In this document: one piece after another, positions 1-64,000 of the stretch
Position numbering within the stretch: the first letter of the stretch is position 1
How the letters are laid out: every line of letters begins with the position of its first letter
Assembly: GCA_017577945.1 (NCBI GenBank)
Contig: PKQS01000009.1
Span: forward strand, 310,001-374,000
Length of the DNA stretch: 64,000 nt
Source: Bacillota bacterium
Lineage (GTDB): Bacteria > Bacillota > Limnochordia > Limnochordales > ZCTH02-B6
Direction of reading: 5' to 3'
Translations under genes and position numbers: made by a program
The notes under the pieces: generated by a model
Told to the model about the DNA's origin: nothing
The model's input: only the letters and a program-made list of their open reading frames with translations
The model's database searches: none

Positions 1-1
1 T

Positions 2-505
2 GAAGAGGCCGCCCAGCGCTACGCGAACCTGACCCGCTGGTACGAGCAGTACGGCCACTTCTGGATCGGCACGGGCGCTTTCTACCTGGCCTCCGTGCAC
101 CCGGTCGAGGGCAGCTTGGTGTTGCGGCGGTACGAGAACTATCCGGACCCGGCGGATCGGTGGAGCATCTTCGCCGATCCGATGTACGCCGAACTGTCGG
201 TCGAAGGTCCGGCTCGCGTGACTCGCGGCCAGACGGCCCGGTTTGACCTCTGGGTCACCTTCGACGGCGAACCGTACCCGGCTGACCTGATCTCGGATGT
301 TTCGTTCGTCCTGATCAGCTCGGCCGGCGAAGTGGCGCTGTCCGGCAAGGCCCAGCTAGTGGCTGACGGCCTGTACGAGGTCGTGTTGACGCCGGAGCAG
401 ACGGCCCGGCTGCCCGTGGGCGCTACCCAGCTGGCGGGCGTCGTGGTGCCGATTCCGGTGGCCAAGCCCACGATGGAGACGGTGAGCTTCATCGTTACTC
501 CGTAG
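2..505 (+). CDS. C-terminal part of ABC transporter substrate-binding protein (family 5), 5' end outside window
   Basis: The reading frame is open from the window edge to the TAG at 503-505 (167 codons visible). It begins inside a family-5 solute-binding protein: an aromatic YEQYGHFW stretch is followed by IGTGAFYL (about residues 23-30), the equivalent of the conserved IGTGPF motif, and then VLRRYENY. In ordinary members this motif lies before the middle of the protein, yet here only a beta-rich, Ig-like segment of about 110 residues follows and then the stop. The neighbours oppB, oppC, oppD and oppF make it the receptor of a peptide-type importer, acting outside the membrane. The motif position matches the permuted binding protein at 60766-62469, so this protein may be permuted too, with an added domain. 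Its N-terminus cannot be seen. Confidence 0.8.
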   Translation, partial: EEAAQRYANLTRWYEQYGHFWIGTGAFYLASVHPVEGSLVLRRYENYPDPADRWSIFADPMYAELSVEGPARVTRGQTARFDLWVTFDGEPYPADLISDVSFVLISSAGEVALSGKAQLVADGLYEVVLTPEQTARLPVGATQLAGVVVPIPVAKPTMETVSFIVTP

Positions 506-526
506 CGGGCGTGGGCATATGAGGAT

Positions 527-572
527 GACAGGGGCGCGCGTCGGCCGCGCGTCCCTGTCGTCCCCTTTTTCT
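527..572 (+). terminator. Hairpin between binding-protein gene and oppB
   Basis: A 14-bp stem (527-540 with 546-559, one G-U pair) closes a 5-nt loop and is followed by CCCCTTTTTC. It lies between the binding-protein stop and oppB on the same strand. The best reading is a partial terminator or 3' stabiliser that leaves the receptor mRNA more abundant than the permease mRNA. Confidence 0.75.
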
Positions 573-605
573 TATTTGCGACTTGTTGTTTGAAGGAGGA
601 TGGCT

Positions 606-1754
606 ATGGCGGTCACCAACGTTCCGGCGCCTAGCCTCGGAGCTCCGGCGGTTGCGCGCAGGCGCGCGAAAACTTCCGCCCTCGTGCGCGTGTTGCAGTA
701 CACGGGCACGCGAATCGTGGCGATCGGGGTCGCCGTCGTTATCGCCGTCTACTTGACCATTCTTATCGCGAACATGGGCGGCTACGTGGACCAGATGCGC
801 ATCGCCGCGATTCGCGAGGGCGTCAGCATGTTCGTCTACCAGGCCGAGCAGTTCCGCAATCTGAGCGGCGAGCAAAAGCGCCAACTCATCGAGGAAATGG
901 TTCAAGTCCAGATTCAGGCTTTGAAGCTGGATCAGCCGTTTTTTATCCGCAGCTTCCGCTACTTGTGGAACGGCCTGACGCTGAACTTGGGCTATGCGGA
1001 GCAGCTGACCAGCGACCGCGGTTCGCGGCAAGTGCAGCATATTTTGTTGGACCGCCTTGGACCCACGTTGCTCTTGCAAGCCTCCGGTTCTTTGCTGACG
1101 TTCTTCGCGGCGCTGTTCGTGGGCTTGGCGCTGTCGCGCGGCTACGGAAGCCTGCTTGACCGCATCGTCGTGGCGCTGGCGCCGTCGTCGGCGGCACCCG
1201 CATGGTTCTACGGCATTTTTCTCATTCTTATCTTTGCCGCTGTGCTCGGCTGGCTGCCTTTCGGGGGCATGGTCAAGACGCCGCCGCCGGCGAACAAGTG
1301 GGAGTACTTCCTGAGCGTGCTTGAACATCTGATCTTGCCCGTCAGCGCGGTGTTCATCAGTAACATTTTTGCCGCGACGTTCGCTCAGCGGACTTTCTTC
1401 TTGATCTATTCGAGCGAAGACTACGTGGAGATGGCCAAGGCCAAAGGGTTACCGGATCGGGCCATCGAGCGGCGCTATATCTTGCGGCCGACGCTTCCGC
1501 CGATCGTGACCAACCTGGCGCTGACCCTGATCACTCTCTGGACGGGCAGCGTCACGCTGGAGACGGTGTTCAACTGGCCCGGCCTCGGGCAGCTGTTCTG
1601 GACCGCGTCGCGGCTGCCGGATACGCCCGTCATCGTGGCCAACACCATCATTTATGCGTATTTGCTGGCCATCACCGTCCTAATTCTTGACATCGTCTAC
1701 GCCATCGTGGACCCGCGCGTCAAGGTTGGCGGAACGGAGGGTCAGGGTCAATGA
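606..1754 (+). CDS. ABC peptide-type transporter permease, OppB/DppB-like
   Basis: This inner-membrane permease subunit would pair with OppC to form the channel. The protein is 382 aa. One helix at about residues 35-55 is followed by a roughly 90-residue extracytoplasmic loop, then five C-terminal helices. The cytoplasmic EAA-type loop is visible as VEMAKAKGLPDRAIERRYIL, followed by RPTLPPIVTNL. The C-terminal IVDPRVK is typical of OppB. I chose ATG 606 rather than ATG 600 because AGGAGG at 594-599 would touch the earlier codon but lies 6 nt from 606. The stop overlaps the oppC start (ATGA), so the two are translationally coupled. Substrate cannot be told from sequence; peptides, sugars or nickel are all transported by this superfamily. 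Confidence 0.9.
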   Translation: MAVTNVPAPSLGAPAVARRRAKTSALVRVLQYTGTRIVAIGVAVVIAVYLTILIANMGGYVDQMRIAAIREGVSMFVYQAEQFRNLSGEQKRQLIEEMVQVQIQALKLDQPFFIRSFRYLWNGLTLNLGYAEQLTSDRGSRQVQHILLDRLGPTLLLQASGSLLTFFAALFVGLALSRGYGSLLDRIVVALAPSSAAPAWFYGIFLILIFAAVLGWLPFGGMVKTPPPANKWEYFLSVLEHLILPVSAVFISNIFAATFAQRTFFLIYSSEDYVEMAKAKGLPDRAIERRYILRPTLPPIVTNLALTLITLWTGSVTLETVFNWPGLGQLFWTASRLPDTPVIVANTIIYAYLLAITVLILDIVYAIVDPRVKVGGTEGQGQ

Positions 1755-3094
1755 GCCGCTTCGCGGCGACGATAAAACAGTTGAGCCAGTATCCTTCGGC
1801 TGTGCTGGGGATGTTCTTCATTCTCATGCTTGTCGGCCTGGCGATTTACGCCATGGCCACGATGCCCTTGAGCCAGGCCATCGACCTGTGGCGCGGGACC
1901 GGCGACACGTGGCAGTATACGCCGCGCAATGCAGCCCCGGCGTGGCTGAATCTCTTCCCCGGCATCAACAAGCCGGTCACCATGGATTTCGATACCCGCA
2001 AGCTGCCCGAAAGCCGCACGGTGGAAGAAGTGGCGCCGGGCATGTGGGAAGTCCGCGTGTCGTTCCCGTTCGATTTCACGTACGACGACTTCCCGACGGA
2101 AGTCAACGTGTTTACGACGGTATCCAACACCACGGCGCGGCCGTTCTTGTCCATGAAGTGGATTACGCCCGACGGCCGCGAGATCCCGTTGGTCGACGCC
2201 AACCTCCGCTCTTCGGAGTCGTTCCGGCTTGACCAGGATTCCCGGCTGACCCGGCGTTTGGGCGGACAGCCGGCGCGCATCGGGTTGTTCGCGGATCCGA
2301 ACTCCGACAAGCTGGTGCCGCTCAAGGGGCGGTACGAACTGGTCGCGGAGGCCGTTCTTTTCGATGCCGACGCCGAGCTGGACGTGCGCCTGGTCGTTTA
2401 CGGGCAGCTGCACGGCCTCGCGGGCACGGACCACCGGCGGCGCGACTTGACGATAGCGCTGCTGTGGGGTACGCCCATCGCGCTGGCCATGGGCTTGATG
2501 GGCGCGATCGGCGCGACCGTGACGACCATGGCCATCGCCGCCATCGGCACCTGGTTCGGCGGCTGGGTGGACAACCTCATTCAGCGCATCACCGAGATAA
2601 ACATGATGCTGCCCGCGTTTCCGCTACTTATTATGGTGGGCACGCTCGTGGACCGGAGCCTGCTGCTCCTGACGGCTATCTGGGTGGCGCTCGGCATATT
2701 CAGCGGCAGCATCAAGTCGTACCGGGCGATGTTCCTGCAAGTGAAGGAGTCGCCGTACATCGAGGCGGCGAAAGCGTACGGCGCCAGCAATATGCGCATC
2801 ATCTTGCAATACATGATGCCGCGCATTTTGCCGGTGTTGGTGCCCACGTTTGTCAACCTCGTGCCTGCCTTTGTGTTCTTCGAGGCTACGATCTCGGTCC
2901 TCGGACTTGGCGACCCGCTGCTGCCGACCTGGGGCAAGGTGCTGTCCGAGGCCGAGGCGCAAGGTGCGTTGCACAACGGCTACTATTACTGGGTCCTGGC
3001 GCCTTCGCTGCTGCTTGTCTTCGCCGGCATGGGCTTTGCTCTGCTGGGCTTCGCGCTGGACCGCGTCTTCAACCCGAGGCTGAGGAGCTTGTGA
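1751..3094 (+). CDS. ABC peptide-type transporter permease, OppC/DppC-like, with large extracytoplasmic insertion
   Basis: This is the second permease subunit of the operon. It has 447 aa against roughly 280-320 for ordinary OppC. Helix 1 lies at about residues 18-38. About 165 residues of soluble, beta-rich sequence follow (roughly 45-215) before the canonical QLHGLAGTDHRRRDL motif and the five-helix permease core. The EAA loop is clear as YIEAAKAYGASNMRII followed by the MMPRILP region. The helix-1-to-helix-2 position places the insertion outside the cell, where it could contact the binding protein. A similar-sized insertion occurs in the OppC at 58236-59657. It overlaps oppB by 4 nt and precedes oppD by 4 nt. 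Confidence 0.9.
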   Translation: MSRFAATIKQLSQYPSAVLGMFFILMLVGLAIYAMATMPLSQAIDLWRGTGDTWQYTPRNAAPAWLNLFPGINKPVTMDFDTRKLPESRTVEEVAPGMWEVRVSFPFDFTYDDFPTEVNVFTTVSNTTARPFLSMKWITPDGREIPLVDANLRSSESFRLDQDSRLTRRLGGQPARIGLFADPNSDKLVPLKGRYELVAEAVLFDADAELDVRLVVYGQLHGLAGTDHRRRDLTIALLWGTPIALAMGLMGAIGATVTTMAIAAIGTWFGGWVDNLIQRITEINMMLPAFPLLIMVGTLVDRSLLLLTAIWVALGIFSGSIKSYRAMFLQVKESPYIEAAKAYGASNMRIILQYMMPRILPVLVPTFVNLVPAFVFFEATISVLGLGDPLLPTWGKVLSEAEAQGALHNGYYYWVLAPSLLLVFAGMGFALLGFALDRVFNPRLRSL

Positions 3095-3098
3095 AACG

Positions 3099-4067
3099 AT
3101 GCAGAACGGGATGGCCAACGGTTTTCTACGCGTCGAGAACCTGAAGCTGTACTTCAAAACGCGGGTTGGTACGGTGCAAGCCGTCGACGGCGTGACGTTC
3201 TCCCAAGCCCGCGGGCGCACCTTGGTGGTCGTGGGAGAGTCCGGCTCGGGGAAGAGCTCTTTGGCGAAAGCGATCCTGCGGCTCTTGCCTCGCAACGTGC
3301 TGCGGTATGAAGGCAGCATTTATTTGGGCGACGTCGACATCATGAAGCTCAGCGACGAGAAGTTCCGCCGCCAAGTGCGGTGGGTGCGAGCCGCGCTGGT
3401 GCCGCAGGCCGCGCAGAACTCGCTGAACCCGGTCATGCGCGTGCAAGATCAGGTCGCCGAGCCGCTGCTGACCCACGGCAAGGTGGACAGCAAGGAGAAG
3501 GCTTACGAGCGCGTCGCCGAAGTGTTCTCGCTGGTCGGCCTGCCCACGGACTTCATGACGCGCTATCCGTTCGAGCTGAGCGGCGGCATGCGCCAGCGGG
3601 CGGCCATCGCTATGGCGCTCGTGACCAACCCGGACCTGATCGTCATGGACGAGCCTACGTCTGCCCTGGACGTGCTGACGCAGGCCAACTTGATGAACGT
3701 CCTCAAGCGGCTGAAGAAGGCGACGGACATGACGTTTATCCTCATCACCCACGACATCGCGACGGCCAGCGACTTGGCCGACGACGTGGCGGTGATGTAC
3801 GCCGGGCAGATTGTCGAACAGTCGCCGGCCCGGCGGTTCTACACGGCGCCGCTGCATCCGTACTCGAAGATGCTGATGGCCAGCGTCCCGTCGCTGAAAC
3901 AAGACAAAGAGCTGCAGCACATCCCCGGCTCGCCGCCGAGCTTGATCAATCCGCCCACCGGCTGCCGCTTTGCGGAGCGCTGTCCGGCGCGGTTCGAAAA
4001 GTGCTCGCAGGAGCCGCCGATGACCGTAGTAGACGGCTGCCGGGTCAAGTGCTGGCTGTACGCGTAG
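3099..4067 (+). CDS. ABC peptide-type transporter ATP-binding protein, OppD/DppD-like
   Basis: This cytoplasmic ATPase would power the permease pair. The 322-aa protein has Walker A GESGSGKSS at residues 46-54, the signature LSGGMRQR near 160, and Walker B LIVMDEPTSALD followed by the H-loop THD. After the ATPase domain comes the oligopeptide-type C-terminal extension with GCRFAERCP and a further Cys (KCSQEPP), the cysteine-rich motif common in OppD/OppF that can bind an Fe-S cluster. AGGAG at 3083-3087 is 11 nt from ATG 3099; ATG 3111 is the alternative start. It lies between oppC and oppF in one transcription unit. Confidence 0.92.
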   Translation: MQNGMANGFLRVENLKLYFKTRVGTVQAVDGVTFSQARGRTLVVVGESGSGKSSLAKAILRLLPRNVLRYEGSIYLGDVDIMKLSDEKFRRQVRWVRAALVPQAAQNSLNPVMRVQDQVAEPLLTHGKVDSKEKAYERVAEVFSLVGLPTDFMTRYPFELSGGMRQRAAIAMALVTNPDLIVMDEPTSALDVLTQANLMNVLKRLKKATDMTFILITHDIATASDLADDVAVMYAGQIVEQSPARRFYTAPLHPYSKMLMASVPSLKQDKELQHIPGSPPSLINPPTGCRFAERCPARFEKCSQEPPMTVVDGCRVKCWLYA

Positions 4068-4085
4068 TGGGGTGCGAGATAAGCG

Positions 4086-5144
4086 ATGAACAACCAGACG
4101 ACGGTGCAAGTGACGGACAAGACCCTTCCCGAAGGCACCAAGCCGGAAGACATCTTGCTGTCGGTCGAGGGGTTGTACAAGTGGTTTGACATCAGGCGGT
4201 TCGGCCTCTTCCCCGTGGGCCAGGTGCGGGCGGTGGACGGCGTCGATTTCCAGCTGGCCCGCGGCGAAGCCGTGACGGTGGTCGGCGAAAGCGGCTGCGG
4301 GAAGTCGACGCTGGCCCGCACCATTCTGGGATTGTATGGGCCGACCAAGGGGCGGATCGTGTTTGACGGCCGGGTCATCGACGGCAAGGATCCCGAAGCC
4401 TTGCGCTGGTACCGGCGACAAGTGGGGTTCGTGCAGCAGGACCCCTACGGCGCCCTGCCGCCCTTTATGAACGTGCGCCGCATCTTGGAAGAGCCGCTCA
4501 TCATCAACGGGGTCAAAGATCCGAAAGAGCGCGAGCGACGCATCCGGAAGGCGCTGGAAGACGTGCGCCTGGTACCCGTCGATGACTACCTGGTCAAGTA
4601 TCCGCACCAGCTCAGCGGCGGCCAGCAGCAGCGGCTCGTCATTGCGCGCGCCATAATCCTGCAGCCGAAGCTCATTGTGGCCGACGAGCCGGTTTCGATG
4701 CTGGACGCTTCGGTGCGCGTCGAAATCATGCAGCTGCTGGGCAGCCTGCAAAAGCAGTACAATATCAGCATCATCTACATCACGCATGACCTGTCGACGG
4801 TGCGGTACTTCTCCGACAGGATCTTCGTCATGTACGGCGCGAAGCTCATCGAAAAGGCCCGCACCAAGGACTTGCTGGCTGACCCCAGCCACCCGTACGC
4901 GCGGGCGCTGATGAACGCCATCCCGGATCCCGATCCGGATAACGTAGACCGGTTCCGAGAGGTGCCGGGCGGCGAGCCGCCCAGCTTGATGAATCCTCCC
5001 GCGGGCTGCCGTTTTCACCCGCGCTGCCCCATGGCCATAAAAGGACTGTGTGAGGTGCAGGAGCCGCCGCACTTTGAACGAGGGCCGCATCACCTCGTCG
5101 CGTGCTGGCTGTACGCGGAGGGCCATGCTGAACGAACCGCGTAA
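4086..5144 (+). CDS. ABC peptide-type transporter ATP-binding protein, OppF/DppF-like
   Basis: This is the partner ATPase of OppD, 352 aa. It has Walker A GESGCGKST at about residues 75-83, signature LSGGQQQR, Walker B LIVADEPVSMLD, the H-loop ITHD, and a C-terminal GCRFHPRCP motif. The form DEPVSMLD rather than DEPTSALD is typical of the OppF side of the heterodimer. An N-terminal insertion around IRRFGLFPVG is also usual for this subfamily. It begins 18 nt after oppD, and its 3' end overlaps the next small gene by 20 nt. Its start region lacks a strong Shine-Dalgarno site, which suggests coupling to oppD translation. Confidence 0.92.
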   Translation: MNNQTTVQVTDKTLPEGTKPEDILLSVEGLYKWFDIRRFGLFPVGQVRAVDGVDFQLARGEAVTVVGESGCGKSTLARTILGLYGPTKGRIVFDGRVIDGKDPEALRWYRRQVGFVQQDPYGALPPFMNVRRILEEPLIINGVKDPKERERRIRKALEDVRLVPVDDYLVKYPHQLSGGQQQRLVIARAIILQPKLIVADEPVSMLDASVRVEIMQLLGSLQKQYNISIIYITHDLSTVRYFSDRIFVMYGAKLIEKARTKDLLADPSHPYARALMNAIPDPDPDNVDRFREVPGGEPPSLMNPPAGCRFHPRCPMAIKGLCEVQEPPHFERGPHHLVACWLYAEGHAERTA

Positions 5145-5325
5145 ACTCATCTACATCGGTTTCGCGCTGCTCCTATTCGCGTGGATCGCGCCGATGCTGA
5201 TGGTGCTGGACATCATCGCGCCCACGTTTTGGCTGGGCTTCCTTTCTTACGGGGCGAACGTGTTGGGGCTGGCGCTGGGCTTGATCGGGATTTTCTTGCA
5301 CTTTCGAGCGCCGGGCCGTCACTAG
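5125..5325 (+). CDS. Small two-helix membrane protein
   Basis: I do not recognise this 66-aa protein. It has two hydrophobic segments, about residues 10-31 and 36-59, with a charged N-terminus (MLNEPRK) and a basic tail (FRAPGRH), which suggests a helical hairpin with both ends in the cytoplasm. GGAGG sits just before the ATG at 5125. The gene overlaps the end of oppF by 20 nt and precedes the CDGSH gene by about 11 nt, so it is probably cotranscribed with the transporter. It could be a small transporter accessory subunit, but nothing beyond position supports this. Confidence 0.65.
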   Translation: MLNEPRKLIYIGFALLLFAWIAPMLMVLDIIAPTFWLGFLSYGANVLGLALGLIGIFLHFRAPGRH

Positions 5326-5336
5326 GGGGAATGGCC

Positions 5337-5537
5337 GTGGCTGAAGTGCGGATTACGGTGCGCGACAACGGGCCCCTGCGCGTCACGGGCCCGGTAATCT
5401 TGGAGGACGCGGAAGGCAACGTCTTCGCAACGGCAGAAACGTTCTCCCTTTGCCGTTGCGGCCAGTCGGAAAACAAGCCTTTCTGCGACGGCACGCACCG
5501 CAAAGTCAATTTCCAGAGTGCGCCGCGGGCCCGTTAA
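5337..5537 (+). CDS. CDGSH-type iron-sulfur protein
   Basis: The 66-aa protein consists almost entirely of a CDGSH domain. The ligand pattern C-R-C followed by FCDGTH puts three Cys and one His at residues 39, 41, 50 and 54, matching the 3Cys-1His [2Fe-2S] site of the mitoNEET/CDGSH family. No membrane anchor or signal is present, so it is probably cytoplasmic, with a redox or Fe-S transfer role. I prefer GTG 5337 because AGGGGG at 5324-5329 is 7 nt upstream; ATG 5331 is the alternative. It is the last gene of the rightward opp cluster, and the next gene is convergent. Confidence 0.85.
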   Translation: MAEVRITVRDNGPLRVTGPVILEDAEGNVFATAETFSLCRCGQSENKPFCDGTHRKVNFQSAPRAR

Positions 5538-5543
5538 CGCCGG

Positions 5544-5966
5544 CTACGACGCGACGCCGAGGATCCCGCCCAGCGCGCCCGCGCCGCAGGCGAGCAAGGC
5601 GTCGCGCAGCCAGGCGGCGCTGCCCAGCTGCGCCCAGCTGAAGTGCGGGGTCACCATCCAGGTCACCAGCAAGAGGTAGACCAGACCGGCCAGGGCGCCG
5701 TGCAGCCACCCCAGGCGGCGGGCCTTGCGGCCCGCGTATACGCCGCCGCCGACAACCGCCAGCACGTTCAGGATTTTCAGCAGCGCGTCCGGCGCGTCCC
5801 ATGCCGGGGTCCAGGCGATGAACAGGCCGAGGACGAGCGAGGCGGCCAGCGATGCCGCCAGCGCGAAACCGACGCCCTGCAGCACGACGGTCGCGCGAAA
5901 CGGCTTTCCGGAGGCTCCTCCCCCGCCGTCGGCGGGCCGGGCGTTGCGCTTCGGCGGATTGGGCAT
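5544..5966 (-). CDS. TIGR04086-like four-helix membrane protein
   Basis: The 140-aa protein has a proline- and glycine-rich cytoplasmic start, then four hydrophobic helices at about residues 30-52, 62-80, 84-105 and 115-138. Length, helix spacing and the GGGVYAGRKARRLGWLHGALAGLVY core resemble the TIGR04086 membrane family (YrzE-like), which is common in spore-forming Firmicutes and has no assigned function. GGGAGG lies 8 nt upstream of the ATG at 5966. Its stop is only 6 nt from the end of the convergent CDGSH gene. The family name is from memory of the pattern. Confidence 0.75.
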   Translation of the reverse strand: MPNPPKRNARPADGGGGASGKPFRATVVLQGVGFALAASLAASLVLGLFIAWTPAWDAPDALLKILNVLAVVGGGVYAGRKARRLGWLHGALAGLVYLLLVTWMVTPHFSWAQLGSAAWLRDALLACGAGALGGILGVAS

Positions 5967-6077
5967 CGCTGCCCCCTCCCTCGCATCACAGTCTAGGACA
6001 ACGTATGCACGCCATCCAGCCGGTATGCGCGAGCCCGGCCCCTGCGCCGCCGCTGGTCGATGTTGGCCGGCGGGCGG

Positions 6078-8159
6078 TTACGAAGCACCTCGCGACGCGG
6101 CCGCCTGGGCGATAATCGCCGCCGCCAGCTGCTCGGGTAGTTCCTCGTAATGGTCCAGCTCGGTCCGGAACGTCCCGCGCCCTTGCGTGATGGACCGCAA
6201 GTCCATGGCGTAACGGGTCATTTCGGCCATGGGCACATGGGCGCGGATGACTTGGTTGCCGTCCTGCCGGTCCATGCCGAGGATGCGCCCGCGCTTCTTG
6301 TTGAGGTCGGCGATGACGTCGCCCATGAAGCGCTCGGGCACCACCACTTCCACGTACAGGATGGGCTCCAGCAAGACGGGCTTGGCTTTCATGAAGCCTT
6401 CCTTAAAGGCCATGGACGCCGCGATCTTGAAGGCGAGTTCGGACGAGTCCACGCTGTGGTACGACCCGTCGTACAGCGTGACGCGCACGTCCACGACCGG
6501 GTAGCCCGCCAGCACGCCCTCGGCCATCGTTTCCTCGACGCCTTTCTGGACCGCCGGGATGTACTGCTTCGGGACGGCGCCGCCGAAAATCTTGTCGACG
6601 AACTCGAACCCGCCGCCCGGCGGCAGCGGCTCCAGCTCGAGGAAGACGTGGCCGTACTGGCCGCGCCCGCCGGTCTGCTTCTTGTGCTTGCCTTCTTGCT
6701 GGACTTTCGCCCGGATCGTCTCCCGGTAGGGGATCCGCGGCGGAACCAGCTCCACCTCGACGCCGAACTGAGTCTTCAGGCGGCTGGTGACGATCTCCAG
6801 CTGCATCTCGCCCATGCCGGAAATGAGCAGCTCGCCCGTCTCGGGGTTCTTGGCCGTTTCAAACGTCACGTCCTCGTCCTGGATACGGGCAAGCCCAGCG
6901 GCAATACGGTCCTCGTCCCCTTTCGCCTTAGGAACCAGCGCCATGGTGAGCACGGGCTTGGGGAACACAGGACGCTCGCAGCGGACAGGACGATCCTTGC
7001 GGCTGAGCGTGTCGCCCGTCGTCGTCACCTGCAGCTTGGCCACCGCGCCCAGGTCGCCCGCCGACAAGGCGGAAACGGGAACCTGCTCCTTCCCGCGCAG
7101 CACGAACAGTTGCGCGAGGCGCTCGTCTTTGTCCTTGTCGACGTTGCGAATCGACCCGTCTCCGGCGGTGAGGGTGCCCGACACGACGCGGAACAGAGTG
7201 AGCCGCCCCACGTACGGGTCCGATATGGTCTTGAAGACCAGCGCCGCCAGCGGCCCCTCCGGGTCAGCCGTGAGCGTCAGGCGCTCACCGGTCCGCTCGT
7301 CGACGGCTTCGTAGCGCGCTCCTTCCGCCGGTGAAGGCAAGTATTCGACGATGCCATCCAGCAGCGCGTCGGTTCCGATGCCTTGCAGGGCCGAGCCGAG
7401 CCAGACCGGCACCAAAAGGCCTCGCCGCACCGCCGAAGCCAAGGCGGCCCGCAGCTGCTCCGCCGGGATTTCCTGATCTTCCAGGAACAGCAGCGTCAGC
7501 TCGTCGTCCGTCGCCGCGATCGCTTCCACCAGCTGAGCGCGGTACTGCTCGGCCGCGTCGGCGAGTTCGCTGGGGATGGCCGCCTTCTTGACGCCCGCGC
7601 CGTCCTTGACGTACGCTTCCATGGTCAGCAAGTCAATCCAGCCGCGGAAGCTGTCGGCTTGCCCGATGGGCAGCTGCAGCACGGCCAGCTCAGCCCCGAA
7701 CGTGTTGCGCAGCTGGTCCAGCGTGCGTTCGAACGAAGCGTTTTCACGATCCATCTTGTTAACAAAAAAGGCACGGGCAAGGCCTCGCTCTTCCGCCATC
7801 GCCCATGCCTGCTCGGTGCCGACTTCAACGCCCGACGCGGCGCACACAACGCACACCACCGCGTCCGCTGCGTAAAGGGCGCTTCGCACTTCGCCGACGA
7901 AGTCGAAGTAGCCCGGCGTGTCCAGCACGTTGACCTTATGCTCTTTCCACTCGCACGGAACCAGCGACGTGTGAATGCTCAGCTGCCGTTTCGCTTCCTC
8001 GGGGTCCCAGTCGCTGACCGTGTTGCCGTCGTCCACTTTGCCCATGCGAGCCAGCGCGCCCGTGGCGTACAGCATCGCTTCGGTCAGCTGTGTCTTCCCG
8101 CAGCCGCCGTGGCCGACGAGCGCGACGTTCCGAATCCGGCTTGTCTCGTATTGCCTCAA
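6078..8159 (-). CDS. Elongation factor G-like GTPase
   Basis: The 693-aa translational GTPase has the EF-G domain order. G1 is GHGGCGKT at about residues 15-22, G3 is DTPGYFDF and G4 is NKMD. Domain II follows at about 280-370 and domains III-V after that, with the loop GGRGQYGHVFLEL. It belongs to the EF-G-like paralogue group whose members start MxQYETSxIRNVALVGHGG rather than to ribosomal-operon fusA. The cellular role of this paralogue is unclear; ribosome recycling or a specialised translocase are possibilities. I set the start at TTG 8159, since AGGAGG is 7 nt upstream and the family N-terminus aligns there, rather than at ATG 8186. It stands alone, without rpsL/rpsG. Confidence 0.88.
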   Translation of the reverse strand: MRQYETSRIRNVALVGHGGCGKTQLTEAMLYATGALARMGKVDDGNTVSDWDPEEAKRQLSIHTSLVPCEWKEHKVNVLDTPGYFDFVGEVRSALYAADAVVCVVCAASGVEVGTEQAWAMAEERGLARAFFVNKMDRENASFERTLDQLRNTFGAELAVLQLPIGQADSFRGWIDLLTMEAYVKDGAGVKKAAIPSELADAAEQYRAQLVEAIAATDDELTLLFLEDQEIPAEQLRAALASAVRRGLLVPVWLGSALQGIGTDALLDGIVEYLPSPAEGARYEAVDERTGERLTLTADPEGPLAALVFKTISDPYVGRLTLFRVVSGTLTAGDGSIRNVDKDKDERLAQLFVLRGKEQVPVSALSAGDLGAVAKLQVTTTGDTLSRKDRPVRCERPVFPKPVLTMALVPKAKGDEDRIAAGLARIQDEDVTFETAKNPETGELLISGMGEMQLEIVTSRLKTQFGVEVELVPPRIPYRETIRAKVQQEGKHKKQTGGRGQYGHVFLELEPLPPGGGFEFVDKIFGGAVPKQYIPAVQKGVEETMAEGVLAGYPVVDVRVTLYDGSYHSVDSSELAFKIAASMAFKEGFMKAKPVLLEPILYVEVVVPERFMGDVIADLNKKRGRILGMDRQDGNQVIRAHVPMAEMTRYAMDLRSITQGRGTFRTELDHYEELPEQLAAAIIAQAAASRGAS

Positions 8160-8302
8160 TCCGGCCCCTCCTATTCTGTGCCGCAAACTTGACTCTATCG
8201 CCGCGCGGCCTCCAACGTGGCCGCCGCTGTGCTCTTCCGCATGCCCGCGTCAACCTTCTTCTTGATCGCGGCGGTTCTTCCCTGCCGAGCTTCTCCCGCG
8301 CC

Positions 8303-9742
8303 CTACGGGTCAGTCGTCACGATCAGCAGCCGCCGCCGGGCGTCCCACTCGTACGCGGCGCCGAACCAGGTGGGAAACTCCAACGGAACGTATGTGCGGC
8401 CGTCTTGGAGAACAGGCGCCGCGGACGCCGCCCGGATGCCCGCCGGCGACGTCACGAGCCGCTCGCCGATGGTCAGCACCACGTACGTTTGCCGTCCCGT
8501 CACCGTCAGCCGCTGCGCGGACGAATCCCAATACAGCTGCAGTCCCAAGGCGGCCGCCCAATCCCGGGCCGACAGCATAACCTGGCCTTGCTCCAGCCGG
8601 GGCGGGTCCTGCAGCGCCACGGTGCGGCCATCGACCACCAACTGGAAGTACCCTGATGGACGGCGCGCCCACGCGCGCAGCGTGCCGCCGTCCGCTTGGG
8701 TTCGCTCCAGGAGGATGAACTTGTCGCTATCCGGCCATTCAGCGGCCGCCAAAGGCGGATTGCTCCAGCCTTCGTCCGCTCGCGCCAGCGATCCGGCCCG
8801 CACGCGCCAGACGCCCAGTCCCCCGCCGTTGTGCGCCAGCAGCCCGTCGACGGTGTCGCCTGGCCAGCGCCAGCGCGTCATGAACGAAAACGGCAGCTGC
8901 GCATCGCTGATCGGCGTCGCGTCTTGCACGAGCCGGCTGCCGTCCCATGCAAACCGGTACAGCAACTGCTCTGTCGTCGACACGATCACCTGCGGCCCTG
9001 TGCCCAGCACATCGGCCACGGTCAGGGCGGTAGGCGTTCCCCATACGAACGCCTGGCTGGCGGGTTCCACCAGCGGCCACGCCCATACGCTGACGCGTCC
9101 CTGTTCGTCGGCGACGATCAGCACCGGTTGGGCCGTGCCGGGCAGCGCGGCGATGGACACCGCCACCGCGCGGCCCCAACTGCGAGGCCATTGCCAGACC
9201 GCCGAGAGCGTCCGCTGCGCCGCATTCCACGTGAATACGGTCACGCCGCCGCCCGCGTCTCTCGCGACCAGCTCAGGCCGGCCGTCGCCGGACAGGTCCG
9301 CGGCCGCGAGCATCTCCACCGCGGACCACAAGTAGCCGGTTTGGGCGGCCACCACCCAGTCCGATCCGGTCCAGCGCAGAAGGTAGATGGCGCCGGCTTG
9401 CGCGGTGCCGACAGCAATGGAGGGAACGCCGTCGCCGATAAAGTCCGCTACCGCCACTGCAGTGGCCGGCGCGGGCAACGGCGGTATGTGGGCTACAACG
9501 ACCCAGGCCGACAGCGCGTCGTCCGCGGGCGCGAGGACGTAGATGCCGTCCGCGCCTGCCGCGACCAGTTCATACTGTCCCGAAGCGGTCGTGTCCGCGA
9601 CGGCGAACGCCGCCGCCGGCGCCGGCAAGTCCGCTTCCGCGACGAGCGCGGCCGCCCGCGCCTTGAATCCCGTTAGGAAAGAAAACGCCAGGAGAACCAG
9701 CAACGCTGCTATGGCGGGATGGGCGCTTTTCCGGTGAACCAT
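8303..9742 (-). CDS. Secreted VCBS/FG-GAP-like propeller protein with C-terminal copper-amine-oxidase-N-like domain
   Basis: The 479-aa protein starts with a signal peptide (MVHRK, hydrophobic to about residue 25, then KARA). It is followed by repeats containing ADxxGDGxPxxxVG-type motifs (VADFIGDGVPSIAVG, ADLSGDGRPELVARD, VADVLGTGPQVIV), which suggest an FG-GAP/VCBS beta-propeller over about residues 30-350. The last 100 residues (VDGRTVALQ ... LSARDWAAALGLQLYWD ... GRTYVPLE) match the stalk-like copper amine oxidase N-terminal domain common in Firmicutes surface proteins. It is probably exported and cell-wall associated. Start choice is uncertain: GTG 9760 and ATG 9793 are in frame, and no Shine-Dalgarno site is strong. 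Enzymatic function is unknown. Confidence 0.75.
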   Translation of the reverse strand: MVHRKSAHPAIAALLVLLAFSFLTGFKARAAALVAEADLPAPAAAFAVADTTASGQYELVAAGADGIYVLAPADDALSAWVVVAHIPPLPAPATAVAVADFIGDGVPSIAVGTAQAGAIYLLRWTGSDWVVAAQTGYLWSAVEMLAAADLSGDGRPELVARDAGGGVTVFTWNAAQRTLSAVWQWPRSWGRAVAVSIAALPGTAQPVLIVADEQGRVSVWAWPLVEPASQAFVWGTPTALTVADVLGTGPQVIVSTTEQLLYRFAWDGSRLVQDATPISDAQLPFSFMTRWRWPGDTVDGLLAHNGGGLGVWRVRAGSLARADEGWSNPPLAAAEWPDSDKFILLERTQADGGTLRAWARRPSGYFQLVVDGRTVALQDPPRLEQGQVMLSARDWAAALGLQLYWDSSAQRLTVTGRQTYVVLTIGERLVTSPAGIRAASAAPVLQDGRTYVPLEFPTWFGAAYEWDARRRLLIVTTDP

Positions 9743-9850
9743 GTGACAACTATTCCGCACGGGACCTGTCCTGTCCTTCCGGAGCCGGACCATGGTCTAG
9801 GTGCCGCCTGGGGGATGCGCCGGCGGCCGGCCCGCGCCGAAAAAAGAAAA

Positions 9851-9935
9851 AGAGGCTTCGAGAAGAGGAAACTGTGCCTTTCGGCTTCCTTCCGTGGAAA
9901 CCGCCCTGTATTTGAACTTCTCGAAGCCCCTTTCT
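9851..9935 (-). terminator. Structured intergenic RNA / terminator downstream of the NatAB-like genes
   Basis: A 12-bp perfect stem (9854-9865 with 9917-9928) encloses about 51 nt that can fold further, including GCC-GAAA-GGC. On the minus strand the stem is followed by a long T-rich tract (reverse of the A-run at 9839-9852), so it should terminate the exporter transcript. The large structured loop is more than a terminator needs. Confidence 0.6.
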
Positions 9936-9977
9936 AGTTTGCCGGGACGCGTCCGGGAACATACCGGCTGGCGTCGT

Positions 9978-11168
9978 TCAGTCGGGGTAGCGCAGCCAGC
10001 GCCAAATTTCCCGCCATGACGCCGACTTGCCGTACATCAGCATACCCGTGCGGAACAACCGGGAGGCGGCTTTAGCGATCAGCCACGTGGAAAGCAGCAT
10101 GATGGTCACCGCCGCGGCGATTTCCCACGGGGCCATCGCTTCCATGCCGACCCGCACGCTCGCGATGACCGGCATGCTCACGGGAAACAGCGACAGCACC
10201 TTGGCGATGACGCCTTCCGGGTTCTCGACGACCGGCGGGAGGAAAAAGAACGGCATCAGCGGCAGCATGAACACGATGGCCTGCGAGTTGGAAGCGCTTT
10301 GCAAGTCCTCCATCGTGGCCCCAAGGCCCACAAACAGCGCCGCGTAGAACAAGTAGCCCAGCAGCGCGAATGCGGACAGCAGCAGCGCCTTGTCAAGCAC
10401 AAGGAAGTCCGCCACCGGCAGGTCGAGGACGAACTGGGCCAACGGCAAGCCGACCGTCAGCCAGAACGCAATCTGGATGACGCCCAGCAGGAAGTGGCCC
10501 ACGATCTTCCCCATCATGAGCTGGTCCGGGTCGACGGAGGACAGCACGATTTCGCTCATCCGGTCGCGCTTTTCCTGCAGCGCGCTTTGCAGCAGCATGC
10601 TTCCCGACGCCAGAATTAAGTACATCAGCAAGACCAGAAACGCGATGGCCATGGGCAACGCCCGCAGCGGAGGGCCGCTCTCCGGCTCGTCCAGCACCGA
10701 CGTCACGAACACGGGCCGAGCGGACACGTAGGCAAGTACGTCCGCGGCGACTTGCCGTTCTTGTAGACGAAGTGCCTGCAGCAGGCCCGCGATGGCGTCG
10801 GTCAACGCTTCGGGCGGAATGCGCTGCTTCTGCACGTAAACCGCCAGCACGCCCGTGCTCACGAACTGCTTGTCCAGCACGAAGTAGCCTTCCGCCTCGC
10901 CGGAGCGGACGGCCTGCGCCGCTTCTTCCGCGGTCGCCTTTACCTGCAGCGTCACCGTCGAGCCTTCCAGCGCCCCGAGCAAATACGGAACGGCTTGCAA
11001 CTCGTCCACGACGGCATACGTCACTGGTCTAGGCTCCTCGAGCCGCTCGGTGAAAGCCGGCAGCGCGACCAGCACGACGAACAGGAGGGGCGTCAGCAGC
11101 AACCCAATGATGAACTGCCTATTGCGCAGGTGGCGCATGACTTCCCAGCGTACGATCTGCCACACCAC
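9978..11168 (-). CDS. ABC-2 type export permease, NatB-like
   Basis: The 396-aa membrane protein has an N-terminal helix at about residues 20-40, then an extracytoplasmic region of about 140 residues (VTYAVVDE ... EGYFVLD), and five helices in the C-terminal half. This is the layout of NatB/YhaP-type ABC-2 permeases. The conserved ABC-2 stretch around LQEKRDRMSEIVLSSVDPDQLMMGKI is clear. It should form the membrane part of an ATP-driven exporter, with sodium, drugs or peptides as possible substrates. It starts at GTG 11168, 1 nt after the stop of the ATPase gene, so the two are coupled. Confidence 0.87.
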   Translation of the reverse strand: MVWQIVRWEVMRHLRNRQFIIGLLLTPLLFVVLVALPAFTERLEEPRPVTYAVVDELQAVPYLLGALEGSTVTLQVKATAEEAAQAVRSGEAEGYFVLDKQFVSTGVLAVYVQKQRIPPEALTDAIAGLLQALRLQERQVAADVLAYVSARPVFVTSVLDEPESGPPLRALPMAIAFLVLLMYLILASGSMLLQSALQEKRDRMSEIVLSSVDPDQLMMGKIVGHFLLGVIQIAFWLTVGLPLAQFVLDLPVADFLVLDKALLLSAFALLGYLFYAALFVGLGATMEDLQSASNSQAIVFMLPLMPFFFLPPVVENPEGVIAKVLSLFPVSMPVIASVRVGMEAMAPWEIAAAVTIMLLSTWLIAKAASRLFRTGMLMYGKSASWREIWRWLRYPD

Positions 11169-11169
11169 G

Positions 11170-12090
11170 CTACGCCACCGTCCTCTCGGAGACCATCCGC
11201 ACGAAAATGTCGTGCAGCGAAATGCGGGCGATGGAGATTTCTTCGATGGGTGCGTCTTGCGGGAGCCGCGCCATTAGCTGAGCCGGCGTGACGCCCGGAC
11301 GCAGGAGGCATGTCCAGCGCGCGCCTTCCCGGACTTCGTCCTCAATCAGATCCGGGGCGCTGAAGCGCCAGTCGGGCCGCGACAACAGCGCGCTGACCCG
11401 GTGCAGCCCGTACTGGGCCTTAATCTCCACCAGCGGGCCGTACAGGACCCGTCGACCATTGTTGATGAGGAAAATGCGGTCGCACAGCTCCTCGACGATG
11501 TTCATCTGGTGGCTGGACAGCAGCACCGCCGCGCCCCGCCGCGCCAAAGCGCGGATTTCCGCCCGGAACAGATCCTGATTCACCGGGTCCAACCCCGAGA
11601 AGGGCTCGTCCAACACGACTAGGTCCGGCTCGTGGATGACGGCTGCGATGAACTGAACTTTCTGGGCCATGCCCTTGGAGAGCTCTTGTACTTTGGCGTT
11701 CGCGTAGGCGCCCAAGCCGAAGCGATCCAGCCACGCCCGCGCCCGCTTTCTCGCCTCCTCGCGGGACAGCCCCTTGATGGAACCCAAGAAGACCAGGACG
11801 TCCATGACGCGCGCTTCCTTATACAACCCGCGCTCTTCCGGCAGGTAGCCGACGCGCTGCTTCGGCACGCGCCGCGACTCGGCGACGCCGTCCAGATGGA
11901 ACGTGATGCGGCCCGAGTCAGGGGCGGTGATGCCCATGATCATGCGCAAGGTCGTCGTCTTACCGGCGCCGTTGGGCCCGAGAAACCCGAGAATCTCCCC
12001 TCGCCCGACGGAAAACGAAACCGAATCTACGGCGGTCTTCCGGTGATAGCGTTTTACGACGCAGTCAACGTTGAGAACGGTGTTCGTCAA
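11170..12090 (-). CDS. ABC exporter ATP-binding protein, NatA-like
   Basis: The 306-aa cytoplasmic ATPase has Walker A GPNGAGKTT at about residues 39-47 and Walker B LVVLDEPFSGLDP. The signature is a degenerate LSKGMAQK, and the H-loop motif is LSSHQMN, as in NatA/YhaQ. About 80 residues after the ATPase domain form the C-terminal extension usual in this group. It starts at TTG 12090, with GGGAGG 7 nt upstream and no closer in-frame ATG or GTG. It is the first gene of a two-gene operon, read away from tRNA-Pro. Confidence 0.9.
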   Translation of the reverse strand: MTNTVLNVDCVVKRYHRKTAVDSVSFSVGRGEILGFLGPNGAGKTTTLRMIMGITAPDSGRITFHLDGVAESRRVPKQRVGYLPEERGLYKEARVMDVLVFLGSIKGLSREEARKRARAWLDRFGLGAYANAKVQELSKGMAQKVQFIAAVIHEPDLVVLDEPFSGLDPVNQDLFRAEIRALARRGAAVLLSSHQMNIVEELCDRIFLINNGRRVLYGPLVEIKAQYGLHRVSALLSRPDWRFSAPDLIEDEVREGARWTCLLRPGVTPAQLMARLPQDAPIEEISIARISLHDIFVRMVSERTVA

Positions 12091-12150
12091 TTCACTTCCT
12101 CCCTGCTCGCAAGCGCCGAGTTGGGTGCCGGCGGTTGATTTCCGCCGCAG

Positions 12151-12178
12151 ACTATAGTACCATAATATTCGCGGTAAA
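12151..12178 (-). promoter_or_regulatory. Putative sigma-A promoter of the NatAB-like operon
   Basis: On the minus strand TTTACC (12173-12178) is separated by 16 nt from TATAGT (12151-12156), about 60 nt before the TTG start. The elements match 4/6 and 5/6 of consensus. Confidence 0.5.
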
Positions 12179-12181
12179 CGT

Positions 12182-12259
12182 CGGGGCGTGGCGCAGCTTG
12201 GTTAGCGCGCTACCTTGGGGTGGTAGAGGTCGCTGGTTCGAATCCAGTCGCCCCGACCA
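12182..12259 (+). tRNA. tRNA-Pro (anticodon GGG)
   Basis: A full cloverleaf can be drawn. The acceptor stem CGGGGCG pairs with CGCCCCG. The D arm is GCGC...GCGC. The anticodon stem CTACC/GGTAG carries the loop TTGGGGT (anticodon GGG at positions 34-36), and the T arm is GCTGG-TTCGAAT-CCAGT. The 3' CCA is encoded (12257-12259). It is 78 nt long and followed directly by a terminator hairpin. Confidence 0.97.
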
Positions 12260-12265
12260 CGCAAA

Positions 12266-12306
12266 AGCCCTTCGCAAGCCACTTTGCGAAGGGCTCTCTT
12301 ATTTCT
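12266..12306 (+). terminator. Terminator of tRNA-Pro
   Basis: A perfect 12-bp stem (12266-12277 with 12284-12295) with a 6-nt loop is followed by CTCTTATTTCTT, 7 nt after the tRNA CCA end. Confidence 0.85.
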
Positions 12307-12562
12307 TAGGGCTCTGACTGTAGCAAAGATGTAGCAAGCGAGAAGTTTTGCACAGGGGTTGCTTATCGGAGCGCCGGGAAACTGCGACAGCAAGGCCCCG
12401 GTAGCGCTCATGAGGACCAAAGCGAGCAGGTGTTTTCGCCTTGAAACGTCGAAGAAGCTTCCAGCCGGGGCGGGACAACGCCGCGGCTTACCCCGCCGCG
12501 CAGTCGCGGGAAACGCAGCAAAACGGGCACGGACGAAACCGGCACGGACTGGAGTGAGGGAC
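12307..12562 (+). other. Leader region upstream of formate-THF ligase, with one hairpin
   Basis: No convincing gene is visible. GAGCGC-CGGG (12369-12378) can pair with CCCG-gta-GCGCTC (12397-12409), giving a bulged hairpin. I compared it by eye with ZTP, tetrahydrofolate and glycine riboswitch cores and found no match. A reading frame continues upstream through this stretch, but its composition and lack of a Shine-Dalgarno site argue against it being coding. No clear promoter was found. Confidence 0.35.
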
Positions 12563-14257
12563 ATGAACGATGCGCGCACGATGGCGGGCCCGGTCACGAC
12601 GACGATGCGGCCCATCGAGGAAATCGCCGCGGCCGCCGGGTTCTTCCCGGAGGAAGTGGAGCCGTACGGCCGCTGGATGGCTAAGGTGAGCCTGCGCGCG
12701 CTGGAGCGGTTAAAGGATCGGCCCAACGGCAAGCTGATTTACACGACGGCCATCACGGCCACGCCCGCGGGCGAAGGGAAAACCACCATCGCCATCGGCC
12801 TCACGCAGGCGCTGGGCGTGCTGGGCAAGCGGGCGGCCGTCGCGTTGCGCGAGCCGTCGATGGGGCCGGTTTTCGGCATCAAGGGTGGGGCGACCGGCGG
12901 CGGGCGCGCCCGCATCGTCCCGGAAGCGGAAATCAACTTGCATTTCACCGGCGACATCCACGCGGTGGGCGCCGCCCACAACCTCCTGGCGGCCATGATC
13001 GACAATCACATTTATCACGGCAACGAGCTGGGCATCGACCCGCGCACCGTCGTCTGGCCCCGGGTCCTCGACGTCAATGACCGCCAGCTGCGGCACATCG
13101 TCGTCGGCCTGGGGGGAACGGCCCACGGCGTGCCGCGGGAGACGCGCTTTGACATCACCGTGGCGTCGGAAGTCATGGCCATCTTGTGCCTCGCGGAGAG
13201 CATCGAGGACCTCAAGGAACGGCTCGGCCGCATCTACGTGGGCCGGACGTACGACGGGAAGCCCGTGTTCGCCCGGGACTTGGGCGCCGTCAACGCCATG
13301 GCGGCCATTTTGGCCCAGGCCATCAAGCCGAATCTCGTGCAGACGCTGGAAGGCCAACCCGCCTTCGTGCACGGAGGGCCGTTCGCCAACATCGCGCACG
13401 GCAACAACTCCGTCCTGGCCACGAAGCTGGCCCTGAAAACGGCGGACTACGTGGTGACCGAGGGCGGTTTCGCGGCGGATCTCGGCGCGGAGAAATTCTT
13501 CGACATCGTGCACGGCTACAGCGGCTTGGTGCCCGACGTGGTGGTTCTGGTGGCTACCGTGCGGGCGCTGCGCATGCACGGCGGCGTGCCGCGCTCCCGC
13601 TTTACCGAGCCCAACGTGGAGGCGGTTGAAGCCGGCCTGGCCAACCTGGAGCATCACGTCCAGCTCATTCGCCGCTTCGGCTTGCCGGTGGTAGTGGCCA
13701 TCAACCGCTTCGACGGCGATACGCCCGAAGAGCTGGCGGCCGTGGCGCGGCGCTGCAACGACCTGGGCGTGCCGTCGGCCGTCGCCACAGTCGTGCAAGA
13801 CGGCGGCCCCGGCGGCGTGGAGCTGGCCGCGCGGGTGCTCGAGACGCTGGAGAAGGCAGCAGCCCAAGGCCCTGCGGCGAGCCGCTTCCGCCCGGCGTAC
13901 GACTGGTCCCTGCCCATCCGGGACAAGCTCGAAATCTTGGCCAGGAACGTCTACGGAGCCGACGGCGTCGTCTTTACGCCGCAGGCGCTGAAAGAAATCA
14001 AGGAGTGCGAAGAGATGGGGCTGGGCCACCTCCCCGTCTGTGTGGCCAAGACGCAGCACTCGATTTCGGATCAGCCTCACCTTAAGGGTGCGCCCAAGGG
14101 TTGGACCTTGACCGTCCGGTCGGTGCGTCCCAACGCCGGCGCAGGCTTTCTGGTCTGCCTGACGGGCGACGTAATGACGATGCCGGGACTGCCCAAGCGG
14201 CCTGCGGCCTTGAACGTAGACGTGACGGCCGACGGAGAGATTTCCTTGCCCGTGTAG
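12563..14257 (+). CDS. fhs: Formate--tetrahydrofolate ligase
   Basis: The enzyme makes 10-formyl-tetrahydrofolate from formate, THF and ATP in the cytoplasm, feeding purine synthesis and one-carbon pathways. The 564-aa protein matches the usual 555-560 aa. The ATP loop TPAGEGKTT sits at about residues 67-75. Family blocks are clear: REPSMGPVFGIKGGATGGG, MNLHFTGDIHA-like (INLHFTGDIHAVGAAHNLLAAMIDNH, in part), and PxFVHGGPFANIAHGNNS. I chose ATG 12563 (after GAGGGA) because homology begins with RPIEEIA soon after; the in-frame extension to 12359 is not conserved-looking. It is a single gene, with convergent lysC next. Its presence is compatible with acetogenic or purine roles, but not diagnostic. 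Confidence 0.95.
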   Translation: MNDARTMAGPVTTTMRPIEEIAAAAGFFPEEVEPYGRWMAKVSLRALERLKDRPNGKLIYTTAITATPAGEGKTTIAIGLTQALGVLGKRAAVALREPSMGPVFGIKGGATGGGRARIVPEAEINLHFTGDIHAVGAAHNLLAAMIDNHIYHGNELGIDPRTVVWPRVLDVNDRQLRHIVVGLGGTAHGVPRETRFDITVASEVMAILCLAESIEDLKERLGRIYVGRTYDGKPVFARDLGAVNAMAAILAQAIKPNLVQTLEGQPAFVHGGPFANIAHGNNSVLATKLALKTADYVVTEGGFAADLGAEKFFDIVHGYSGLVPDVVVLVATVRALRMHGGVPRSRFTEPNVEAVEAGLANLEHHVQLIRRFGLPVVVAINRFDGDTPEELAAVARRCNDLGVPSAVATVVQDGGPGGVELAARVLETLEKAAAQGPAASRFRPAYDWSLPIRDKLEILARNVYGADGVVFTPQALKEIKECEEMGLGHLPVCVAKTQHSISDQPHLKGAPKGWTLTVRSVRPNAGAGFLVCLTGDVMTMPGLPKRPAALNVDVTADGEISLPV

Positions 14258-14269
14258 GGCGCCGGCGCA

Positions 14270-14794
14270 CTAATCGGCGTGTGCAGGACGGCCGGCGGCG
14301 ACCGCGGCAGTCTGCGTTTCGCCGAGACCGAAGGCTTCGTGGATGGCCCGGACCGCCGTCGGCACGGCGTCCAAGGCGATAAGACACGACACCTTGATTT
14401 CCGACGTGCTGATCACCTGGATGTTGATGCCGTGTTCGGCCAGCGCCCGGAACATGCGAGCCGCGACGCCCGGATTGCTCATCATGCCCGCCCCGACGAT
14501 GGACACTTTCCCGACGTCGGTGGCATGCAAGACGCCGGTGGCGCCCAATTCCCGGGCAACGCGCTCAGTGACCTCCAGCGTCTTGGGCAGATCGTCGCGG
14601 GTGACCGTGAAGAGCAGGTCCGTGCGGTTTTCGCGCTTGGTGGATTGCACGATCATGTCGACGTTGATTTGCTCCGCCGCCAACGCCGAGAACAGCCGGT
14701 AAGCGACGCCGGGCCGGTCCGGCACGTCGATGACGACCACTTTCGCTACGTTGGTGTCGTGCGCGACCCCCACGACGACCATGTCCCGTTCCAT
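14270..14794 (-). CDS. Predicted aspartate kinase beta subunit from internal start
   Basis: This frame lies inside lysC and is in phase with it (738 nt after its start). ATG 14794 has the Shine-Dalgarno sequence AAAGGAG at 14803-14809, 8 nt away and stronger than the one before the full-length start. The product (174 aa, [13 protein letters not shown]...) is just the two ACT domains. The same in-phase overlapping arrangement is established for B. subtilis aspartokinase II, where it yields an alpha2-beta2 enzyme. Here it is inferred from sequence alone. Confidence 0.65.
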
Positions 14795-15532
14795 CGTCTT
14801 TTCTCCTTTCACGTAGGTGCCTTCCCGGTCCGAAAAGCTGGACCGCACGTGAATAGTCACGCCGTGCTGCGCCGCTACCTCGACGCTGCGCGGCTGCAGC
14901 ACCACCGCGCCCAGGCTGGCCATCTCCAGCATCTCGCCGTAAGAAATGTCCCGCAGCTTGCGTGCCGTCGGTACTACCCGCGGGTCCGCGGTGAAGACGC
15001 CCTCCACGTCGGTGTAAATTTCGCAGATGTCAGCCTCCAGGGCGGCGGCGAGGGCGACGGCGGTCGTGTCCGAGCCGCCGCGGCCCAGCGTCGTGATATC
15101 CTCCTCGTCTCGACTCAGCCCCTGGAACCCGGCGACGATGACGATCTTGCCCTGGGCCAGCTCGCGGCGCACGCGGCTTGGGTCAACCCGCAAAATCTTG
15201 GCGCGGGTGTGGACGTTGTCGGTAATGATGCCCCCTTGCGGCCCGGTCAGCGAGACGGCGGCTTCGCCCAACGCGTCGATGGCCATGGCCAGCAAGGCGC
15301 AGCTGGCTTGCTCGCCGGTGGCCAGCAGCATGTCCAGCTCCCGCCGGGGCGGCGCCGGATGCACCTGACGCGCCAGCGCGATGAGCTCGTCGGTAGTGTG
15401 CCCCATGGCCGACACGACGGCCACGACCTGCGCGCCGGACCGCTTGGTGGCCACGATGCGCCCCGCCACGGCTTTGATTCGCTCGGGCGTGGCCACGGAC
15501 GATCCACCGTACTTTTGTACAATAAGAGCCAT
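14270..15532 (-). CDS. lysC: Aspartate kinase (alpha chain; probable internal beta start)
   Basis: The enzyme phosphorylates L-aspartate, the first step to lysine, threonine and methionine. The 420-aa protein begins [10 protein letters not shown], the kinase signature; the kinase domain covers about residues 1-245, followed by two ACT regulatory domains (about 265-335 and 345-410). This is the class II layout of B. subtilis LysC. An in-frame ATG at 14794 (residue 247) is preceded by AAAGGAG with 8-nt spacing, so a separate C-terminal beta chain of 174 aa is likely, as known in Bacillus. It lies 130 nt downstream of hom with its own promoter candidate between them. Confidence 0.95.
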
Positions 15533-15616
15533 ATGTCACGTTACTCCCCCGGCACCTGGGCAGAGCCCGGCGCCTCGCAAGATAGCAGACCGCCGGCTGC
15601 GGCGTCTGTCCAGTGC

Positions 15617-15646
15617 TATTCTATGGGAGCCGGCGGCTCCTTGTCG
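15617..15646 (-). promoter_or_regulatory. Putative lysC promoter with palindrome in spacer
   Basis: On the minus strand TCGACA (15641-15646), an 18-nt spacer and TAGAAT (15617-15622) match 5/6 and 5/6 of the sigma-A consensus. The spacer is almost filled by the inverted repeat GGAGCC-GCC-GGCTCC (15625-15639), a plausible operator. Confidence 0.55.
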
Positions 15647-15662
15647 ACGTGCTTGCAGAGCG

Positions 15663-17024
15663 TCACGCGGTTGGCTGACTCGGTTCGGGTTCCTCGACGC
15701 GGATCACGTGGCGGATGCGGCGCACGCCGTCCAGCTGGTCGATTTCCGCCAGCGCCCGGCGCAGGCGCGCTTCCTGCACGGCGTGGGTCAGGAAAACCAA
15801 GTCGATGGGGCTGGCGAACGACTCGGCGGGGGCTGCGAAGCGTTCTCTCTGCATGGCTGCACGGATGCCGATTCCCCAACGCCCAAAGGCGCCGGCCACC
15901 GCCGCCAGCACGCCGGGGTCGTCCGCTGGTTCCAGCGCGACATAGAAACGCGAGACCACCTCGTCGATGGGTTTGACGGGCAGCGTGCGCTCCGGCGCGG
16001 GCGGAACGCCGCGAAGGCCGCTGCGCAGCCGCTTCGCCGCTTCGATGATGTCGGCTACGACCGCGCTGGCCGCGGGCAGCACGCCCGTCCCCCGGCCGCA
16101 CAACATCAGCTCTCCGCCCGCGTCGCTCCGGACGAAAACGGCGCTGAAGAGGTCGTTCACGGCAGCCAGCGGATGCTCGCGCGGAATGAACGCCGGGTGG
16201 ACGCGCAACTCCAGCCGCCCTTCGCCCTCCTTGGCGATGGCCAGCGGCTTGAGGACGTATCCCAGCTCGCGTCCGTATTGGATGTCCGCGAGGCTGATGT
16301 GGGTAATGCCTTCACAGAACACGTCTTCAACGCGCACCCGGGTTTCGAAGGCGGCGGACGCTAAGATAGCCAGTGTAAACGCGGCGTCGTATCCTTCCAC
16401 GTGGGCCGTCAACGCGGCGGTGCGTCTTTCCACGTCGTCGGCACCGGTATCACCGGCTAGGCAGCCCAGCTGCCGGGCCCGCTGCAGCGCTGCGGAGAAG
16501 TCGAGCCCGTCGCGGGCCATGCCGGTCAGGATAGCATTGTTCATGCCGTCGATGATGCCCAGGATGGACTGGATGCGGCTTGCGGCGAGACATTCCTGCA
16601 GCGGCTTGATGATTGGGATTGCGCCCGCGACAGCGGCTTCAAAGAGCAAGGGCGCCCCGTGGCGCGCCGCCGTCGCCTGCAGCTCCGTGCCGTGGCGGGC
16701 CAGCACAGCTTTATTGGCCGTGACGACCGCCTTGCCCTGCCGCAGCGCTTCGGCTATCAGGGTGCGCGCCGGCTCAAGGCCGCCCAGCAGCTCCACGACG
16801 ATCTCCACGTCGGGGTCGTGCACGACGGCCCACGGATCGCCGGTAAGCAATGGGGGTTCCACGTCGTCGCGGAACTTGCTTACGTCCTGCGTCGCGATGC
16901 GCCGCAGCGCGAGGCGGCCGCCGGCGCGGGCCGCGATGCGCTCGGCGTTGGCGCGCAAGATCGACATGACGCCGCGGCCGACGGCGCCGCACCCGAGCAG
17001 CCCGATGCCGATTGGTCGCGCCAC
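15663..17024 (-). CDS. hom: Homoserine dehydrogenase
   Basis: The enzyme reduces aspartate semialdehyde to homoserine with NAD(P)H on the way to threonine and methionine. The 453-aa protein has the N-terminal Rossmann motif GLLGCGAVGRGV (about residues 6-17). The catalytic domain includes VTANKAVLARHG and GGxNxIL-like MNNAILTGM, and a C-terminal ACT domain covers about residues 365-440. The start is GTG 17024, where GGGAGG lies 8 nt upstream and the family N-terminus begins; the longer frame to 17078 is unlikely. It is the upstream gene of a hom-lysC pair on the minus strand. thrB and thrC are not in the window. Confidence 0.95.
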   Translation of the reverse strand: MARPIGIGLLGCGAVGRGVMSILRANAERIAARAGGRLALRRIATQDVSKFRDDVEPPLLTGDPWAVVHDPDVEIVVELLGGLEPARTLIAEALRQGKAVVTANKAVLARHGTELQATAARHGAPLLFEAAVAGAIPIIKPLQECLAASRIQSILGIIDGMNNAILTGMARDGLDFSAALQRARQLGCLAGDTGADDVERRTAALTAHVEGYDAAFTLAILASAAFETRVRVEDVFCEGITHISLADIQYGRELGYVLKPLAIAKEGEGRLELRVHPAFIPREHPLAAVNDLFSAVFVRSDAGGELMLCGRGTGVLPAASAVVADIIEAAKRLRSGLRGVPPAPERTLPVKPIDEVVSRFYVALEPADDPGVLAAVAGAFGRWGIGIRAAMQRERFAAPAESFASPIDLVFLTHAVQEARLRRALAEIDQLDGVRRIRHVIRVEEPEPSQPTA

Positions 17025-17174
17025 GGCTCGCTTCCTCCCGCCACGCGGCCACGCCGCGCTCGTAATACGAGTTGGCACTCATCATACGCCGTTCTACGAC
17101 AGAAAAGGCACCGCCGTGCGCGCGCCGGCGGCACGCGCCGTCGATGCCTGCGTGGGTTGCGCTCTTGAGCGAGC

Positions 17175-17450
17175 TCAGCGGGCCACTGCGTCCTTTAGGG
17201 CTTTCCCGGCCTTAAACGAAGGTACGAGACGGGCGCCGATGGCAATTTCGCGGCCCGTCTGAGGGTGGCGGCCGCGGCGGGCGCCGCGCTCGCGCACTTC
17301 GAACGTGCCGAAACCGACCAGCTGCACGCGATCGCCTTGTGCGAGGGCTTCGGCCACCGCCTCGAGGAACGCCTCCACCGCCTGGCCGGCGTCTTTCTTG
17401 GTCAACCCGCTTTTGGCGGCCACCTGGCTGATCAGCTCCGCTTTCGTCAC
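17175..17450 (-). CDS. hup: DNA-binding protein HU
   Basis: This is a 91-aa histone-like protein. The sequence [20 protein letters not shown] leads into the dimer helices, and [25 protein letters not shown] forms the beta arm, all characteristic of HU. It bends and compacts DNA as a dimer in the nucleoid. I placed the start at GTG 17450 (GGAGG 8 nt upstream); the open frame further upstream crosses the terminator of spoIVA and is not coding. It lies just downstream of spoIVA, as in Bacillus (spoIVA-hbs), and has its own promoter candidate. Confidence 0.95.
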
Positions 17451-17514
17451 GCCGTTCACCTCCCTCCGTGGCTCAGGCAACTCCTTCCCCAGGTAGCCTG
17501 TCCCATCCGTCGTA

Positions 17515-17542
17515 AGAATATGAGCAAAATCATAAAAAACAA
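17515..17542 (-). promoter_or_regulatory. Putative HU gene promoter
   Basis: On the minus strand TTGTTT (17537-17542), 16 nt, then TATTCT (17515-17520), directly after the spoIVA terminator and about 65 nt before the GTG start. Confidence 0.5.
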
Positions 17543-17582
17543 AAGAGCCGCATAGAGCCCTTTCTTCGCTCTCCTGCGGCTC
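17536..17582 (-). terminator. spoIVA terminator
   Basis: On the minus strand an 8-bp stem GAGCCGCA/TGCGGCTC (17575-17582 with 17545-17552) is followed by TTTTGTTTTTT. It separates spoIVA from hup. Confidence 0.8.
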
Positions 17583-17629
17583 GTTCCTGCGGAGCGGCCG
17601 TGAAAACCGGCTTCGTTTTCCCAATGACT

Positions 17630-19105
17630 CTACAAGATAATGCAAATCAGCCCCCCGCTGCCCTCGTTGACGATCTTGGTGAGCGTCTCCTGCAGCTTCT
17701 TTTGCGCGTGGGCGGGCATGCGGTGCAGCTTGCTCTGAATGCCCTCGCGGACCAGCTCCTGCAGCGACTTGCCCAAGAAGTCCGAGTTCCAGACCCGGCT
17801 CGGGTCGCGCTCGAACTCCTCGGTCAAGTACCGGGCCAGCTCCTCGCCCTGCTTCTCCGTGCCGACGAACGGCGTCACTTCCGTGTAAATGTTGGCCCGC
17901 ACCATGTGGATGGACGGCGCGCCGGCCCGGAGCCTGACGCCGAACCGCCCGCCCTGGCGAATTATCTCCGGATCGTCGAAGGCGATGTCCTCCAGCGACG
18001 GCGTAACGATACCGTAGCCGTAGTCGTATACTTCCGCCAGCGCGGCGGCCACCTTGTCGTATTCCCTCTTGGCCACGGCCAGCTCCTTCATCAGCCGCAC
18101 CAAATGGTGGTCTCCCGTGACCTCGAAGCCGGTCATCTCCGCCAGCACCTTGTAGAACAAGCTGCGGCGCGTCGCCAACTCCAGCGTAGCCGTGCCGGCG
18201 CCCAAGTCCATGCTGGCCACGGTCACCTTCTCGACGAAGTCATGCTGCGCCAGCGCCTGCACCGCCTCGTCCACGTCTCGCAGGCGCTGCATGGGCCCCA
18301 CCGCGGCCCACGCCGCTTCCAGGAACTGCCGCCGCAGCGGATGCGTTTCGTCCAATTCCTCCACCCACGCCGGCAACCGCACCGACACTTCGCGCACCGG
18401 GAACTCGAACAGCAGCTCGTGCAGCACGTCCAGCAAGTCCTGCTGGTTCATGCGCAGGCAGTTGACGGGAATGACCGTGACGCCGTACCGTTCCGCCAGC
18501 TCGTCGGCCAACTGCCGCACCGGGCCGCTGTCGGGGTCGGTCGCGTTGAGCAGCACGAGAAACGGCTTGCCCAGTTCCTTGAGCTCCCGGATGACACGCT
18601 CTTCGGCTTCGACGTACGCTTGGCGGGGCAAGTCGGCCACGCTGCCGTCGGTCGTCACGACGATACCGATGGTGGAGTGTTCGACGATGACTTTGCGGGT
18701 GCCGATCTCGGCCGCCTGCTGGAAAGGAATTTCTTCGTCGAACCAAGGCGTGCGCACCATGCGGGCGCCGCCTTCGTCCTCGTAGCCGCGGGCGCCGGGA
18801 ACCGTGTAGCCGACGCAGTCGACAAGCCGCACCTGCGCGCGGGCGCCGTTGAACGTCACCGTGACGGGCCGGTCCGGCACGAACAGCGGCTGGGTCGTCA
18901 TGATGGTGCGGCCCGCGCCGCTCTGCGGCAGTTCATCCTGGGTGCGCTGCCGGTCGTAGGCGTCCTTGATGCGCGGCAGGACCAACAAGTCCATGAACCG
19001 CTTGATGAACGTCGACTTGCCCGTGCGGACTGGGCCCACGACGCCGATGTAAATGCAGCCGTTGGTCCTTGCGGCGATGTCGCCGAACAAATCGAACTTC
19101 TCCAC
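17630..19105 (-). CDS. spoIVA: Stage IV sporulation protein A (spore coat basement ATPase)
   Basis: SpoIVA polymerises on the forespore surface using ATP and forms the base of the coat. The 491-aa length equals that of B. subtilis SpoIVA (492 aa). The Walker A motif GPVRTGKST is at residues 24-32, and [14 protein letters not shown] and [20 protein letters not shown] are near-invariant family blocks. The C-terminus ends with the hydrophobic tail GGLICIIL, as in the family. The start is GTG 19105 behind GAGGGGGG. This marks the organism as an endospore former. No gpsA lies between plsY and this gene, unlike many Clostridia. A weak sigma-E-like GATATT occurs upstream but is not convincing. Confidence 0.97.
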
Positions 19106-19245
19106 GCGGTGTCCCCCCTCGGCCCTCGCGGGCGTGGTGCGCGAGCCGATACAACTTTTATTCGCGGCCGCGACGCAATATCACCGCGTAGAGAAGAAGA
19201 GCTTCCGGCGCGTGCAGCAGGAGAGCTTCCGGACAGGCCGAGTTG

Positions 19246-19875
19246 TCAGGAGGGAGGCGCCGGCGGAGGGGGTTGGACACGCACGCCGAAACGATGCTCT
19301 GTTCCGGTCAGCAGGCGGCGGATGTTGGGGATATGGCGGATGATGGCCCAGGCGCTCAACACCGCGCCCGCGTAAATGTATACGGCAGGCTTGCCGTTCA
19401 GGAGCAGCGCCAGCGGCAGCAGCAGCGACGCGACGATGGAACCGAGCGACACGTAGCGGGAGATCGCGACGACGACGATGAACACGGCGGCCAGCGCCAG
19501 CGCCGCGTACGGCGCCAGCCCGACCAGGACCCCCAGCGCCGTCGCAACGCCCCGGCCTCCTTTGAGCTTCAGAAACAGCGACCAGTTGTGGCCGGCCACT
19601 ACCGCCAGCGCCGCGCCGGCAATCCAGGCGTCGCCCAGGCCCAGCCTCATGGCGGCGGCGACGCACGCCCATCCCTTGGCTGCATCCAGGAACAATACCA
19701 AGAGCGCGGGAATGACGCCCAGCGTGCGCATGACGTTGGTGGCGCCGATGTTGCCGCTGCCCGCCGTGCGGATGTCGATGCCGGCCCACAGCCGCCCCGT
19801 GATGTATCCGAACGGGATGGAGCCGACGACGTAACAGCCCAGCAAGAACGACGCTTTCGCCGCGATGGTTTCCAT
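19246..19875 (-). CDS. plsY: Glycerol-3-phosphate acyltransferase PlsY
   Basis: PlsY transfers the acyl group from acyl-phosphate to glycerol 3-phosphate, making lysophosphatidate. The 209-aa membrane protein has the three PlsY motifs: GSIPFGYITGRLWAGIDIR with GSGNIGATNVMRTLG, then AGHNWSLFLKLKGGRGVATALG, and a later segment near ISRYVSLGSIVAS. About five helices are predicted. The C-terminus is a proline-rich tail. It follows der by about 20 nt in the usual der-plsY arrangement on the minus strand. Confidence 0.95.
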   Translation of the reverse strand: METIAAKASFLLGCYVVGSIPFGYITGRLWAGIDIRTAGSGNIGATNVMRTLGVIPALLVLFLDAAKGWACVAAAMRLGLGDAWIAGAALAVVAGHNWSLFLKLKGGRGVATALGVLVGLAPYAALALAAVFIVVVAISRYVSLGSIVASLLLPLALLLNGKPAVYIYAGAVLSAWAIIRHIPNIRRLLTGTEHRFGVRVQPPPPAPPS

Positions 19876-19896
19876 GCCGTCACCCGGTGTATTATA

Positions 19897-21225
19897 TCAT
19901 TCTTTGCGCCTGTCCCGCAGGCGGAAGCGGATCGGCGTGCCCACGAAGCCGTACGCCTGCCGGATCTGGTTTTCGAGGTACCGCAAGTACGAAAAGTGGA
20001 TCTTGTCCGGGTGGCTGCAGAAGAGCACGAACTCCGGCGGCTTGACGCCGGCCTGGAATCCGTAGAAGATTTTCGGCTGCACCCCTTTGTCCGACGGCGG
20101 CTGCCGCAACGCGATGGCATCCTGCAACAGCTCGTTGAACTTGCCCGTCGGCAGCCGCAGCGCCGCGCTGCTGGCGGCGGTGCGGGCCAGCTCCAGCACC
20201 TGCTGGATACGCTGCCCCGTCTTGGCGGAGATAAACACGTACGGCGCGTAGTCTGCGAAGCTCAACTCGCTGCGGTATTGCTTCTCCAGCCGCGCCATGG
20301 TGGAAGTGTCCTTCTTCACGAGATCCCACTTGTTGACGGCGATGACGATGGCCTTGCCCGCTTCGTGCGCGATGCCGACGATGCGTTTGTCCTGCTCCGT
20401 AACGTTTTCCAGCGCGTCCAGCACCACCACGGCCACGTCGCACCGCTCCACGGCGCGGATGGCGCGCACAACGCTGTAATGCTCCACCGCACTCTCGATG
20501 CGCGACTTGCGCCGCAAGCCGGCCGTGTCTAGCAGCAGGAACGGCGTGCCATCCCACGTCAGCAGCGTATCGACCACGTCACGCGTCGTACCGGGGACGT
20601 CGCTGACGATGGAGCGCTCTTCCCCTGCCAGCGCGTTGACGAGCGACGACTTGCCCACGTTGGGCCGGCCGATGATGGCTACGGCGATGGGATCCTCCTG
20701 CCCGTCGTCCTCGTGGTATTCGGGCAGCAAGGCGAAGACGCGGTCGAGCAACTCCCCGATGTTGCGCCCGTGTTCCGCCGAAACCGGGATAGGGTCGCCC
20801 AACCCCAGCTCGTAAAACTCCAGGACGGCCAGCTTTTGCTCTAGGGTGGGCTGGTCGATCTTGTTGACGGCCACGACGATGGGCTTGTCGTGGCGGCGCA
20901 ACAGGTCCGCCACGTCGCGGTCCAGCGGGTGCAGGCCTTCCCGCCCGTCGACGACCAGCACCACCACGTCCGCTTCGGCCACCGCGATTTGCGCTTGGGC
21001 CCGGCTTTGCGCCGCGATGCCCTCCTCGGCGTGTGGGTCGATGCCGCCGGTGTCCACCACGGTCGCGGTGCGCTCTCGCCAGCGGCACTCGCCGTAGATG
21101 CGATCGCGCGTGACCCCCGGCTCGTCTTCGACGATGGCGACGCGGCGCCCGATGATTCGATTAAACAAGGAGGACTTGCCCACGTTCGGGCGACCGACCA
21201 GCGCGATGACCGGACGCTTGTTCAC
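19897..21225 (-). CDS. der: Ribosome assembly GTPase Der (EngA)
   Basis: Der is a double-GTPase needed for 50S subunit maturation. The 442-aa protein has two G domains: GRPNVGKSS at about residues 9-17 with DTGG and NKID, and a second GRPNVGKSS at about 182-190 with DTAG and NKWD. The C-terminal KH-like domain ends in GTPIRFRLRDRRKE, a family landmark. I chose the second GTG (21225), 7 nt after GAGG, over GTG 21231. It is followed closely by plsY, so the two are probably cotranscribed. Confidence 0.96.
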   Translation of the reverse strand: MNKRPVIALVGRPNVGKSSLFNRIIGRRVAIVEDEPGVTRDRIYGECRWRERTATVVDTGGIDPHAEEGIAAQSRAQAQIAVAEADVVVLVVDGREGLHPLDRDVADLLRRHDKPIVVAVNKIDQPTLEQKLAVLEFYELGLGDPIPVSAEHGRNIGELLDRVFALLPEYHEDDGQEDPIAVAIIGRPNVGKSSLVNALAGEERSIVSDVPGTTRDVVDTLLTWDGTPFLLLDTAGLRRKSRIESAVEHYSVVRAIRAVERCDVAVVVLDALENVTEQDKRIVGIAHEAGKAIVIAVNKWDLVKKDTSTMARLEKQYRSELSFADYAPYVFISAKTGQRIQQVLELARTAASSAALRLPTGKFNELLQDAIALRQPPSDKGVQPKIFYGFQAGVKPPEFVLFCSHPDKIHFSYLRYLENQIRQAYGFVGTPIRFRLRDRRKE

Positions 21226-21272
21226 CGTCACGCCTCACTCGACCCCAGAATCGACGTTCGGCTTCCTTTATA

Positions 21273-21791
21273 TCATCCTCGCCCCGGCCGCGTCAAACGC
21301 CGCACCTGCTCTTCGACTTCTCGCACGAGTCGGACGATCCGGGGATAGGCGCGCAAGGTGCCCCACGTCACGATGGGCCGGCCGATGCCGACCAGGCCCG
21401 CTTCCCGGGAGAGCCAGCCGCCGATTCGCATGCAAAAGTTGACGCACGGCAGCGTGTCGCAGACCAGAACGCGCGCCGGCCTGCCGCCAATCAGAAGGCA
21501 TGCCGTCTCCAGGAGACTTCGGACCGCGTCCGCCGACAAGCCGCCGCGCCCGAGGACGTAGACGCGGTGGCCGTCCTTGTCGAGGCCGGCGAAGGCGAGC
21601 TGGCCGCGGTGCTTGGGATGGACGGTGTCGAAGCGCGGCGTGGCCAGAAGCTCTTGCGGCGTGGGCAGGCGGTCGCGCGGGAGCTTGCCCAGGTGGATGG
21701 CAGCAGCGACGGGAGAAGAATGCGTGCCGCCGAAGCATGTGTACACAATGTGGAGCTGGCCCGGCGGCAACGGGCGGCTTTCGGAGTTCAA
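21273..21791 (-). CDS. DUF3189 family protein
   Basis: The 172-aa protein begins a recognisable family block at IVYTCFGGTHSSPVAAAIHLG, followed by LPTPQELLATPRFD. It ends with an Arg-rich helix (RIVRLVREVEEQVRRLTRPG). This agrees with DUF3189, a family of unknown function largely limited to spore-forming Firmicutes. The conserved CFGGTHSS resembles a phosphatase-like or nucleotide-binding loop but no activity is established. The TTG start at 21791 overlaps the stop of the preceding small gene and has no own Shine-Dalgarno site, so translational coupling is likely. It lies in a sporulation-rich cluster. Confidence 0.75.
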   Translation of the reverse strand: MNSESRPLPPGQLHIVYTCFGGTHSSPVAAAIHLGKLPRDRLPTPQELLATPRFDTVHPKHRGQLAFAGLDKDGHRVYVLGRGGLSADAVRSLLETACLLIGGRPARVLVCDTLPCVNFCMRIGGWLSREAGLVGIGRPIVTWGTLRAYPRIVRLVREVEEQVRRLTRPGRG

Positions 21792-21973
21792 TGCTGGACG
21801 ACGATGTAAACGCCGTTTTCGAGGTCGTGCACGACGCCGCGCAAGATTTTCGCCAACAGCCGCGCCACCTTCTCGCGCTCTTCTTCACTTTCGGCGGGAA
21901 AAACGGGGGCGCCGCCGCCGGGCAAGTCTTTGCGCAGCGTGACGATGGCGGCAATGCGCGGTCCGTCGTTCAC
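21788..21973 (-). CDS. Small protein, capping-complex subunit for YIEGIA type
   Basis: This 61-aa protein (VNDGPRIAAIVTLRKD..., with EEEREKVARLLAKILRG and ending VYIVVQH) overlaps the upstream YIEGIA gene by 4 nt (GTGA) and the downstream DUF3189 start by 2 nt. Short size, partner and position fit the family annotated as the capping complex subunit for YIEGIA. It is probably cytoplasmic and bound to the membrane partner; its function is not established. The GTG start follows the YIEGIA stop and relies on coupling. Confidence 0.7.
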   Translation of the reverse strand: MNDGPRIAAIVTLRKDLPGGGAPVFPAESEEEREKVARLLAKILRGVVHDLENGVYIVVQH

Positions 21974-22902
21974 GAGCCGCCCAGCCTTTCCAGCGTGGCC
22001 AGCCCTTCGGGCCACAAGCCCGAGGCCACCGGGCGGCGCACGCTCCCTTCCAGCACCGGCACGTACTCGACGGCCCGGATCAAAGCTTCCGGATCTTTGA
22101 GCAGCGGAACGATGGCCATCACCACGTCGCCGTTTTCGGGATTTTGCCTGGCGATAGGCATCAGCTCCAGCTCGTCTACGTCCATTTTCAGCCCCAGCAG
22201 CAAGGCCACTTCGTGAGCGATGGCTTGCCGCTGGCCCAAGTTGGCCAGCGTGGCGCGCGCGTCGGCGTCCTTCGGGCGAATGAGGACGGCCAGGCCTTCC
22301 TCCAAGTAGCGCTGGCGCGCCGTAGGCAAGCCCACGTTCATGATGCTCACGCCGGCGACGGTCAACAGCGGTCCGTCGAATTCGATGGGAACGGTGGTTA
22401 CGTGGGCGATGTCGCCGATGCGTTTTCCGCCCAGCGCCCGGGTCAGCACGACGATGCAGGCGACGCCGGCCGCCGTTCCGGCGCCCGCAGACCACCACAG
22501 TCCCCGGGGCGCGAGGGCCGTGGCGACCAGGCTGGCCACCAGGCCCGTCAGCATGGCCAAGTAGTTGCGCGTCTCGAAGACGCGCGCGATACCCTCAATG
22601 TACGCGTCGCCGCGGGGCACCAGTTCGGTGGTTTCCATGTTGCGCAGCGTCTCGCGCTCCACGGCGCGCACTTCGCGAAACTGTGTGGCGGCCAGCGCCA
22701 GGAAGGACGCGGCCGCCAAGTCCCCGTTGGCGACGGCCGGCGGAGCGATGGCGCCCAGCGCCGCCGCGATGAAGCCCAGCGAAAGGTGGACCGAATAACC
22801 CTGCGGGTAGCTGGGGAACTGCCGGTAGTCCGCCCGGAGCATGAACCAGCGGGCCAGCGTGCCGGCCAGTGCGCCCACCGTCACCGGCGCCACGACGTCC
22901 AC
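21970..22902 (-). CDS. YIEGIA family membrane protein
   Basis: The 310-aa protein contains the name-giving motif YIEGIA at about residues 101-106 within GDAYIEGIARVFETRNYLAML. The N-terminal half has helices at about 5-20, 38-60, 113-130 and 137-155. The C-terminal half is soluble (VPIEFDGPLLTVAGVSIMNVG..., then IARQNPENGDVVMAIVPLL). The family occurs in spore formers and its function is unknown. The start is GTG 22902, with GGGAGG 8 nt upstream; the frame back to 22983 lacks support. It forms an overlapping triplet with the small capping-type protein and DUF3189. Confidence 0.8.
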   Translation of the reverse strand: MDVVAPVTVGALAGTLARWFMLRADYRQFPSYPQGYSVHLSLGFIAAALGAIAPPAVANGDLAAASFLALAATQFREVRAVERETLRNMETTELVPRGDAYIEGIARVFETRNYLAMLTGLVASLVATALAPRGLWWSAGAGTAAGVACIVVLTRALGGKRIGDIAHVTTVPIEFDGPLLTVAGVSIMNVGLPTARQRYLEEGLAVLIRPKDADARATLANLGQRQAIAHEVALLLGLKMDVDELELMPIARQNPENGDVVMAIVPLLKDPEALIRAVEYVPVLEGSVRRPVASGLWPEGLATLERLGGS

Positions 22903-22940
22903 GCCCTTGTCCTCCCTTCCCGCCTCGCGCCCGTGCTGGG

Positions 22941-24086
22941 TCAGCCGCGCCCTTTCCGGAAAAAGCCGGTCAGGCGGCGCCACGCCCCCTGGAAGCTGCC
23001 CTCGTTAATCCACAAGTAGCCGAAGGCACCCACGCCCGCGGCCAGCGCCAGCCACAGCGCCGACCGCCAACCCGCGCGACCGAGGGCCGCGCCGGCGCCC
23101 CCCGCCGTCAGCCCCGCGGCCTGGGGGAACACGTCCGCGATGTACCGCGTGGCGCGCACCGCTTCCTCCAGGCTCGTCTCGTGGGTGCCGAACTCCAGCA
23201 AGATGGCGCGGGGGCCGACGTCTTGGTTGTAGTTGCCGCGAGCGTTGAAGATGCCCTTGATGAGCCCCGGGTAGCGCTCATCGGCCAGCGCCTTGATATT
23301 CTTCGCCAGCTCGAAGTTGGCTTCGCTGTTGGGGTTTTGCCGGCCGACGACGAGCCGCACTTTCGTCATCTCTTGTCCCGCCACTTCGGTGCGGTACGCT
23401 TCGGCGGGGATGGCGTCCCGGTGCACATCGATCAGAGCGACGGCGCCCTGTTCCAAGAGCTCCCGCACCGTGGCCCGCGAGCGCTGATAGGCGCCCCCGT
23501 CGTGGGGCAAGTGGCTGTTTTCCGAGTGGATGACGCGGAAGCCTTGTTCCTCCAAAGCCTGCTTTAGCGCCCGGCCCACCTGCAAGATGTCGCCGAACGG
23601 GACTTCGAACTCCCGCTGCGACGTATCCACGTATGATTCCGCATTGTGGCTGTGGTAGATGCCGATGGCCCCGGTGTCGCCGCCCGTCCGCGCCTGGGCC
23701 GCGGCCGCGCCGAAGGGCCACCGGCGGGAAACCGCCGGGAGCGAGGCCCGCAGTTGCAGCTGCTCGACGAAGCGGGCGCGCACGGTGCGATCGGCGGTCA
23801 CCTCCGCCACTTCGTAGAGCCGGTTGTCCGCGGTGATATAGCTGTCACCCGGAACCGGCGCGATGGCGGTATACGTGATCACTTGCCCGTCTTCGTCGAC
23901 CCACGTGTAGTACCCGCCGGCGGCGGAATGGCTGACGAATTCCTCGATGAACTCCTCCAACTCTTCCGTCGCCCGCAACTCCGGCGACACCTCGACGCCG
24001 CGGGCATCCTGGCTCTGCGCCACCGGCGTCCACAGCAGAAACATCAACGCCGCCAGGACCAGCGCGGTGTGCACGCGACTACGCAT
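22941..24086 (-). CDS. spoIIP: Stage II sporulation protein P (spore engulfment peptidoglycan hydrolase)
   Basis: SpoIIP is an amidase/endopeptidase that, with SpoIID and SpoIIM, thins septal peptidoglycan during engulfment. The 381-aa protein has a signal-anchor (about residues 5-25) and the catalytic blocks IYHSHNAESY, IDVHRDAIP, VGRQNPNSEANF and ILLEFGTHET, which supply the zinc and catalytic residues. After the catalytic domain there is a second hydrophobic segment (about 340-362, WRSALWLALAAGVGAFGYLWI) and a basic tail. The start is ATG 24086 behind GGAGGTGAAGGCC. The upstream DUF1614 gene overlaps its start by 8 nt. Confidence 0.95.
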   Translation of the reverse strand: MRSRVHTALVLAALMFLLWTPVAQSQDARGVEVSPELRATEELEEFIEEFVSHSAAGGYYTWVDEDGQVITYTAIAPVPGDSYITADNRLYEVAEVTADRTVRARFVEQLQLRASLPAVSRRWPFGAAAAQARTGGDTGAIGIYHSHNAESYVDTSQREFEVPFGDILQVGRALKQALEEQGFRVIHSENSHLPHDGGAYQRSRATVRELLEQGAVALIDVHRDAIPAEAYRTEVAGQEMTKVRLVVGRQNPNSEANFELAKNIKALADERYPGLIKGIFNARGNYNQDVGPRAILLEFGTHETSLEEAVRATRYIADVFPQAAGLTAGGAGAALGRAGWRSALWLALAAGVGAFGYLWINEGSFQGAWRRLTGFFRKGRG

Positions 24087-24780
24087 GGCCTTCACCTCCG
24101 TCGCGCCCGTCCTCCGGCGGGCCCTGCAGCGCCTGCCGCAGCGCCTCCGGACGGTCCTCCGCAGGCCCGCCCTGCAGGCGTTCACGGGTTTCGCCGACCA
24201 CTTCCGCCAGGCCTACGGAGATGACCCCCGACAAGACGACCGCGTCAAAAAAGCCAGCGCCTCCCAAGGCCAGGGGCGCGGGAGCCGCGGTTCTCAGCTG
24301 CATCACCCAGTCCAGGACCTGAAACAAGAGCACGCCCAGCACGCCGGCCACGAACGCCGCCCGGCGCGAGCGGCCCAAGATGTACGCGACGACGCCGCCG
24401 ACCAGGGCGAACAGCCAGAGGGGATCGATTACGACGCGGGTTCCACCGTGCGGGCCGAAGTCAGTCAGCCGAGCCACGCCCCAGATGACACCGGCGGTGA
24501 TTAGCGACGCGACGACGGCGCGCACACGCTCTGTGGCCGTGCCGGCTCGGGCCAGTACGTACACTGCCAAGACGGCGGGCGCCAGCGCGCCGCCGATGTT
24601 GACGGTCACACCCGCGGGCTCTGTCGCCAGCGGAATGTCGATGAAGCTGCCGACGAACACGACTCCCAGCGCGATGAGCGCCTGCGTGTCGTTCAGGTGC
24701 ATGCGGTCCAGGACGCGATGGGCCGCGCCAAACAAGATGATGATCGCCAACGCGAGGAGAACGAGTAGACCTAGCGGCAC
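24079..24780 (-). CDS. DUF1614 family membrane protein
   Basis: The 233-aa protein has about seven hydrophobic helices and the block GGAGFFDAVVLSGVISVGLAEVV near the C-terminus, which is characteristic of DUF1614. Early in the chain VGSFIDIPL and VNIGGALAPAVLAVYVL resemble the same family. It ends with a Glu/Gly-rich cytoplasmic tail. Function is unknown. I placed the start at GTG 24780 because AAAGGAG lies 8 nt upstream; the frame extended to 24984 crosses the rpsA terminator. Its end overlaps the spoIIP start, so the pair is cotranscribed and perhaps functionally linked in sporulating cells. Confidence 0.8.
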   Translation of the reverse strand: MPLGLLVLLALAIIILFGAAHRVLDRMHLNDTQALIALGVVFVGSFIDIPLATEPAGVTVNIGGALAPAVLAVYVLARAGTATERVRAVVASLITAGVIWGVARLTDFGPHGGTRVVIDPLWLFALVGGVVAYILGRSRRAAFVAGVLGVLLFQVLDWVMQLRTAAPAPLALGGAGFFDAVVLSGVISVGLAEVVGETRERLQGGPAEDRPEALRQALQGPPEDGRDGGEGHA

Positions 24781-24849
24781 GGGCCTCTCTCCTTTCCCGG
24801 CTAGCGTGCCCGCGCCGGCGGGACGGTATGCGGCGGCGCCGCCGGCGCG

Positions 24850-24887
24850 AAAAAGCGGCCATCGCGTCACTTGCCGCGATGGCCGCT
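24850..24887 (-). terminator. rpsA terminator
   Basis: A perfect 13-bp stem (24875-24887 with 24854-24866) with an 8-nt loop is followed on the minus strand by TTTTT, about 54 nt after the S1 stop codon. Confidence 0.9.
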
Positions 24888-24940
24888 GGCTGCTCCAGGG
24901 ATATCCCGCTAGGTCCCCTGACCCCCGTGTAGCGTCGCTC

Positions 24941-26326
24941 TCAGCCCTTCTGGCCGTCGCCCAATCTCTCGGTGAGCTGGTCAAGGCCCTCCACCACGTC
25001 GCCGATGGTGATCCCGCCGGCGCCGGGATCGCCGTACGTCAGCGCCGTTTCCTCTTCCTTGGGCTCCGGCTTGGGCTTAGGCGGCTTCGGATTGACCGCC
25101 TTGATGCTCAGCCCGATGCGGCGCGCCTGCGGGTCGAGGTTGATGACCTTCACTTTCACGTGCTGGCCCGGCTGCACAACGTCGGTGACGTTTTCCACCC
25201 GGTGATTGGCGAGCTGCGAGATATGGACCAGACCCTCGACGCCGTCCTCCAGCTTCACGAAGGCGCCGAAGTCGACCGTGCGCGTGACTTCGCCCTCCAC
25301 GATCTGGCCTTCACTGTAGCGATCCGCGATGGTCAACCACGGATCGGGCTTGGCTCCCTTGAGGCTAAGCGAGATGCGCTCGCGCTCGGGATCGACCGCC
25401 AGCACCTTAACTTGGATTTCCTGACCCTCGCGCAGCACGTCCCGCGGGTGCTCGACCCGGCTGTAGGCCAGCTCCGACACGTGCAGCAGGCCTTCCACGC
25501 CGCCGCCGACATCGACGAACGCGCCGAAATCCGTGATCCGGCGAACGACGCCCGTGATGATCTGGCCGGCTTGTAGTTCGGAAAACGCCTTTTGCTTCGC
25601 CTGCTCCAGCTCTTCCTCGAGGAGCTGCTTGCGCGACAGGACGACGTTGCGGCGCTGCCGATCCAGCTCGATGATGCGAAACCGTAGCTTCTTCCCGACG
25701 TACTGGTCCAAGTCGTCGACAAAATTCAGGTCGACGTGCGACGCCGGCACGAAGCCGCGCACCCCGACGTCGACCAGCAAACCGCCTTTGACGCGAGCGA
25801 TGACGGTGGCTTCGAGCGGTTCCTTCGCTTCGTATTTCCTCGTCAGGATCTCCCAGGCCCGCCGTTCGTCCGCCCGCCGCTTGGAAACCACGACGGTGCC
25901 TTCATCTTCGTCGACGCGCAGTACCTGGACGTAGACTTTGTCGCCTTCCTTCAGCACGTCTTTGGGTGTCTGCCCTTCCGCCAGACCCAGCTCCGAAGCC
26001 GGGATGCGACCTTCGGACTTGTAGCCCACGTCGACGATGACTTCGTCGTCGCGGACTTGCACCACCCTGCCCTCGACGATCTGCCCACGCGTCAGCTTGC
26101 GGGCCGCTTCCTCGTATTGTTCCATCATCGCTTGCAGCATGGCCGCATCGTCGTCGTGGCCGGTCGCGCCCGCAGTGGCCGATTCCATGGACGAATCCTC
26201 AGCCGCTCCAACGCCGGACGGCTCGCCGCGGGAGTCGCCTGCCGGCTCACCCTGCACGAAGCCGTTTTCCTGCGAGGCCGCTTCGATGGTATACTCGTCC
26301 TTCTTGCTTTCGCTCAAATCCGTCAT
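24941..26326 (-). CDS. rpsA: 30S ribosomal protein S1 homologue
   Basis: The 461-aa protein has an acidic, low-complexity N-terminus of about 75 residues and then four S1/OB RNA-binding repeats, starting about residues 80, 165, 250 and 335. Each has the GQIVEGxV...VDVG...GLLHVSEL pattern; repeats 3 and 4 are the most typical ([22 protein letters not shown], in part). The C-terminus holds a [14 protein letters not shown] linker. Four repeats is the Firmicutes form rather than the six of Proteobacteria. It should bind mRNA and assist translation initiation. ATG 26324-26326 is preceded by TAGGGGGATGG. It sits downstream of cmk-plsC, as in Clostridia, but ispH is absent. Confidence 0.93.
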
Positions 26327-26370
26327 GCGCTTTCCATCCCCCTACAAGCATCGGCCAAACAGACTGTCCT

Positions 26371-26431
26371 CCCGCACACACTTCGAGCCGATCCGCATGA
26401 ATCCTGCTTAAATTGCGGTTGTTTGTGCGGG
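26371..26431 (-). promoter_or_regulatory. Inverted repeat upstream of rpsA
   Basis: Eight-base arms CCCGCACA (26371-26378) and TGTGCGGG (26424-26431) flank 45 nt in the rpsA 5' region. On the minus strand TTGCCA lies 17 nt from AATTTA across one arm, a weak promoter candidate. The repeat could be an mRNA leader stem or an operator. Confidence 0.3.
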
Positions 26432-26438
26432 TGGCAAT

Positions 26439-27125
26439 TCATTTCGACGCTTTTCCTTCAGCGGGATATCCTTTCCGTCCCGCCCACGCGTTATCAGCGC
26501 CCGCTCTCGTCCTGCCTCCTTCACCCGATTTGTTAAGCAACGCGAGCAGCGTTTCCTCGATGCGCCGGCTCACTTCGGTGATGGTGGCGCTGTCCACAGT
26601 TTCGGAGGCGAACGTCAGCGGTTCGCCCACCCGCACCCGGATGGGGACGCGGCGGGGGAACTTGCGGCCGCCCGCCAGCGCTTCGTATCCGCCCAGGATC
26701 ACCATCGGAATGATCGGCGCGCCCGAGTGCAGGGCCAGCAGGGCCGCGCCGCGCTGGAGCTCCAGCAGTTCGCCCGTCTTGCTGCGCGTTCCCTCGGGAA
26801 ACAGCGCGACCACGTGGCCTTCCTTCAGCACGTTCAGCGCGTGGCGAATGGCCTGGCGGTCGGACCGGCCTCGCCGTACGGGAAACGCATACGCCTTCCT
26901 CAGCAGCCAAGCCAGCCAGCGCTTTTCGAACAGTTCGGCCTTGGCCATAAAATGCAAGGGGCGGTCGAAGACAGCGCCCATGATAAACGGATCCAAGTAG
27001 TTGAGATGATTGCAGACGACGATGGCCGGGCCGGTCTTGGGCAAGTGGTCGGCGCCCTCGCAGGTCAGGGAGAAGTACTTTTTGAGGGGAGGGCCAATCA
27101 CTCGGCGCGCTACTTGGTAGAGCAC
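26439..27125 (-). CDS. plsC: 1-acyl-sn-glycerol-3-phosphate acyltransferase
   Basis: PlsC makes phosphatidic acid from lysophosphatidate at the membrane. The 228-aa protein has the acyltransferase motifs NHLNYLDP (NHx4D), then FPVRRGRSDRQAI, FPEGTRSKTGEL and APIIPMVI in the correct order. The N-terminus is a short amphipathic helix (VLYQVARRVIGPPLKKYF). I chose GTG 27125, 8 nt after AAAGGAG, so it starts inside the last codons of cmk (16-nt overlap). Together with plsY in the same cluster it covers two successive steps of phospholipid synthesis. Confidence 0.94.
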   Translation of the reverse strand: MLYQVARRVIGPPLKKYFSLTCEGADHLPKTGPAIVVCNHLNYLDPFIMGAVFDRPLHFMAKAELFEKRWLAWLLRKAYAFPVRRGRSDRQAIRHALNVLKEGHVVALFPEGTRSKTGELLELQRGAALLALHSGAPIIPMVILGGYEALAGGRKFPRRVPIRVRVGEPLTFASETVDSATITEVSRRIEETLLALLNKSGEGGRTRAGADNAWAGRKGYPAEGKASK

Positions 27126-27814
27126 GTACACTGCTCCTTTCGGACGATGTCGAGCACCAGCCGCACCACTTCGTCGACGCTCTTGTCGGTCGTGTCGATC
27201 TCTACCGCGTCGTCGGCCTTGCGCAGCGGCGAGACCGCGCGCTCCGCGTCGCGGCGATCCCGCTCTTCCAGGCTGCGCCGGATTTCCTCCAGCGACTGCC
27301 GGAATCCTTTGGCCTGCAGCTCCAGCCACCGCCGCTTGGCCCGCTCTTCGGCGGACGCGGTCAGAAACAGCTTCACGTCCGCGTCGGGAAACACCACCGT
27401 CCCGATGTCGCGGCCGTCCATGACCACGCCGCCCCGGCGGGCCATGGCCCGCTGCTGCTCGACGAGGCGGTGCCGGACGCCGGGCACGGCGGCCACGGGT
27501 GATGCGGCAGCTCCCACTTCCGGCGTGCGCAGCGCCTCGGTGACGTCTTCGCCATTCAGCAGCACCCGGTTCCCGCCGGGCGCCGGCTGCAGCTCGATGT
27601 GCAGCTGCTGCGCCAGCTCGGTCAGGGCTTGCTCGTCGTCCAGGGGAACGCCGGAGCGCAGCGCCGCCAGAGCGACGGCTCGGTACATGGCGCCCGTATC
27701 GATGTATGTATAGTTCAACGCTTGAGCGACCGCTTTCGCCACGGTGCTCTTGCCGGCCCCCGCGGGGCCGTCGATCGCGATAACGAGCTGTCGGTTGCCT
27801 GTCTTCCCTTCCAC
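27110..27814 (-). CDS. cmk: Cytidylate kinase
   Basis: Cmk phosphorylates CMP and dCMP using ATP. The 234-aa protein has the P-loop IDGPAGAGKST at about residues 14-24, then YIDTGAMYRAVAL, the CMP-binding block VMDGRDIGTVVFPDA, and FLTASAEERAKRRWLEL with a C-terminal IDTTDKSVDEVV, in family order. GTG 27814 is preferred, because GAAAGGA lies 11 nt upstream and the family N-terminus is near; ATG 27847 lacks a ribosome site. It is the first gene of the cmk-plsC pair, followed by rpsA. Confidence 0.95.
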   Translation of the reverse strand: MEGKTGNRQLVIAIDGPAGAGKSTVAKAVAQALNYTYIDTGAMYRAVALAALRSGVPLDDEQALTELAQQLHIELQPAPGGNRVLLNGEDVTEALRTPEVGAAASPVAAVPGVRHRLVEQQRAMARRGGVVMDGRDIGTVVFPDADVKLFLTASAEERAKRRWLELQAKGFRQSLEEIRRSLEERDRRDAERAVSPLRKADDAVEIDTTDKSVDEVVRLVLDIVRKEQCTCSTK

Positions 27815-27905
27815 GAACGCGCGTATCCTTTCCGCCCCGCTCGGCATATCAGATGTAACCTTTTTCGCCGCGCACCTCCCCGACACCTCGCCGCCGGGGC
27901 TCCTC

Positions 27906-28934
27906 CTAAGCGACCGCCGCCTTCAGCTTGCGTCCGACGACTAGGGCGACGGCGCTCACTTCCTGCATGAGCTGCCGGAACTGCTCGGGACGCAGCGACT
28001 GCAGCCCGTCGGAGAGGGCTCGGTCGGGCTCGGGATGCACTTCAATCATCAGCCCGTCGGCGCCGGCCGCCACGGCGGCGCGGGCCATAGGCGTCACGTA
28101 CTGCCACTTGCCCGTGCCGTGCGACGGATCGACGATGATGGGCAAGTGGCTCAGTTCCTTCACGACGGGCACCGCGCTCAAGTCCAGCGTGTTGCGCGTC
28201 GCCGTCTCGAACGTGCGGATGCCCCGCTCGCACAGCACCACGTTGGGATTGCCGGCGTTGATGATGTACTCGGCGGCCAGCAGCCACTCCTCGATGGTGG
28301 CGGCCAGGCCGCGCTTGAGCAGCACCGGCTTGCCCGCGCGGCCCACTTCCTTCAACAGGGCGAAGTTCTGCATGTTGCGGGCGCCGATTTGCAGCATATC
28401 GGCGTACTGAGCTACCAGCTCCACGTGGGCCGTGTCCATGACCTCCGTCACGACCGGCAGCCCCGTCTCGGCCCGGGCCAGCGCCAGCAGCCGCAACCCC
28501 TCCTCCTGCAGGCCCTGGAACGAATACGGCGACGTGCGCGGCTTGTACGCCCCGCCGCGCAGCAGCGTGGCCCCCGCGTCGCGCACGGCGCGGGCGACGC
28601 TGATAATCTGCTCCTCCGACTCCACCGCGCACGGTCCGGCGATCACGGCCAGCGTGTCGGCCCCGATTCGCGTTCCGCCCACGGTGACGACGGAAGGTTC
28701 CGGATGAAACTGCCGGCCGGCCAGCTTGTAGGGCTGGACGATCTTGACGCAACGCTCGACGCCGTCCATTGCCTGAATTTGCTGAACGGCGTCGGGCGTT
28801 ATCTCGCCCACCGCGCTCAGCACGGCGCGGTCCAAGCCCCGCGCCTCGTACACGGAAAGCCCGAACGCGCACAGCCGCTCACGCACCCGCTGGATTTGCT
28901 CGGGCGTCGCATCGCCGCGCATGACGACGATCAC
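27906..28934 (-). CDS. aroF: 3-deoxy-7-phosphoheptulonate synthase (DAHP synthase, AroF type with N-terminal ferredoxin-like domain)
   Basis: The enzyme condenses PEP with erythrose 4-phosphate, the first step of aromatic amino-acid synthesis. The 342-aa protein has an N-terminal regulatory-type domain (about residues 1-70, [14 protein letters not shown] ... [14 protein letters not shown]). The catalytic barrel follows with [25 protein letters not shown], the lysine-containing [11 protein letters not shown], and [11 protein letters not shown]. This is the Thermotoga/Firmicutes architecture in which the N-terminal domain mediates feedback control. I chose GTG 28934, with AAGGAGG 10 nt upstream; the longer frame to 29135 crosses a terminator-like hairpin. 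It is monocistronic, with a long leader. Confidence 0.94.
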
Positions 28935-29343
28935 CGTGACGACTCCTCCTTCTCCCGTGGCGGCGCGCCGGCGGCTTGGGCCGCGACGTCGGCCCGCCCG
29001 AGCACGCCCGCCGCCTCGCCGCTGCGGGCGCCGACGGGCTCCCGGCAAGCACGCGGCCTCCCCATGGTATCTGTCGGGTTGGCTGGAAGGCATATAAAAA
29101 AGCGCTCTCGCACGCGGGCCGACGCGCAGCGCCATGGCCGGCGAGTCGTGGCGCGTGGGGCCGGAGCGACCGCGGGGCGCGGCAACGGCCGCGAAAAATC
29201 GGAAGAACGATGCGACGAACGTTGCTGCGAATTCATGGCACTATCATCTTACCGCACTTGCACGGTCAATTGAATCACAATGCAGGCATTGAATTGAGGT
29301 TCATCCTAGCAGAATGGTTTCGAGTTGTAAACAAAACAAGGGG
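28935..29343 (-). promoter_or_regulatory. DAHP synthase promoter and leader region
   Basis: This 409-nt gap between rluB and aroF holds no convincing gene. On the minus strand TTTACA (29326-29331), 17 nt, TAGGAT (29303-29308) is a good sigma-A promoter. TTGACC (29264-29269), 17 nt, TGATAG (29241-29246) is a second candidate. Farther on, a terminator-like stem-loop with six Ts lies about 160 nt before the aroF start. No T-box (TGGxACC) sequence and no Trp/Phe/Tyr-rich leader peptide were seen. Confidence 0.55.
29096..29132 (-). terminator. Terminator-like hairpin in the aroF leader (possible attenuator)
   Basis: On the minus strand GCGC (29129-29132) pairs with GCGC (29102-29105) and CGCG (29123-29126) with CGCG (29113-29116) across an asymmetric internal loop, followed by TTTTTT. 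It lies inside the presumed aroF leader, so it may attenuate transcription. Confidence 0.5.
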
Positions 29344-30078
29344 CTATTCGCCGCCGAGCCCCGTCGCCCGCCGCAGCGCGGCCAGCTCGGCCGCCGTCAG
29401 ATCGCGCCAAGCGCCCACCGGCAGGTGACCCAGCCGGACAGGGCCCACCGCCAGGCGCACCAGCCGCAGCACCGGGTGGCCGACGTACTGAAACATGCGC
29501 CGCACCTGGCGCTTGCGGCCTTCCAGGATGGCCAGCTCAACCACCGAGCGCTGCGGCGTGCGGCTCACAAGCCGCACGCGCGCGGGGGCGGTGAGGCCGT
29601 CCTCCAGCGGCACGCCGCGCGCGAGAAGCCGCAGCGCCTCGTCGCCCACGGCGCCCGCGACGGTGGCTCGATAGCGCTTTTCCACTTGAAAGCGCGGGTG
29701 CATGATGCGATACGCCAGCTCGCCGTCGTTGGTCAGCAGCAGCAACCCTTCGGTGTCGGCGTCGAGCCGGCCTACGGGAAACACGCGCTCCGTTACGCCC
29801 GCGAGCAGGTCCATGACGGTCGGGCGGCCTTGCGGGTCGTGCACGGTGGTTACGTAGCCCCGCGGTTTGTTGAGCGCAAGATAGCGCAGGCGTTGCTGGG
29901 GCCGCACGACCCTTCCGTCGACTTCGACGACGTCCGCCTCCGGGTCGACTTTCACGCCCAGCGCCGTCACCACGACGCCGTTGACCCGCACCCGGCCGGC
30001 CTGGATGATAGCCTCACAGGCCCGCCGTGACGCTACGCCGCAGCGAGCCAGGAATTTTTGCAGTCGTTCGGCGCCCAG
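29344..30078 (-). CDS. rluB: 23S rRNA pseudouridine synthase, RluB-like, with probable CTG start
   Basis: The 244-aa enzyme isomerises a uridine in 23S rRNA. It has an N-terminal S4 domain (ERLQKFLARCGVASRRACE at about residues 4-22, then VRVNGVVVTALG) and a catalytic domain with GRLDADTEGLLLLTNDGELA, which includes the catalytic Asp. LEGRKRQVRRMFQYVGHPV lies near the end. The S4 domain begins before any ATG, GTG or TTG: between the upstream in-frame TGA and ERLQKF only CTG codons occur. CTG 30078 has GGAGG 7 nt upstream and gives the normal family N-terminus. GTG 29991 would delete the S4 helix. It follows gerW. Confidence 0.9.
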   Translation of the reverse strand: MGAERLQKFLARCGVASRRACEAIIQAGRVRVNGVVVTALGVKVDPEADVVEVDGRVVRPQQRLRYLALNKPRGYVTTVHDPQGRPTVMDLLAGVTERVFPVGRLDADTEGLLLLTNDGELAYRIMHPRFQVEKRYRATVAGAVGDEALRLLARGVPLEDGLTAPARVRLVSRTPQRSVVELAILEGRKRQVRRMFQYVGHPVLRLVRLAVGPVRLGHLPVGAWRDLTAAELAALRRATGLGGE

Positions 30079-30114
30079 CGCCGACCCTCCTTGCCAGGAC
30101 CGCCCGGCCTTGGC

Positions 30115-30531
30115 TCAGGACGGCATGGGCGTCGTCGACGCGTCGTTCCCCCTTCCGTTGCGGAGGATGCCTTGCAGGCTGTCCATGACATCCGGCGCCA
30201 AGTCCAACAGGCGGTCGTAAATGGCTGCGTTTTTGTCGATGGTCATCAGGCGCAACTGGCCCGCGCCCACGACCAGAAACGCCACGGGCTGCAGCGAAAT
30301 GCCGGCGCCGCTGCCGCCCCCGAACGGAAAGCCGTTGTCCGACCCTTCGGCCTCGAACTCGGTGCCGCCTGCGGCGAAGCCAAACGACACCCGGGAGACC
30401 GGAACGACGACAGTGCCGTCGGGCGTTTCCACGGGGTCGCCCAGGATGGTGTTAACGTCCACCATGGCCTTCAGGCTTTCCATGGCGGTCTTCATCAGAC
30501 CTTCAATGGGATGCGGATGCTGCTCGCTCAC
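30115..30531 (-). CDS. GerW (YtfJ) family sporulation protein
   Basis: The 138-aa protein has HPIEGLMKTAMESLKAMVDVNTILG, the usual N-terminal block (shown here in part), then VIPVSRV-like VVPVSRVSFGF, a glycine-rich GFPFGGGSGAGISLQPVAFLVV and a C-terminal helix. These are the features of the GerW/YtfJ family. The B. subtilis member is a spore protein required for normal germination. GTG 30531 is preceded by GGGAG at 9 nt. It stands between scpB and rluB in a run of closely spaced minus-strand genes, a conserved neighbourhood in spore formers. Confidence 0.88.
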   Translation of the reverse strand: MSEQHPHPIEGLMKTAMESLKAMVDVNTILGDPVETPDGTVVVPVSRVSFGFAAGGTEFEAEGSDNGFPFGGGSGAGISLQPVAFLVVGAGQLRLMTIDKNAAIYDRLLDLAPDVMDSLQGILRNGRGNDASTTPMPS

Positions 30532-30593
30532 GGACTCCAGCTCCCTCTCCGGAGCCCCGCGGCCTAGAGCGCGAGCTCCTTGCAGTCTCGCGC

Positions 30594-31184
30594 TTAATCT
30601 GACCCGCCGGCACCCGATGTATGCGAGTCGCCTTCGCTTCCTTCCGCGCCTCCCTCCGGCAGCGGCGGCAAATCGGCCAACGAATTCAAGCCACACCATT
30701 GGAGAAACTTCTCGGTCGTCCGGTACAGAATCGGCCGCCCCGGCCCCTCCGCGCGCCCCGCCTCCTCGATGAGCTCCCGTTCCTGGAGCGACTGCACGGC
30801 CGACTCCGAGCGCACGCCGCGCAAATGGTCGATCTCGGCTCGGGTGATGGGCTGCTTGTAAGCGATGATGGCCAGCGTCTCCAAAGCCGCCCGGGACAAG
30901 GGCGGCGGCGGCTTGGGCGCGGACAGCCGCCCGACGAACGGCGCCAGCTCCGGTTTCGTCGCCAGCTGATAGCCGTGGCTGACTCGGACCAGGCACAGCC
31001 CACACCCCGGGTCGCTGGCCAGCTTGGCCGCCAGCAAGTCCGCAGCGGCCCGCACGTGGTCTTCGTCCCAACCCGTGAGCTCGGCCAGCTCCCGCGCCGT
31101 CATCGGTTCGGCGTTGACGAACAGCAGCGCCTCCAGCGCGGCCATGAGCTGCTCCAGCGTTTGTGGGATGTACGTCTGCTCCAC
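30594..31184 (-). CDS. scpB: Segregation and condensation protein B
   Basis: ScpB binds the ScpA kleisin and, with SMC, organises the chromosome. The 196-aa protein has two winged-helix domains: ALEALLFVNAEPMTARELAELTG at the N-terminus and ETLAIIAYKQPITRAEIDHLRGV in the second, both family landmarks. Residues after about 165 are an acidic Gly/Ser tail likely to be disordered. The start is GTG 31184 with AAGGGG upstream. It lies 12 nt downstream of scpA, so the two are coexpressed. Confidence 0.95.
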   Translation of the reverse strand: MEQTYIPQTLEQLMAALEALLFVNAEPMTARELAELTGWDEDHVRAAADLLAAKLASDPGCGLCLVRVSHGYQLATKPELAPFVGRLSAPKPPPPLSRAALETLAIIAYKQPITRAEIDHLRGVRSESAVQSLQERELIEEAGRAEGPGRPILYRTTEKFLQWCGLNSLADLPPLPEGGAEGSEGDSHTSGAGGSD

Positions 31185-31196
31185 AAGCCGACCCCT

Positions 31197-31925
31197 TTAC
31201 GCCGCGACGAGCTCCAAGTACAGCGCGCCGAACGGCTCGTCTTGCCGTACTCGCACGCTGCCGCGGTGCGCCAGCTCCAGCACCGCCAGGAACGTGACGA
31301 TCCACTCCCAGCGGGTGGCACGGCGGGAGAACAACGACTGAAAGGTCACGGCACCGCGCGCTTGCTGCAGCGCGCGGTGCACGCGCGCCATCGCGCCCCG
31401 CAGATCCACTTTCCGTAAGGCCGGCGGCTTCGCCGGTTCCGGCGACCGGCGGGCCAAGACCTCCAGAAACGTCTTCATCAGGAGCTGCACGTGAAAGCCG
31501 GGCGGCGGCCCCAGGTCGAAGCGCGCCCCGCCGGGCAGCAGCGGACGCGGCCGCAGCCCCAGCTGCGCCCGGGCCTCCGCCAGCTCCGCCAGCAGTTTGG
31601 CCGCTTCCTTGAACCGCTTGTATTCGGCCAGCTTTTGCCGCAGTTCCTCTTCCAGCGCGGCCGCCTCGGCCTCCTCCTCGGCGTCGTCCGGCTCCACGGC
31701 GTGCGGCAGCAGGTAGCGCGCTTTGATGCGCACCAGCAGGGCCGCCATGGCCAAGTACTCGCCGGCCTCCGCCAGTTCCACGCTGGGGACTTGCGCCAGG
31801 AAATCCAAATACTGGCGGGCGATCTCCGCCATGGACACCTTCCAGATATCCACTTCCTGCTTCTCTATCAGGTGCAGGAGCAGGTCCAGCGGCCCTTCGA
31901 AGACCGCCAGGCGTACTTGGTACAA
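31197..31925 (-). CDS. scpA: Segregation and condensation protein A
   Basis: ScpA is the kleisin that bridges SMC heads. The 242-aa protein begins YQVRLAVFEGPLDLLLHLIEKQ (shown in part), the diagnostic N-terminal SMC-binding motif. A Glu-rich middle (DDAEEEAEAAALEEELRQKL) follows, and a C-terminal winged-helix (VTFLAVLELAHRGSVRVRQ). TTG 31925 directly follows the TAG of the M50 protease gene, so initiation probably depends on coupling. It forms a pair with scpB. Confidence 0.94.
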   Translation of the reverse strand: MYQVRLAVFEGPLDLLLHLIEKQEVDIWKVSMAEIARQYLDFLAQVPSVELAEAGEYLAMAALLVRIKARYLLPHAVEPDDAEEEAEAAALEEELRQKLAEYKRFKEAAKLLAELAEARAQLGLRPRPLLPGGARFDLGPPPGFHVQLLMKTFLEVLARRSPEPAKPPALRKVDLRGAMARVHRALQQARGAVTFQSLFSRRATRWEWIVTFLAVLELAHRGSVRVRQDEPFGALYLELVAA

Positions 31926-32543
31926 CTAGCCCACCACCAGGCGGAAGACGGTGAGGTACACCGGCTGCAGGACGCGCACGACGGCGCCCGAGACGACCAG
32001 CAGCACGAGGATGACGGTTCCGTAGGACTCTAGGCGATAGTACTGCAGCGCGTACCTGCGCGGCAAGAGGCCCGCCAGCACTTTCGAGCCGTCCAGCGGC
32101 GGCAGCGGCAGCATGTTGAAGACGGCCAGCCAGATGTTGAGCTGAATGGCTACGACGAAAAACGCGGTCGTCGCCGCGGCGAAGTCCCGCGGCACCGCGT
32201 TGATGATCCACGGAGCCAGGCGGCTCAGTCCGAAAGCCAGCAGGATGTTGGACGCCGGTCCCGCCAGCGCCACCCACATCATGTCGCGACGGGGATTCTT
32301 GAACTGCGACGGGTCGACCATCACCGGCTTGGCCCAGCCGAACGAGAACAAGAACAGCATCAGCGTGCCGACGACGTCCAGATGGGCGAACGGATTCAGC
32401 GTCAGCCGGCCGTCGTATTTCGGACCGGGATCGCCCAACTTCACCGCCACCAGCGCGTGGGCGTATTCGTGGATGGCCAGTGCCAGCAAGACGGCGGCCG
32501 CGCGCAGGATCAGCGCGTCGAGTCCCAAATCCCGAATCAGCAC
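31926..32543 (-). CDS. M50 family site-2-type membrane metalloprotease
   Basis: The 205-aa protein has the zinc motif HEYAH at about residues 25-29 in a transmembrane helix and a second motif, NMLPLPPLDGSKVL, supplying the third ligand Asp. This is the compact five-to-six-helix YwhC/SREBP-type group without PDZ domain. It probably cleaves substrates inside the membrane; its target is unknown. The start is GTG 32543 (GGGAGG, 8 nt). It overlaps the 3' end of lysA by 7 nt and adjoins scpA directly, an arrangement common in Firmicutes. Confidence 0.92.
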   Translation of the reverse strand: MLIRDLGLDALILRAAAVLLALAIHEYAHALVAVKLGDPGPKYDGRLTLNPFAHLDVVGTLMLFLFSFGWAKPVMVDPSQFKNPRRDMMWVALAGPASNILLAFGLSRLAPWIINAVPRDFAAATTAFFVVAIQLNIWLAVFNMLPLPPLDGSKVLAGLLPRRYALQYYRLESYGTVILVLLVVSGAVVRVLQPVYLTVFRLVVG

Positions 32544-33907
32544 CCGGGAGCCCTCCCTTCGCGCCGGCCGGCGGCGGCTGACGCCCGGTCGAGCCACGGT
32601 GGCACCACGTCTTTGCGCACCAGATCTTCGTACGTCTCGCGCTCGACCAGCAGCGCGTGCAGGCCGTCCCGCACTAGCACCATGGCCGGGCGCGGCAGGC
32701 GGTTGTAGTTGCTGGCCATGGAATAATTGTAGGCGCCCGTTTCGGTCACGGCCAGGATGTCGCCCGGCTCCAGCGGCGGGGCGTACAGCTCGTGGATGAG
32801 CACGTCGCCGGACTCGCAGTACTTGCCGGCTACCGCCACGGGCTCTGGGGCCGGCGGCTCGTTCATCTTATTAGCCACGACCGCGTAGTAGCGCGTGCCG
32901 TACAGCGCCACCCGCGGATTGTCGCCCATGCCGCCGTCGATGAACACGTACGTGCGCATGCCAGCGATGCGCTTGACGAAGCCGACGGTGTACAGCGTCA
33001 CGCCCGCGGGGCCGACGATGGACCGCCCCGGCTCGAAGACGAGTTCGGGCGCGGGCAGGCCGTATTCCCTCATCCGGGCCAGCACCCGCCGGGCGATGCG
33101 CGCCACGAACTGGGCCGGCGTCGGCACGTCGGTTTCGTCGCAGTACCGGATGCCCAGGCCCCCGCCCATGTTCAGCTGCCGGGCCGAAACACCCGTCTCG
33201 CGCTGGGCTTCCGCCATAAACGCGGCCATCGCGTCGACGGCCTCGTCGTAGGGTTGGAGATCAAGGACTTGCGAGCCGATATGGCAGTGGTAGCCGGCCA
33301 GGCGCAGCCAGGGAGAGGCGGCGACTCGGCGGGCGGCCGCGAGCGCCGTACCGTCGGCGATGGGCAAGCCAAACTTGGAGCCCGGCTGGCCGGTCTGCAC
33401 GTAGGAGTGGCTGTTCACCAGCACGCCGGGCGTCACGCGCAGCAACACGTCGACGACCCGGCCCTTGTCCGCCGCGACGGCTTCGAGCCGTTCCAGCTCA
33501 CCCAGGTTGTCGACCACCATCTGCCCGACGCCCGCCTCGACGGCCAGCGCCAGCTCCGCGCCCGATTTGTTGTTGCCGTGGAACCAGATGCGCTCGGGCG
33601 GAAAGCCCGCCGTCAAGGCAGTGTACAGCTCCCCGCCGGAGACGACGTCCAGCCCCAGCCCTTCCTCTTCGATGATGCGGCAGAGCCCCACGGTCAGCAG
33701 CGCCTTCCCGGCGTAAACGATGCACCCGTGGGGATACGTCTCCCTGAGCGCTTGAACATACTCGCGGCAGGCGGCGCGGACGCGCGCTTCGTCCAGCACG
33801 TACAGCGGCGTCCCATACACGCGCGCCAGCTCGACGGCGTCGCAGCCGCCGATGACCAGACGACCCATGTCATTGACGGCCAGCCCGCGGCCCGCCCGAT
33901 CCGCCAT
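32537..33907 (-). CDS. lysA: Diaminopimelate decarboxylase
   Basis: LysA decarboxylates meso-diaminopimelate to lysine with pyridoxal phosphate. The 456-aa protein carries the PLP lysine at about residue 68 (YAGKAL). HIGSQ is in the barrel, GGGLGIRY supplies the phosphate-binding loop, EPGRSIVGPAG follows, and the C-terminal CESGDVL and ETGAYNYSMASNYN complete the active site. The ATG at 33907 follows GGAGGGGTGCCGCG. Its 3' end overlaps the M50 gene. The spoVAF-lysA-scpA order recalls B. subtilis, where lysA lies just after the spoVA operon. Confidence 0.96.
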   Translation of the reverse strand: MADRAGRGLAVNDMGRLVIGGCDAVELARVYGTPLYVLDEARVRAACREYVQALRETYPHGCIVYAGKALLTVGLCRIIEEEGLGLDVVSGGELYTALTAGFPPERIWFHGNNKSGAELALAVEAGVGQMVVDNLGELERLEAVAADKGRVVDVLLRVTPGVLVNSHSYVQTGQPGSKFGLPIADGTALAAARRVAASPWLRLAGYHCHIGSQVLDLQPYDEAVDAMAAFMAEAQRETGVSARQLNMGGGLGIRYCDETDVPTPAQFVARIARRVLARMREYGLPAPELVFEPGRSIVGPAGVTLYTVGFVKRIAGMRTYVFIDGGMGDNPRVALYGTRYYAVVANKMNEPPAPEPVAVAGKYCESGDVLIHELYAPPLEPGDILAVTETGAYNYSMASNYNRLPRPAMVLVRDGLHALLVERETYEDLVRKDVVPPWLDRASAAAGRREGRAPGC

Positions 33908-34006
33908 CGCGGCACCCCTCCGCACCCGCCGCGCCTTGTGCTGCAGCGCGGGCGGTTTTGGCACTTCTTCAATCATATCACAGCGGATCGGCACCGGTGA
34001 AGACGG

Positions 34007-35455
34007 CTACGAACCGGAGTTCGCGCCGCGGCGGCCCTGCTTGGGGGCTGAGCGAGTGCCCAGCTGCACGATGGGGAAGCGAAACAGCAGGCGCACCAGG
34101 GCCTTGGCGTCCAGCGGGATGAGCGGGTACAAGTACGGCAAGCCGAACGAGTTGGTCATGGCCAGGCACAGGACCGTGACGCCGAGGCCCGCCGCAAAGC
34201 CCCACGGTCCCCACAAGGCCACAAGGACGAAGAGCAAGTAGCGGAACAGCCGCAGCGCGTGAGCGAACTCGAGGCTGGGCGTGGCGAACGACGTCAGGGC
34301 GGTTACGGCGGCGTAAAGCACCGTCTCCGGGACGAACAGGCCCACCTCGATGGCCAGTTCCCCCAGCAGGATGGCGCCGACGATGCCGAGCGCGGTCGAC
34401 ATGGCCGACGGCGTGTGGATGAGCGCCTGGCCGATGAGCACGATGCCGAACTCGAGAAACAGAAACTGGATCCACAGCGCCACGCGTGGCTCTTCCGCCG
34501 GTCCGATGAACGCCAGCCAGTCTGGGCGCTCGGGCAGCGTGGCGAGCATGAGCCACAAAGGTCCCAGCACCAGCGAAAGCCCGATGGCCACAAACCGTGC
34601 CCAGCGCATGAACGTGCCCACCACGGGAGACTGGAAGTATTCCTCGGCGTGCTGCGTGAAGTGCCAGACGTTGGCGGGTAAGATGAGGGCCGTGGGCGAC
34701 GTGTCGGTCAGGACGACCACATGTCCTTCGGCCAAATGCGCGGCCGCCACGTCGGGGCGCTCGGTGAGCCGCGCCAGCGGGAACGGGTTCAGCCGCTGCC
34801 CGGTCAAAATCTCGATGAGGCTTTGCGAGCCCATGGTGAGCGCGGTCACGTCGGTTTTCTCCAGCCGGCGCCGGATTTCCGCGACCGTATCCGGGTTGGC
34901 CACCCCTTCGATATAGCCCAGCGCCACGTCCGTGCGCGACTGTTTGCCCACCGAGCGCATCTCGAAGCGCAAATTCGGGTCGCGCAGCCGCCGGCGGATG
35001 AGCGCCGTGTTGAAGACGATGGTCTCGACCAAGCCTTCCCGGCTGCCGCGCGTCACCCGCTCCAGGTCCGGCTCCTCGATGCCTCGCACCGGATATTGCC
35101 GCACGTCGATGACGACGGCTTCTGTCTGCCCGTCGACGAGGAGCGCCGCCGGGCCGGCCAGCACCTGGTCGATGACTTCGTCAAGGGTGGACACGGTGTC
35201 TACCTCGAAGTACGGCAGGCCCGAGCGGACGATTTTCGCGATGGGCTGCGGCGCCAGGTCCTCGCGTTTCAACTGCAGGAGGAACTTGAGAATCTCCACG
35301 GTGGCGCCGTCTTTGAGGAAGCCGTCAATGAAGATGAGGGCGGCATCCCGCCCTCCGATGGTCAACTCCCGCACCAGCACGTCGAACGAAACGCCGACAC
35401 CGAGCCGGCGCTTGATCTCCGCCAGATTCTCCTCCAGTCTGCGAGCGAGAGGCAA
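34007..35455 (-). CDS. spoVAF: Spore germination protein, SpoVAF/GerA family
   Basis: The 482-aa protein has an N-terminal soluble GerA-type domain of about 280 residues (VLVRELTIGGRDAALIFIDGF, later VALGYIEGVANPDTV and RPDVAAAHLAEGHVVVLTD, each in part). About five helices follow. The C-terminal PLIPLDAKALVRLLFR is typical of the SpoVAF branch. In Bacillus SpoVAF supports germination with SpoVAEa. The start is TTG 35455, with GGAGG 7 nt upstream. Other spoVA genes are not in this window. It lies between lysA and a YvlD-like gene. Confidence 0.9.
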   Translation of the reverse strand: MPLARRLEENLAEIKRRLGVGVSFDVLVRELTIGGRDAALIFIDGFLKDGATVEILKFLLQLKREDLAPQPIAKIVRSGLPYFEVDTVSTLDEVIDQVLAGPAALLVDGQTEAVVIDVRQYPVRGIEEPDLERVTRGSREGLVETIVFNTALIRRRLRDPNLRFEMRSVGKQSRTDVALGYIEGVANPDTVAEIRRRLEKTDVTALTMGSQSLIEILTGQRLNPFPLARLTERPDVAAAHLAEGHVVVLTDTSPTALILPANVWHFTQHAEEYFQSPVVGTFMRWARFVAIGLSLVLGPLWLMLATLPERPDWLAFIGPAEEPRVALWIQFLFLEFGIVLIGQALIHTPSAMSTALGIVGAILLGELAIEVGLFVPETVLYAAVTALTSFATPSLEFAHALRLFRYLLFVLVALWGPWGFAAGLGVTVLCLAMTNSFGLPYLYPLIPLDAKALVRLLFRFPIVQLGTRSAPKQGRRGANSGS

Positions 35456-35489
35456 CCGCGTCCCTCCAGCGCGCCCTGTCGGCGCCCGT

Positions 35490-35825
35490 CTAGCGCGCGA
35501 TGGCGGTCGGCACGAACAAGTCGACGATGCCGATGACGACCGCCGCGAGCAGCGCTCCCAGCAGCGTGACGCTCATGCCCGGCACGAAAAACTGCGTCGC
35601 CCAGATGACGAGCGCGGCGATAAGGAAGCCGACGATCCCTCGTCCGAACGGCGACACTTTGCGCCCCATGACGGACTCAACCACCCAGCCCAGTGCGGCG
35701 ATGACCACCGCCGCCAGCAAGGCGTGCCAGAACGTCAACGGCGCGAACCCGGGCACGATGAACCCTACGAACATCAGCACCAGCGCCGACACGACGAAAC
35801 GAACGACCGTTCCCATGAAGTTCAC
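35490..35825 (-). CDS. YvlD-like four-helix membrane protein (phage-holin-4_2 type family)
   Basis: The 111-aa protein is almost wholly hydrophobic with four helices, at about residues 5-25, 30-48, 62-80 and 85-105. The GxIVPGFAPLTFWHALLAAVVI and FFVPGMSVTLLGALLAAVVI repeats are typical of the COG1950/YvlD family. The holin label is historical; no lysis genes are nearby, so a phage origin is not implied. I chose GTG 35825, 8 nt after AGGAGG. It precedes spoVAF by about 35 nt and is probably cotranscribed with it. Confidence 0.8.
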   Translation of the reverse strand: MNFMGTVVRFVVSALVLMFVGFIVPGFAPLTFWHALLAAVVIAALGWVVESVMGRKVSPFGRGIVGFLIAALVIWATQFFVPGMSVTLLGALLAAVVIGIVDLFVPTAIAR

Positions 35826-35886
35826 GCGGGTCACCTCCTTCGCCGGCGCCTTCCCTGCCCTCTATTATGTGTGCCGCGGCGGCGCC

Positions 35887-36888
35887 TCAATCGGTGTCGC
35901 GCAAAACTTGCCGGAAGACGCGCAAGAAATTGTTGCCAGCGATGCCCCGCACGTCGTCGTCGCTGTAACCCCGGGCCAGCAGCGCGTCTACCACCGCCCC
36001 CATTCGCGAGACGTCTTCGACGCCCGCGGGCGTCGAGGAAATGCCGTCGAAGTCGGACCCAAAGCCGACGTGCGCCGGACCCACCAAGGAGACGATGTAG
36101 TCAATGTGGCGCACGATGTCGTCTAACGAGGCTTGGCCGCTGTCGCTCAGAAACGCCGGGAAGAAGTTGATGCCGATGACGCCGCCCCGGGCGGCCAGCG
36201 CCTTGATTTGCTCGTCCGTCAAGTTCCGCCGGTGTCCGCACAGCGCCTTGGCGTTGGAGTGGGAGGCGATGACCGGCGCGGCGCTGATCTCGAGAACGTC
36301 CCAGAACCCGGCCTCGGACAGGTGCGACACGTCGACGACCATGCCAAGCCGGTTCATTTCGCGCACGACCTCGCGGCCGAAAGGCGTCAAGCCCTGGCCG
36401 GCTCCGTTCGCGACCCCTACGCCGTCGGCCAGCTCGTTGCGGCCGTTCCACGTCAGGCCCAGCGCGCGCACGCCTAAGTCGTAAAGCGCCCGCAGCGCCG
36501 CGAGGCTGCCCTCCAGGGCGGCGCCGTCTTCGACGGACAGCAGCACGCCGACCTTGCCCGCGGCCGCCGCGGCGTCCAAATCCCGCGGTGACAAGATGAG
36601 CTGCATGTCTTCGGACAGCCGCTGCACCTCGCGCTTGACGGCGTCCAGCAGCTCGATGCAGCGCCGCAAGCGGCCGCTCTCGTTCCGGTCCGCGTCGACC
36701 CAGAGAGCGAACACTTGCAAGCCGACGCCGCCGGCCCGCAGCCGGGGCAAATCGACGTGCCCCGAGGGCTGGCCCGAGGGCGTCAGGCTCTCGCCCGCCG
36801 CCAGCCGCAGCGCGGTGTCGCAGTGGGCGTCGACGATGAACCGGCTGCAGGCGGCCGTGGACTGTTGATGTTGCACCGTTTGGCTCAC
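35887..36888 (-). CDS. Membrane dipeptidase, peptidase family M19
   Basis: The 333-aa zinc enzyme should hydrolyse dipeptides. Metal ligands appear as DAHCDTA (H22 and D24), LLSVEDGAAL, with the bridging Glu, VDVSHLSEAGFW, and ASHSNAKALCGHRRNLTD. GFGSDFDGI near the C-terminus is another family block. No signal peptide is visible, so despite the family name it is probably cytoplasmic, as in many bacteria. GTG 36888 follows GGAGGAGGAAACGCA. Given three peptide transporters in the window it may help process imported peptides, but it is not linked to them. Confidence 0.93.
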   Translation of the reverse strand: MSQTVQHQQSTAACSRFIVDAHCDTALRLAAGESLTPSGQPSGHVDLPRLRAGGVGLQVFALWVDADRNESGRLRRCIELLDAVKREVQRLSEDMQLILSPRDLDAAAAAGKVGVLLSVEDGAALEGSLAALRALYDLGVRALGLTWNGRNELADGVGVANGAGQGLTPFGREVVREMNRLGMVVDVSHLSEAGFWDVLEISAAPVIASHSNAKALCGHRRNLTDEQIKALAARGGVIGINFFPAFLSDSGQASLDDIVRHIDYIVSLVGPAHVGFGSDFDGISSTPAGVEDVSRMGAVVDALLARGYSDDDVRGIAGNNFLRVFRQVLRDTD

Positions 36889-36933
36889 TGCGTTTCCTCC
36901 TCCGATGCAGGCCGCGGCCTGTGCTCGGGCCAA

Positions 36934-36963
36934 GAAAAAAGGCCCGAAAGCGACCGCTTTCGG
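36934..36963 (-). terminator. rny terminator
   Basis: A 9-bp stem CCGAAAGCG/CGCTTTCGG (36944-36952 with 36955-36963) is followed on the minus strand by GCCTTTTTTCTT, about 60 nt after the RNase Y stop. Confidence 0.85.
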
Positions 36964-37020
36964 ACCGAATTACCATCTCGGGTTGTCGTTGTCCTGCCGC
37001 GACGGCGGCGGGACTCGCGG

Positions 37021-38565
37021 TTATTTGGCGTACTCCACCACCCGCGTCTCGCGGATGACGGTGACCTTGATTTGACCAGGGTATTGCAGCTCCGACTCGA
37101 TGCGCTTGACGATATTGCGGGCCATAATCGCCGCCATATCGTCGTCGACCTTGTCGGGCTTGACCATAATCCGGATTTCCCGGCCGGCCTGAATGGCGTA
37201 CGCTTTCTCGACGCCTTCGAAGGAGTTGGCAATCGCTTCGAGGCGCTCCAGGCGCTTGATGTAATTGGCCAGGCTCTCCCGGCGAGCGCCGGGCCGAGCG
37301 GCCGAAATCGCGTCGGCGGCGGCCACGAGCATGGCCTCCACCGTCTGCGGCTCCTTGTCGCCGTGGTGGCATTCCACGGCATGAATGACCTCTTCCGACT
37401 CTCGATACCGGCGCAGGAGCTCCACACCGATCTCCACGTGCGTTCCTTCCGCCTCGTGGTCGACCGCTTTGCCGATGTCGTGCAGCAACCCGGCGCGGCG
37501 GGCCACTTTCACGTCGCAGCCCAGTTCCGCGGCCATCATCGCGGCGATGTGAGCGACTTCGATGGAATGCTTCAGGACGTTCTGGCCGTAGCTGTAACGA
37601 TACTTGAGGCGGCCCAGAAGCCTGACCAGTTCGGGATGGAGGCCGTGAACGTTGGCGGCGATGCAGGCTTGCTCGCCTTCGTGGCGGATGTTTTCCTCCA
37701 CTTCCTTGCGCGCCTTCGCCACCATCTCTTCAATGCGGGCCGGGTGAATGCGCCCGTCGGCGATGAGCTTCTCCAGCGCGATGCGGGCAATCTCCCGGCG
37801 CACCGGGTCAAAGCCCGACAGCACCACCGCCTCCGGGGTGTCGTCGATGATCAAGTCGACCCCGGTCTGCGCCTCCAGCGTGCGGATGTTGCGGCCTTCC
37901 CGTCCGATGATGCGCCCTTTCATGTCGTCGCTGGGGAGCGTGACGACGGAGACGGTCGCCTCGGACACGTAGTCCGCGGCCAGCCGCTGGATGGCCAGCC
38001 CGATCACGTTGCGGGCCCGCTTCTCGGCCTCTTCCTTCGCTTGCTGCTCCATTTCGCGAATCATGACCGCCATGTCGTGGCGGATTTCTTCTTCCACGGT
38101 CTTCAGCAAGTATTGCTTGGCTTCTTCCGCGGTCAGCCCGCTCAACCGCTCCAGTTCAGCGCGTTGCTGCTGGATGAGCCGATCGGCTTCCGCGTGCTTG
38201 CGTTCCAACGCTTCGGCGCGGCGGTTGAGCTGCTCCTCCCGGCGTTCGAGCTGCGCATGGCGGCGGTCCAGCGCTTCCTCTTTCTGCAGCAGCCGCCCTT
38301 CGAGCCGCTGCAGCTCGTGGCGCCGCTCGCGCAGTTCCTGCTCGACTTCTTGGCGGAGCCGAACAGCCTCTTCTTTCGCCGTCACCAACGCTTCGCGCAC
38401 TTTGGCTTCGGCGTTGCGCTCGGCCTGTTCGAGAATGAGCTTGGCTCGCTCCTCCGCCGAGTGGATTTTGGACTCAGCCACGGCCTTGCGTAGCATGTAG
38501 CCTCCGGCAACGCCGACGGCTACGCCCGCAAGGACGTACAGCAGCACAGCAAGCGTGTGCTCCAC
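37021..38565 (-). CDS. rny: Ribonuclease Y
   Basis: RNase Y is the membrane-bound endoribonuclease that starts bulk mRNA decay in Firmicutes. The 514-aa protein has an N-terminal helix (about residues 5-25), then a long charged coiled coil to about 190. The KH domain contains [15 protein letters not shown], and the HD domain has [17 protein letters not shown]. The C-terminal region is [25 protein letters not shown] (in part). Length equals the usual 510-520 aa. The GTG start at 38565 overlaps its GGGAGG, an unusual spacing; no better start is present. It is separated from recX by a terminator. Confidence 0.96.
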
Positions 38566-38619
38566 CTCCCTTCAGTTGTCAAGGTCCCGGTTTCCGTCCG
38601 TTTGTAGGCCGCTGGAACC

Positions 38620-38649
38620 TGCAAATAAGGCCGAGCCAGCGCTCGGCCT
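38620..38649 (-). terminator. recX terminator
   Basis: A perfect 9-bp stem (38641-38649 with 38628-38636) with a 4-nt loop is followed on the minus strand by TTATTTG. It separates recX from rny. Confidence 0.7.
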
Positions 38650-38667
38650 CGTCTCTAGTTCTCGGGA

Positions 38668-39153
38668 CTACGTACACTCGGGAGTATTGTAATCTTTATC
38701 GGATGGGCTGTCAACGTGGGCCAGGGCCGTGCGGATCTGCTCCCAGGTAAAGCCGCGGCGAGCCAAGTAGGCCGCCAGCCGCCGCCGGCCCTCCTCGCCC
38801 GCTTCCGCCAGCCGCCGCGCCTGGCGGCGAGCTTCCTCCAGGCACAGCCGTTCTTCCGTCTCCGGCGTCAGCATCTCCGCCAGCGTGGCGGCGATAATCT
38901 CGGCGGCGACGCCCTTCTCCTTCAGCTCCGCCTCCAGCCGCACCCGCCCGCAAGGCGACAGGCGCAGCCGGTGCTCCACCCACCCGCGGGCGAAACGCGC
39001 GTCGTCAACATACCCCAAGCGGCGGCACCACGCCACCGTCTCTTCCGTGACGGCTTCGTCAAATCCCGCCGCCTGCAGCCGGTCGCGCAGCTCTTTTTCG
39101 GTCCGGTCGCGCACCGCCAGGAGCTTCAGCGCACGCGCCTGGGCGCGGCGCAC
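38668..39153 (-). CDS. recX: Regulatory protein RecX
   Basis: RecX modulates RecA filaments. The 161-aa protein is Arg/Glu-rich and helical, with three tandem three-helix modules. KLLAVRDRTEKELRDRL and VTEETVAWCRRLGYVDDARFARGWVEHR are the best landmarks, and the C-terminal RRLAAYLARRGFTWEQI is the third module. The GTG start lies 7 nt after the recA stop, without a good Shine-Dalgarno site, so it depends on recA translation. Confidence 0.92.
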   Translation of the reverse strand: MRRAQARALKLLAVRDRTEKELRDRLQAAGFDEAVTEETVAWCRRLGYVDDARFARGWVEHRLRLSPCGRVRLEAELKEKGVAAEIIAATLAEMLTPETEERLCLEEARRQARRLAEAGEEGRRRLAAYLARRGFTWEQIRTALAHVDSPSDKDYNTPECT

Positions 39154-39160
39154 GTCGCTC

Positions 39161-40204
39161 TCACGAATCGGAAGCCACCACCGCTTCCGCTCGGGCGCGC
39201 CGCGGCAACGGCGGCAAGCCGGCCGCTTCGCGCACCTTGTTCTCCAGCTCGTCCGCGAGGTCGGGATTCTCCTGCAGGAATTGGCGAGCGTTCTCGCGCC
39301 CTTGGCCGAGGCGAATGTCGCCGTACGAATACCACGTGCCGGTGCGCGACACGATGTTGTACTCGGCCGCCATGTCCAGCAGGCTGCCCTCGCGGGAGAT
39401 ACCCCGGCCGTACAAGATGTCGAACTCGGCCTCTTTGAACGGGGGCGCCAACTTGTTCTTGACGATGCGCACCCGGGTGCGGCTGCCGATGATCTCGGTG
39501 CCCTGCTTGATGGCGTCGACCCGGCGAATGTCCATGCGGATGGAGGCGTAAAACTTCAGCGCCCGGCCGCCGGGCGTCGTTTCGGGCGAGCCGAACATCA
39601 CGCCCACTTTCTCGCGTATCTGGTTGATGAAGACGACGGTGGTGCGCGACTTGCTGATGGCGCCCGTCAGCTTGCGCAGCGCCTGCGACATGAGCCGCGC
39701 CTGCAGGCCCACGTGTGCGTCGCCCATCTCGCCTTCCAGCTCCGCTCGCGGCACCAGCGCCGCCACCGAGTCGATAACGATGACGTCGATGGCGCCGCTG
39801 CGCACCAGCGCCTCAGCGATCTCAAGCGCCTGTTCGGCGGTGTCCGGCTGGGAGATGAGCAGGTTGTCGATGTCCACGCCCAGCTTGGCCGCGTACGCCG
39901 GGTCCTGCGCGTGCTCGGCGTCGATGAACGCCGCCATGCCGCCCATCTTCTGCGCTTCAGCCATGATGTGCAGCGCCAGCGTCGTCTTGCCCGACGACTC
40001 GGGCCCGAAGATTTCCACGATGCGCCCTCGCGGCACGCCGCCGACGCCCAGCGCGATATCCAGCGCCAAGGAGCCGGTGGGGATCACTTCGACGTTTTGC
40101 TGGGCCGACGCTTCGCCCAGCCGCATGATGGAGCCCCGGCCGAACTGCTTCTCAATTTGGAACAGCGCCGCTTCCAGCGCTTTTTGCTTTTCCGCGCTCG
40201 TCAA
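39161..40204 (-). CDS. recA: Recombinase A
   Basis: RecA catalyses strand exchange and triggers the SOS response. The 347-aa protein has the Walker [10 protein letters not shown] at about residues 66-74, then [24 protein letters not shown], Walker [23 protein letters not shown] and the L2 loop [22 protein letters not shown], all family landmarks (partly quoted). The C-terminus is relatively short. The TTG start at 40204 has AAGGGGG 8 nt upstream. recX follows and cinA precedes it, the usual cinA-recA order. No LexA box was recognised upstream. Confidence 0.98.
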
Positions 40205-40302
40205 TCGGACATCCCCCTTGGACGTACCTCGTCGACGGTCGGTCGGCTTGGGCGCCGCGAGCTTTGCTTACCCTTCGACGCCGGCTGCAGCCTTCCTCTT
40301 CG

Positions 40303-41568
40303 TCACAGTTCCGTGGAAAGTCCCAGCGCGTGCCGCCGGATGAGGTCCAGTGCCGTTTGCGCCGTCAGCCCGCGCACTTGCTCCCGGCCTCCCTGGAACT
40401 GGAACCGATACGCTTTGGCTCGGCCGTTGAGCGCGCAGGCGATGTAGACGAGGCCCACCGGCTTCGCCTCGCTGCCGCCGCCGGGGCCCGCGATGCCCGT
40501 CACGGCCACGGCCAGCGTCGCGCCGAAGCGCTCCGCCGCGCCGAGCGCCATCTGCTCGGCCACCGGCGCCGACACGGCGCCGTGTTCCGCCAGCGTCTTC
40601 TCGGAGACGCCCAGCAGCTTCACCTTGGCCTCGTTGCTATACGAGACCACGCCGCCGAGGAAGTACGCCGAACTGCCTGGCACGTCGGTAATGCGCTTGG
40701 CGATGAGGCCGCCCGTGCACGACTCGGCCAGCGCCAGCGTCCACCCCGCCTGCAGGAGCGCCCGGCCGGCGACGCCCTCCAGCGTGTCCTCGTCTATACC
40801 GTACATATATTCGCCCACCCGGCGCACGATCTCCTGCTGCACCGGCGCGATGAGCCGTTCGGCCTCCTCGGCGTTTTCCGCCCGGGCCGTGATGCGAATC
40901 TTTACTTCACCCAAGCTGGCGTAGGGCGCGACGGTGGGATTGGCCGAATGCTGCAAATCCCGCACGCGCTCTTCCAAAGCTGACTCTCCGATGCCGCAGA
41001 ACTTCAGCACCCGGCTGTACAGCGCTCCCGCCAGCCCGTAGCGCTCCCGCAGGTACGGAAGCACCACCTCGTCGAACATCGGCTTCATTTCGTACGGCAC
41101 GCCGGGCAGGCACACCACCGTTTGGTTGCCGTGCTCGACGATGAAGCCCGGCGCGGTGCCGTTGGCATTGGCGATGATGCGGGCCCCCTCGGGAATAAGG
41201 GCTTGCTTGCGGGCGGACGGCGGCATCGGCCGGTGGCTGACCGCAAACCAGCGCTCGATGGCCGCCAAGGCTTGCGGGTCTTCGACGAGCGGCCTGTGCA
41301 GCACGGCGGCCACGACTTCCCGGGTTAAGTCGTCCTCCGTCGGCCCCAGGCCGCCGCTGATGATGACCACGTCCGCTCGCGTGAGAGCCTGGGCCAGTAC
41401 GGCCGCAAACCGGGTCCAGTTGTCGCCCACGGTGGCTTTGAAATACACGTTGATGCCGTTTGCCGCCAGCCGCTCGGCGATGTACGCGGCGTTGGTGTCC
41501 ACCGTCTGGCCCAGCAACAGTTCGGTTCCTACCATGACGAGCTCCGCTCGGATCGAAGACCGCTCCAC
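40303..41568 (-). CDS. cinA: CinA family protein (competence/damage-inducible; nicotinamide-nucleotide amidohydrolase)
   Basis: The 421-aa protein has the two-domain CinA layout. An N-terminal MoCF/COG1058 domain (about residues 8-175, AELVMVGTELLLGQTVDTN and IISGGLGPTEDDLT) is followed by a C-terminal amidohydrolase domain with LALAESCTGGLIAKRITDVPGSSAYF and GIAGPGGGSEAKPVG. The C-terminal domain in characterised members deamidates NMN for pyridine nucleotide recycling. GTG 41568 has AGGAG 9 nt upstream. It is the first gene of a cinA-recA-recX transcription unit. Confidence 0.95.
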   Translation of the reverse strand: MERSSIRAELVMVGTELLLGQTVDTNAAYIAERLAANGINVYFKATVGDNWTRFAAVLAQALTRADVVIISGGLGPTEDDLTREVVAAVLHRPLVEDPQALAAIERWFAVSHRPMPPSARKQALIPEGARIIANANGTAPGFIVEHGNQTVVCLPGVPYEMKPMFDEVVLPYLRERYGLAGALYSRVLKFCGIGESALEERVRDLQHSANPTVAPYASLGEVKIRITARAENAEEAERLIAPVQQEIVRRVGEYMYGIDEDTLEGVAGRALLQAGWTLALAESCTGGLIAKRITDVPGSSAYFLGGVVSYSNEAKVKLLGVSEKTLAEHGAVSAPVAEQMALGAAERFGATLAVAVTGIAGPGGGSEAKPVGLVYIACALNGRAKAYRFQFQGGREQVRGLTAQTALDLIRRHALGLSTEL

Positions 41569-41697
41569 TGCCCTCGTCTCCTTTCACCCCAAGTATACCG
41601 CTGGCGCGCCGGTCAAGCGACGGCTTTCGGGAAGGCTTCCTCAAGGAAAACGAGCGGCGTGGGAGAACAGATCGGTCGTCGCGCGGAGGTGGTTGGC

Positions 41698-42594
41698 GTG
41701 AAAGAGGCGAAGCGCCGCCGCTGGTGGCTGTACGCGCTGGTGGGCGTGCTGGCCGCCGCGGCGCTGTTTTACGTCGTACGGCCCATGTTCGCGGGCGAGC
41801 GGCCCATCAACCCGGTCGTGGTGGCGATAGGCCCCGTCCAGCTGCGCTGGTACGGGCTGCTCATCGCCGGCTCCTTTATTCCGGGCTATTACCTCGCGGC
41901 CGCCGAGGCGCGGCGGAAAGGCATCGACCCGGAAACGCTATACGACTTCGCCGTCGTCGCAGCGGTGTGCGGGTTCGTCGGAGCGCGGCTGGCGTACGTG
42001 GTGCAAAATCTTTCGGTCTACGCGGCGGATCCGGCGCGGATTTTCGCCGTCTGGGAAGGCGGGCTTTCCCTACACGGGGTGCTGATCGGAGGCCTCTTGG
42101 CCGTCGCCTGGTATGCCCGGCGCATCGGCAAACCCTTCTTCACGGTGGTAGACGTCGTGGCGCCCACCATGCCGCTGGGGCAAGCCATCGGCCGCTGGGG
42201 CAACTTCTTCAATCAGGAGCTGTTCGGCTACCCGACGGACGTGCCGTGGAAGATGTACGTGGCGCCCGAGCATCGCCCGGCCCAGTGGGCGCAATACGAC
42301 TTCTTTCATCCGACGTTCCTGTATGAATCCCTCTGGAACGCCGGCGTCCTGGCGCTGCTGTTGTGGGCGCGGCGGCGGCCCGGAGCTCGCGAAGGCGACG
42401 TAATGTTTCTCTATCTTGCCGCGTATTCCGTAGGTCGGTTCTGGGTGGAATTTTTCCGCATCGGCTCGCCCGTGGCGCTGGGCTTGACGCTGGCCCAGTG
42501 GGTGAGCCTGGCTATTCTCGCGATCTGTGCCGGGTGGCTCCTGGTCCGGGGCCGGCAGCCGCTGAAAAATCCCTCCGCGGCCCGCATCCGTTGA
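41698..42594 (+). CDS. lgt: Prolipoprotein diacylglyceryl transferase
   Basis: Lgt transfers diacylglycerol from phosphatidylglycerol to lipobox cysteines, the first step of lipoprotein maturation. The 298-aa membrane protein has RWYGLLIAGSF, ARLAYV, SLHGVLIGG and the signature GRWGNFFNQELFG at about residues 165-177. HPTFLYESLWN lies near the C-terminus. An extra N-terminal helix (about residues 10-27) precedes the family core. The start is GTG 41698, 8 nt after GGAGG; the frame from 41659 is upstream of that site. It is a lone plus-strand gene between two minus-strand units. Confidence 0.95.
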   Translation: MKEAKRRRWWLYALVGVLAAAALFYVVRPMFAGERPINPVVVAIGPVQLRWYGLLIAGSFIPGYYLAAAEARRKGIDPETLYDFAVVAAVCGFVGARLAYVVQNLSVYAADPARIFAVWEGGLSLHGVLIGGLLAVAWYARRIGKPFFTVVDVVAPTMPLGQAIGRWGNFFNQELFGYPTDVPWKMYVAPEHRPAQWAQYDFFHPTFLYESLWNAGVLALLLWARRRPGAREGDVMFLYLAAYSVGRFWVEFFRIGSPVALGLTLAQWVSLAILAICAGWLLVRGRQPLKNPSAARIR

Positions 42595-42626
42595 AGGAGC
42601 GTGGGAGCTGCGCAGGCCGCGCGGCG

Positions 42627-44129
42627 TCAGCTCACGTTATCTTGCAGGGCACTGCGCTGCAGGTGGGCCCGCAGCTCGTCGCCGCTGATGTGCTCTTCCT
42701 CCACGAGCCGCCGGGCCAGCTCGTCGAGGACGGACCGGTGCGCCTGCAGCCATTCCTGTACCCGCTCGAGCTCGGTATGCACGATGTACTGAATCTCGTC
42801 GTGCAGCACATTGGGCGCGAGGCGGTCCTTGTGCACGATGCCCAGGCGCGACATGCCGGCGTACACAATGCGCTCGGCCAGCTGGGCCGCCTGCTGAAAG
42901 TCGGTCGCGGAACCGGTGCTGCGGCCGCCGAAGACGAGCTCTTCCGCCGCGGCGCCGGCCACAAGCACCGCGATCTGCCCGCACAGCTCGTCCAGCGTGT
43001 ACAAGTACTGGTCATCCGCGGGCGCCTGGCGCATGTAGCCGAGCGCTTGACCGCGGGGCGTCACCGTCACCGCCGCCACCGACCCCGGGCGCGTCAGCTC
43101 CGAGACGAGTGCGTGGCCGATCTCGTGGTACGCCACCCGTTCCAGTTCCACGCGGCTCGGCTGGCGGTCACGCTTTTCCCCCATCATCACCTTGTCGATG
43201 GCTTCCCGGACTTCCTCGGCCGTGATCTGATCCTTTCCCGCGCGCAGCGCCAGGATGGCCGCTTCGTTCAGCAAGCTTTCCAAATGCGCCCCCGAGAAGC
43301 CGTAAGTGGCCCGGGCCACTTCCGCCAAGTCCACGTCGGGCGCCAGCGGCTTGCCTTTGGCGTGGATTCGCAAGATGTGCAGGCGTCCTTCCCGGTCGGG
43401 CAAATCGACCTGCACGATGCGGTCGAAGCGGCCAGGCCGCAGCAGGGCGGGATCCAGCAAGTCCAGCCGGTTCGTCGCGCCGATGACCAGCACCCGCACC
43501 GGGTCGCAGGGCGTCAGGCCGTCCATTTCCACCAGCAGCTGATTCAGCGTCTGATCGTACTCCAAATGTCCCCCGTGCTGGCCGCGGCGGCCGCCGAGCA
43601 CGTCGAGCTCGTCGATGAAAATGGTCGCGCAGTTTTTGCCCCGCTGCCTGGCCAGCTCGCGCGCGTCTCGAAACAGCCGGCGCACCCTTTGGGCGCCCAC
43701 GCCGGCGTACATCTCGACGAACTGCGAGCCGGAGGCGGCGATGAAGACCGAGTCCACGTAGTGGGCGGCCGCCTTGGCCATCAGCGTTTTGCCGGTGCCC
43801 GGCGGGCCGGCCAGCAAAATGCCGCGCAGCGGGCGGATGCCGAAGCGGGCTACCTTGTCGGCTTCCCGCACGAACTCCAGCGCCTCCAGCAGCTCACGCT
43901 TGGGGACTTCCTGGCCGCCGATGTCGTCGAACGTGACGACCTGGCCGCTGTCCGGCGCGTCGAAGACCTGCATGACTTCAAACTTGCGCCCGAGGCCGCG
44001 GCTGTCAAGCAAGAACCAGAACAAACCGGCCAGAACAGCGAACATGGCCAGCGCCACCACGTCGACGCCGCTGGCGGCCAGCAAAATGAAGAGGCCGGCG
44101 GCGGCGCCGGCCAGCAGTTCTTTTTTCAC
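42627..44129 (-). CDS. FtsH-like AAA+ zinc protease (M41) with minimal membrane region
   Basis: The 500-aa protein has a tight pair of helices (about residues 6-20 and 23-42) in place of the two helices separated by about 70 extracytoplasmic residues in FtsH. The AAA module follows: Walker A GPPGTGKT at 108-115, Walker B IFIDELD at about 170-176, the substrate-pore FVEMYAGVGAQRVR, and SRH RPGRFDR. The protease domain has HEIGH at 335-339 and a later TDF that supplies the third zinc ligand. It should extract and degrade membrane or cytoplasmic proteins. GTG 44129 overlaps the stop of the upstream gene (GTGA), so the two proteins are coupled and probably form one machine. A canonical ftsH may exist elsewhere. 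Confidence 0.9.
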   Translation of the reverse strand: MKKELLAGAAAGLFILLAASGVDVVALAMFAVLAGLFWFLLDSRGLGRKFEVMQVFDAPDSGQVVTFDDIGGQEVPKRELLEALEFVREADKVARFGIRPLRGILLAGPPGTGKTLMAKAAAHYVDSVFIAASGSQFVEMYAGVGAQRVRRLFRDARELARQRGKNCATIFIDELDVLGGRRGQHGGHLEYDQTLNQLLVEMDGLTPCDPVRVLVIGATNRLDLLDPALLRPGRFDRIVQVDLPDREGRLHILRIHAKGKPLAPDVDLAEVARATYGFSGAHLESLLNEAAILALRAGKDQITAEEVREAIDKVMMGEKRDRQPSRVELERVAYHEIGHALVSELTRPGSVAAVTVTPRGQALGYMRQAPADDQYLYTLDELCGQIAVLVAGAAAEELVFGGRSTGSATDFQQAAQLAERIVYAGMSRLGIVHKDRLAPNVLHDEIQYIVHTELERVQEWLQAHRSVLDELARRLVEEEHISGDELRAHLQRSALQDNVS

Positions 44130-44677
44130 TGCGGCCGTTCCCCTTTCGTCGGATCGGCGGCCAGCGGCGGCGCCAGCGGCACCAGCTCGTACATATACGC
44201 GCCGTCGGCCGTCAGCCGTACGTAGATGAAGCGCCCGTCCATCGCCAGTTGCACTTCGTCCACAGGCAGCCCGGCGGCCAGCCGTTCCACCGTTTCCGCC
44301 ATGGCCGTGAAGCGGCCTGTAGCCGCGCCTTCGTAGACGGCGAAGTGCAGCTGCCGCCAGCTGTCGACGAGACCTTTGTTGCGTCCGTCGCGCACCACGA
44401 TGCGCGAGGCGCCGTCGCCCAGCCGCTCGCGACGCAGCTGGTCCGCCTCCTGATACAGCCGGGAAAAATCGTCGATGTCGGCCACCGTCAATAGGACGTT
44501 GACATGGGCGCCGCGCCGGACGACTTCCGCCGCCGTGACGCCGGCGATGGCCGCAAATTCCCGCTCGAGCTCCGCCGCCTGCCGGCTCTGGACGGCGACG
44601 CGCGCCCCGAGTCCCACAGCCACCACCAGCACGCACGCCGCCAGCGCCCAGTGCAGCTCATAGCCTCGCACCTTCAC
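44126..44677 (-). CDS. Single-span membrane protein with extracytoplasmic domain, partner of FtsH-like protease
   Basis: I do not recognise this 183-aa protein. One N-terminal helix (about residues 10-30) is followed by about 140 residues of alternating helix and strand (coil at 32-45, then HVNVLLTVADIDDFSRLYQEADQLRR and later RFIYVRLTADGAYMYEL), probably outside the membrane. Its size and position suggest that it replaces the extracytoplasmic domain missing from the FtsH-like protease it overlaps by 4 nt. GTG 44677 follows GAAAGGTGAACGCCC. No homologous function can be named. Confidence 0.75.
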   Translation of the reverse strand: MKVRGYELHWALAACVLVVAVGLGARVAVQSRQAAELEREFAAIAGVTAAEVVRRGAHVNVLLTVADIDDFSRLYQEADQLRRERLGDGASRIVVRDGRNKGLVDSWRQLHFAVYEGAATGRFTAMAETVERLAAGLPVDEVQLAMDGRFIYVRLTADGAYMYELVPLAPPLAADPTKGERPQ

Positions 44678-44731
44678 GGGCGTTCACCTTTCGATTTTAT
44701 TGCCAAACCGGTGTTGAATATGCGGTTTCAT

Positions 44732-44740
44732 TATAGCACC
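44732..44740 (-). promoter_or_regulatory. Putative extended -10 promoter of the FtsH-like operon
   Basis: On the minus strand TGCTATAAT gives a perfect -10 with the TGn extension, about 55 nt before the GTG start. No good -35 is present at 17 nt, as expected for extended -10 promoters. Confidence 0.55.
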
Positions 44741-44874
44741 TAGCTATTACCGCGTCTTTTCCAAAAAATTGGCAAGTACGGCGCATATAGGGCCGGCGGT
44801 GGGAGAAAAAGGATAATCGGGCGGTCTCATTGAACATGGTGCACGGTTCTTCGCGCAAAAGGGGAGATTGGGAA

Positions 44875-45747
44875 GTGGAGTTCGCTTTTATTGTGAATCC
44901 CGCGGCCGGCAGCGGCCGGGCACGGCGCCGCTGGCCGGAAGTGGAGGCCGAATTGCGCCGCCGCAACGTCCGCTGGCGGACGTTTTTTACGGAAGGCGTC
45001 GGGCATGCGACGGAGCTGGCCAAAGCGGCCTGCGAGCAAGGCTTTGACGCGGTGGTCGCCGTCGGGGGCGACGGAACGCTGAACGAAGTGGTGAACGGCG
45101 CCGTCGGCCGCGAGGTGCCCGTCGGCCACATTCCGCTCGGAACAGGCGTCGACTTTTCGCGCAGCACCCGGGTGCCGCGCAATCCCGTCGCGGCGGTAGG
45201 CAGCCTTCTGTCCGGGCAGGTGCGCCGCGTCGATCTGGGCGTAGTCAACGGCCGCTACTTCTGCAACGTAGCCGGCACCGGCTTCGACGTCATGGTGGCC
45301 AACCGCGTCAACAACTACAAGTCGAAGCGAGGCGGCGTCGTGACGTACATCAAAGCGGTGCTGGAGACGCTGTTTTCGTATCAAAACGTTCCTTTCCGGA
45401 TTTCCGTCGATGATCAGGTGTTCGAGGTCACCAGCCTGCTGATGGCGGTGGCCAACGGCCGCTATTACGGCGGCGGCATTAAGATTTGCCCGGGCGCCGA
45501 GATCCGAGACGGGCGGTTTGACGTCTGCATCGTGGGGGATTTGGGCAAGCTGGGCACCCTCGCGCTGCTCCCCACCGCGCTGGCCGGCTGGCACGGAATT
45601 CACCCGAAAGTCCGTTTCGTGCGCGGACGGCGCGTGGTCGTGGAAGGGCCCAGCGAGTTGCGGATTCAGGCGGACGGCGAATTGATCGGCAATTTGCCCG
45701 CTTCGTTTGAAATCAGAGAAGCCGCGCTGCCGATGCTCTTGCCTTGA
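44875..45747 (+). CDS. Diacylglycerol/lipid kinase (YegS/DagK family)
   Basis: The 290-aa cytoplasmic or membrane-peripheral kinase has FIVNPAAGSGRARRRWPEVE at its start, then GGDGTLNEVVNGA (GGDGT at residues 64-68). IPLGTGVDFSR follows, where most members have GTxNDFAR, and GYIKAVLETL-like and GGGIKICPGAEIRDGRFDVC blocks come later. It should phosphorylate diacylglycerol or a related lipid. I chose GTG 44875, with GGGGAG 8 nt upstream; TTG 44830 and ATG 44836 lack ribosome sites. Its stop codon lies within the -35 element of the nuo promoter. It is monocistronic, upstream of the nuo operon. Confidence 0.9.
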   Translation: MEFAFIVNPAAGSGRARRRWPEVEAELRRRNVRWRTFFTEGVGHATELAKAACEQGFDAVVAVGGDGTLNEVVNGAVGREVPVGHIPLGTGVDFSRSTRVPRNPVAAVGSLLSGQVRRVDLGVVNGRYFCNVAGTGFDVMVANRVNNYKSKRGGVVTYIKAVLETLFSYQNVPFRISVDDQVFEVTSLLMAVANGRYYGGGIKICPGAEIRDGRFDVCIVGDLGKLGTLALLPTALAGWHGIHPKVRFVRGRRVVVEGPSELRIQADGELIGNLPASFEIREAALPMLLP

Positions 45748-45773
45748 CAACAGATTTTTCACACACATATAAT
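45744..45773 (+). promoter_or_regulatory. nuo operon promoter (near-consensus sigma-A)
   Basis: TTGACA (45744-45749), an 18-nt spacer and TATAAT (45768-45773) match both consensus hexamers perfectly. It lies about 32 nt before nuoA, with the -35 overlapping the preceding TGA stop. Confidence 0.85.
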
Positions 45774-45804
45774 TGTCGCGTGAAACGGAGACGGGAGGGC
45801 TACC

Positions 45805-46161
45805 ATGCTGTCTGCATACACGGACGTAGCCATCTTTTTTCTCGTCGGTGCAGGCTTCGTGCTGGTGACCCTCGCAATTGGACGTCTCCTCCGCCCTCAC
45901 AACCCGTACCCCGAGAAGCTGACGCCCTACGAGTGCGGCGAAGTGCCCATCGGCGAGGGCCAAGTTCCCTTCAACATCCGCTATTACATTTTCGCTTTGC
46001 TCTTCGTCGTCTTTGACGTGGAAGTCGTCTTCCTGTTCCCGTGGGCCGTCGTGCTGCGGGAACTGGGGACGTACGCGTTCGTCCTGATGGTCATTTTCCT
46101 CGTCATGCTGGTGGACGGTCTCGTCTACGCCTGGAAGAAGGGGGTCCTCCGATGGGTGTAG
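45805..46161 (+). CDS. nuoA: NADH-quinone oxidoreductase subunit A
   Basis: NuoA is a small membrane subunit of complex I near the Q-site. The 118-aa protein has three helices (about residues 8-28, 58-80, 88-108) and the first-loop block [27 protein letters not shown] (in part), which contains the conserved Cys and is typical of NuoA. ATG 45805 has GGGAGG upstream. It is the first gene of an 11-gene operon, and its end overlaps nuoB by 10 nt. Confidence 0.95.
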
Positions 46162-46670
46162 TCAGCCACGAGCTGGTGCCGGGCGTCGTGACGACGAGCT
46201 TGCGCCGCCTCATCAACTGGAGCCGCAAGTCGTCGCTCTGGTATATGCTGTTCGGCATCGCTTGCTGCGCCATCGAGATGATGGCGACCGGCGCCTCCCG
46301 GTACGACTTTGACCGGTTCGGCATGATCTTTCGCGCCTCCCCTCGCCAGTCCGACCTGATGATCGTCCCCGGCACCGTCAACGAAAAGATGGCTGATCGC
46401 ATCCGGGTTCTATACGACCAGATGGCCGAGCCGCGCTGGGTCATCGCCATGGGCGGCTGCGCCATCAACGGCGGGCCGTACCACGGGGAATACAACATCG
46501 TGGACGGCGTCGACAAGGTGATCCCGGTGGACGTGTACGTGCCTGGTTGCCCGCCGCGCCCGGAGGCGCTGCTGCACGGCGTGCTGCTGCTGCAAGAGAA
46601 GATTATGCGGGAAGGCATCCGGATGCCGGACTTCGTGCCGGGCGAGGTGAGGCTCCATGGCCGAGCGTGA
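46152..46670 (+). CDS. nuoB: NADH-quinone oxidoreductase subunit B (N2 cluster)
   Basis: NuoB carries the terminal [4Fe-4S] N2 cluster that passes electrons to quinone. The 172-aa protein has the unusual tandem Cys pair at residues 38-39 ([10 protein letters not shown]), with C103 (GGCAINGG) and C133 (PGCPPRP), the four N2 ligands. I chose ATG 46152 because the product then begins with the family N-terminus; the open frame before it lies inside nuoA. It overlaps nuoA and nuoC at its two ends. Confidence 0.96.
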
Positions 46671-47223
46671 AGACGCAACCCGGCCGGAGCAGGCGGAGTC
46701 CGCGGCCGAGGTGTTTCCTCCGGAGCTGCAGCCCGTTGTCGAGCGCCTGCGTTCCTACTTTCCCGACGTGCCCCTGCGCATGCGGGCCGACGGTTGGTTG
46801 GAGGCAACGATCGACCGGTCGCTTTCGCCGCGTTTTTTTGAGACGCTGAAGGAGGCGCGCGGTCTCGAATTTGATTATTTAAGTGACCTAACCGCGGTCG
46901 ATTTCGAAGAGAAGGGGTTTCAGGTGGTCTACCACCTGCTGTCGCTGGGGCCGCGCGCGGATCGGGTCCAGCGCAAACTGGCCGTCAAGATCCAAGTGCC
47001 GCGGGACGACCCTAGGACGGCGTCGGTCGTCCACGTGTGGCCGACGGCCAATTTCCACGAGCGCGAAGTCTACGACTTGATGGGCGTCGTCTTTGAGGGC
47101 CATCCCGATTTGCGCCGGATCTTGCTGCGAGAGGACTGGGTCGGGCACCCGCTGCGCAAAGACTACGTCGACTGGCGCCCGCCTCGCCCGCGGGTGGTGT
47201 CGCGCACTTCCGCCGGCCGGTAG
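46657..47223 (+). CDS. nuoC: NADH-quinone oxidoreductase subunit C
   Basis: NuoC is a peripheral-arm subunit that packs against NuoD and NuoB. The 188-aa protein has [26 protein letters not shown] (in part) and the signature [34 protein letters not shown], in part, near the C-terminus. About 20 residues at the N-terminus are acidic and look like a linker. It overlaps nuoB by 14 nt. NuoC and NuoD are separate proteins here, unlike the fused NuoCD of E. coli. Confidence 0.94.
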
Positions 47224-47262
47224 GCAAGCAGCGCGGCCGTCGCTGGATAGGAGTGAAGCACG

Positions 47263-48399
47263 TTGGCGCAGACGTCGGATACGCTCGGTTCGCCGCCGCT
47301 CTCCGTCCCGGTCGAGCACGAGCTGTTCATCAACATGGGGCCGCAGCACCCGAGCACGCACGGGGTGTTGCGGGTGCTGCTCAAAGTCGACGGCGAAGTG
47401 ATTCTAGACGCCAAGCCGGACATCGGCTATTTGCACCGCTGCTTTGAGAAAATCGCCGAACGCCGTCCCGTGACGCAAATCATCCCCTACTGCGACCGCA
47501 CCGACTACCTGGCGGCCATTACCAGCGAGTGGCCCTTCGTCATGGCCGCCGAGCGGCTGCTCAACGTGGAAGTCCCCGAACGAGCCGAATACATCCGCGT
47601 CATCGTCGCGGAGCTGCAGCGCATCGCCAGCCATTTGCTCTGGTTCGGCGCGTTCGCGCTGGACCTCGGCGCGACGTCGGCGTTCCTGTATGCGTTCCGC
47701 GAACGCGAGAAGCTGCTGGACATCTTCCAGAAGCTGACGGGTGCCCGCATGCTTTACAACTACCTGCGCGTGGGCGGCGTGCGCAACGACTTGTACGACG
47801 GCTTCGCCGACGACGTGCACCGTTTTCTCGACGACCTCGAAGACAAGCTGGACGAGTATCACCGGCTGCTGACGGGCAACCGCATTTTCGAGTCCCGCGT
47901 GAAAGGCATCGGCGTCGTTACGGCCGAGCAGGCCATCGCCTACGGCGCCAGCGGCCCGGTGCTGCGGGGCGCGGGCGTTCCGTACGACGTGCGGAAGGCG
48001 CACCCGTACAGCGTCTACGACCGCTTCGAATTCGGCGTTCCCGTCGGTCCCAGCGGGGACGTGTACTCGCGCTACCTGGTGCGGATGCAGGAGTTTTACG
48101 AATCGATGAAGATTATCCGGCAGGCTTTGGACGGCATTCCCGAGGGTGAGTTTATGGGCAAGCCGCCGCGGCGGATGCGCCTGGAGGGCGATACGTACGC
48201 GCGGGTCGAGTCGCCGCGCGGCGAAGTGGGCGTCTACCTGGTGGGCAACGGCGGCGAGAACCCCTGGCGCTGCCACTACCGCTCCCCTTGCTTCGTCCAC
48301 CTGCAGCTGCTGGGCCCCATGGCCAAAGGCGCGCTGATTGCGGACATGGTGGCCATCATCGGCAGCATCGACATCGTCATGGGCGAGGTGGACCGGTAA
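47263..48399 (+). CDS. nuoD: NADH-quinone oxidoreductase subunit D
   Basis: NuoD is the 49-kDa-type subunit forming much of the quinone site and is related to [NiFe] hydrogenase large subunits. The 378-aa protein has FINMGPQHPSTHGVLRVLLKVDGE and YLHRCFEKIAE, then SHLLWFGAFALDLGATSAFLYAF, and the C-terminal DMVAIIGSIDIVMGEVDR, all characteristic (quoted in part). The TTG start at 47263 has AGGAG 9 nt upstream. It is followed directly by nuoH (TAA-ATG). Confidence 0.96.
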   Translation: MAQTSDTLGSPPLSVPVEHELFINMGPQHPSTHGVLRVLLKVDGEVILDAKPDIGYLHRCFEKIAERRPVTQIIPYCDRTDYLAAITSEWPFVMAAERLLNVEVPERAEYIRVIVAELQRIASHLLWFGAFALDLGATSAFLYAFREREKLLDIFQKLTGARMLYNYLRVGGVRNDLYDGFADDVHRFLDDLEDKLDEYHRLLTGNRIFESRVKGIGVVTAEQAIAYGASGPVLRGAGVPYDVRKAHPYSVYDRFEFGVPVGPSGDVYSRYLVRMQEFYESMKIIRQALDGIPEGEFMGKPPRRMRLEGDTYARVESPRGEVGVYLVGNGGENPWRCHYRSPCFVHLQLLGPMAKGALIADMVAIIGSIDIVMGEVDR

Positions 48400-49401
48400 A
48401 TGTACGAATGGCTGCTGGGCACCGGCATGCACCCGTCGCTGGCGAACGTCATCCTGGGACTCGCCAAGGCGGTGCTGATCATCACCTTTCTTGCCACGAG
48501 CGCTTTGATCCTGATCCTGATGGAGCGCAAGGTCGCGGGGCGCATCCAGAACAGGCCCGGGCCCAACCGCCTCGGGCCCGGCGGCATGTTCCAAACGTTG
48601 GCCGACGCCATCAAGCTGGTATCTAAGGAAGACATCATCCCCAGCGGCGCGGACAAGGCCGTCTACCTGCTCGCACCCGTGGTCATCATGGCCGCCTCCA
48701 CCGCCCTCTGGGTCGTCGTCCCCTTCGGTCCTTCCACCGCCGTCCAGGACCTCAACATCGGCCTCATTTATATCGCGGCCGTTACCGGCATCAACGTGCT
48801 GGCGTTTTTGATGGCCGGCTGGTCGTCGAACAACAAGTGGTCGCTGCTCGGTTCGATGCGCTCGGCCGCGCAACTGGTCAGCTATGAGGTGGCCCTTGTG
48901 CTCTCGCTGGTCGCGATCGGCATGATGGCCGGGTCGCTGAAGTTGAGCGACATCATCGCGGCCCAGCAGGGCGGGATCCAGAACTGGTTTATCTTCCCAC
49001 AGATGCTGGGGTTCATCATTTTCTTCATCGCGGGGCTGGCCGAAGCCAACCGGGCGCCCTTTGACTTGCCCGAGGCGGAAAGCGAGCTGGTGGCCGGCTA
49101 CAACACCGAGTACAGCGGCTTTCGGTGGGCCGTCTTTTTCCTGGCCGAATACGCGAATTTGATGGTTTTCTCGGCTCTGACCGCGACGTTTTTCCTGGGC
49201 GGGCCGGCCGGTCCGCTCCTCCCGCCCATCGTCTGGTTTTTCATCAAGACGTACGCTGTGATCTTCGTCGCCATGTGGATCCGGTGGACGCTGCCGCGCA
49301 TTCGCATTGACCACCTCATGAACCTCGGCTGGTACGTCCTCATTCCGCTGGCGCTGATCAATTTGGGGTGGACGGGACTGTACGTGCTGTGGCGGGGATA
49401 A
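48400..49401 (+). CDS. nuoH: NADH-quinone oxidoreductase subunit H
   Basis: NuoH is the membrane subunit linking the quinone chamber to proton channels. The 333-aa protein has eight or so helices, and the blocks MERKVAGRIQNRPGPNRLGPGG (quoted in part), GLAEANRAPFDLPEAESELVAGYNTEYSG (in part) and RWTLPRIRIDHLMNLGW. The ATG follows the nuoD stop without gap. A short GC-rich inverted repeat (GGCGCCGGC) lies between nuoH and nuoI without a T-run. Confidence 0.96.
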   Translation: MYEWLLGTGMHPSLANVILGLAKAVLIITFLATSALILILMERKVAGRIQNRPGPNRLGPGGMFQTLADAIKLVSKEDIIPSGADKAVYLLAPVVIMAASTALWVVVPFGPSTAVQDLNIGLIYIAAVTGINVLAFLMAGWSSNNKWSLLGSMRSAAQLVSYEVALVLSLVAIGMMAGSLKLSDIIAAQQGGIQNWFIFPQMLGFIIFFIAGLAEANRAPFDLPEAESELVAGYNTEYSGFRWAVFFLAEYANLMVFSALTATFFLGGPAGPLLPPIVWFFIKTYAVIFVAMWIRWTLPRIRIDHLMNLGWYVLIPLALINLGWTGLYVLWRG

Positions 49402-49447
49402 CGGCCGCGGCGCCGGCAAGGCGCCGGCCACGGCGGGTGGTGTCGAC

Positions 49448-49963
49448 ATGCTCAGGGGCTTAGCGATTTTGTTCAGCGGGCTGCGGACGGCGCTGATCGG
49501 CATGGCCGTCACGCTGCGCAACATGTTTCGGCCTACGGTGACCATCCAGTATCCGGAGGAACAGCTGGACGTGCCGCTGGGGTACCGCGGCCTGCCCGTG
49601 CTGCTGTCGGATGAAGAAGGCAACCTGAAGTGCGTGTCGTGCCATCTGTGCGAACGGGCGTGCCCGGTCGACTGCATCGAGATCCAGGACCACCGCGACG
49701 AGCAGACGCGGCGGAAAGTGGTGGACGTTTTCAACATCGACGCGACGTGGTGCATGTATTGCGGCTTGTGCGTGGAAGCGTGCCCGTTCGACGCGCTGGC
49801 TATGTCGGACCAGTATGAGCTGGCCTCGTACGACTTGCCGAGCCTGGTCTTCACCAAGGAGCAGCTGGCTGAGATCGGCCGCCGGGCCGTCACGCCGACG
49901 GTCAACATTCGTGAAACGCAAAACTTCGGCATTAAGACCGGCGGAGGTGCCAGGCGCCGATGA
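49448..49963 (+). CDS. nuoI: NADH-quinone oxidoreductase subunit I (two [4Fe-4S])
   Basis: NuoI carries clusters N6a and N6b. The 171-aa protein has two ferredoxin motifs, CVSCHLCERACP (C62, C65, C68, C72) and CMYCGLCVEACP (C102, C105, C108, C112). The N-terminal amphipathic helix typical of the subunit sits at residues 1-28. Its stop overlaps the nuoJ start (ATGA). In this operon it is the outermost Fe-S subunit, since nuoEFG is absent. Confidence 0.95.
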   Translation: MLRGLAILFSGLRTALIGMAVTLRNMFRPTVTIQYPEEQLDVPLGYRGLPVLLSDEEGNLKCVSCHLCERACPVDCIEIQDHRDEQTRRKVVDVFNIDATWCMYCGLCVEACPFDALAMSDQYELASYDLPSLVFTKEQLAEIGRRAVTPTVNIRETQNFGIKTGGGARRR

Positions 49964-50508
49964 CGTTCGACCCGACTCGCCTCGCCTTCATTGCCCTGTC
50001 GGCCATGGCGGTCGTGTCCGCCTTCCGGGTCGTGACCGCGAAGAAACTGATGCATGCGGCGCTGTGGCTGGGGCTCACGTTCCTCATGCTGGCGGGCGTT
50101 TTCCTCGTGATGGGCGCTGAATTTCTCGCGGCGGCGCAAGTGCTGGTGTACGTGGGCGCCGTGACGACCATCATCTTGTTCGGCATCATGCTCTCGGAGG
50201 CTGCGGAACTGCGCGGCCGCACCGAGGCTGCGGCGGCCGCCGCCGAGTCGCCGGCCTTTTTCCGGCGGGTGGTACTGCCGGTCGTCGCGGTCGTGGCGTT
50301 CGTCGGCATCATGGCGTTGGTTTACACCCGGACCGCCTGGCCCGTAACGGTTTCTCCCGCCGAGGAGGACATGACGCGGATCATCGGGCGCGCGCTGTTC
50401 ACGGACTTCGTCGTCCCGTTTGAGCTGGCCGCGGTGCTGCTGCTGGTGGCGCTGGTGGGCGCCATCGTCGTGTCCGTGCGGGACGACGGGCGAAAGGAGC
50501 AAGGTTGA
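49960..50508 (+). CDS. nuoJ: NADH-quinone oxidoreductase subunit J
   Basis: NuoJ is a membrane subunit with a flexible helix involved in coupling. The 182-aa protein has five helices and the typical block VTAKKLMHAALWLGLTFLMLAGVF followed by FLAAAQVLVYVGAVTTIILFGIML (each in part). An Ala/Glu-rich loop at residues 82-95 is followed by a fourth helix, and the chain ends with a basic tail. The start overlaps nuoI by 4 nt. Confidence 0.93.
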   Translation: MTFDPTRLAFIALSAMAVVSAFRVVTAKKLMHAALWLGLTFLMLAGVFLVMGAEFLAAAQVLVYVGAVTTIILFGIMLSEAAELRGRTEAAAAAAESPAFFRRVVLPVVAVVAFVGIMALVYTRTAWPVTVSPAEEDMTRIIGRALFTDFVVPFELAAVLLLVALVGAIVVSVRDDGRKEQG

Positions 50509-50509
50509 C

Positions 50510-50821
50510 GTGGGCATTCCGCTGACCTATCCGCTGACGCTGGCCGCGGTGTTGTTCGGCATCGGGCTGTACGGGGCTTTGACGCAGCGTAACGCCATCC
50601 GCATCCTGATGGGCGTGGAGCTGATGCTGAACGCCGTCAACATCAACTTGCTCGCGTTCGGCAACGCCGTGGACGGGGCTGCGGCCGCCGGGCAAGTGTT
50701 CGCCTTGTTCGTCATGACGGTGTCGGCGGCGGAGGTGGCGCTGGCGCTGGCGATCATTCTCTTGTTGGCGAAGCGGCGCAAGCACATCGACATCGAGCGC
50801 GTGAACTTGCTGCGGTGGTAG
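50510..50821 (+). CDS. nuoK: NADH-quinone oxidoreductase subunit K
   Basis: NuoK is a three-helix MrpC-like antiporter subunit. The 103-aa protein has helices at about residues 5-25, 30-50 and 63-88. It also has GVELMLNAVNINLLAF, which contains the conserved membrane Glu, and EVALALAIILLLAKRRK, in part, with the second Glu. GTG 50510 is used because AGGAG lies 10 nt upstream and the family N-terminus aligns; an overlapping longer frame has a non-family N-terminus. Confidence 0.94.
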   Translation: MGIPLTYPLTLAAVLFGIGLYGALTQRNAIRILMGVELMLNAVNINLLAFGNAVDGAAAAGQVFALFVMTVSAAEVALALAIILLLAKRRKHIDIERVNLLRW

Positions 50822-50870
50822 CCGCAGGCGTGCGGCCAACGACACGGCTGCTGGGAAAGGTGGCGTGGCT

Positions 50871-52781
50871 ATGGCGCAACTGGCATGGCTAATCCCGGTC
50901 CTTCCCCTCATGGCGGCCTTGATCATCACGTTTCTCGGCCACCGGCTCCCCGGCCGGGGCGACCGCGTCGGCATCGCCGCGGTGGCGGTCGCGTTCGTGC
51001 TGTCCGTGGGCGTATTGCTTGACGCGGCCGGCGGAGCGGTCGCGTCCGGCGGCGTCACCTGGGCGGTCCACGGGGACCAGGCGCTGCGGCTCGGCTACGA
51101 AGTGCGCGGCCTGGAAGCGTTGATGCTCGTCATCGTCACGTTCGTCAGCCTGATGGTTCACATCTACTCCGTCGAGTACATGCACGGCGACGTGCGCTAC
51201 AAACGCTACTTCGCCGTGCTTTCTTTGTTTACGTTCAGCATGCTGGGCCTGGTGCTGGCCGACAACTTGCTCTTCCTTTTCGTTTTCTGGGAGCTGGTGG
51301 GGCTCTGCTCTTACCTGCTCATCGGGCACTGGTACGAAGATCCCGCCAACGTGCGGGCGGCCAACAAGGCGTTCCTGACGACCCGCGTCGGCGACGTGGG
51401 CATGTTCGTCGGCATCATGCTGCTCTTCGCGCAGGCGGGGTCTTTCCGGTTCGCTGACATCGCGGCCTCCGTGGCGGCTGGACAAGTCAGCCCGGCGGCG
51501 CTGACCGCGGCCGCCATTCTGATTTTCGCCGGCGCGGCGGGCAAGTCGGCGCAGTTCCCCCTACACGTCTGGCTGCCTGACGCCATGGCGGGCCCCACGC
51601 CGGCCAGCGCGCTGATTCACGCGGCCACGATGGTGGCGGCGGGCGTGTATCTGGTGGCGAAAGCGTTCGCGATCTTTGCCGCGTCGGCCGCGGCCATGAG
51701 CGTCGTCGCCTGGGTGGGCGCGGTCACCGCCTTGTTTGCGGCCACGCTGGCGGTCGTCATGGACGACATCAAGCGCGTGCTGGCGTATTCGACGGTATCG
51801 CAGCTCGGCTTTATGATGGCGGCGCTGGGCGTCGGGGCGTACACGGCGGCCATGTTCCACCTGACCACTCACGCGTTCTTCAAGGCGCTGCTCTTCCTCG
51901 CCTCGGGGTCGGTCATTCACGCGACCGGCACGCAAAACATGCACGAGATGGGCGGCCTGTTCCGCAAACTGCCGATTACGGGCTGGACCTGGCTCGTCGG
52001 CGCCGGCGCGCTCATCGGCATTCCGCCCCTTTCGGGCTTCTGGAGCAAGGAGGAAATCCTGATTGACGCTTTGGCGGCCAATCCTGCCGTGTTCTGGATG
52101 CTCCTCGCCGCGGCGCTTTTGACGGCGTTTTACACGACGCGCGCGACGTACATGACGTTCTTCGGCCGGCCGCGCAACGAGGCGGCCTATGCAAAGGCGC
52201 ACGAAGGCGGCATGGTCATGACGTACCCGCTCGTGATCCTGGGCGCGCTGGCGGCCGTCGCCGGCTTTTTCGCCGGACCCTTCTCCGAGCTGGTCTACTA
52301 CGGTCATCCGCACCGTGCCCCCTTCAACCCGTTCGTCTTCGCGGCGGCGACGGCCGCGTGGGTTCCGGGTGTGTTGGCGGCGCTGGCCGTATACAAGTAC
52401 GACCTCGTCTCGCGCGCGGCGTTAATTCGGGCATTTTATCCAATTTGGCGTCTTCTCAAGCAGCGGTATTACATCGATGATGCGTACAATTTGGTCTTTG
52501 TGCGCGGCAGTTTGGCGTTGGCGGGAATCGCCGCCTGGTTTGACAAATATGTGATTGACGGTATCGTCAACGGGGTTGCCTGGGCCACCGGCAAGCTGAG
52601 CGAGTCGGTCGGCGACTTTGACTCGGGAGTCGTCGACGGCGCGGTCAACGGCATCGCGGGGGCGTTTGTCGCAGGTGGACGGCTGTTGCGTCGAGCACAG
52701 ACGGGGTTCTTCCAATCGTACGCTCTGGCGGCGTTTCTCGGCCTGGTGGCCGGACTGGTAATCCTTGTCATAGGAGGATAG
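50871..52781 (+). CDS. nuoL: NADH-quinone oxidoreductase subunit L
   Basis: NuoL is the distal antiporter-like proton pump. The 636-aa protein has about 15 helices with FWELVGLCSYLLIGHWYE, GKSAQFPLHVWLPDAMAGPTPASALIHAATMV (in part), containing the proton-path Lys and His, and AYSTVSQLGFM. The C-terminus carries the long lateral-helix region seen in NuoL. ATG 50871 is favoured over GTG 50865 because AAGGTGG is 7 nt away from it. It is followed by nuoM after 4 nt. Confidence 0.96.
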   Translation: MAQLAWLIPVLPLMAALIITFLGHRLPGRGDRVGIAAVAVAFVLSVGVLLDAAGGAVASGGVTWAVHGDQALRLGYEVRGLEALMLVIVTFVSLMVHIYSVEYMHGDVRYKRYFAVLSLFTFSMLGLVLADNLLFLFVFWELVGLCSYLLIGHWYEDPANVRAANKAFLTTRVGDVGMFVGIMLLFAQAGSFRFADIAASVAAGQVSPAALTAAAILIFAGAAGKSAQFPLHVWLPDAMAGPTPASALIHAATMVAAGVYLVAKAFAIFAASAAAMSVVAWVGAVTALFAATLAVVMDDIKRVLAYSTVSQLGFMMAALGVGAYTAAMFHLTTHAFFKALLFLASGSVIHATGTQNMHEMGGLFRKLPITGWTWLVGAGALIGIPPLSGFWSKEEILIDALAANPAVFWMLLAAALLTAFYTTRATYMTFFGRPRNEAAYAKAHEGGMVMTYPLVILGALAAVAGFFAGPFSELVYYGHPHRAPFNPFVFAAATAAWVPGVLAALAVYKYDLVSRAALIRAFYPIWRLLKQRYYIDDAYNLVFVRGSLALAGIAAWFDKYVIDGIVNGVAWATGKLSESVGDFDSGVVDGAVNGIAGAFVAGGRLLRRAQTGFFQSYALAAFLGLVAGLVILVIGG

Positions 52782-52785
52782 CGCG

Positions 52786-54252
52786 ATGTTGCTGAGTGCC
52801 TTGCTCTTCATACCCCTGCTAGGCGCCTTGATCCTGGGCTTTGTGCCCAAAGACCGGGAACGGACGATCAAGGCCTTTGCCCTGGTCGTGTCCCTCATCC
52901 CGTTGGCGCTCGTGCTGGCCATCTGGCGGGAAATGGACTTCTCCCAGCCCGGCATGCAGCTGCTGTACCGGGCCGAATGGATTCCCAGCCTCGGCATTTC
53001 TTACCAGGTGGGCGTCGACGGCATTAGCTTTCCGCTCATCGCCGTAGCCGCCATCGTCTTGCCGCTGGCGGTGCTGGCTTCGTTCAGCATCAACCATCGG
53101 GTGAAGGAATTCTTCATCTGGATGCTGGTGCTGCAGACGGGCATCTACGGCGTGTTCCTGGCGCTGGACTACTTCCTGTTCTTCATTTTCTTCGAAGCGA
53201 GCCTCGTGCCGATGTACTTCATCATCGGCATCTGGGGCGGCCAGCGGCGGGAGTACGCGGCGATGAAGTTCTTCATTTACACGCTCCTCGGCAGCGCCAT
53301 CATGCTGGTCGGCATCTTGGCGCTCTATTTCGGCTCGGGACTGGAGCCGCGGACGTTCGACGTCTTGGTTTTGGCCGAGCAGGCCAACCTGTCGCCGGCC
53401 CTGCAGTGGTGGGTGTTCCTGGCGTTCTTCGCCGGCTTCGCCGTGAAAGTGCCCATTTTCCCCTTCCATACGTGGCTGCCTGACGCGCACGTGGAAGCGC
53501 CGACTGGCGGTTCCATGATTCTGGCCGGCATCTTGCTGAAGATGGGCACCTACGGCTTCTTCCGGTTCATGCTGCCCACGTTCCCCGACGCGGCCCACGC
53601 GTTTTCGCCCGTGCTGGCGGTGCTGGGCATCATCGGCATCTTGTACGGGGCACTGGCGGCCATGGCGCAAAAGGACCTCAAGCGCATGGTGGCTTACTCG
53701 TCCATTAGCCACATGGGCTTCGTGATCCTGGGCGTCGCGGCCATGACGCCGATGGCGCTCAACGGGGCTATGTTCATCAACGTCTCGCACGGGCTCATCT
53801 CGCCCCTGTTCTTCTTCCTGGCCGGCAGCGTCATCTACGACCGGACCCATACGCGCATGATGGACGAGATGGGCGGCTTGCTGTCGTCGCTGCCCCTCGT
53901 CGGCGGCGTCACCGCCTTTGCGGCTTTCGCCAACCTGGGCTTGCCGGTGCTGGCTGGTTTCCCCGGCGAGTTCTTCACGCTGGCCGGTTCGTTCCCCGTC
54001 TTCACCGCGGGCGTCATCGTGGCGGCGTCCGGCTTGGTGCTGACGGCGGGGTATCACCTGCGCATGATGCAGCGGGTGCTCATGGGGCAGCCGCGGGCGC
54101 TGGAGACGCGCGTCGACTTGGCCGGTCGGGAGCTGGCCGTGGCGGCGCCGTTGATGGTGTTCATCGTGTTGCTGGGGGTTATGCCGGGCCTCGCGCTGAG
54201 CGTGTTCAACGCGCCCATCGCGGTGCTGGCGGCCAAACTGGGAGGGATCTGA
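52786..54252 (+). CDS. nuoM: NADH-quinone oxidoreductase subunit M
   Basis: NuoM is an antiporter-like proton-pumping subunit. The 488-aa protein has 14 helices with FFEASLVPMYFIIGIWGG, KVPIFPFHTWLPDAHVEAPTGGSMILAGILLKMG (in part) and AYSSISHMGFVILG, and a Lys in the pump centre. The ATG follows ATAGGAGGATAGCG. It lies 4 nt after nuoL and 4 nt before nuoN. Confidence 0.96.
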   Translation: MLLSALLFIPLLGALILGFVPKDRERTIKAFALVVSLIPLALVLAIWREMDFSQPGMQLLYRAEWIPSLGISYQVGVDGISFPLIAVAAIVLPLAVLASFSINHRVKEFFIWMLVLQTGIYGVFLALDYFLFFIFFEASLVPMYFIIGIWGGQRREYAAMKFFIYTLLGSAIMLVGILALYFGSGLEPRTFDVLVLAEQANLSPALQWWVFLAFFAGFAVKVPIFPFHTWLPDAHVEAPTGGSMILAGILLKMGTYGFFRFMLPTFPDAAHAFSPVLAVLGIIGILYGALAAMAQKDLKRMVAYSSISHMGFVILGVAAMTPMALNGAMFINVSHGLISPLFFFLAGSVIYDRTHTRMMDEMGGLLSSLPLVGGVTAFAAFANLGLPVLAGFPGEFFTLAGSFPVFTAGVIVAASGLVLTAGYHLRMMQRVLMGQPRALETRVDLAGRELAVAAPLMVFIVLLGVMPGLALSVFNAPIAVLAAKLGGI

Positions 54253-54256
54253 GCCC

Positions 54257-55708
54257 ATGCCCGTCGATGGCAGCCTTCGGCTCCTGCTGCCCGAGCTGGT
54301 CGTGGCGCTGACAGGCGTGCTCGCGCTGTCGGCTGGCCTCGTGTCCCGGCGGGCCCATGTCCCTGGGTTCATTTCCTTGGCCGGGCTGGCCGCGGCCGGG
54401 TTCTTTCTCGCCACGGAGGTGGCCGGGTGGACGGCTCAGCTGTGGAGCGGCACGGTGTTGGTCGACGGCTTTTCCACCGTGTTCAAGGCTATTTTTCTCG
54501 GCGTTGCGGCGCTGGTCGTCCTCGCCTCGTTGGACTATCTCGAGCACCACCGGCTGCCGGCGGGCGAGTTTTTCCTGTTGGTGCTGCTGGCGACCGTCGG
54601 CATGATGTTCATGGCCGGGTCGCTCAACCTGCTCACGATTTACTTGGGCCTGGAGTGCCTGGCCTTGGCGTCGTACGCGCTGGCCGGCTTCTTGCGCCAC
54701 AGCGACCGCTCGACGGAGGCGGCCGTCAAGTACGTGCTCATCGGGGCCATCTCCAGCGGCATCATTTTGTTCGGCATGTCGCTAGTGTTTGGCGTCGCGG
54801 GCAGCGTGCACCTGGCTGACGTGGCGGCGGCTCTCGCTTCGGCTTCGTCCCTGCAGCCGGCGCTTCTGGCAGGCATGGTCTTCCTCATTGCAGGCTTCGG
54901 GGTGAAAATGGCGGTCGTGCCGTTCCATATGTGGGCGCCGGATGTCTACCACGGCTCGCCGGCTCCCGTGGCGGCGTTCCTGATCGCGGCCAGCGAGGCG
55001 GCCGCGTTCGCCGCCGCGCTCCGCATTTTCATCGTAGGCTTGCCGGCGCTGCAGGAGCACTGGCGTTCGGCCTTCATCCTGCTGTCCGTTCTGACGATGA
55101 CCATCGGCAACGTCGCGGCCATCACGCAGACGAACATGCGCCGCATGCTGGCGTACTCCGCGGTGGCGCAGGCGGGCTACCTGCTGGTCGGCTTGGCGGT
55201 CGGCACCGAGCGAGCGGTGGCGGCCATGATTTACTACATGGTCGCGTACGCGTTCGCAACGGTCGGCGCCTTTGCGGTCGTCATGCTCCTGGGGAAGTAC
55301 TACCCGAACGAGGAGATTGCCGACTTCCGCGGCCTCAGCCGCCGCTCGCCGTTGTTCGCATCGGCGCTGGCCGTGTTCATGCTGAGCTTCATCGGCATCC
55401 CGCCGACGGCCGGCTTCTTCGGCAAATTCTACTTGTTCCAGGCCGCGGTCGCGGAAGGCTTCACGTGGCTGGCGCTGGTCATGGTCCTCAACAGCGTCAT
55501 TTCCATCCCGTATTACTGGGGCGTCGTGCAGGCGATGTACTTGCGGGACGGCGCCGCGCCGGATCCTTTGCCGGCTCCGGGCGGACTGCGTTGGGCGACG
55601 GCCATCGGCTTCGGCGCCACGCTGCTTCTGGGCCTGTTCCCGGATCAGGCCGTGCAGCTCGTCAGCGCCGTCCACGTCGTGCCCGCCCTGCTGGCGGGCG
55701 GCTCGTAA
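54257..55708 (+). CDS. nuoN: NADH-quinone oxidoreductase subunit N
   Basis: NuoN is the third antiporter-like subunit. The 483-aa protein has 14 helices with FLGLECLALASYALAGFLRHSDRSTEAAVKYVLIGAISSG (in part), GVKMAVVPFHMWAPDVYHGSPAPVAAFL (in part) and LAYSAVAQAGYLLVG. It ends the nuoABCDHIJKLMN set. A strong hairpin follows, shared with the convergent cold-shock gene. Confidence 0.96.
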   Translation: MPVDGSLRLLLPELVVALTGVLALSAGLVSRRAHVPGFISLAGLAAAGFFLATEVAGWTAQLWSGTVLVDGFSTVFKAIFLGVAALVVLASLDYLEHHRLPAGEFFLLVLLATVGMMFMAGSLNLLTIYLGLECLALASYALAGFLRHSDRSTEAAVKYVLIGAISSGIILFGMSLVFGVAGSVHLADVAAALASASSLQPALLAGMVFLIAGFGVKMAVVPFHMWAPDVYHGSPAPVAAFLIAASEAAAFAAALRIFIVGLPALQEHWRSAFILLSVLTMTIGNVAAITQTNMRRMLAYSAVAQAGYLLVGLAVGTERAVAAMIYYMVAYAFATVGAFAVVMLLGKYYPNEEIADFRGLSRRSPLFASALAVFMLSFIGIPPTAGFFGKFYLFQAAVAEGFTWLALVMVLNSVISIPYYWGVVQAMYLRDGAAPDPLPAPGGLRWATAIGFGATLLLGLFPDQAVQLVSAVHVVPALLAGGS

Positions 55709-55746
55709 GCTTCGGCTGGCTTGGGGAACCGTGGCGCATGCTAGCG

Positions 55747-55790
55747 CGCGAGCACGGCCCTCGCCCTAGGCGGCGGGGGCCGTGCTCGCG
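55747..55790. terminator. Strong hairpin between convergent nuoN and csp genes
   Basis: A perfect 14-bp GC-rich stem (55747-55760 with 55777-55790) with a 16-nt loop lies between the convergent stop codons. No T-run is present on either strand, so it may act as a bidirectional 3'-end stabiliser or an imperfect terminator. Confidence 0.55.
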
Positions 55791-55811
55791 TGTTGCGCCG
55801 CTTGCTTTGGG

Positions 55812-56027
55812 CTACGAGCGGCGCCCTTGGGACCGGACGACGTTGGCCGCCTGCGGCCCGCGAGCGCCTTGTACCACTTCAAACTGGACTTCTTCCCCTT
55901 CCTCCAGCGTCTTGTAGCCTTCGGATTGGATGGCGCTGTAGTGGACAAAGACGTCGCCGCCGCTCTCCCGCTCGATGAATCCATACCCCTTCTCGTTGCT
56001 GAACCACTTAACCCTGCCGCGCTCCAT
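55812..56027 (-). CDS. Cold-shock protein
   Basis: This 71-aa single-domain RNA chaperone has [29 protein letters not shown], containing RNP1 (KGYGFIE) and RNP2 (VFVHY), and a C-terminal VEFEVVQG-like [17 protein letters not shown] (quoted in part). The ATG at 56027 has GGGAGG 12 nt upstream. Only one cold-shock gene is in the window. Its promoter region carries two palindromes, so it may be regulated by a DNA-binding protein. Confidence 0.95.
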
Positions 56028-56062
56028 CGAACAAGCATGCCTCCCGTTGCTGATGTGTCTAT

Positions 56063-56092
56063 AGTCTAGCAAATTTAGTCCAGACTAAGCAA
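56063..56092 (-). promoter_or_regulatory. Cold-shock gene promoter with palindromic operator candidate
   Basis: On the minus strand TTGCTT (56087-56092), 18 nt, TAGACT (56063-56068) with a TGC extension. The perfect palindrome TTAGTC-CA-GACTAA (56075-56088) overlaps the spacer and part of the -35. A second perfect palindrome GGACAA-T-TTGTCC lies just upstream (56101-56113). Confidence 0.5.
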
Positions 56093-56116
56093 GTATTTTC
56101 GGACAATTTGTCCATA

Positions 56117-56150
56117 GAAAAAGGCGGCGCCGCTGTCTATCGGCGCCGCC
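56117..56150 (-). terminator. Terminator-like hairpin upstream of the csp gene and downstream side of minus-strand opp operon
   Basis: A perfect 10-bp stem (56141-56150 with 56123-56132) is followed on the minus strand by TTTTTC. It lies about 40 nt after the end of the second oppF and should end that operon before the csp promoter. Confidence 0.85.
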
Positions 56151-56189
56151 CGGTTCGGCAGCTCGTCGTCGGCCGAGCCTTCCTTGTCG

Positions 56190-57236
56190 TTATTGCGCCG
56201 CCTGCAGCGACTTGCGAGATTCCTCCAGCGCCGCCAGCGAACGGTCGATGTGGTGGCAGGCGGCCCAGTGGCCCGGCTCGTGTTCCAGTAATGGGGGGAC
56301 CTCCTGCTTGCAGCGTTCCGTCGCCAGCGGGCAGCGCGGGTGTAGCCGGCAGCCCGACGGCGGATTGGCCGGATTCGGGATCTCGCCCTGCAAGCCGGTG
56401 TAGATCTGCTTCTTGCGCGGGTCCGTCGACAGCACGGCCCGCATGAGGGCCTGCGTGTACGGGTGGTGCGGCTTTTGCACCAGGCGCGTGGAGTCGGCGT
56501 ACTCGACGATCTTGCCCAGGTACATGACGGCCACGCGGTCGCAGAAATGCCGCGCCAGCGCCAAGTCGTGGGTGATAAACACCAGGGACAGGCCGCGCTC
56601 GCGCACGAGCCGCATCAGGATCTTCAGGATTTCGCCCCGGATGGAGACGTCCAGCATAGACACCGGCTCGTCGGCCACGATGAAGTCGGGATCCAGCACC
56701 AGGGCGCGAGCGATGGCCACGCGCTGCCGCTGGCCGCCCGACAGTTCCTTCGGGAAGCGGTGCATGTACTCTTCCGCGGGAGTCAGCTCCACGTCTTCCA
56801 GGGCCCGGATGACCTTCTCCTCCACCTCGGCAGGGTCCTTCGCCAAGCCTTGGATGCGCAGCGGCTCGGACACGATGGTGAAGACGTCCATGTTGGGATT
56901 CATGGAGTCATACGGGTCCTGGAAGACGATCTGCATGCGGCGGCGCAGCTTCTGCATTTCGCTCGGGCTCAGTTTCGTGATGTCCTGGCCGTCGAAAATA
57001 ATCTGGCCGGCCGTCGGTTCCTCCAGCCGCAGCAGCGTGCGGCCCGTGGTCGTCTTGCCCGAGCCCGATTCGCCCACCAGGCCGAAAATCTCCCCCCGGC
57101 GCACGAAAAAGTCGACGCCGTCCACCGCCCGCACGGCAGGACGCCGCCCGCGCAGCACGTCTTTCAGGCTGCGCCGCAGCGGAAAATGCTTGACCAAGCC
57201 CTTTACTTCGAGGATCACGTCGCTCTGCTGCGTCAT
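56190..57236 (-). CDS. ABC peptide-type transporter ATP-binding protein, OppF-like (second operon)
   Basis: The 348-aa ATPase has Walker A GESGSGKTT at about residues 57-65, signature LSGGQRQR, Walker B FIVADEPVSMLD and H-loop ITHD. The C-terminal GCRLHPRCPLATERC carries the usual Cys pattern. It pairs with the OppD-like protein encoded just upstream; its ATG overlaps that stop codon (ATGA). The in-frame extension to 57341 lies inside oppD and is not used. It is the last gene of the five-gene operon. Confidence 0.93.
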   Translation of the reverse strand: MTQQSDVILEVKGLVKHFPLRRSLKDVLRGRRPAVRAVDGVDFFVRRGEIFGLVGESGSGKTTTGRTLLRLEEPTAGQIIFDGQDITKLSPSEMQKLRRRMQIVFQDPYDSMNPNMDVFTIVSEPLRIQGLAKDPAEVEEKVIRALEDVELTPAEEYMHRFPKELSGGQRQRVAIARALVLDPDFIVADEPVSMLDVSIRGEILKILMRLVRERGLSLVFITHDLALARHFCDRVAVMYLGKIVEYADSTRLVQKPHHPYTQALMRAVLSTDPRKKQIYTGLQGEIPNPANPPSGCRLHPRCPLATERCKQEVPPLLEHEPGHWAACHHIDRSLAALEESRKSLQAAQ

Positions 57237-58225
57237 GCGAACCTCACCTTCGCCACTTGCCCGTCGTCCGACACTTTCAGGCACGCCACCTTGTGGCCGG
57301 CGCGGCCCTTTTCCTCCAGCGCCGGCTCGTGCCGCTTGCAATGCTCGTCGGCCAGCGGGCAGCGAGGATGGAACCGGCAGCCGCTGGGCGGGTCGACCAG
57401 GTTAGGCGGCGTTCCCGGGATGGACACGATGGGCGCCCGCTCGGCGTACATGTCCGGAAACGCCTGGACTAGGCCTTGCGTATACGGATGGAGGGGGTTC
57501 GTGAACACTTCCTCCACCGGCCCGTACTCGACGATGCGCCCGGCGTACATGACCGCCACGTCGTCGCACGTCTGGGCCACTACCGACAGGTCGTGGCTGA
57601 CGAGAATCATGGACAAGTTCAACCGCTTGCGCAGGTCGGCCATGGCCTTCAGCACCTGGGCTTGCACCATCACGTCCAGCGCCGTCGTCGGCTCGTCCGC
57701 GATGATGATGTCCGGATTGCACGCCAGCGCCATGGCGATGACGGCCCGCTGCTTCATGCCGCCGCTGAACTGGTGCGGGTAGTGATGGTAGCGGTTGGGA
57801 TTGATGCCCACCATTTCCAGCAGCTTCTTGGCGCGCTCTTCAGCTTCATCCTTGCTGACTTTCTCGTGGGCCAAAATGGCCTCGGCGATCTGGCTGCCGA
57901 CCGTCAGCACCGGATTGAGCGCGTTCATGGCCCCTTGGAACACCATGGAAATCCGCTTCCAGCGGATACCTTTCCGGAACGCCTCATCGGTCAGCTCCAG
58001 CAGCTCTTGATCATCCAGCTTGATGGAACCGCCGACGACGCGCCCGTTGGGAGGTAGGAGCCGCAGCAGCGTGAGGCCCAAGCTCGACTTGCCGCAGCCG
58101 GACTCGCCCACCACGCCCAGCGCCCGGCCAGGCTCCAGCGTGAAGCTGATCTTGTCGACGGCGCGGACCTCGCCCTTGCGCGTCTTGTAATACATCTGCA
58201 AGTCAGTGACGACGAGTCGTCCCAT
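57233..58225 (-). CDS. ABC peptide-type transporter ATP-binding protein, OppD-like (second operon)
   Basis: The 330-aa ATPase has Walker A GESGCGKSS at about residues 39-47, signature FSGGMKQR, Walker B IIIADEPTTALDV, H-loop VSHD and C-terminal GCRFHPRCPLADEHC. The signature and DEPTTALD are of OppD/DppD type. It lies between oppC (10-nt gap) and oppF (overlap). The substrate is probably the ligand of the permuted binding protein at 60766-62469. Confidence 0.93.
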   Translation of the reverse strand: MGRLVVTDLQMYYKTRKGEVRAVDKISFTLEPGRALGVVGESGCGKSSLGLTLLRLLPPNGRVVGGSIKLDDQELLELTDEAFRKGIRWKRISMVFQGAMNALNPVLTVGSQIAEAILAHEKVSKDEAEERAKKLLEMVGINPNRYHHYPHQFSGGMKQRAVIAMALACNPDIIIADEPTTALDVMVQAQVLKAMADLRKRLNLSMILVSHDLSVVAQTCDDVAVMYAGRIVEYGPVEEVFTNPLHPYTQGLVQAFPDMYAERAPIVSIPGTPPNLVDPPSGCRFHPRCPLADEHCKRHEPALEEKGRAGHKVACLKVSDDGQVAKVRFA

Positions 58226-58235
58226 GCCGCAACCC

Positions 58236-59657
58236 CTACCTCTCCCCGTTCCGGCGATTCAGGATGTCATCCAGCGTGTTGCCCATGAACACGAAGGCCA
58301 AGGCCAGCAGCGTCAACGCCAGGCCGGGCGGCAAGATCCACCACCAAGCCAGCGCCGTGAAAGCGCCGAACGACTTGGCGTTTTGCAGCATGCGGCCCCA
58401 CGTGGGCACTGTTGGGTCGCCGAACCCGAGGAAACTCATGGTGGCTTCGGTGAGGATGGCGCTGGGGATGAGCAGCACGAGCGACGCGAACACGAGCCCC
58501 AAGACATTGGGCAAGATATGAGCGCGCATGATGTACCCCGGCCGCGCGCCTGCAGCCCTCGCCGCCTCGACGAACGTGCGCTCGCGCAAGGTCAGCGTCT
58601 GCGACCGGACGAGGCGCGCCACGCTCATCCAGGAGAAGATCGCCACCAGGAAAACCAGCGCTTCGATGCTTTGGCCCACGATGGCCACGACCACAATCAT
58701 GATGGGCAGGAATGGAATGGAAATCATCACGTCCACGATGCGCATCAGCAGTTCGTCAACCCAGCCGCCCAGATAGCCGCTGACAATCCCGACCAGGGTG
58801 CCGACGAAGACGGCGATGATCGCGACGACGAAGCCGATAAGCAGCGACGTCCGGGTGCCGTAGACGAACTGCGACCACAAGTCTGCGCCCAAATGATCGG
58901 TGCCCAAGAGCCCGTGCAGCTGCCCGGGAATGCGGAACCGGCTCTCGCCGACGGTGAATGTGGCCGCGCCGGCTTCAGAGGCGCCCGTCATCTCGAACTC
59001 CGCGACGAGGCGGTACTCGCCGCGTTCGCCGAACAGCTCCTTGGCCACGTTGGCGAACGGCTGGAACCCTAGGCGCATCTTCAGCTGCAAATCCCGCGAG
59101 TCGACGCGCTGGACCGTCCAGCGCTGCTCATTGCGCAGCACCCGGGATTCAAACAGGCGGTACGTGTCGCCCGCGGGCGTCTCCAGCGTGATGCGCGCCT
59201 GGCCCGTGACGCCCGCCCCGCCGGAGAAGGCATACGGCAGTTCCAGGATAAACATGTCCGGCGCGCCGGCGTCGTACTCGAACTTGTGTTCCAGCACGAG
59301 ACGCCCGCCGCCTTCACCGGTGCTGGTGATGACCATCACGTCGGCGCCTTCACGCTCGCGCCAGTCGATTTCGACGTTCTCGCGCTCCGCGACGTGCCAG
59401 TTGCGCAGCAGGAACACGTCCACCGTCACGGGCGCGTCCTTGTATTTCGGGAACAGGCGCATCCACGCGGGGCGTGCCATGGCGGCCGCCAGCGAACGGT
59501 CCGTCACGGGATCATACGGCGTCAGCCACGGAGCCGCCAGGCCGAGGAAGAGAAAGATCAGGAACAGAACCAGGCCGAACACGCCGCGGGGCGAGCGCAA
59601 AAACTCCGACCACACTTCTCGCCACGCGCTTCTGCGCCTCGTTTTCTTCTTGCTCAT
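58236..59657 (-). CDS. ABC peptide-type transporter permease, OppC-like, with large extracytoplasmic insertion (second operon)
   Basis: The 473-aa protein is about 170 residues longer than usual. Helix 1 (about residues 27-45, VFGLVLFLIFLFLGLAAPWL) is followed by an extracytoplasmic beta-rich insertion at about 50-220. Then comes the standard QLHGLLGTDHLGADLWSQFVYGTRTSLLIG (in part) and the permease core with the EAA loop FVEAARAAGARPGYIMRAHILP. The insertion differs in sequence from that of OppC at 1751-3094 but occupies the same place. ATG 59657 is 8 nt after GAGG and is preferred to GTG 59666. It follows oppB closely. Confidence 0.92.
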   Translation of the reverse strand: MSKKKTRRRSAWREVWSEFLRSPRGVFGLVLFLIFLFLGLAAPWLTPYDPVTDRSLAAAMARPAWMRLFPKYKDAPVTVDVFLLRNWHVAERENVEIDWREREGADVMVITSTGEGGGRLVLEHKFEYDAGAPDMFILELPYAFSGGAGVTGQARITLETPAGDTYRLFESRVLRNEQRWTVQRVDSRDLQLKMRLGFQPFANVAKELFGERGEYRLVAEFEMTGASEAGAATFTVGESRFRIPGQLHGLLGTDHLGADLWSQFVYGTRTSLLIGFVVAIIAVFVGTLVGIVSGYLGGWVDELLMRIVDVMISIPFLPIMIVVVAIVGQSIEALVFLVAIFSWMSVARLVRSQTLTLRERTFVEAARAAGARPGYIMRAHILPNVLGLVFASLVLLIPSAILTEATMSFLGFGDPTVPTWGRMLQNAKSFGAFTALAWWWILPPGLALTLLALAFVFMGNTLDDILNRRNGER

Positions 59658-59662
59658 CGCAC

Positions 59663-60628
59663 TCACCTCAGTCGGATCCGCGGGTCCACCAACCCGTAGA
59701 CCAGGTCAGCCAGGAAGTTGCAGATCAGTACCGCCAAAGCGATGATGAAGAACGCTCCTTGGACGACCGGATAGTCGTGCCGCAGCGTCGCTTCGATCAA
59801 GTAGCGCCCGACGCCGTACAGCGAAAAGATTTGCTCAGTGATAACTGCCCCGGTGATCAGGCCGGGCAGCGACAAGAAGACCAGCGTCACGATGGGCGGC
59901 AGGACGCTGCGGAAGGCGTGGCGGTACAGCACTTCACGATTGGTGAGCCCTTTGGCGCGCGCGGTCAGGATGTAGTCTTGGGTCAGCGCGCCGACGATGT
60001 TGTTGCGCGTGTACAGGTACCAGGAGCCGTAGCCGCTGAGCACGACGGCCGCCACCGGCAGGACCAAGTGATGAATGCGGTCAACGACGATATCCCAGAA
60101 TTCGGTTGGCGGCGGCACGCTCATGGTGCCCCGGATGGGGAAAATCGGCCAATAGTATCCGAAAATGAGAAGCAGCACAAGGCCCACGAAGAACGCGGGC
60201 ATGGCGTTCAGGAACAGCGAAATGCCCGTAATCGCCGTTTCCAACCGCGTGCCTTGCTTGGCCGCCATTTGCAGTCCCAGCGTGATGCCGATGAAGACGT
60301 TGAGCACGAACGCCGTGCCGAGAAGCATCAGCGTATTGGGCAGCCGGTCCAGGAGCTCGTCCAGCACGGGCTGGCGATCATAAAACGAGCGCCCAAAGTT
60401 GAACGTCAGCATGTTCTTGAGATAAAGGACGTACTGGGTCGGCAGCGGCTGGTCCAGCCCGAACTGTTTCATGAGCAGCTGGCGCATCTCCGGCGTAAAC
60501 TCGGGGCTGATGACCAGCGAAATCGGGTCGCCGGGCATGATGCGAAAGATGACGAAATTCACCGTCATGATGATGAAGAGCGTAATCAGCCCGTAGAGTA
60601 AACGCCGCCACACATAAGCACCCGGCAT
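59663..60628 (-). CDS. ABC peptide-type transporter permease, OppB-like (second operon)
   Basis: The 321-aa protein has the standard OppB layout: helix 1 (about residues 12-30, LLYGLITLFIIMTVNFVIF), then RIMPGDPISLVISPEFTPE, and five more helices. The EAA-type loop is YILTARAKGLTNREVLYRHAFR, in part, and the chain ends DPRIRLR. The first loop is of normal size, unlike OppB of the first operon. I chose ATG 60628, about 10 nt after AAAGG, rather than ATG 60655. A hairpin separates it from the binding-protein gene. Confidence 0.92.
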   Translation of the reverse strand: MPGAYVWRRLLYGLITLFIIMTVNFVIFRIMPGDPISLVISPEFTPEMRQLLMKQFGLDQPLPTQYVLYLKNMLTFNFGRSFYDRQPVLDELLDRLPNTLMLLGTAFVLNVFIGITLGLQMAAKQGTRLETAITGISLFLNAMPAFFVGLVLLLIFGYYWPIFPIRGTMSVPPPTEFWDIVVDRIHHLVLPVAAVVLSGYGSWYLYTRNNIVGALTQDYILTARAKGLTNREVLYRHAFRSVLPPIVTLVFLSLPGLITGAVITEQIFSLYGVGRYLIEATLRHDYPVVQGAFFIIALAVLICNFLADLVYGLVDPRIRLR

Positions 60629-60669
60629 CACAACACGACCTTTCTCTCCAATCATGCTGGAGTGTTAAA

Positions 60670-60709
60670 GGCATGCAGGCGCTCGAGGGATGATGAGCGC
60701 CCGCATGCC
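60670..60709 (-). terminator. Hairpin between binding-protein gene and oppB (second operon)
   Basis: A 15-bp stem with one mismatch (60695-60709 with 60670-60684) and a 10-nt loop lies between the binding-protein stop and oppB, followed on the minus strand by TTTAAC. This is the same layout as in the first opp operon, suggesting mRNA stabilisation or partial termination after the receptor gene. Confidence 0.7.
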
Positions 60710-60765
60710 CCCTCCTAAGGAAGACTCGGGACCCGCGCCCGGACAGTTAACGGCCAAGACCCGCC

Positions 60766-62469
60766 TTACTTGTCCAGACCGGCCCAGAAGCCTTCGTAGC
60801 GCTCCACCCGCACGTACTCGCCCGGCACGTACTCCTTGAAGACGAACGGACCCGTGCCGATCATCATCGTCAGGCCCTCGACCGTCGGATGCGGCACCTT
60901 CCACGGCTCGAACTCGTCGTACTTCTCGACGTTCTCCCAGATGTGCTTGGCCAGGAAGCCCGCCACGTTGTAGACGTGCCAGTAGCTCACGTTGTCAAAG
61001 TACACCGTGATGGTGTACGGGTCGTGGATCTCGCTGTGGCTGTAGTGCTCCCAGGCCGACATGTACAAGGGCACCTGCTGGGCCTTCAGGTAGTCCATCG
61101 TGAACTTGACGTCCTCGGCCGTGAAGGGCACGCCGTCGTGCCACGTGATGTCATCCCGCAGGTAGAAGGTCACCTTGGTGCCTTCCGTGCCTTCGGGCGT
61201 GATCCACGTGCCGACTTCCCACGCCTTGGCTTCCCACGGAACGTCCTGGTTGTTGATGGGCTCCGCGGCGATGAGACCCGGACCGTAGACCAGACCGAAG
61301 ATCTGGTTGTCATACGCCGAGCTGCCGACCAGGACGTTCAGGCTGCCGGGCTCCTGGGACAGCAGCCAGCGGACGGTGCCGCCGCGCTCCTGGTTCACCA
61401 GGCGAATGTTGAGCGCCGTCCAGATGCTGTTGGAGATGTTGCTGGCGGCGCCGAAGCCCAAGTGCGGCACGAAGCCGGTCACCCGGTCAATGCGGAACGC
61501 GTCGATGTACGGGCGAGAATAGAGCGGCACGTACGGCTGCAGGATCGACAGCATCTCCTGCGCCTCATAGGCCGCCTCCATGGCCTCCTCGAGGCTCCGC
61601 GGCGTCCAGACCCGCTCGGCCAGCTGGTCGTACAGCGGGTCGCGCAGGCCCGGGATGTTCTGCGCGCCTTCGACGTCAAACCGCGAGTGGAACAGCGAGT
61701 ACAGGTGCGTCGGGAACCGGCTCAGGCCCCACGCCAGTGCGTACATGTCGAAGTCGCGGTCGCCGTTGACGTCGGTGTACAGGCGCTGCGTGATGACGTT
61801 GAAATCCATGGGCTGCGCGTACACCGGCAGGCCGATGGACCGGGCCGCCTCGGCGATCATCTCGCCCAGCATGGCCGACGTCGGCGCGGCTTCCATCGTG
61901 GGCGTCAGGATGTACATATCACGCATCCGCTGGCCGGTGGCCGGGTCGATGCGGAAGCCGTCGGGACCCATGACGTAGCCGGCCTCGTCCAGAATCTGCT
62001 TGGCCAGCTCCGGATCGTACTCCGCCACCTCGGTGTCCGGATTGAAGAACGGCGAGGCGGGCGGCACGAACTCAGCCAGCGGCAGCATGTAGCCCTGGAA
62101 CAACTCGAGGATGATTTCGTCCCGGTTGATGACGTGGGCGATGGCCCGCCGAACGGTGATGTCGTTCAGGGGCGCCCGGCGCATGTTGAACCCGAGATAG
62201 AACATATGATAGCCGGGAGACATGGTCAGCTCGATGTTCGGGTTGGCCGCCAGGCGTTCGATCTGCGCCGGCAGCGTCAGGCCGGGATAAATGTCCACAT
62301 CACCGCGCTCGATGGCGAGAATCCGGGCTTCATCGTCCATGATGATCGGCAGCAGGATCTCGTCGACGTACGGCCCTTTGGTGCTGTATGTGACCTCCTG
62401 GGCGAGCGCCAGCGCGCTGCTGGCCACCAGCAAGGCCACGGCAAGGGCAAAGCTTAGGATCTTGCGCAA
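60766..62469 (-). CDS. ABC transporter substrate-binding protein, family 5, circularly permuted
   Basis: The 567-aa exported receptor has a signal peptide (residues 1-23, MRKIL, hydrophobic stretch, LALA) with no lipobox Cys. Family-5 landmarks occur in rotated order. First comes GPYVDEILLPIIMDDEARIL with GDVDIYPG, then LGFNMRRAPLNDITVRRAIAHVINRDEII (in part) and YDPELAKQILDEAGY, which normally belong to the C-terminal half. From about residue 363 come the normally N-terminal segments: EPGSLNVLVG, FYLRDDITWHDGVPFTAEDVKF, IGTGPFVFKEY and YEGFW. The chain ends WAGLDK, exactly where a normal member continues into GPYVDEI. It probably binds peptides or related solutes for the adjacent oppBCDF. 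Without a lipobox it may be soluble or held by the permease. Confidence 0.93.
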   Translation of the reverse strand: MRKILSFALAVALLVASSALALAQEVTYSTKGPYVDEILLPIIMDDEARILAIERGDVDIYPGLTLPAQIERLAANPNIELTMSPGYHMFYLGFNMRRAPLNDITVRRAIAHVINRDEIILELFQGYMLPLAEFVPPASPFFNPDTEVAEYDPELAKQILDEAGYVMGPDGFRIDPATGQRMRDMYILTPTMEAAPTSAMLGEMIAEAARSIGLPVYAQPMDFNVITQRLYTDVNGDRDFDMYALAWGLSRFPTHLYSLFHSRFDVEGAQNIPGLRDPLYDQLAERVWTPRSLEEAMEAAYEAQEMLSILQPYVPLYSRPYIDAFRIDRVTGFVPHLGFGAASNISNSIWTALNIRLVNQERGGTVRWLLSQEPGSLNVLVGSSAYDNQIFGLVYGPGLIAAEPINNQDVPWEAKAWEVGTWITPEGTEGTKVTFYLRDDITWHDGVPFTAEDVKFTMDYLKAQQVPLYMSAWEHYSHSEIHDPYTITVYFDNVSYWHVYNVAGFLAKHIWENVEKYDEFEPWKVPHPTVEGLTMMIGTGPFVFKEYVPGEYVRVERYEGFWAGLDK

Positions 62470-62820
62470 GACGCGAAACCTCCTTCTCCTTCGCCTTCGT
62501 TCTCCTGACTGCGTCCCGTGGGACGAATAGGCATGCAGACCTCCTTCGAACTCTTCACCTCCCCCACAGGCTTGGGAGTTCCGTGGAATCTAAGCACCCC
62601 TGGGGTGGATAACAAACGTCATCCACCTTTTGGGGAAGGGATATTCGCTGCGATGTTCACGGATCCTTTTGCCGGGTAGAAGAAAAAAGTTGCTATTGCG
62701 TATTTCCTTCATCATACCACGAAATAGCCCGTGGGGAACGCTCTGGATGGAAATGTTTTCATTGCGATTTGACGGGGCGGAAGCAAATATTTGCAATAGC
62801 GTGAAGTTGTAGGCTGGTTA
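62470..62820 (-). promoter_or_regulatory. Promoter and structured leader of the second opp operon
   Basis: This stretch holds no convincing gene. On the minus strand TGGTATGAT (62711-62719) is an extended -10, about 240 nt before the binding-protein start. Downstream in the leader GGTGGAT...ATCCACC (62604-62610 with 62621-62627) forms a stem that CCCC/GGGG can extend. Upstream, GCAAATATTTGC (62783-62794) is a perfect 12-bp palindrome, with GCTATTGCG-type repeats in opposite orientation on either side. AAGGAGG-type sites occur near the start codon. Confidence 0.45.
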
Positions 62821-62960
62821 CAAATATAACTCCTTCTTTTCGGAATAAGCGGTGAACAGGCGCGCCCGACCGCGCGGGCGTAGCGTGGACCGCTGGCGAT
62901 GGCGCGGGGAGAACTCCGGCCGGTAGGTCCTGTCAAGGCGCAGCAGCTCATGGGAAAGGA
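62821..62960. other. Non-coding gap between tRNA-Ala terminator and opp leader
   Basis: GC-rich sequence without a supported gene. Frames crossing it have no ribosome binding sites and run through the tRNA or terminator, so they are not coding. Confidence 0.4.
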
Positions 62961-62999
62961 TAAAGCCCGCCGTGAGTTCGACTTCACGGCGGGCTTTCT
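62961..62999 (-). terminator. tRNA-Ala terminator
   Basis: A perfect 14-bp stem (62984-62997 with 62962-62975) with an 8-nt loop lies directly after the tRNA CCA end on the minus strand and is followed by ATCCTTTCC; the arms end in TTT. Confidence 0.85.
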
Positions 63000-63075
63000 T
63001 GGTGGACCTGAGCGGGCTCGAACCGCCGACCTCTGCGTTGCGAACGCAGCGCTCTCCCAGCTGAGCTACAGGCCC
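63000..63075 (-). tRNA. tRNA-Ala (anticodon CGC)
   Basis: This is a 76-nt cloverleaf on the minus strand. The acceptor GGGCCTG pairs with CAGGTCC and includes the G3-U70 pair that identifies alanine tRNAs. The D arm is GCTC...GAGC. The anticodon stem CTGCG/CGCAG has loop TTCGCAA (anticodon CGC). The T arm is GGCGG-TTCGAGC-CCGCT, with encoded CCA. The CGC anticodon reads GCG, a favoured codon in GC-rich genomes. Confidence 0.97.
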
Positions 63076-63114
63076 TCGCCTCTTTCTTGCTCTGTGTGCC
63101 TTGAGACACCTTGC

Positions 63115-63143
63115 ATTATAGCATCCCCGGGACGCGTTGTCCA
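63115..63143 (-). promoter_or_regulatory. tRNA-Ala promoter
   Basis: On the minus strand TGGACA (63138-63143), 17 nt, TATAAT (63115-63120) lies about 40 nt before the mature tRNA 5' end; 5/6 and 6/6 matches to consensus. Confidence 0.75.
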
Positions 63144-63188
63144 GAGGGGGACCGGCAAAAATGTGCAGCCCCCTCCGGCGCTCCCTGT

Positions 63189-64000
63189 TTACTCTTTCCG
63201 CCCGCTGCCCACGATGGTCCGCGGATCCAGGGCGTCCCGCACGCCGTCGCCCACGTAGTTCCAGCACAGCACCGTAAGGAAGATGAAGAATCCCGGCCAC
63301 AGCAGCCAAGGGTACCGCGTCAGCGCGGCCAGGTCCGTGGCTCGGCTCAGCATGTTGCCCCAGCTCGCGTACGGCTCCTGAACCCCCAACCCCAGGAAGC
63401 TCAAGCCCGACTCCATCAGGATGAAGCTCGGCACCGACAGCGTGACGGACACGATGACGTAGGAGATGGTGTTCGGCAAGATGTGGCGCACCAGCGTGCG
63501 GAGGTGAGAGTTGCCGATGGCCAGTGCTCCTTCCACGAATTCGCGCTTGCGCAGGCTGAGCACCATGCCGCGTATGACGCGCGCAAACCCCGCCCACGAC
63601 ACGAAACCGAGCACGAAAATGACGGTGGCAAAGCGCATCTCCGGCGGTACCTCGCGTAGGGCGGCCGAGAGCGTAATCAACAGGTAGAAGCTGGGGACCG
63701 CCATGATGACTTCGGCGATGCGCATCATGATGTTATCGACGGCGCCGCCGAAGTAGCCGGAGATGCCCCCGTAGAGCAAACCGATGGTGACCACGATGGC
63801 GATAAGCGGGATAACGATGAACAGCGACTTGCGCGCGCCGTACAGCAGGCGCGAGACGATGTCGCGGCCGAGATGGTCGCCGCCCAAAAGATAGATGACC
63901 GCCGGGCCGTCGACCCCGTACAGGTGCACGTTGCTCTCGAAAATCCCGAACAGCTTGTACGTGTCGCTGGTGCGGACGAAGAACTTGACCGGATACTTGG
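63189..64000 (-). CDS. ABC peptide-type transporter permease, OppC-like (third operon), N-terminus outside window
   Basis: The frame is open to the window edge; about 269 codons are visible. The visible part starts KYPVKFFVRTSDTYKLFGIFESNVHLYGVDGPAVI, in part, a known extracytoplasmic segment of one OppC subgroup, then LLGGDHLGRDIVSRLLYGARKSL. Five helices follow, with the EAA loop FVEGALAIGNSHLRTLVRHILP, in part. Only a short pre-GxDxxGRD segment is visible, unlike the two other OppC proteins, so any insertion must be smaller or beyond the edge. The stop TAA is 46 nt from the tRNA-Ala promoter. Its operon partners lie outside. Confidence 0.88.
   Translation of the reverse strand, partial: KYPVKFFVRTSDTYKLFGIFESNVHLYGVDGPAVIYLLGGDHLGRDIVSRLLYGARKSLFIVIPLIAIVVTIGLLYGGISGYFGGAVDNIMMRIAEVIMAVPSFYLLITLSAALREVPPEMRFATVIFVLGFVSWAGFARVIRGMVLSLRKREFVEGALAIGNSHLRTLVRHILPNTISYVIVSVTLSVPSFILMESGLSFLGLGVQEPYASWGNMLSRATDLAALTRYPWLLWPGFFIFLTVLCWNYVGDGVRDALDPRTIVGSGRKE

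Follow-up and report, generated by a model that had tools for sequence, protein, structure and literature searches.

The gene at positions 60766 to 62469 of the window (the whole 64,000-nucleotide stretch of Bacillota DNA analysed here) very probably encodes a functional, naturally circularly permuted substrate-binding protein (SBP) of cluster C (family 5), as judged from its sequence and a predicted structure. This high confidence covers the permuted, functional SBP; the docking role that we propose for an extra domain of its permease partner is graded separately below.

Segment order of the window receptor

The reading frame follows an AGGAGG motif at 62479-62484, nine bases 5' of the start (by eye), and its parts, numbered along the window protein (P0001), are as follows.

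60766..62469, minus strand: type A circularly permuted SBP_bac_5 protein, 567 aa, exact open reading frame, TTG start
62401..62469, minus strand: Sec signal peptide, P0001 residues 1-23, cleaved between ALA and Q (site placed by eye), without a lipobox (lipobox scan)
61465..62382, minus strand: ancestral C-terminal part, P0001 ~30-335 (PF00496 139-354; DppA ~205 to chain end)
61384..61482, minus strand: junction of the ancestral C- and N-termini, P0001 ~330-362, ..NIRLVNQERGGTVRW.. (rotation optimum and profile-end distance)
60784..61383, minus strand: ancestral N-terminal part, P0001 ~363-562 (PF00496 4-146; DppA 47-206)

A tRNA-Ala gene (anticodon cgc; window 63000-63075, minus strand) separates an ordinary SBP operon from the permuted SBP operon.

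The protein runs from the signal peptide through GPYVDEILLPIIMDDEARIL ... NIRLVNQERGGTVRWLLSQEPGSLN ... WHDGVPFTAEDVKF ... IGTGPFVFKEY to ... YEGFWAGLDK, followed by the stop. This is the order that the first-pass annotation had written down for the 60766-62469 frame, and the swapped profile matches and rotation gain described here bear out its proposal of a clean permutation in which the ancestral termini were fused and a new break was made between YEGFW and PYVDE. The PF00496 profile (SBP_bac_5) scores 232.5 bits against a gathering cut-off of 32.4; by sequence, homology to SBP_bac_5 and cluster C is not in doubt, and the order of the segments is what is new. The match consists of two partial stretches that are swapped instead of collinear, with profile positions 139-354 in the first half of the protein and 4-146 in the second. 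Family profiles call such permutants SBP_bac_5, and the swap becomes visible only when the order of the two stretches is checked.

A profile built from ordinary SBPs of the collected loci served to score every rotation of the mature chain. A single collinear match over the full length, which the annotation had named as evidence against a permutation, was not seen: the highest-scoring single domain in the native chain reached 231.8 bits and covered only profile positions 245-546. The best rotation scored 351.3 bits over positions 33-546, near full length, and the optimum spans mature residues 306-339 (P0001 329-362). A second type A protein rose from 253.8 to 399.7 bits on rotation, and two ordinary SBP controls, including one kept out of the profile, peaked at most 4 residues from their unrotated start with a gain of at most 1 bit. 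In a phmmer comparison with DppA (1dpe), mature residues 387-540 correspond to DppA 47-206 and mature residues 10-151 to DppA 209-346, the first of these stretches being weak (i-Evalue 1.1e-4). Since DppA 206 and 209 flank the cut, the new ends are only two DppA residues apart, and, measured in 32 type A proteins, the junction separates the fixed profile ends by 24-36 residues. On this evidence the protein is, as far as sequence can tell, a natural circular permutant, in which a short linker connects the ancestral termini and the new termini lie where ordinary members are continuous. Old and new termini presumably all lie in one lobe of the SBP. The permuted gene is assumed to have arisen by the usual route, in which an in-frame tandem duplication would have been followed by loss of both ends; two long open reading frames read as possible fused tandem intermediates, in G001 (1203 aa) and G005 (916 aa), each hold one SBP in ordinary order.

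The structure prediction points the same way. Compared with DppA, as the annotation had suggested, residues 6-335 of an AlphaFold2 model (window protein and 30 homologues; mean pLDDT 90.1, pTM 0.86) superpose on DppA 205-507, up to the chain end (Z 26.7, rmsd 2.7), and residues 22-336 on AppA 224-520, again up to the chain end (Z 29.6, rmsd 4.0). A partial placement reaching the chain end is expected of a permutant under a sequential aligner; here the placement covers model residues 6-336, and the rest was matched to the N-terminal part of DppA by sequence alone. Model and alignments together indicate that the OppA/DppA-like bilobed fold is, in prediction, kept. The Pfam family of the protein is SBP_bac_5, and among the structural matches listed its counterparts are cluster C proteins.

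Spread, conservation and expected localisation of type A

Homologues with the same order, for which the annotation had proposed to look, are present in many genera. In a search of 60 genomes, own genome included, 16 others matched collinearly over nearly the full length, with 49-78% identity (73-78% in the six closest), and in G039 and G043 the match falls into two halves at contig ends. Of 398 genomes of the phylum, which cover 267 genera, 26 from 18 genera matched a 17-row profile of type A (E <= 1e-80, at least 470 of 561 positions); these profile searches scored at most three candidates per genome for the SBP and at most seven for the DppC domain described below, and absences are not firm. 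A scan of named records returned 31 type A loci, 28 near full length and three cut at contig ends. Thirty of them, from many different metagenome projects, are titled Bacillota, Firmicutes, Clostridia, Clostridiales, Limnochordales or plain 'bacterium'; the other (L071) belongs to a metagenome-assembled genome of Acetomicrobium hydrogeniformans (Synergistota), where the protein is 38% identical and lies on a 697-kb contig, and may reflect transfer between phyla or an ancient origin. The three sets overlap, and the collected loci amount to 34 distinct type A proteins.

Several side observations belong here. The L071 operon has a shorter DppC insertion, of 140 residues. In L051, L052 and L053 a tandem pair of type A SBP genes precedes one dppB-dppC pair, and two genomes of the class (G054 and G059) show a striking expansion of family-5 SBPs, with 69 and 67 SBP_bac_5 matches. 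A tblastn search of plasmids with P0001 gave 2266 records, 42 of them with at least 80% query cover, a measure that joins pieces regardless of order; in the three records checked, the SBPs were all in ordinary order. Type C, introduced below, had no plasmid match at 1e-5.

The annotation had itself raised the concern that an assembly or sequencing rearrangement might have swapped the halves of an ordinary gene, and the window genome is indeed a draft of 19 contigs. The recurrence of one order across those 26 phylum genomes and the loci of many metagenome projects, together with gene ends conserved in 17 aligned proteins, speaks against such an artefact, which we regard as excluded for practical purposes. 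It is equally far-fetched that the gene is a decaying or non-functional rearrangement: nothing in type A favours this, some type C and other matches being those that contain an internal stop, whereas no listed type A match has one, 146 positions are invariant among the 17 aligned homologues, close relatives retain the 73-78% identity given above, and the operon is kept.

The annotation had also expected the permutation to change which lobe is attached, and this part found no support. Of the distinct type A proteins, 32 have an N-terminus that can be read, and none of these shows a lipobox-like motif (the same scan of 32 ordinary SBPs gave two matches, judged by eye to be chance), so nothing suggests anchoring, and tethering as the reason for the permutation was set aside on the same count. 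Two neighbours in L056 do have a lipobox-like start; the ordinary-SBP profile gives them only 5 and -1.5 bits, and they are therefore not counted as family 5. A soluble periplasmic SBP is normal in a diderm. The own genome has an Omp85 match, and Limnochordia are given as diderm in the available text of PMC11456536, so that a free periplasmic SBP is to be expected in this class, in which relatives (one titled Limnochordales) would place the own genome. From what is known of the family, the permuted SBP would be exported through Sec, cleaved, and would work free in the periplasm.

The importer operon and its DppC insertion

Directly downstream of the receptor gene, the window encodes a DppB-DppC-DppD-DppF-like importer, to which the permuted SBP would, by analogy with the family, hand its ligand.

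59663..60655, minus strand: DppB-like permease (BPD_transp_1 and BPD_transp_1_N; operon order; exact start uncertain)
58236..59666, minus strand: DppC-like permease, 476 aa (family match; model; structural match to 8z1w_B)
58914..59504, minus strand: extracytoplasmic insertion of DppC, residues 55-251, all-beta in the model, MAM/CBM-like (alignment, profile, model)
57233..58225, minus strand: DppD-like ATPase (named from translation and operon place; relatives lie 3' of dppC in other loci)
56190..57341, minus strand: DppF-like ATPase (named from translation and operon place; start uncertain)

The arrangement is kept in the named loci: dppB comes next on the same strand in 29 of 31, the other two contigs ending within the SBP gene, and dppC is present in 26 of the 29 with dppB, the contigs of L043, L057 and L061 ending. 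On longer contigs dppD and dppF come after dppC. In L050, L054, L058 and L063, the dppD frame 3' of dppC is ~685 aa long and may be a D-F fusion.

The DppC model matches chain B of E. coli DppBCDF (8z1w_B; Z 28.1, rmsd 2.4), and in the window DppC 197 residues intervene between the first membrane segment and the BPD_transp_1 core. Among type A-linked DppC proteins, the 22 that were aligned have such an insertion, 140-245 residues long; they were selected for having at least 420 query residues aligned, a filter that favours proteins with the insertion. A dppC frame is present in 26 named loci, and 21 of these passed the filter. The other five gave long frames in L052 and L053 (557 and 566 aa), a protein split over two frames in L069 and proteins cut by contig ends in L051 and L066; no DppC lacking the insertion was seen among them, L051 being too truncated by its contig end to be judged.

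With the whole DppC modelled, the insertion is predicted with good confidence to be an all-beta domain. It resembles MAM-containing chains (Z 11.4-12.0 over ~140 residues, for the domain within the whole-DppC model) and, by Foldseek, carbohydrate-binding modules (TmCBM27, E 4.5e-5). A profile of the insertion matches 27 of 398 genomes, namely the same 26 that have a type A SBP plus G387, where the contig starts within dppB, leaving the SBP out of view. SBP and insertion lie on one contig in 25 of the 26; in G022 they are on two, and in the L057 record, which holds the same protein as G022, the contig ends in dppB. The DppC insertion is thus co-inherited with the type A SBP. The own genome also encodes an adjacent, ordinary importer. 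Its 402-aa DppC has a shorter loop, in which no similarity to the insertion was detected (hhalign 0.2%), although this miss is weak evidence because only one sequence was used.

In MalF, a permease subunit of another importer, one extracytoplasmic loop contains an additional domain, P2, which lies next to the site where the SBP docks. By analogy, the extra DppC domain, in the loop after the first membrane segment, might help to dock the permuted SBP, a role to which we assign slightly less than an even chance. MalF P2 belongs to another transporter family and sits in another loop, and no homology is claimed. The association of SBP and DppC may also reflect only the joint descent of one operon.

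Other permuted clades and known systems

A second permuted receptor begins outside the window and reaches into it.

1..505, plus strand: 3' end of the type C permuted SBP (858 aa), last 167 codons and stop (whole gene L041:7930-10506)

This type C copy of the own genome has the same cut as type A and a C-terminal extension of ~118 residues, and it heads its own dppBCDF-like operon with a long DppC. Type C was found in 13 of 299 genomes at E <= 1e-60, in nine of them over at least 800 of 818 positions; the matches in G238 and G025 hold stops. Rotation raises its score only from 45.9 to 57.1 bits and without a sharp optimum, so the type C permutation rests on the swapped matches of the own copy, on two Pfam stretches in two of three proteins (L090 has one) and on alignment by eye. 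Its DppC insertion is homologous to that of type A (hhalign 94%, E 1.4e-7).

Clade B is cut near profile position 287, giving the order C-terminal third, N-terminal part, middle. Segment profiles recover this order in seven proteins (L086 at 6021-7661, L087, L088, L089, L114, L115 and L116), including L089, which shows a single Pfam stretch. Eight of 299 genomes passed for type B, six near full length and two (G262 and G324) in part. The DppC of B operons is of ordinary size in four of four (frames of 296-314 aa), and in L115 the SBP gene lies 3' of dppF. Because the A and B cuts differ, at least two permutation steps are required, and because clade B has an ordinary-size DppC, permutation as such does not need the DppC domain.

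In a tree of the rotated SBPs (16 of the 34 distinct type A proteins used), A, B and C each form one well-supported group; neither this tree nor a DppC-core tree joins A and C, and C sits on a very long branch. Whether A and C descend from one permutation event, the DppC insertion belonging to that ancestral importer and B being a separate event, is in our estimation evenly poised: the same cut, the homologous insertion and the SBP-B-C-D-F order common to both favour a single origin, against which stand the failure of both trees to unite them and the long C branch.

Clade B also bears on whether the permutation matters at all, since it persists with another cut and an ordinary DppC. It is possible, though somewhat short of evenly likely, that the change was selectively neutral, a break in a tolerant loop that spread with its operon, the DppC domain having an unrelated role such as sugar or cell-wall binding. 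The best non-transporter folds of the domain do include MAM domains and carbohydrate-binding modules, and no tethering reason is seen. Against neutrality, the same-cut clades A and C share the homologous DppC insertion, and all 27 domain matches in the 398 genomes occur with type A or, once, at a contig end that hides the SBP. More tentatively than the docking role itself, we propose that family-5 SBPs of Bacillota were permuted more than once, with two new cuts (A/C and B), and that A/C constitutes an importer subtype in which the SBP and the DppC beta-sandwich co-evolved as a docking pair. A permutant of a whole family-5 receptor, present in many genera with its own importer, is a natural experiment on which parts of an SBP serve docking and gating, for which clade B, cut elsewhere, offers a comparison to type A.

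In NCBIfam, none of the ten models that the window protein matches comes anywhere near its cut-off; for DppA_dipep the score is 74.6 bits against 1005. In the available text on E. coli, DppA R383 and D436 bind the ends of the dipeptide, and a scoop motif of DppB reaches into the cleft of DppA, where it pairs with the residues holding those ends (PMC12136057). The ligand region of the window protein aligns with AppA 'WSLSTFPDQ' (the comparison was made with AppA and others). Counterparts of R383 and D436 may be absent from it. No enzyme recurs beside the operon in the open reading frame lists of 13 loci, read by eye for a clue to the ligand.

The cluster C proteins DppA, OppA, AppA and NikA share with the window protein the PF00496 family, the predicted fold over the aligned part and DppBCDF-type partners; in the window protein the segments are rotated, with new termini at DppA 206/209. 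The annotation knew of no description of such a permutation, which holds for family 5 within the literature searched (subscription journals and preprints lay mostly outside it) and fails for SBPs at large: TpMglB-2 (Tp0684) of Treponema pallidum, the sole natural permutant recognised among the matches listed, was published in 2016; it is of Type I / cluster B and was classed as 'Type Ic / Cluster Bc' (PMC4990184). In the text available from that report, TpMglB-2 is likewise a natural permutant of an ABC importer SBP, relatives in other species share its topology, and a membrane tether is raised as a possible reason for its permutation (PMC4990184). It belongs to another SBP cluster and is cut elsewhere, and type A has no visible tether. 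By analogy with 'Cluster Bc', the permuted cluster C SBPs could be named 'cluster Cc'.
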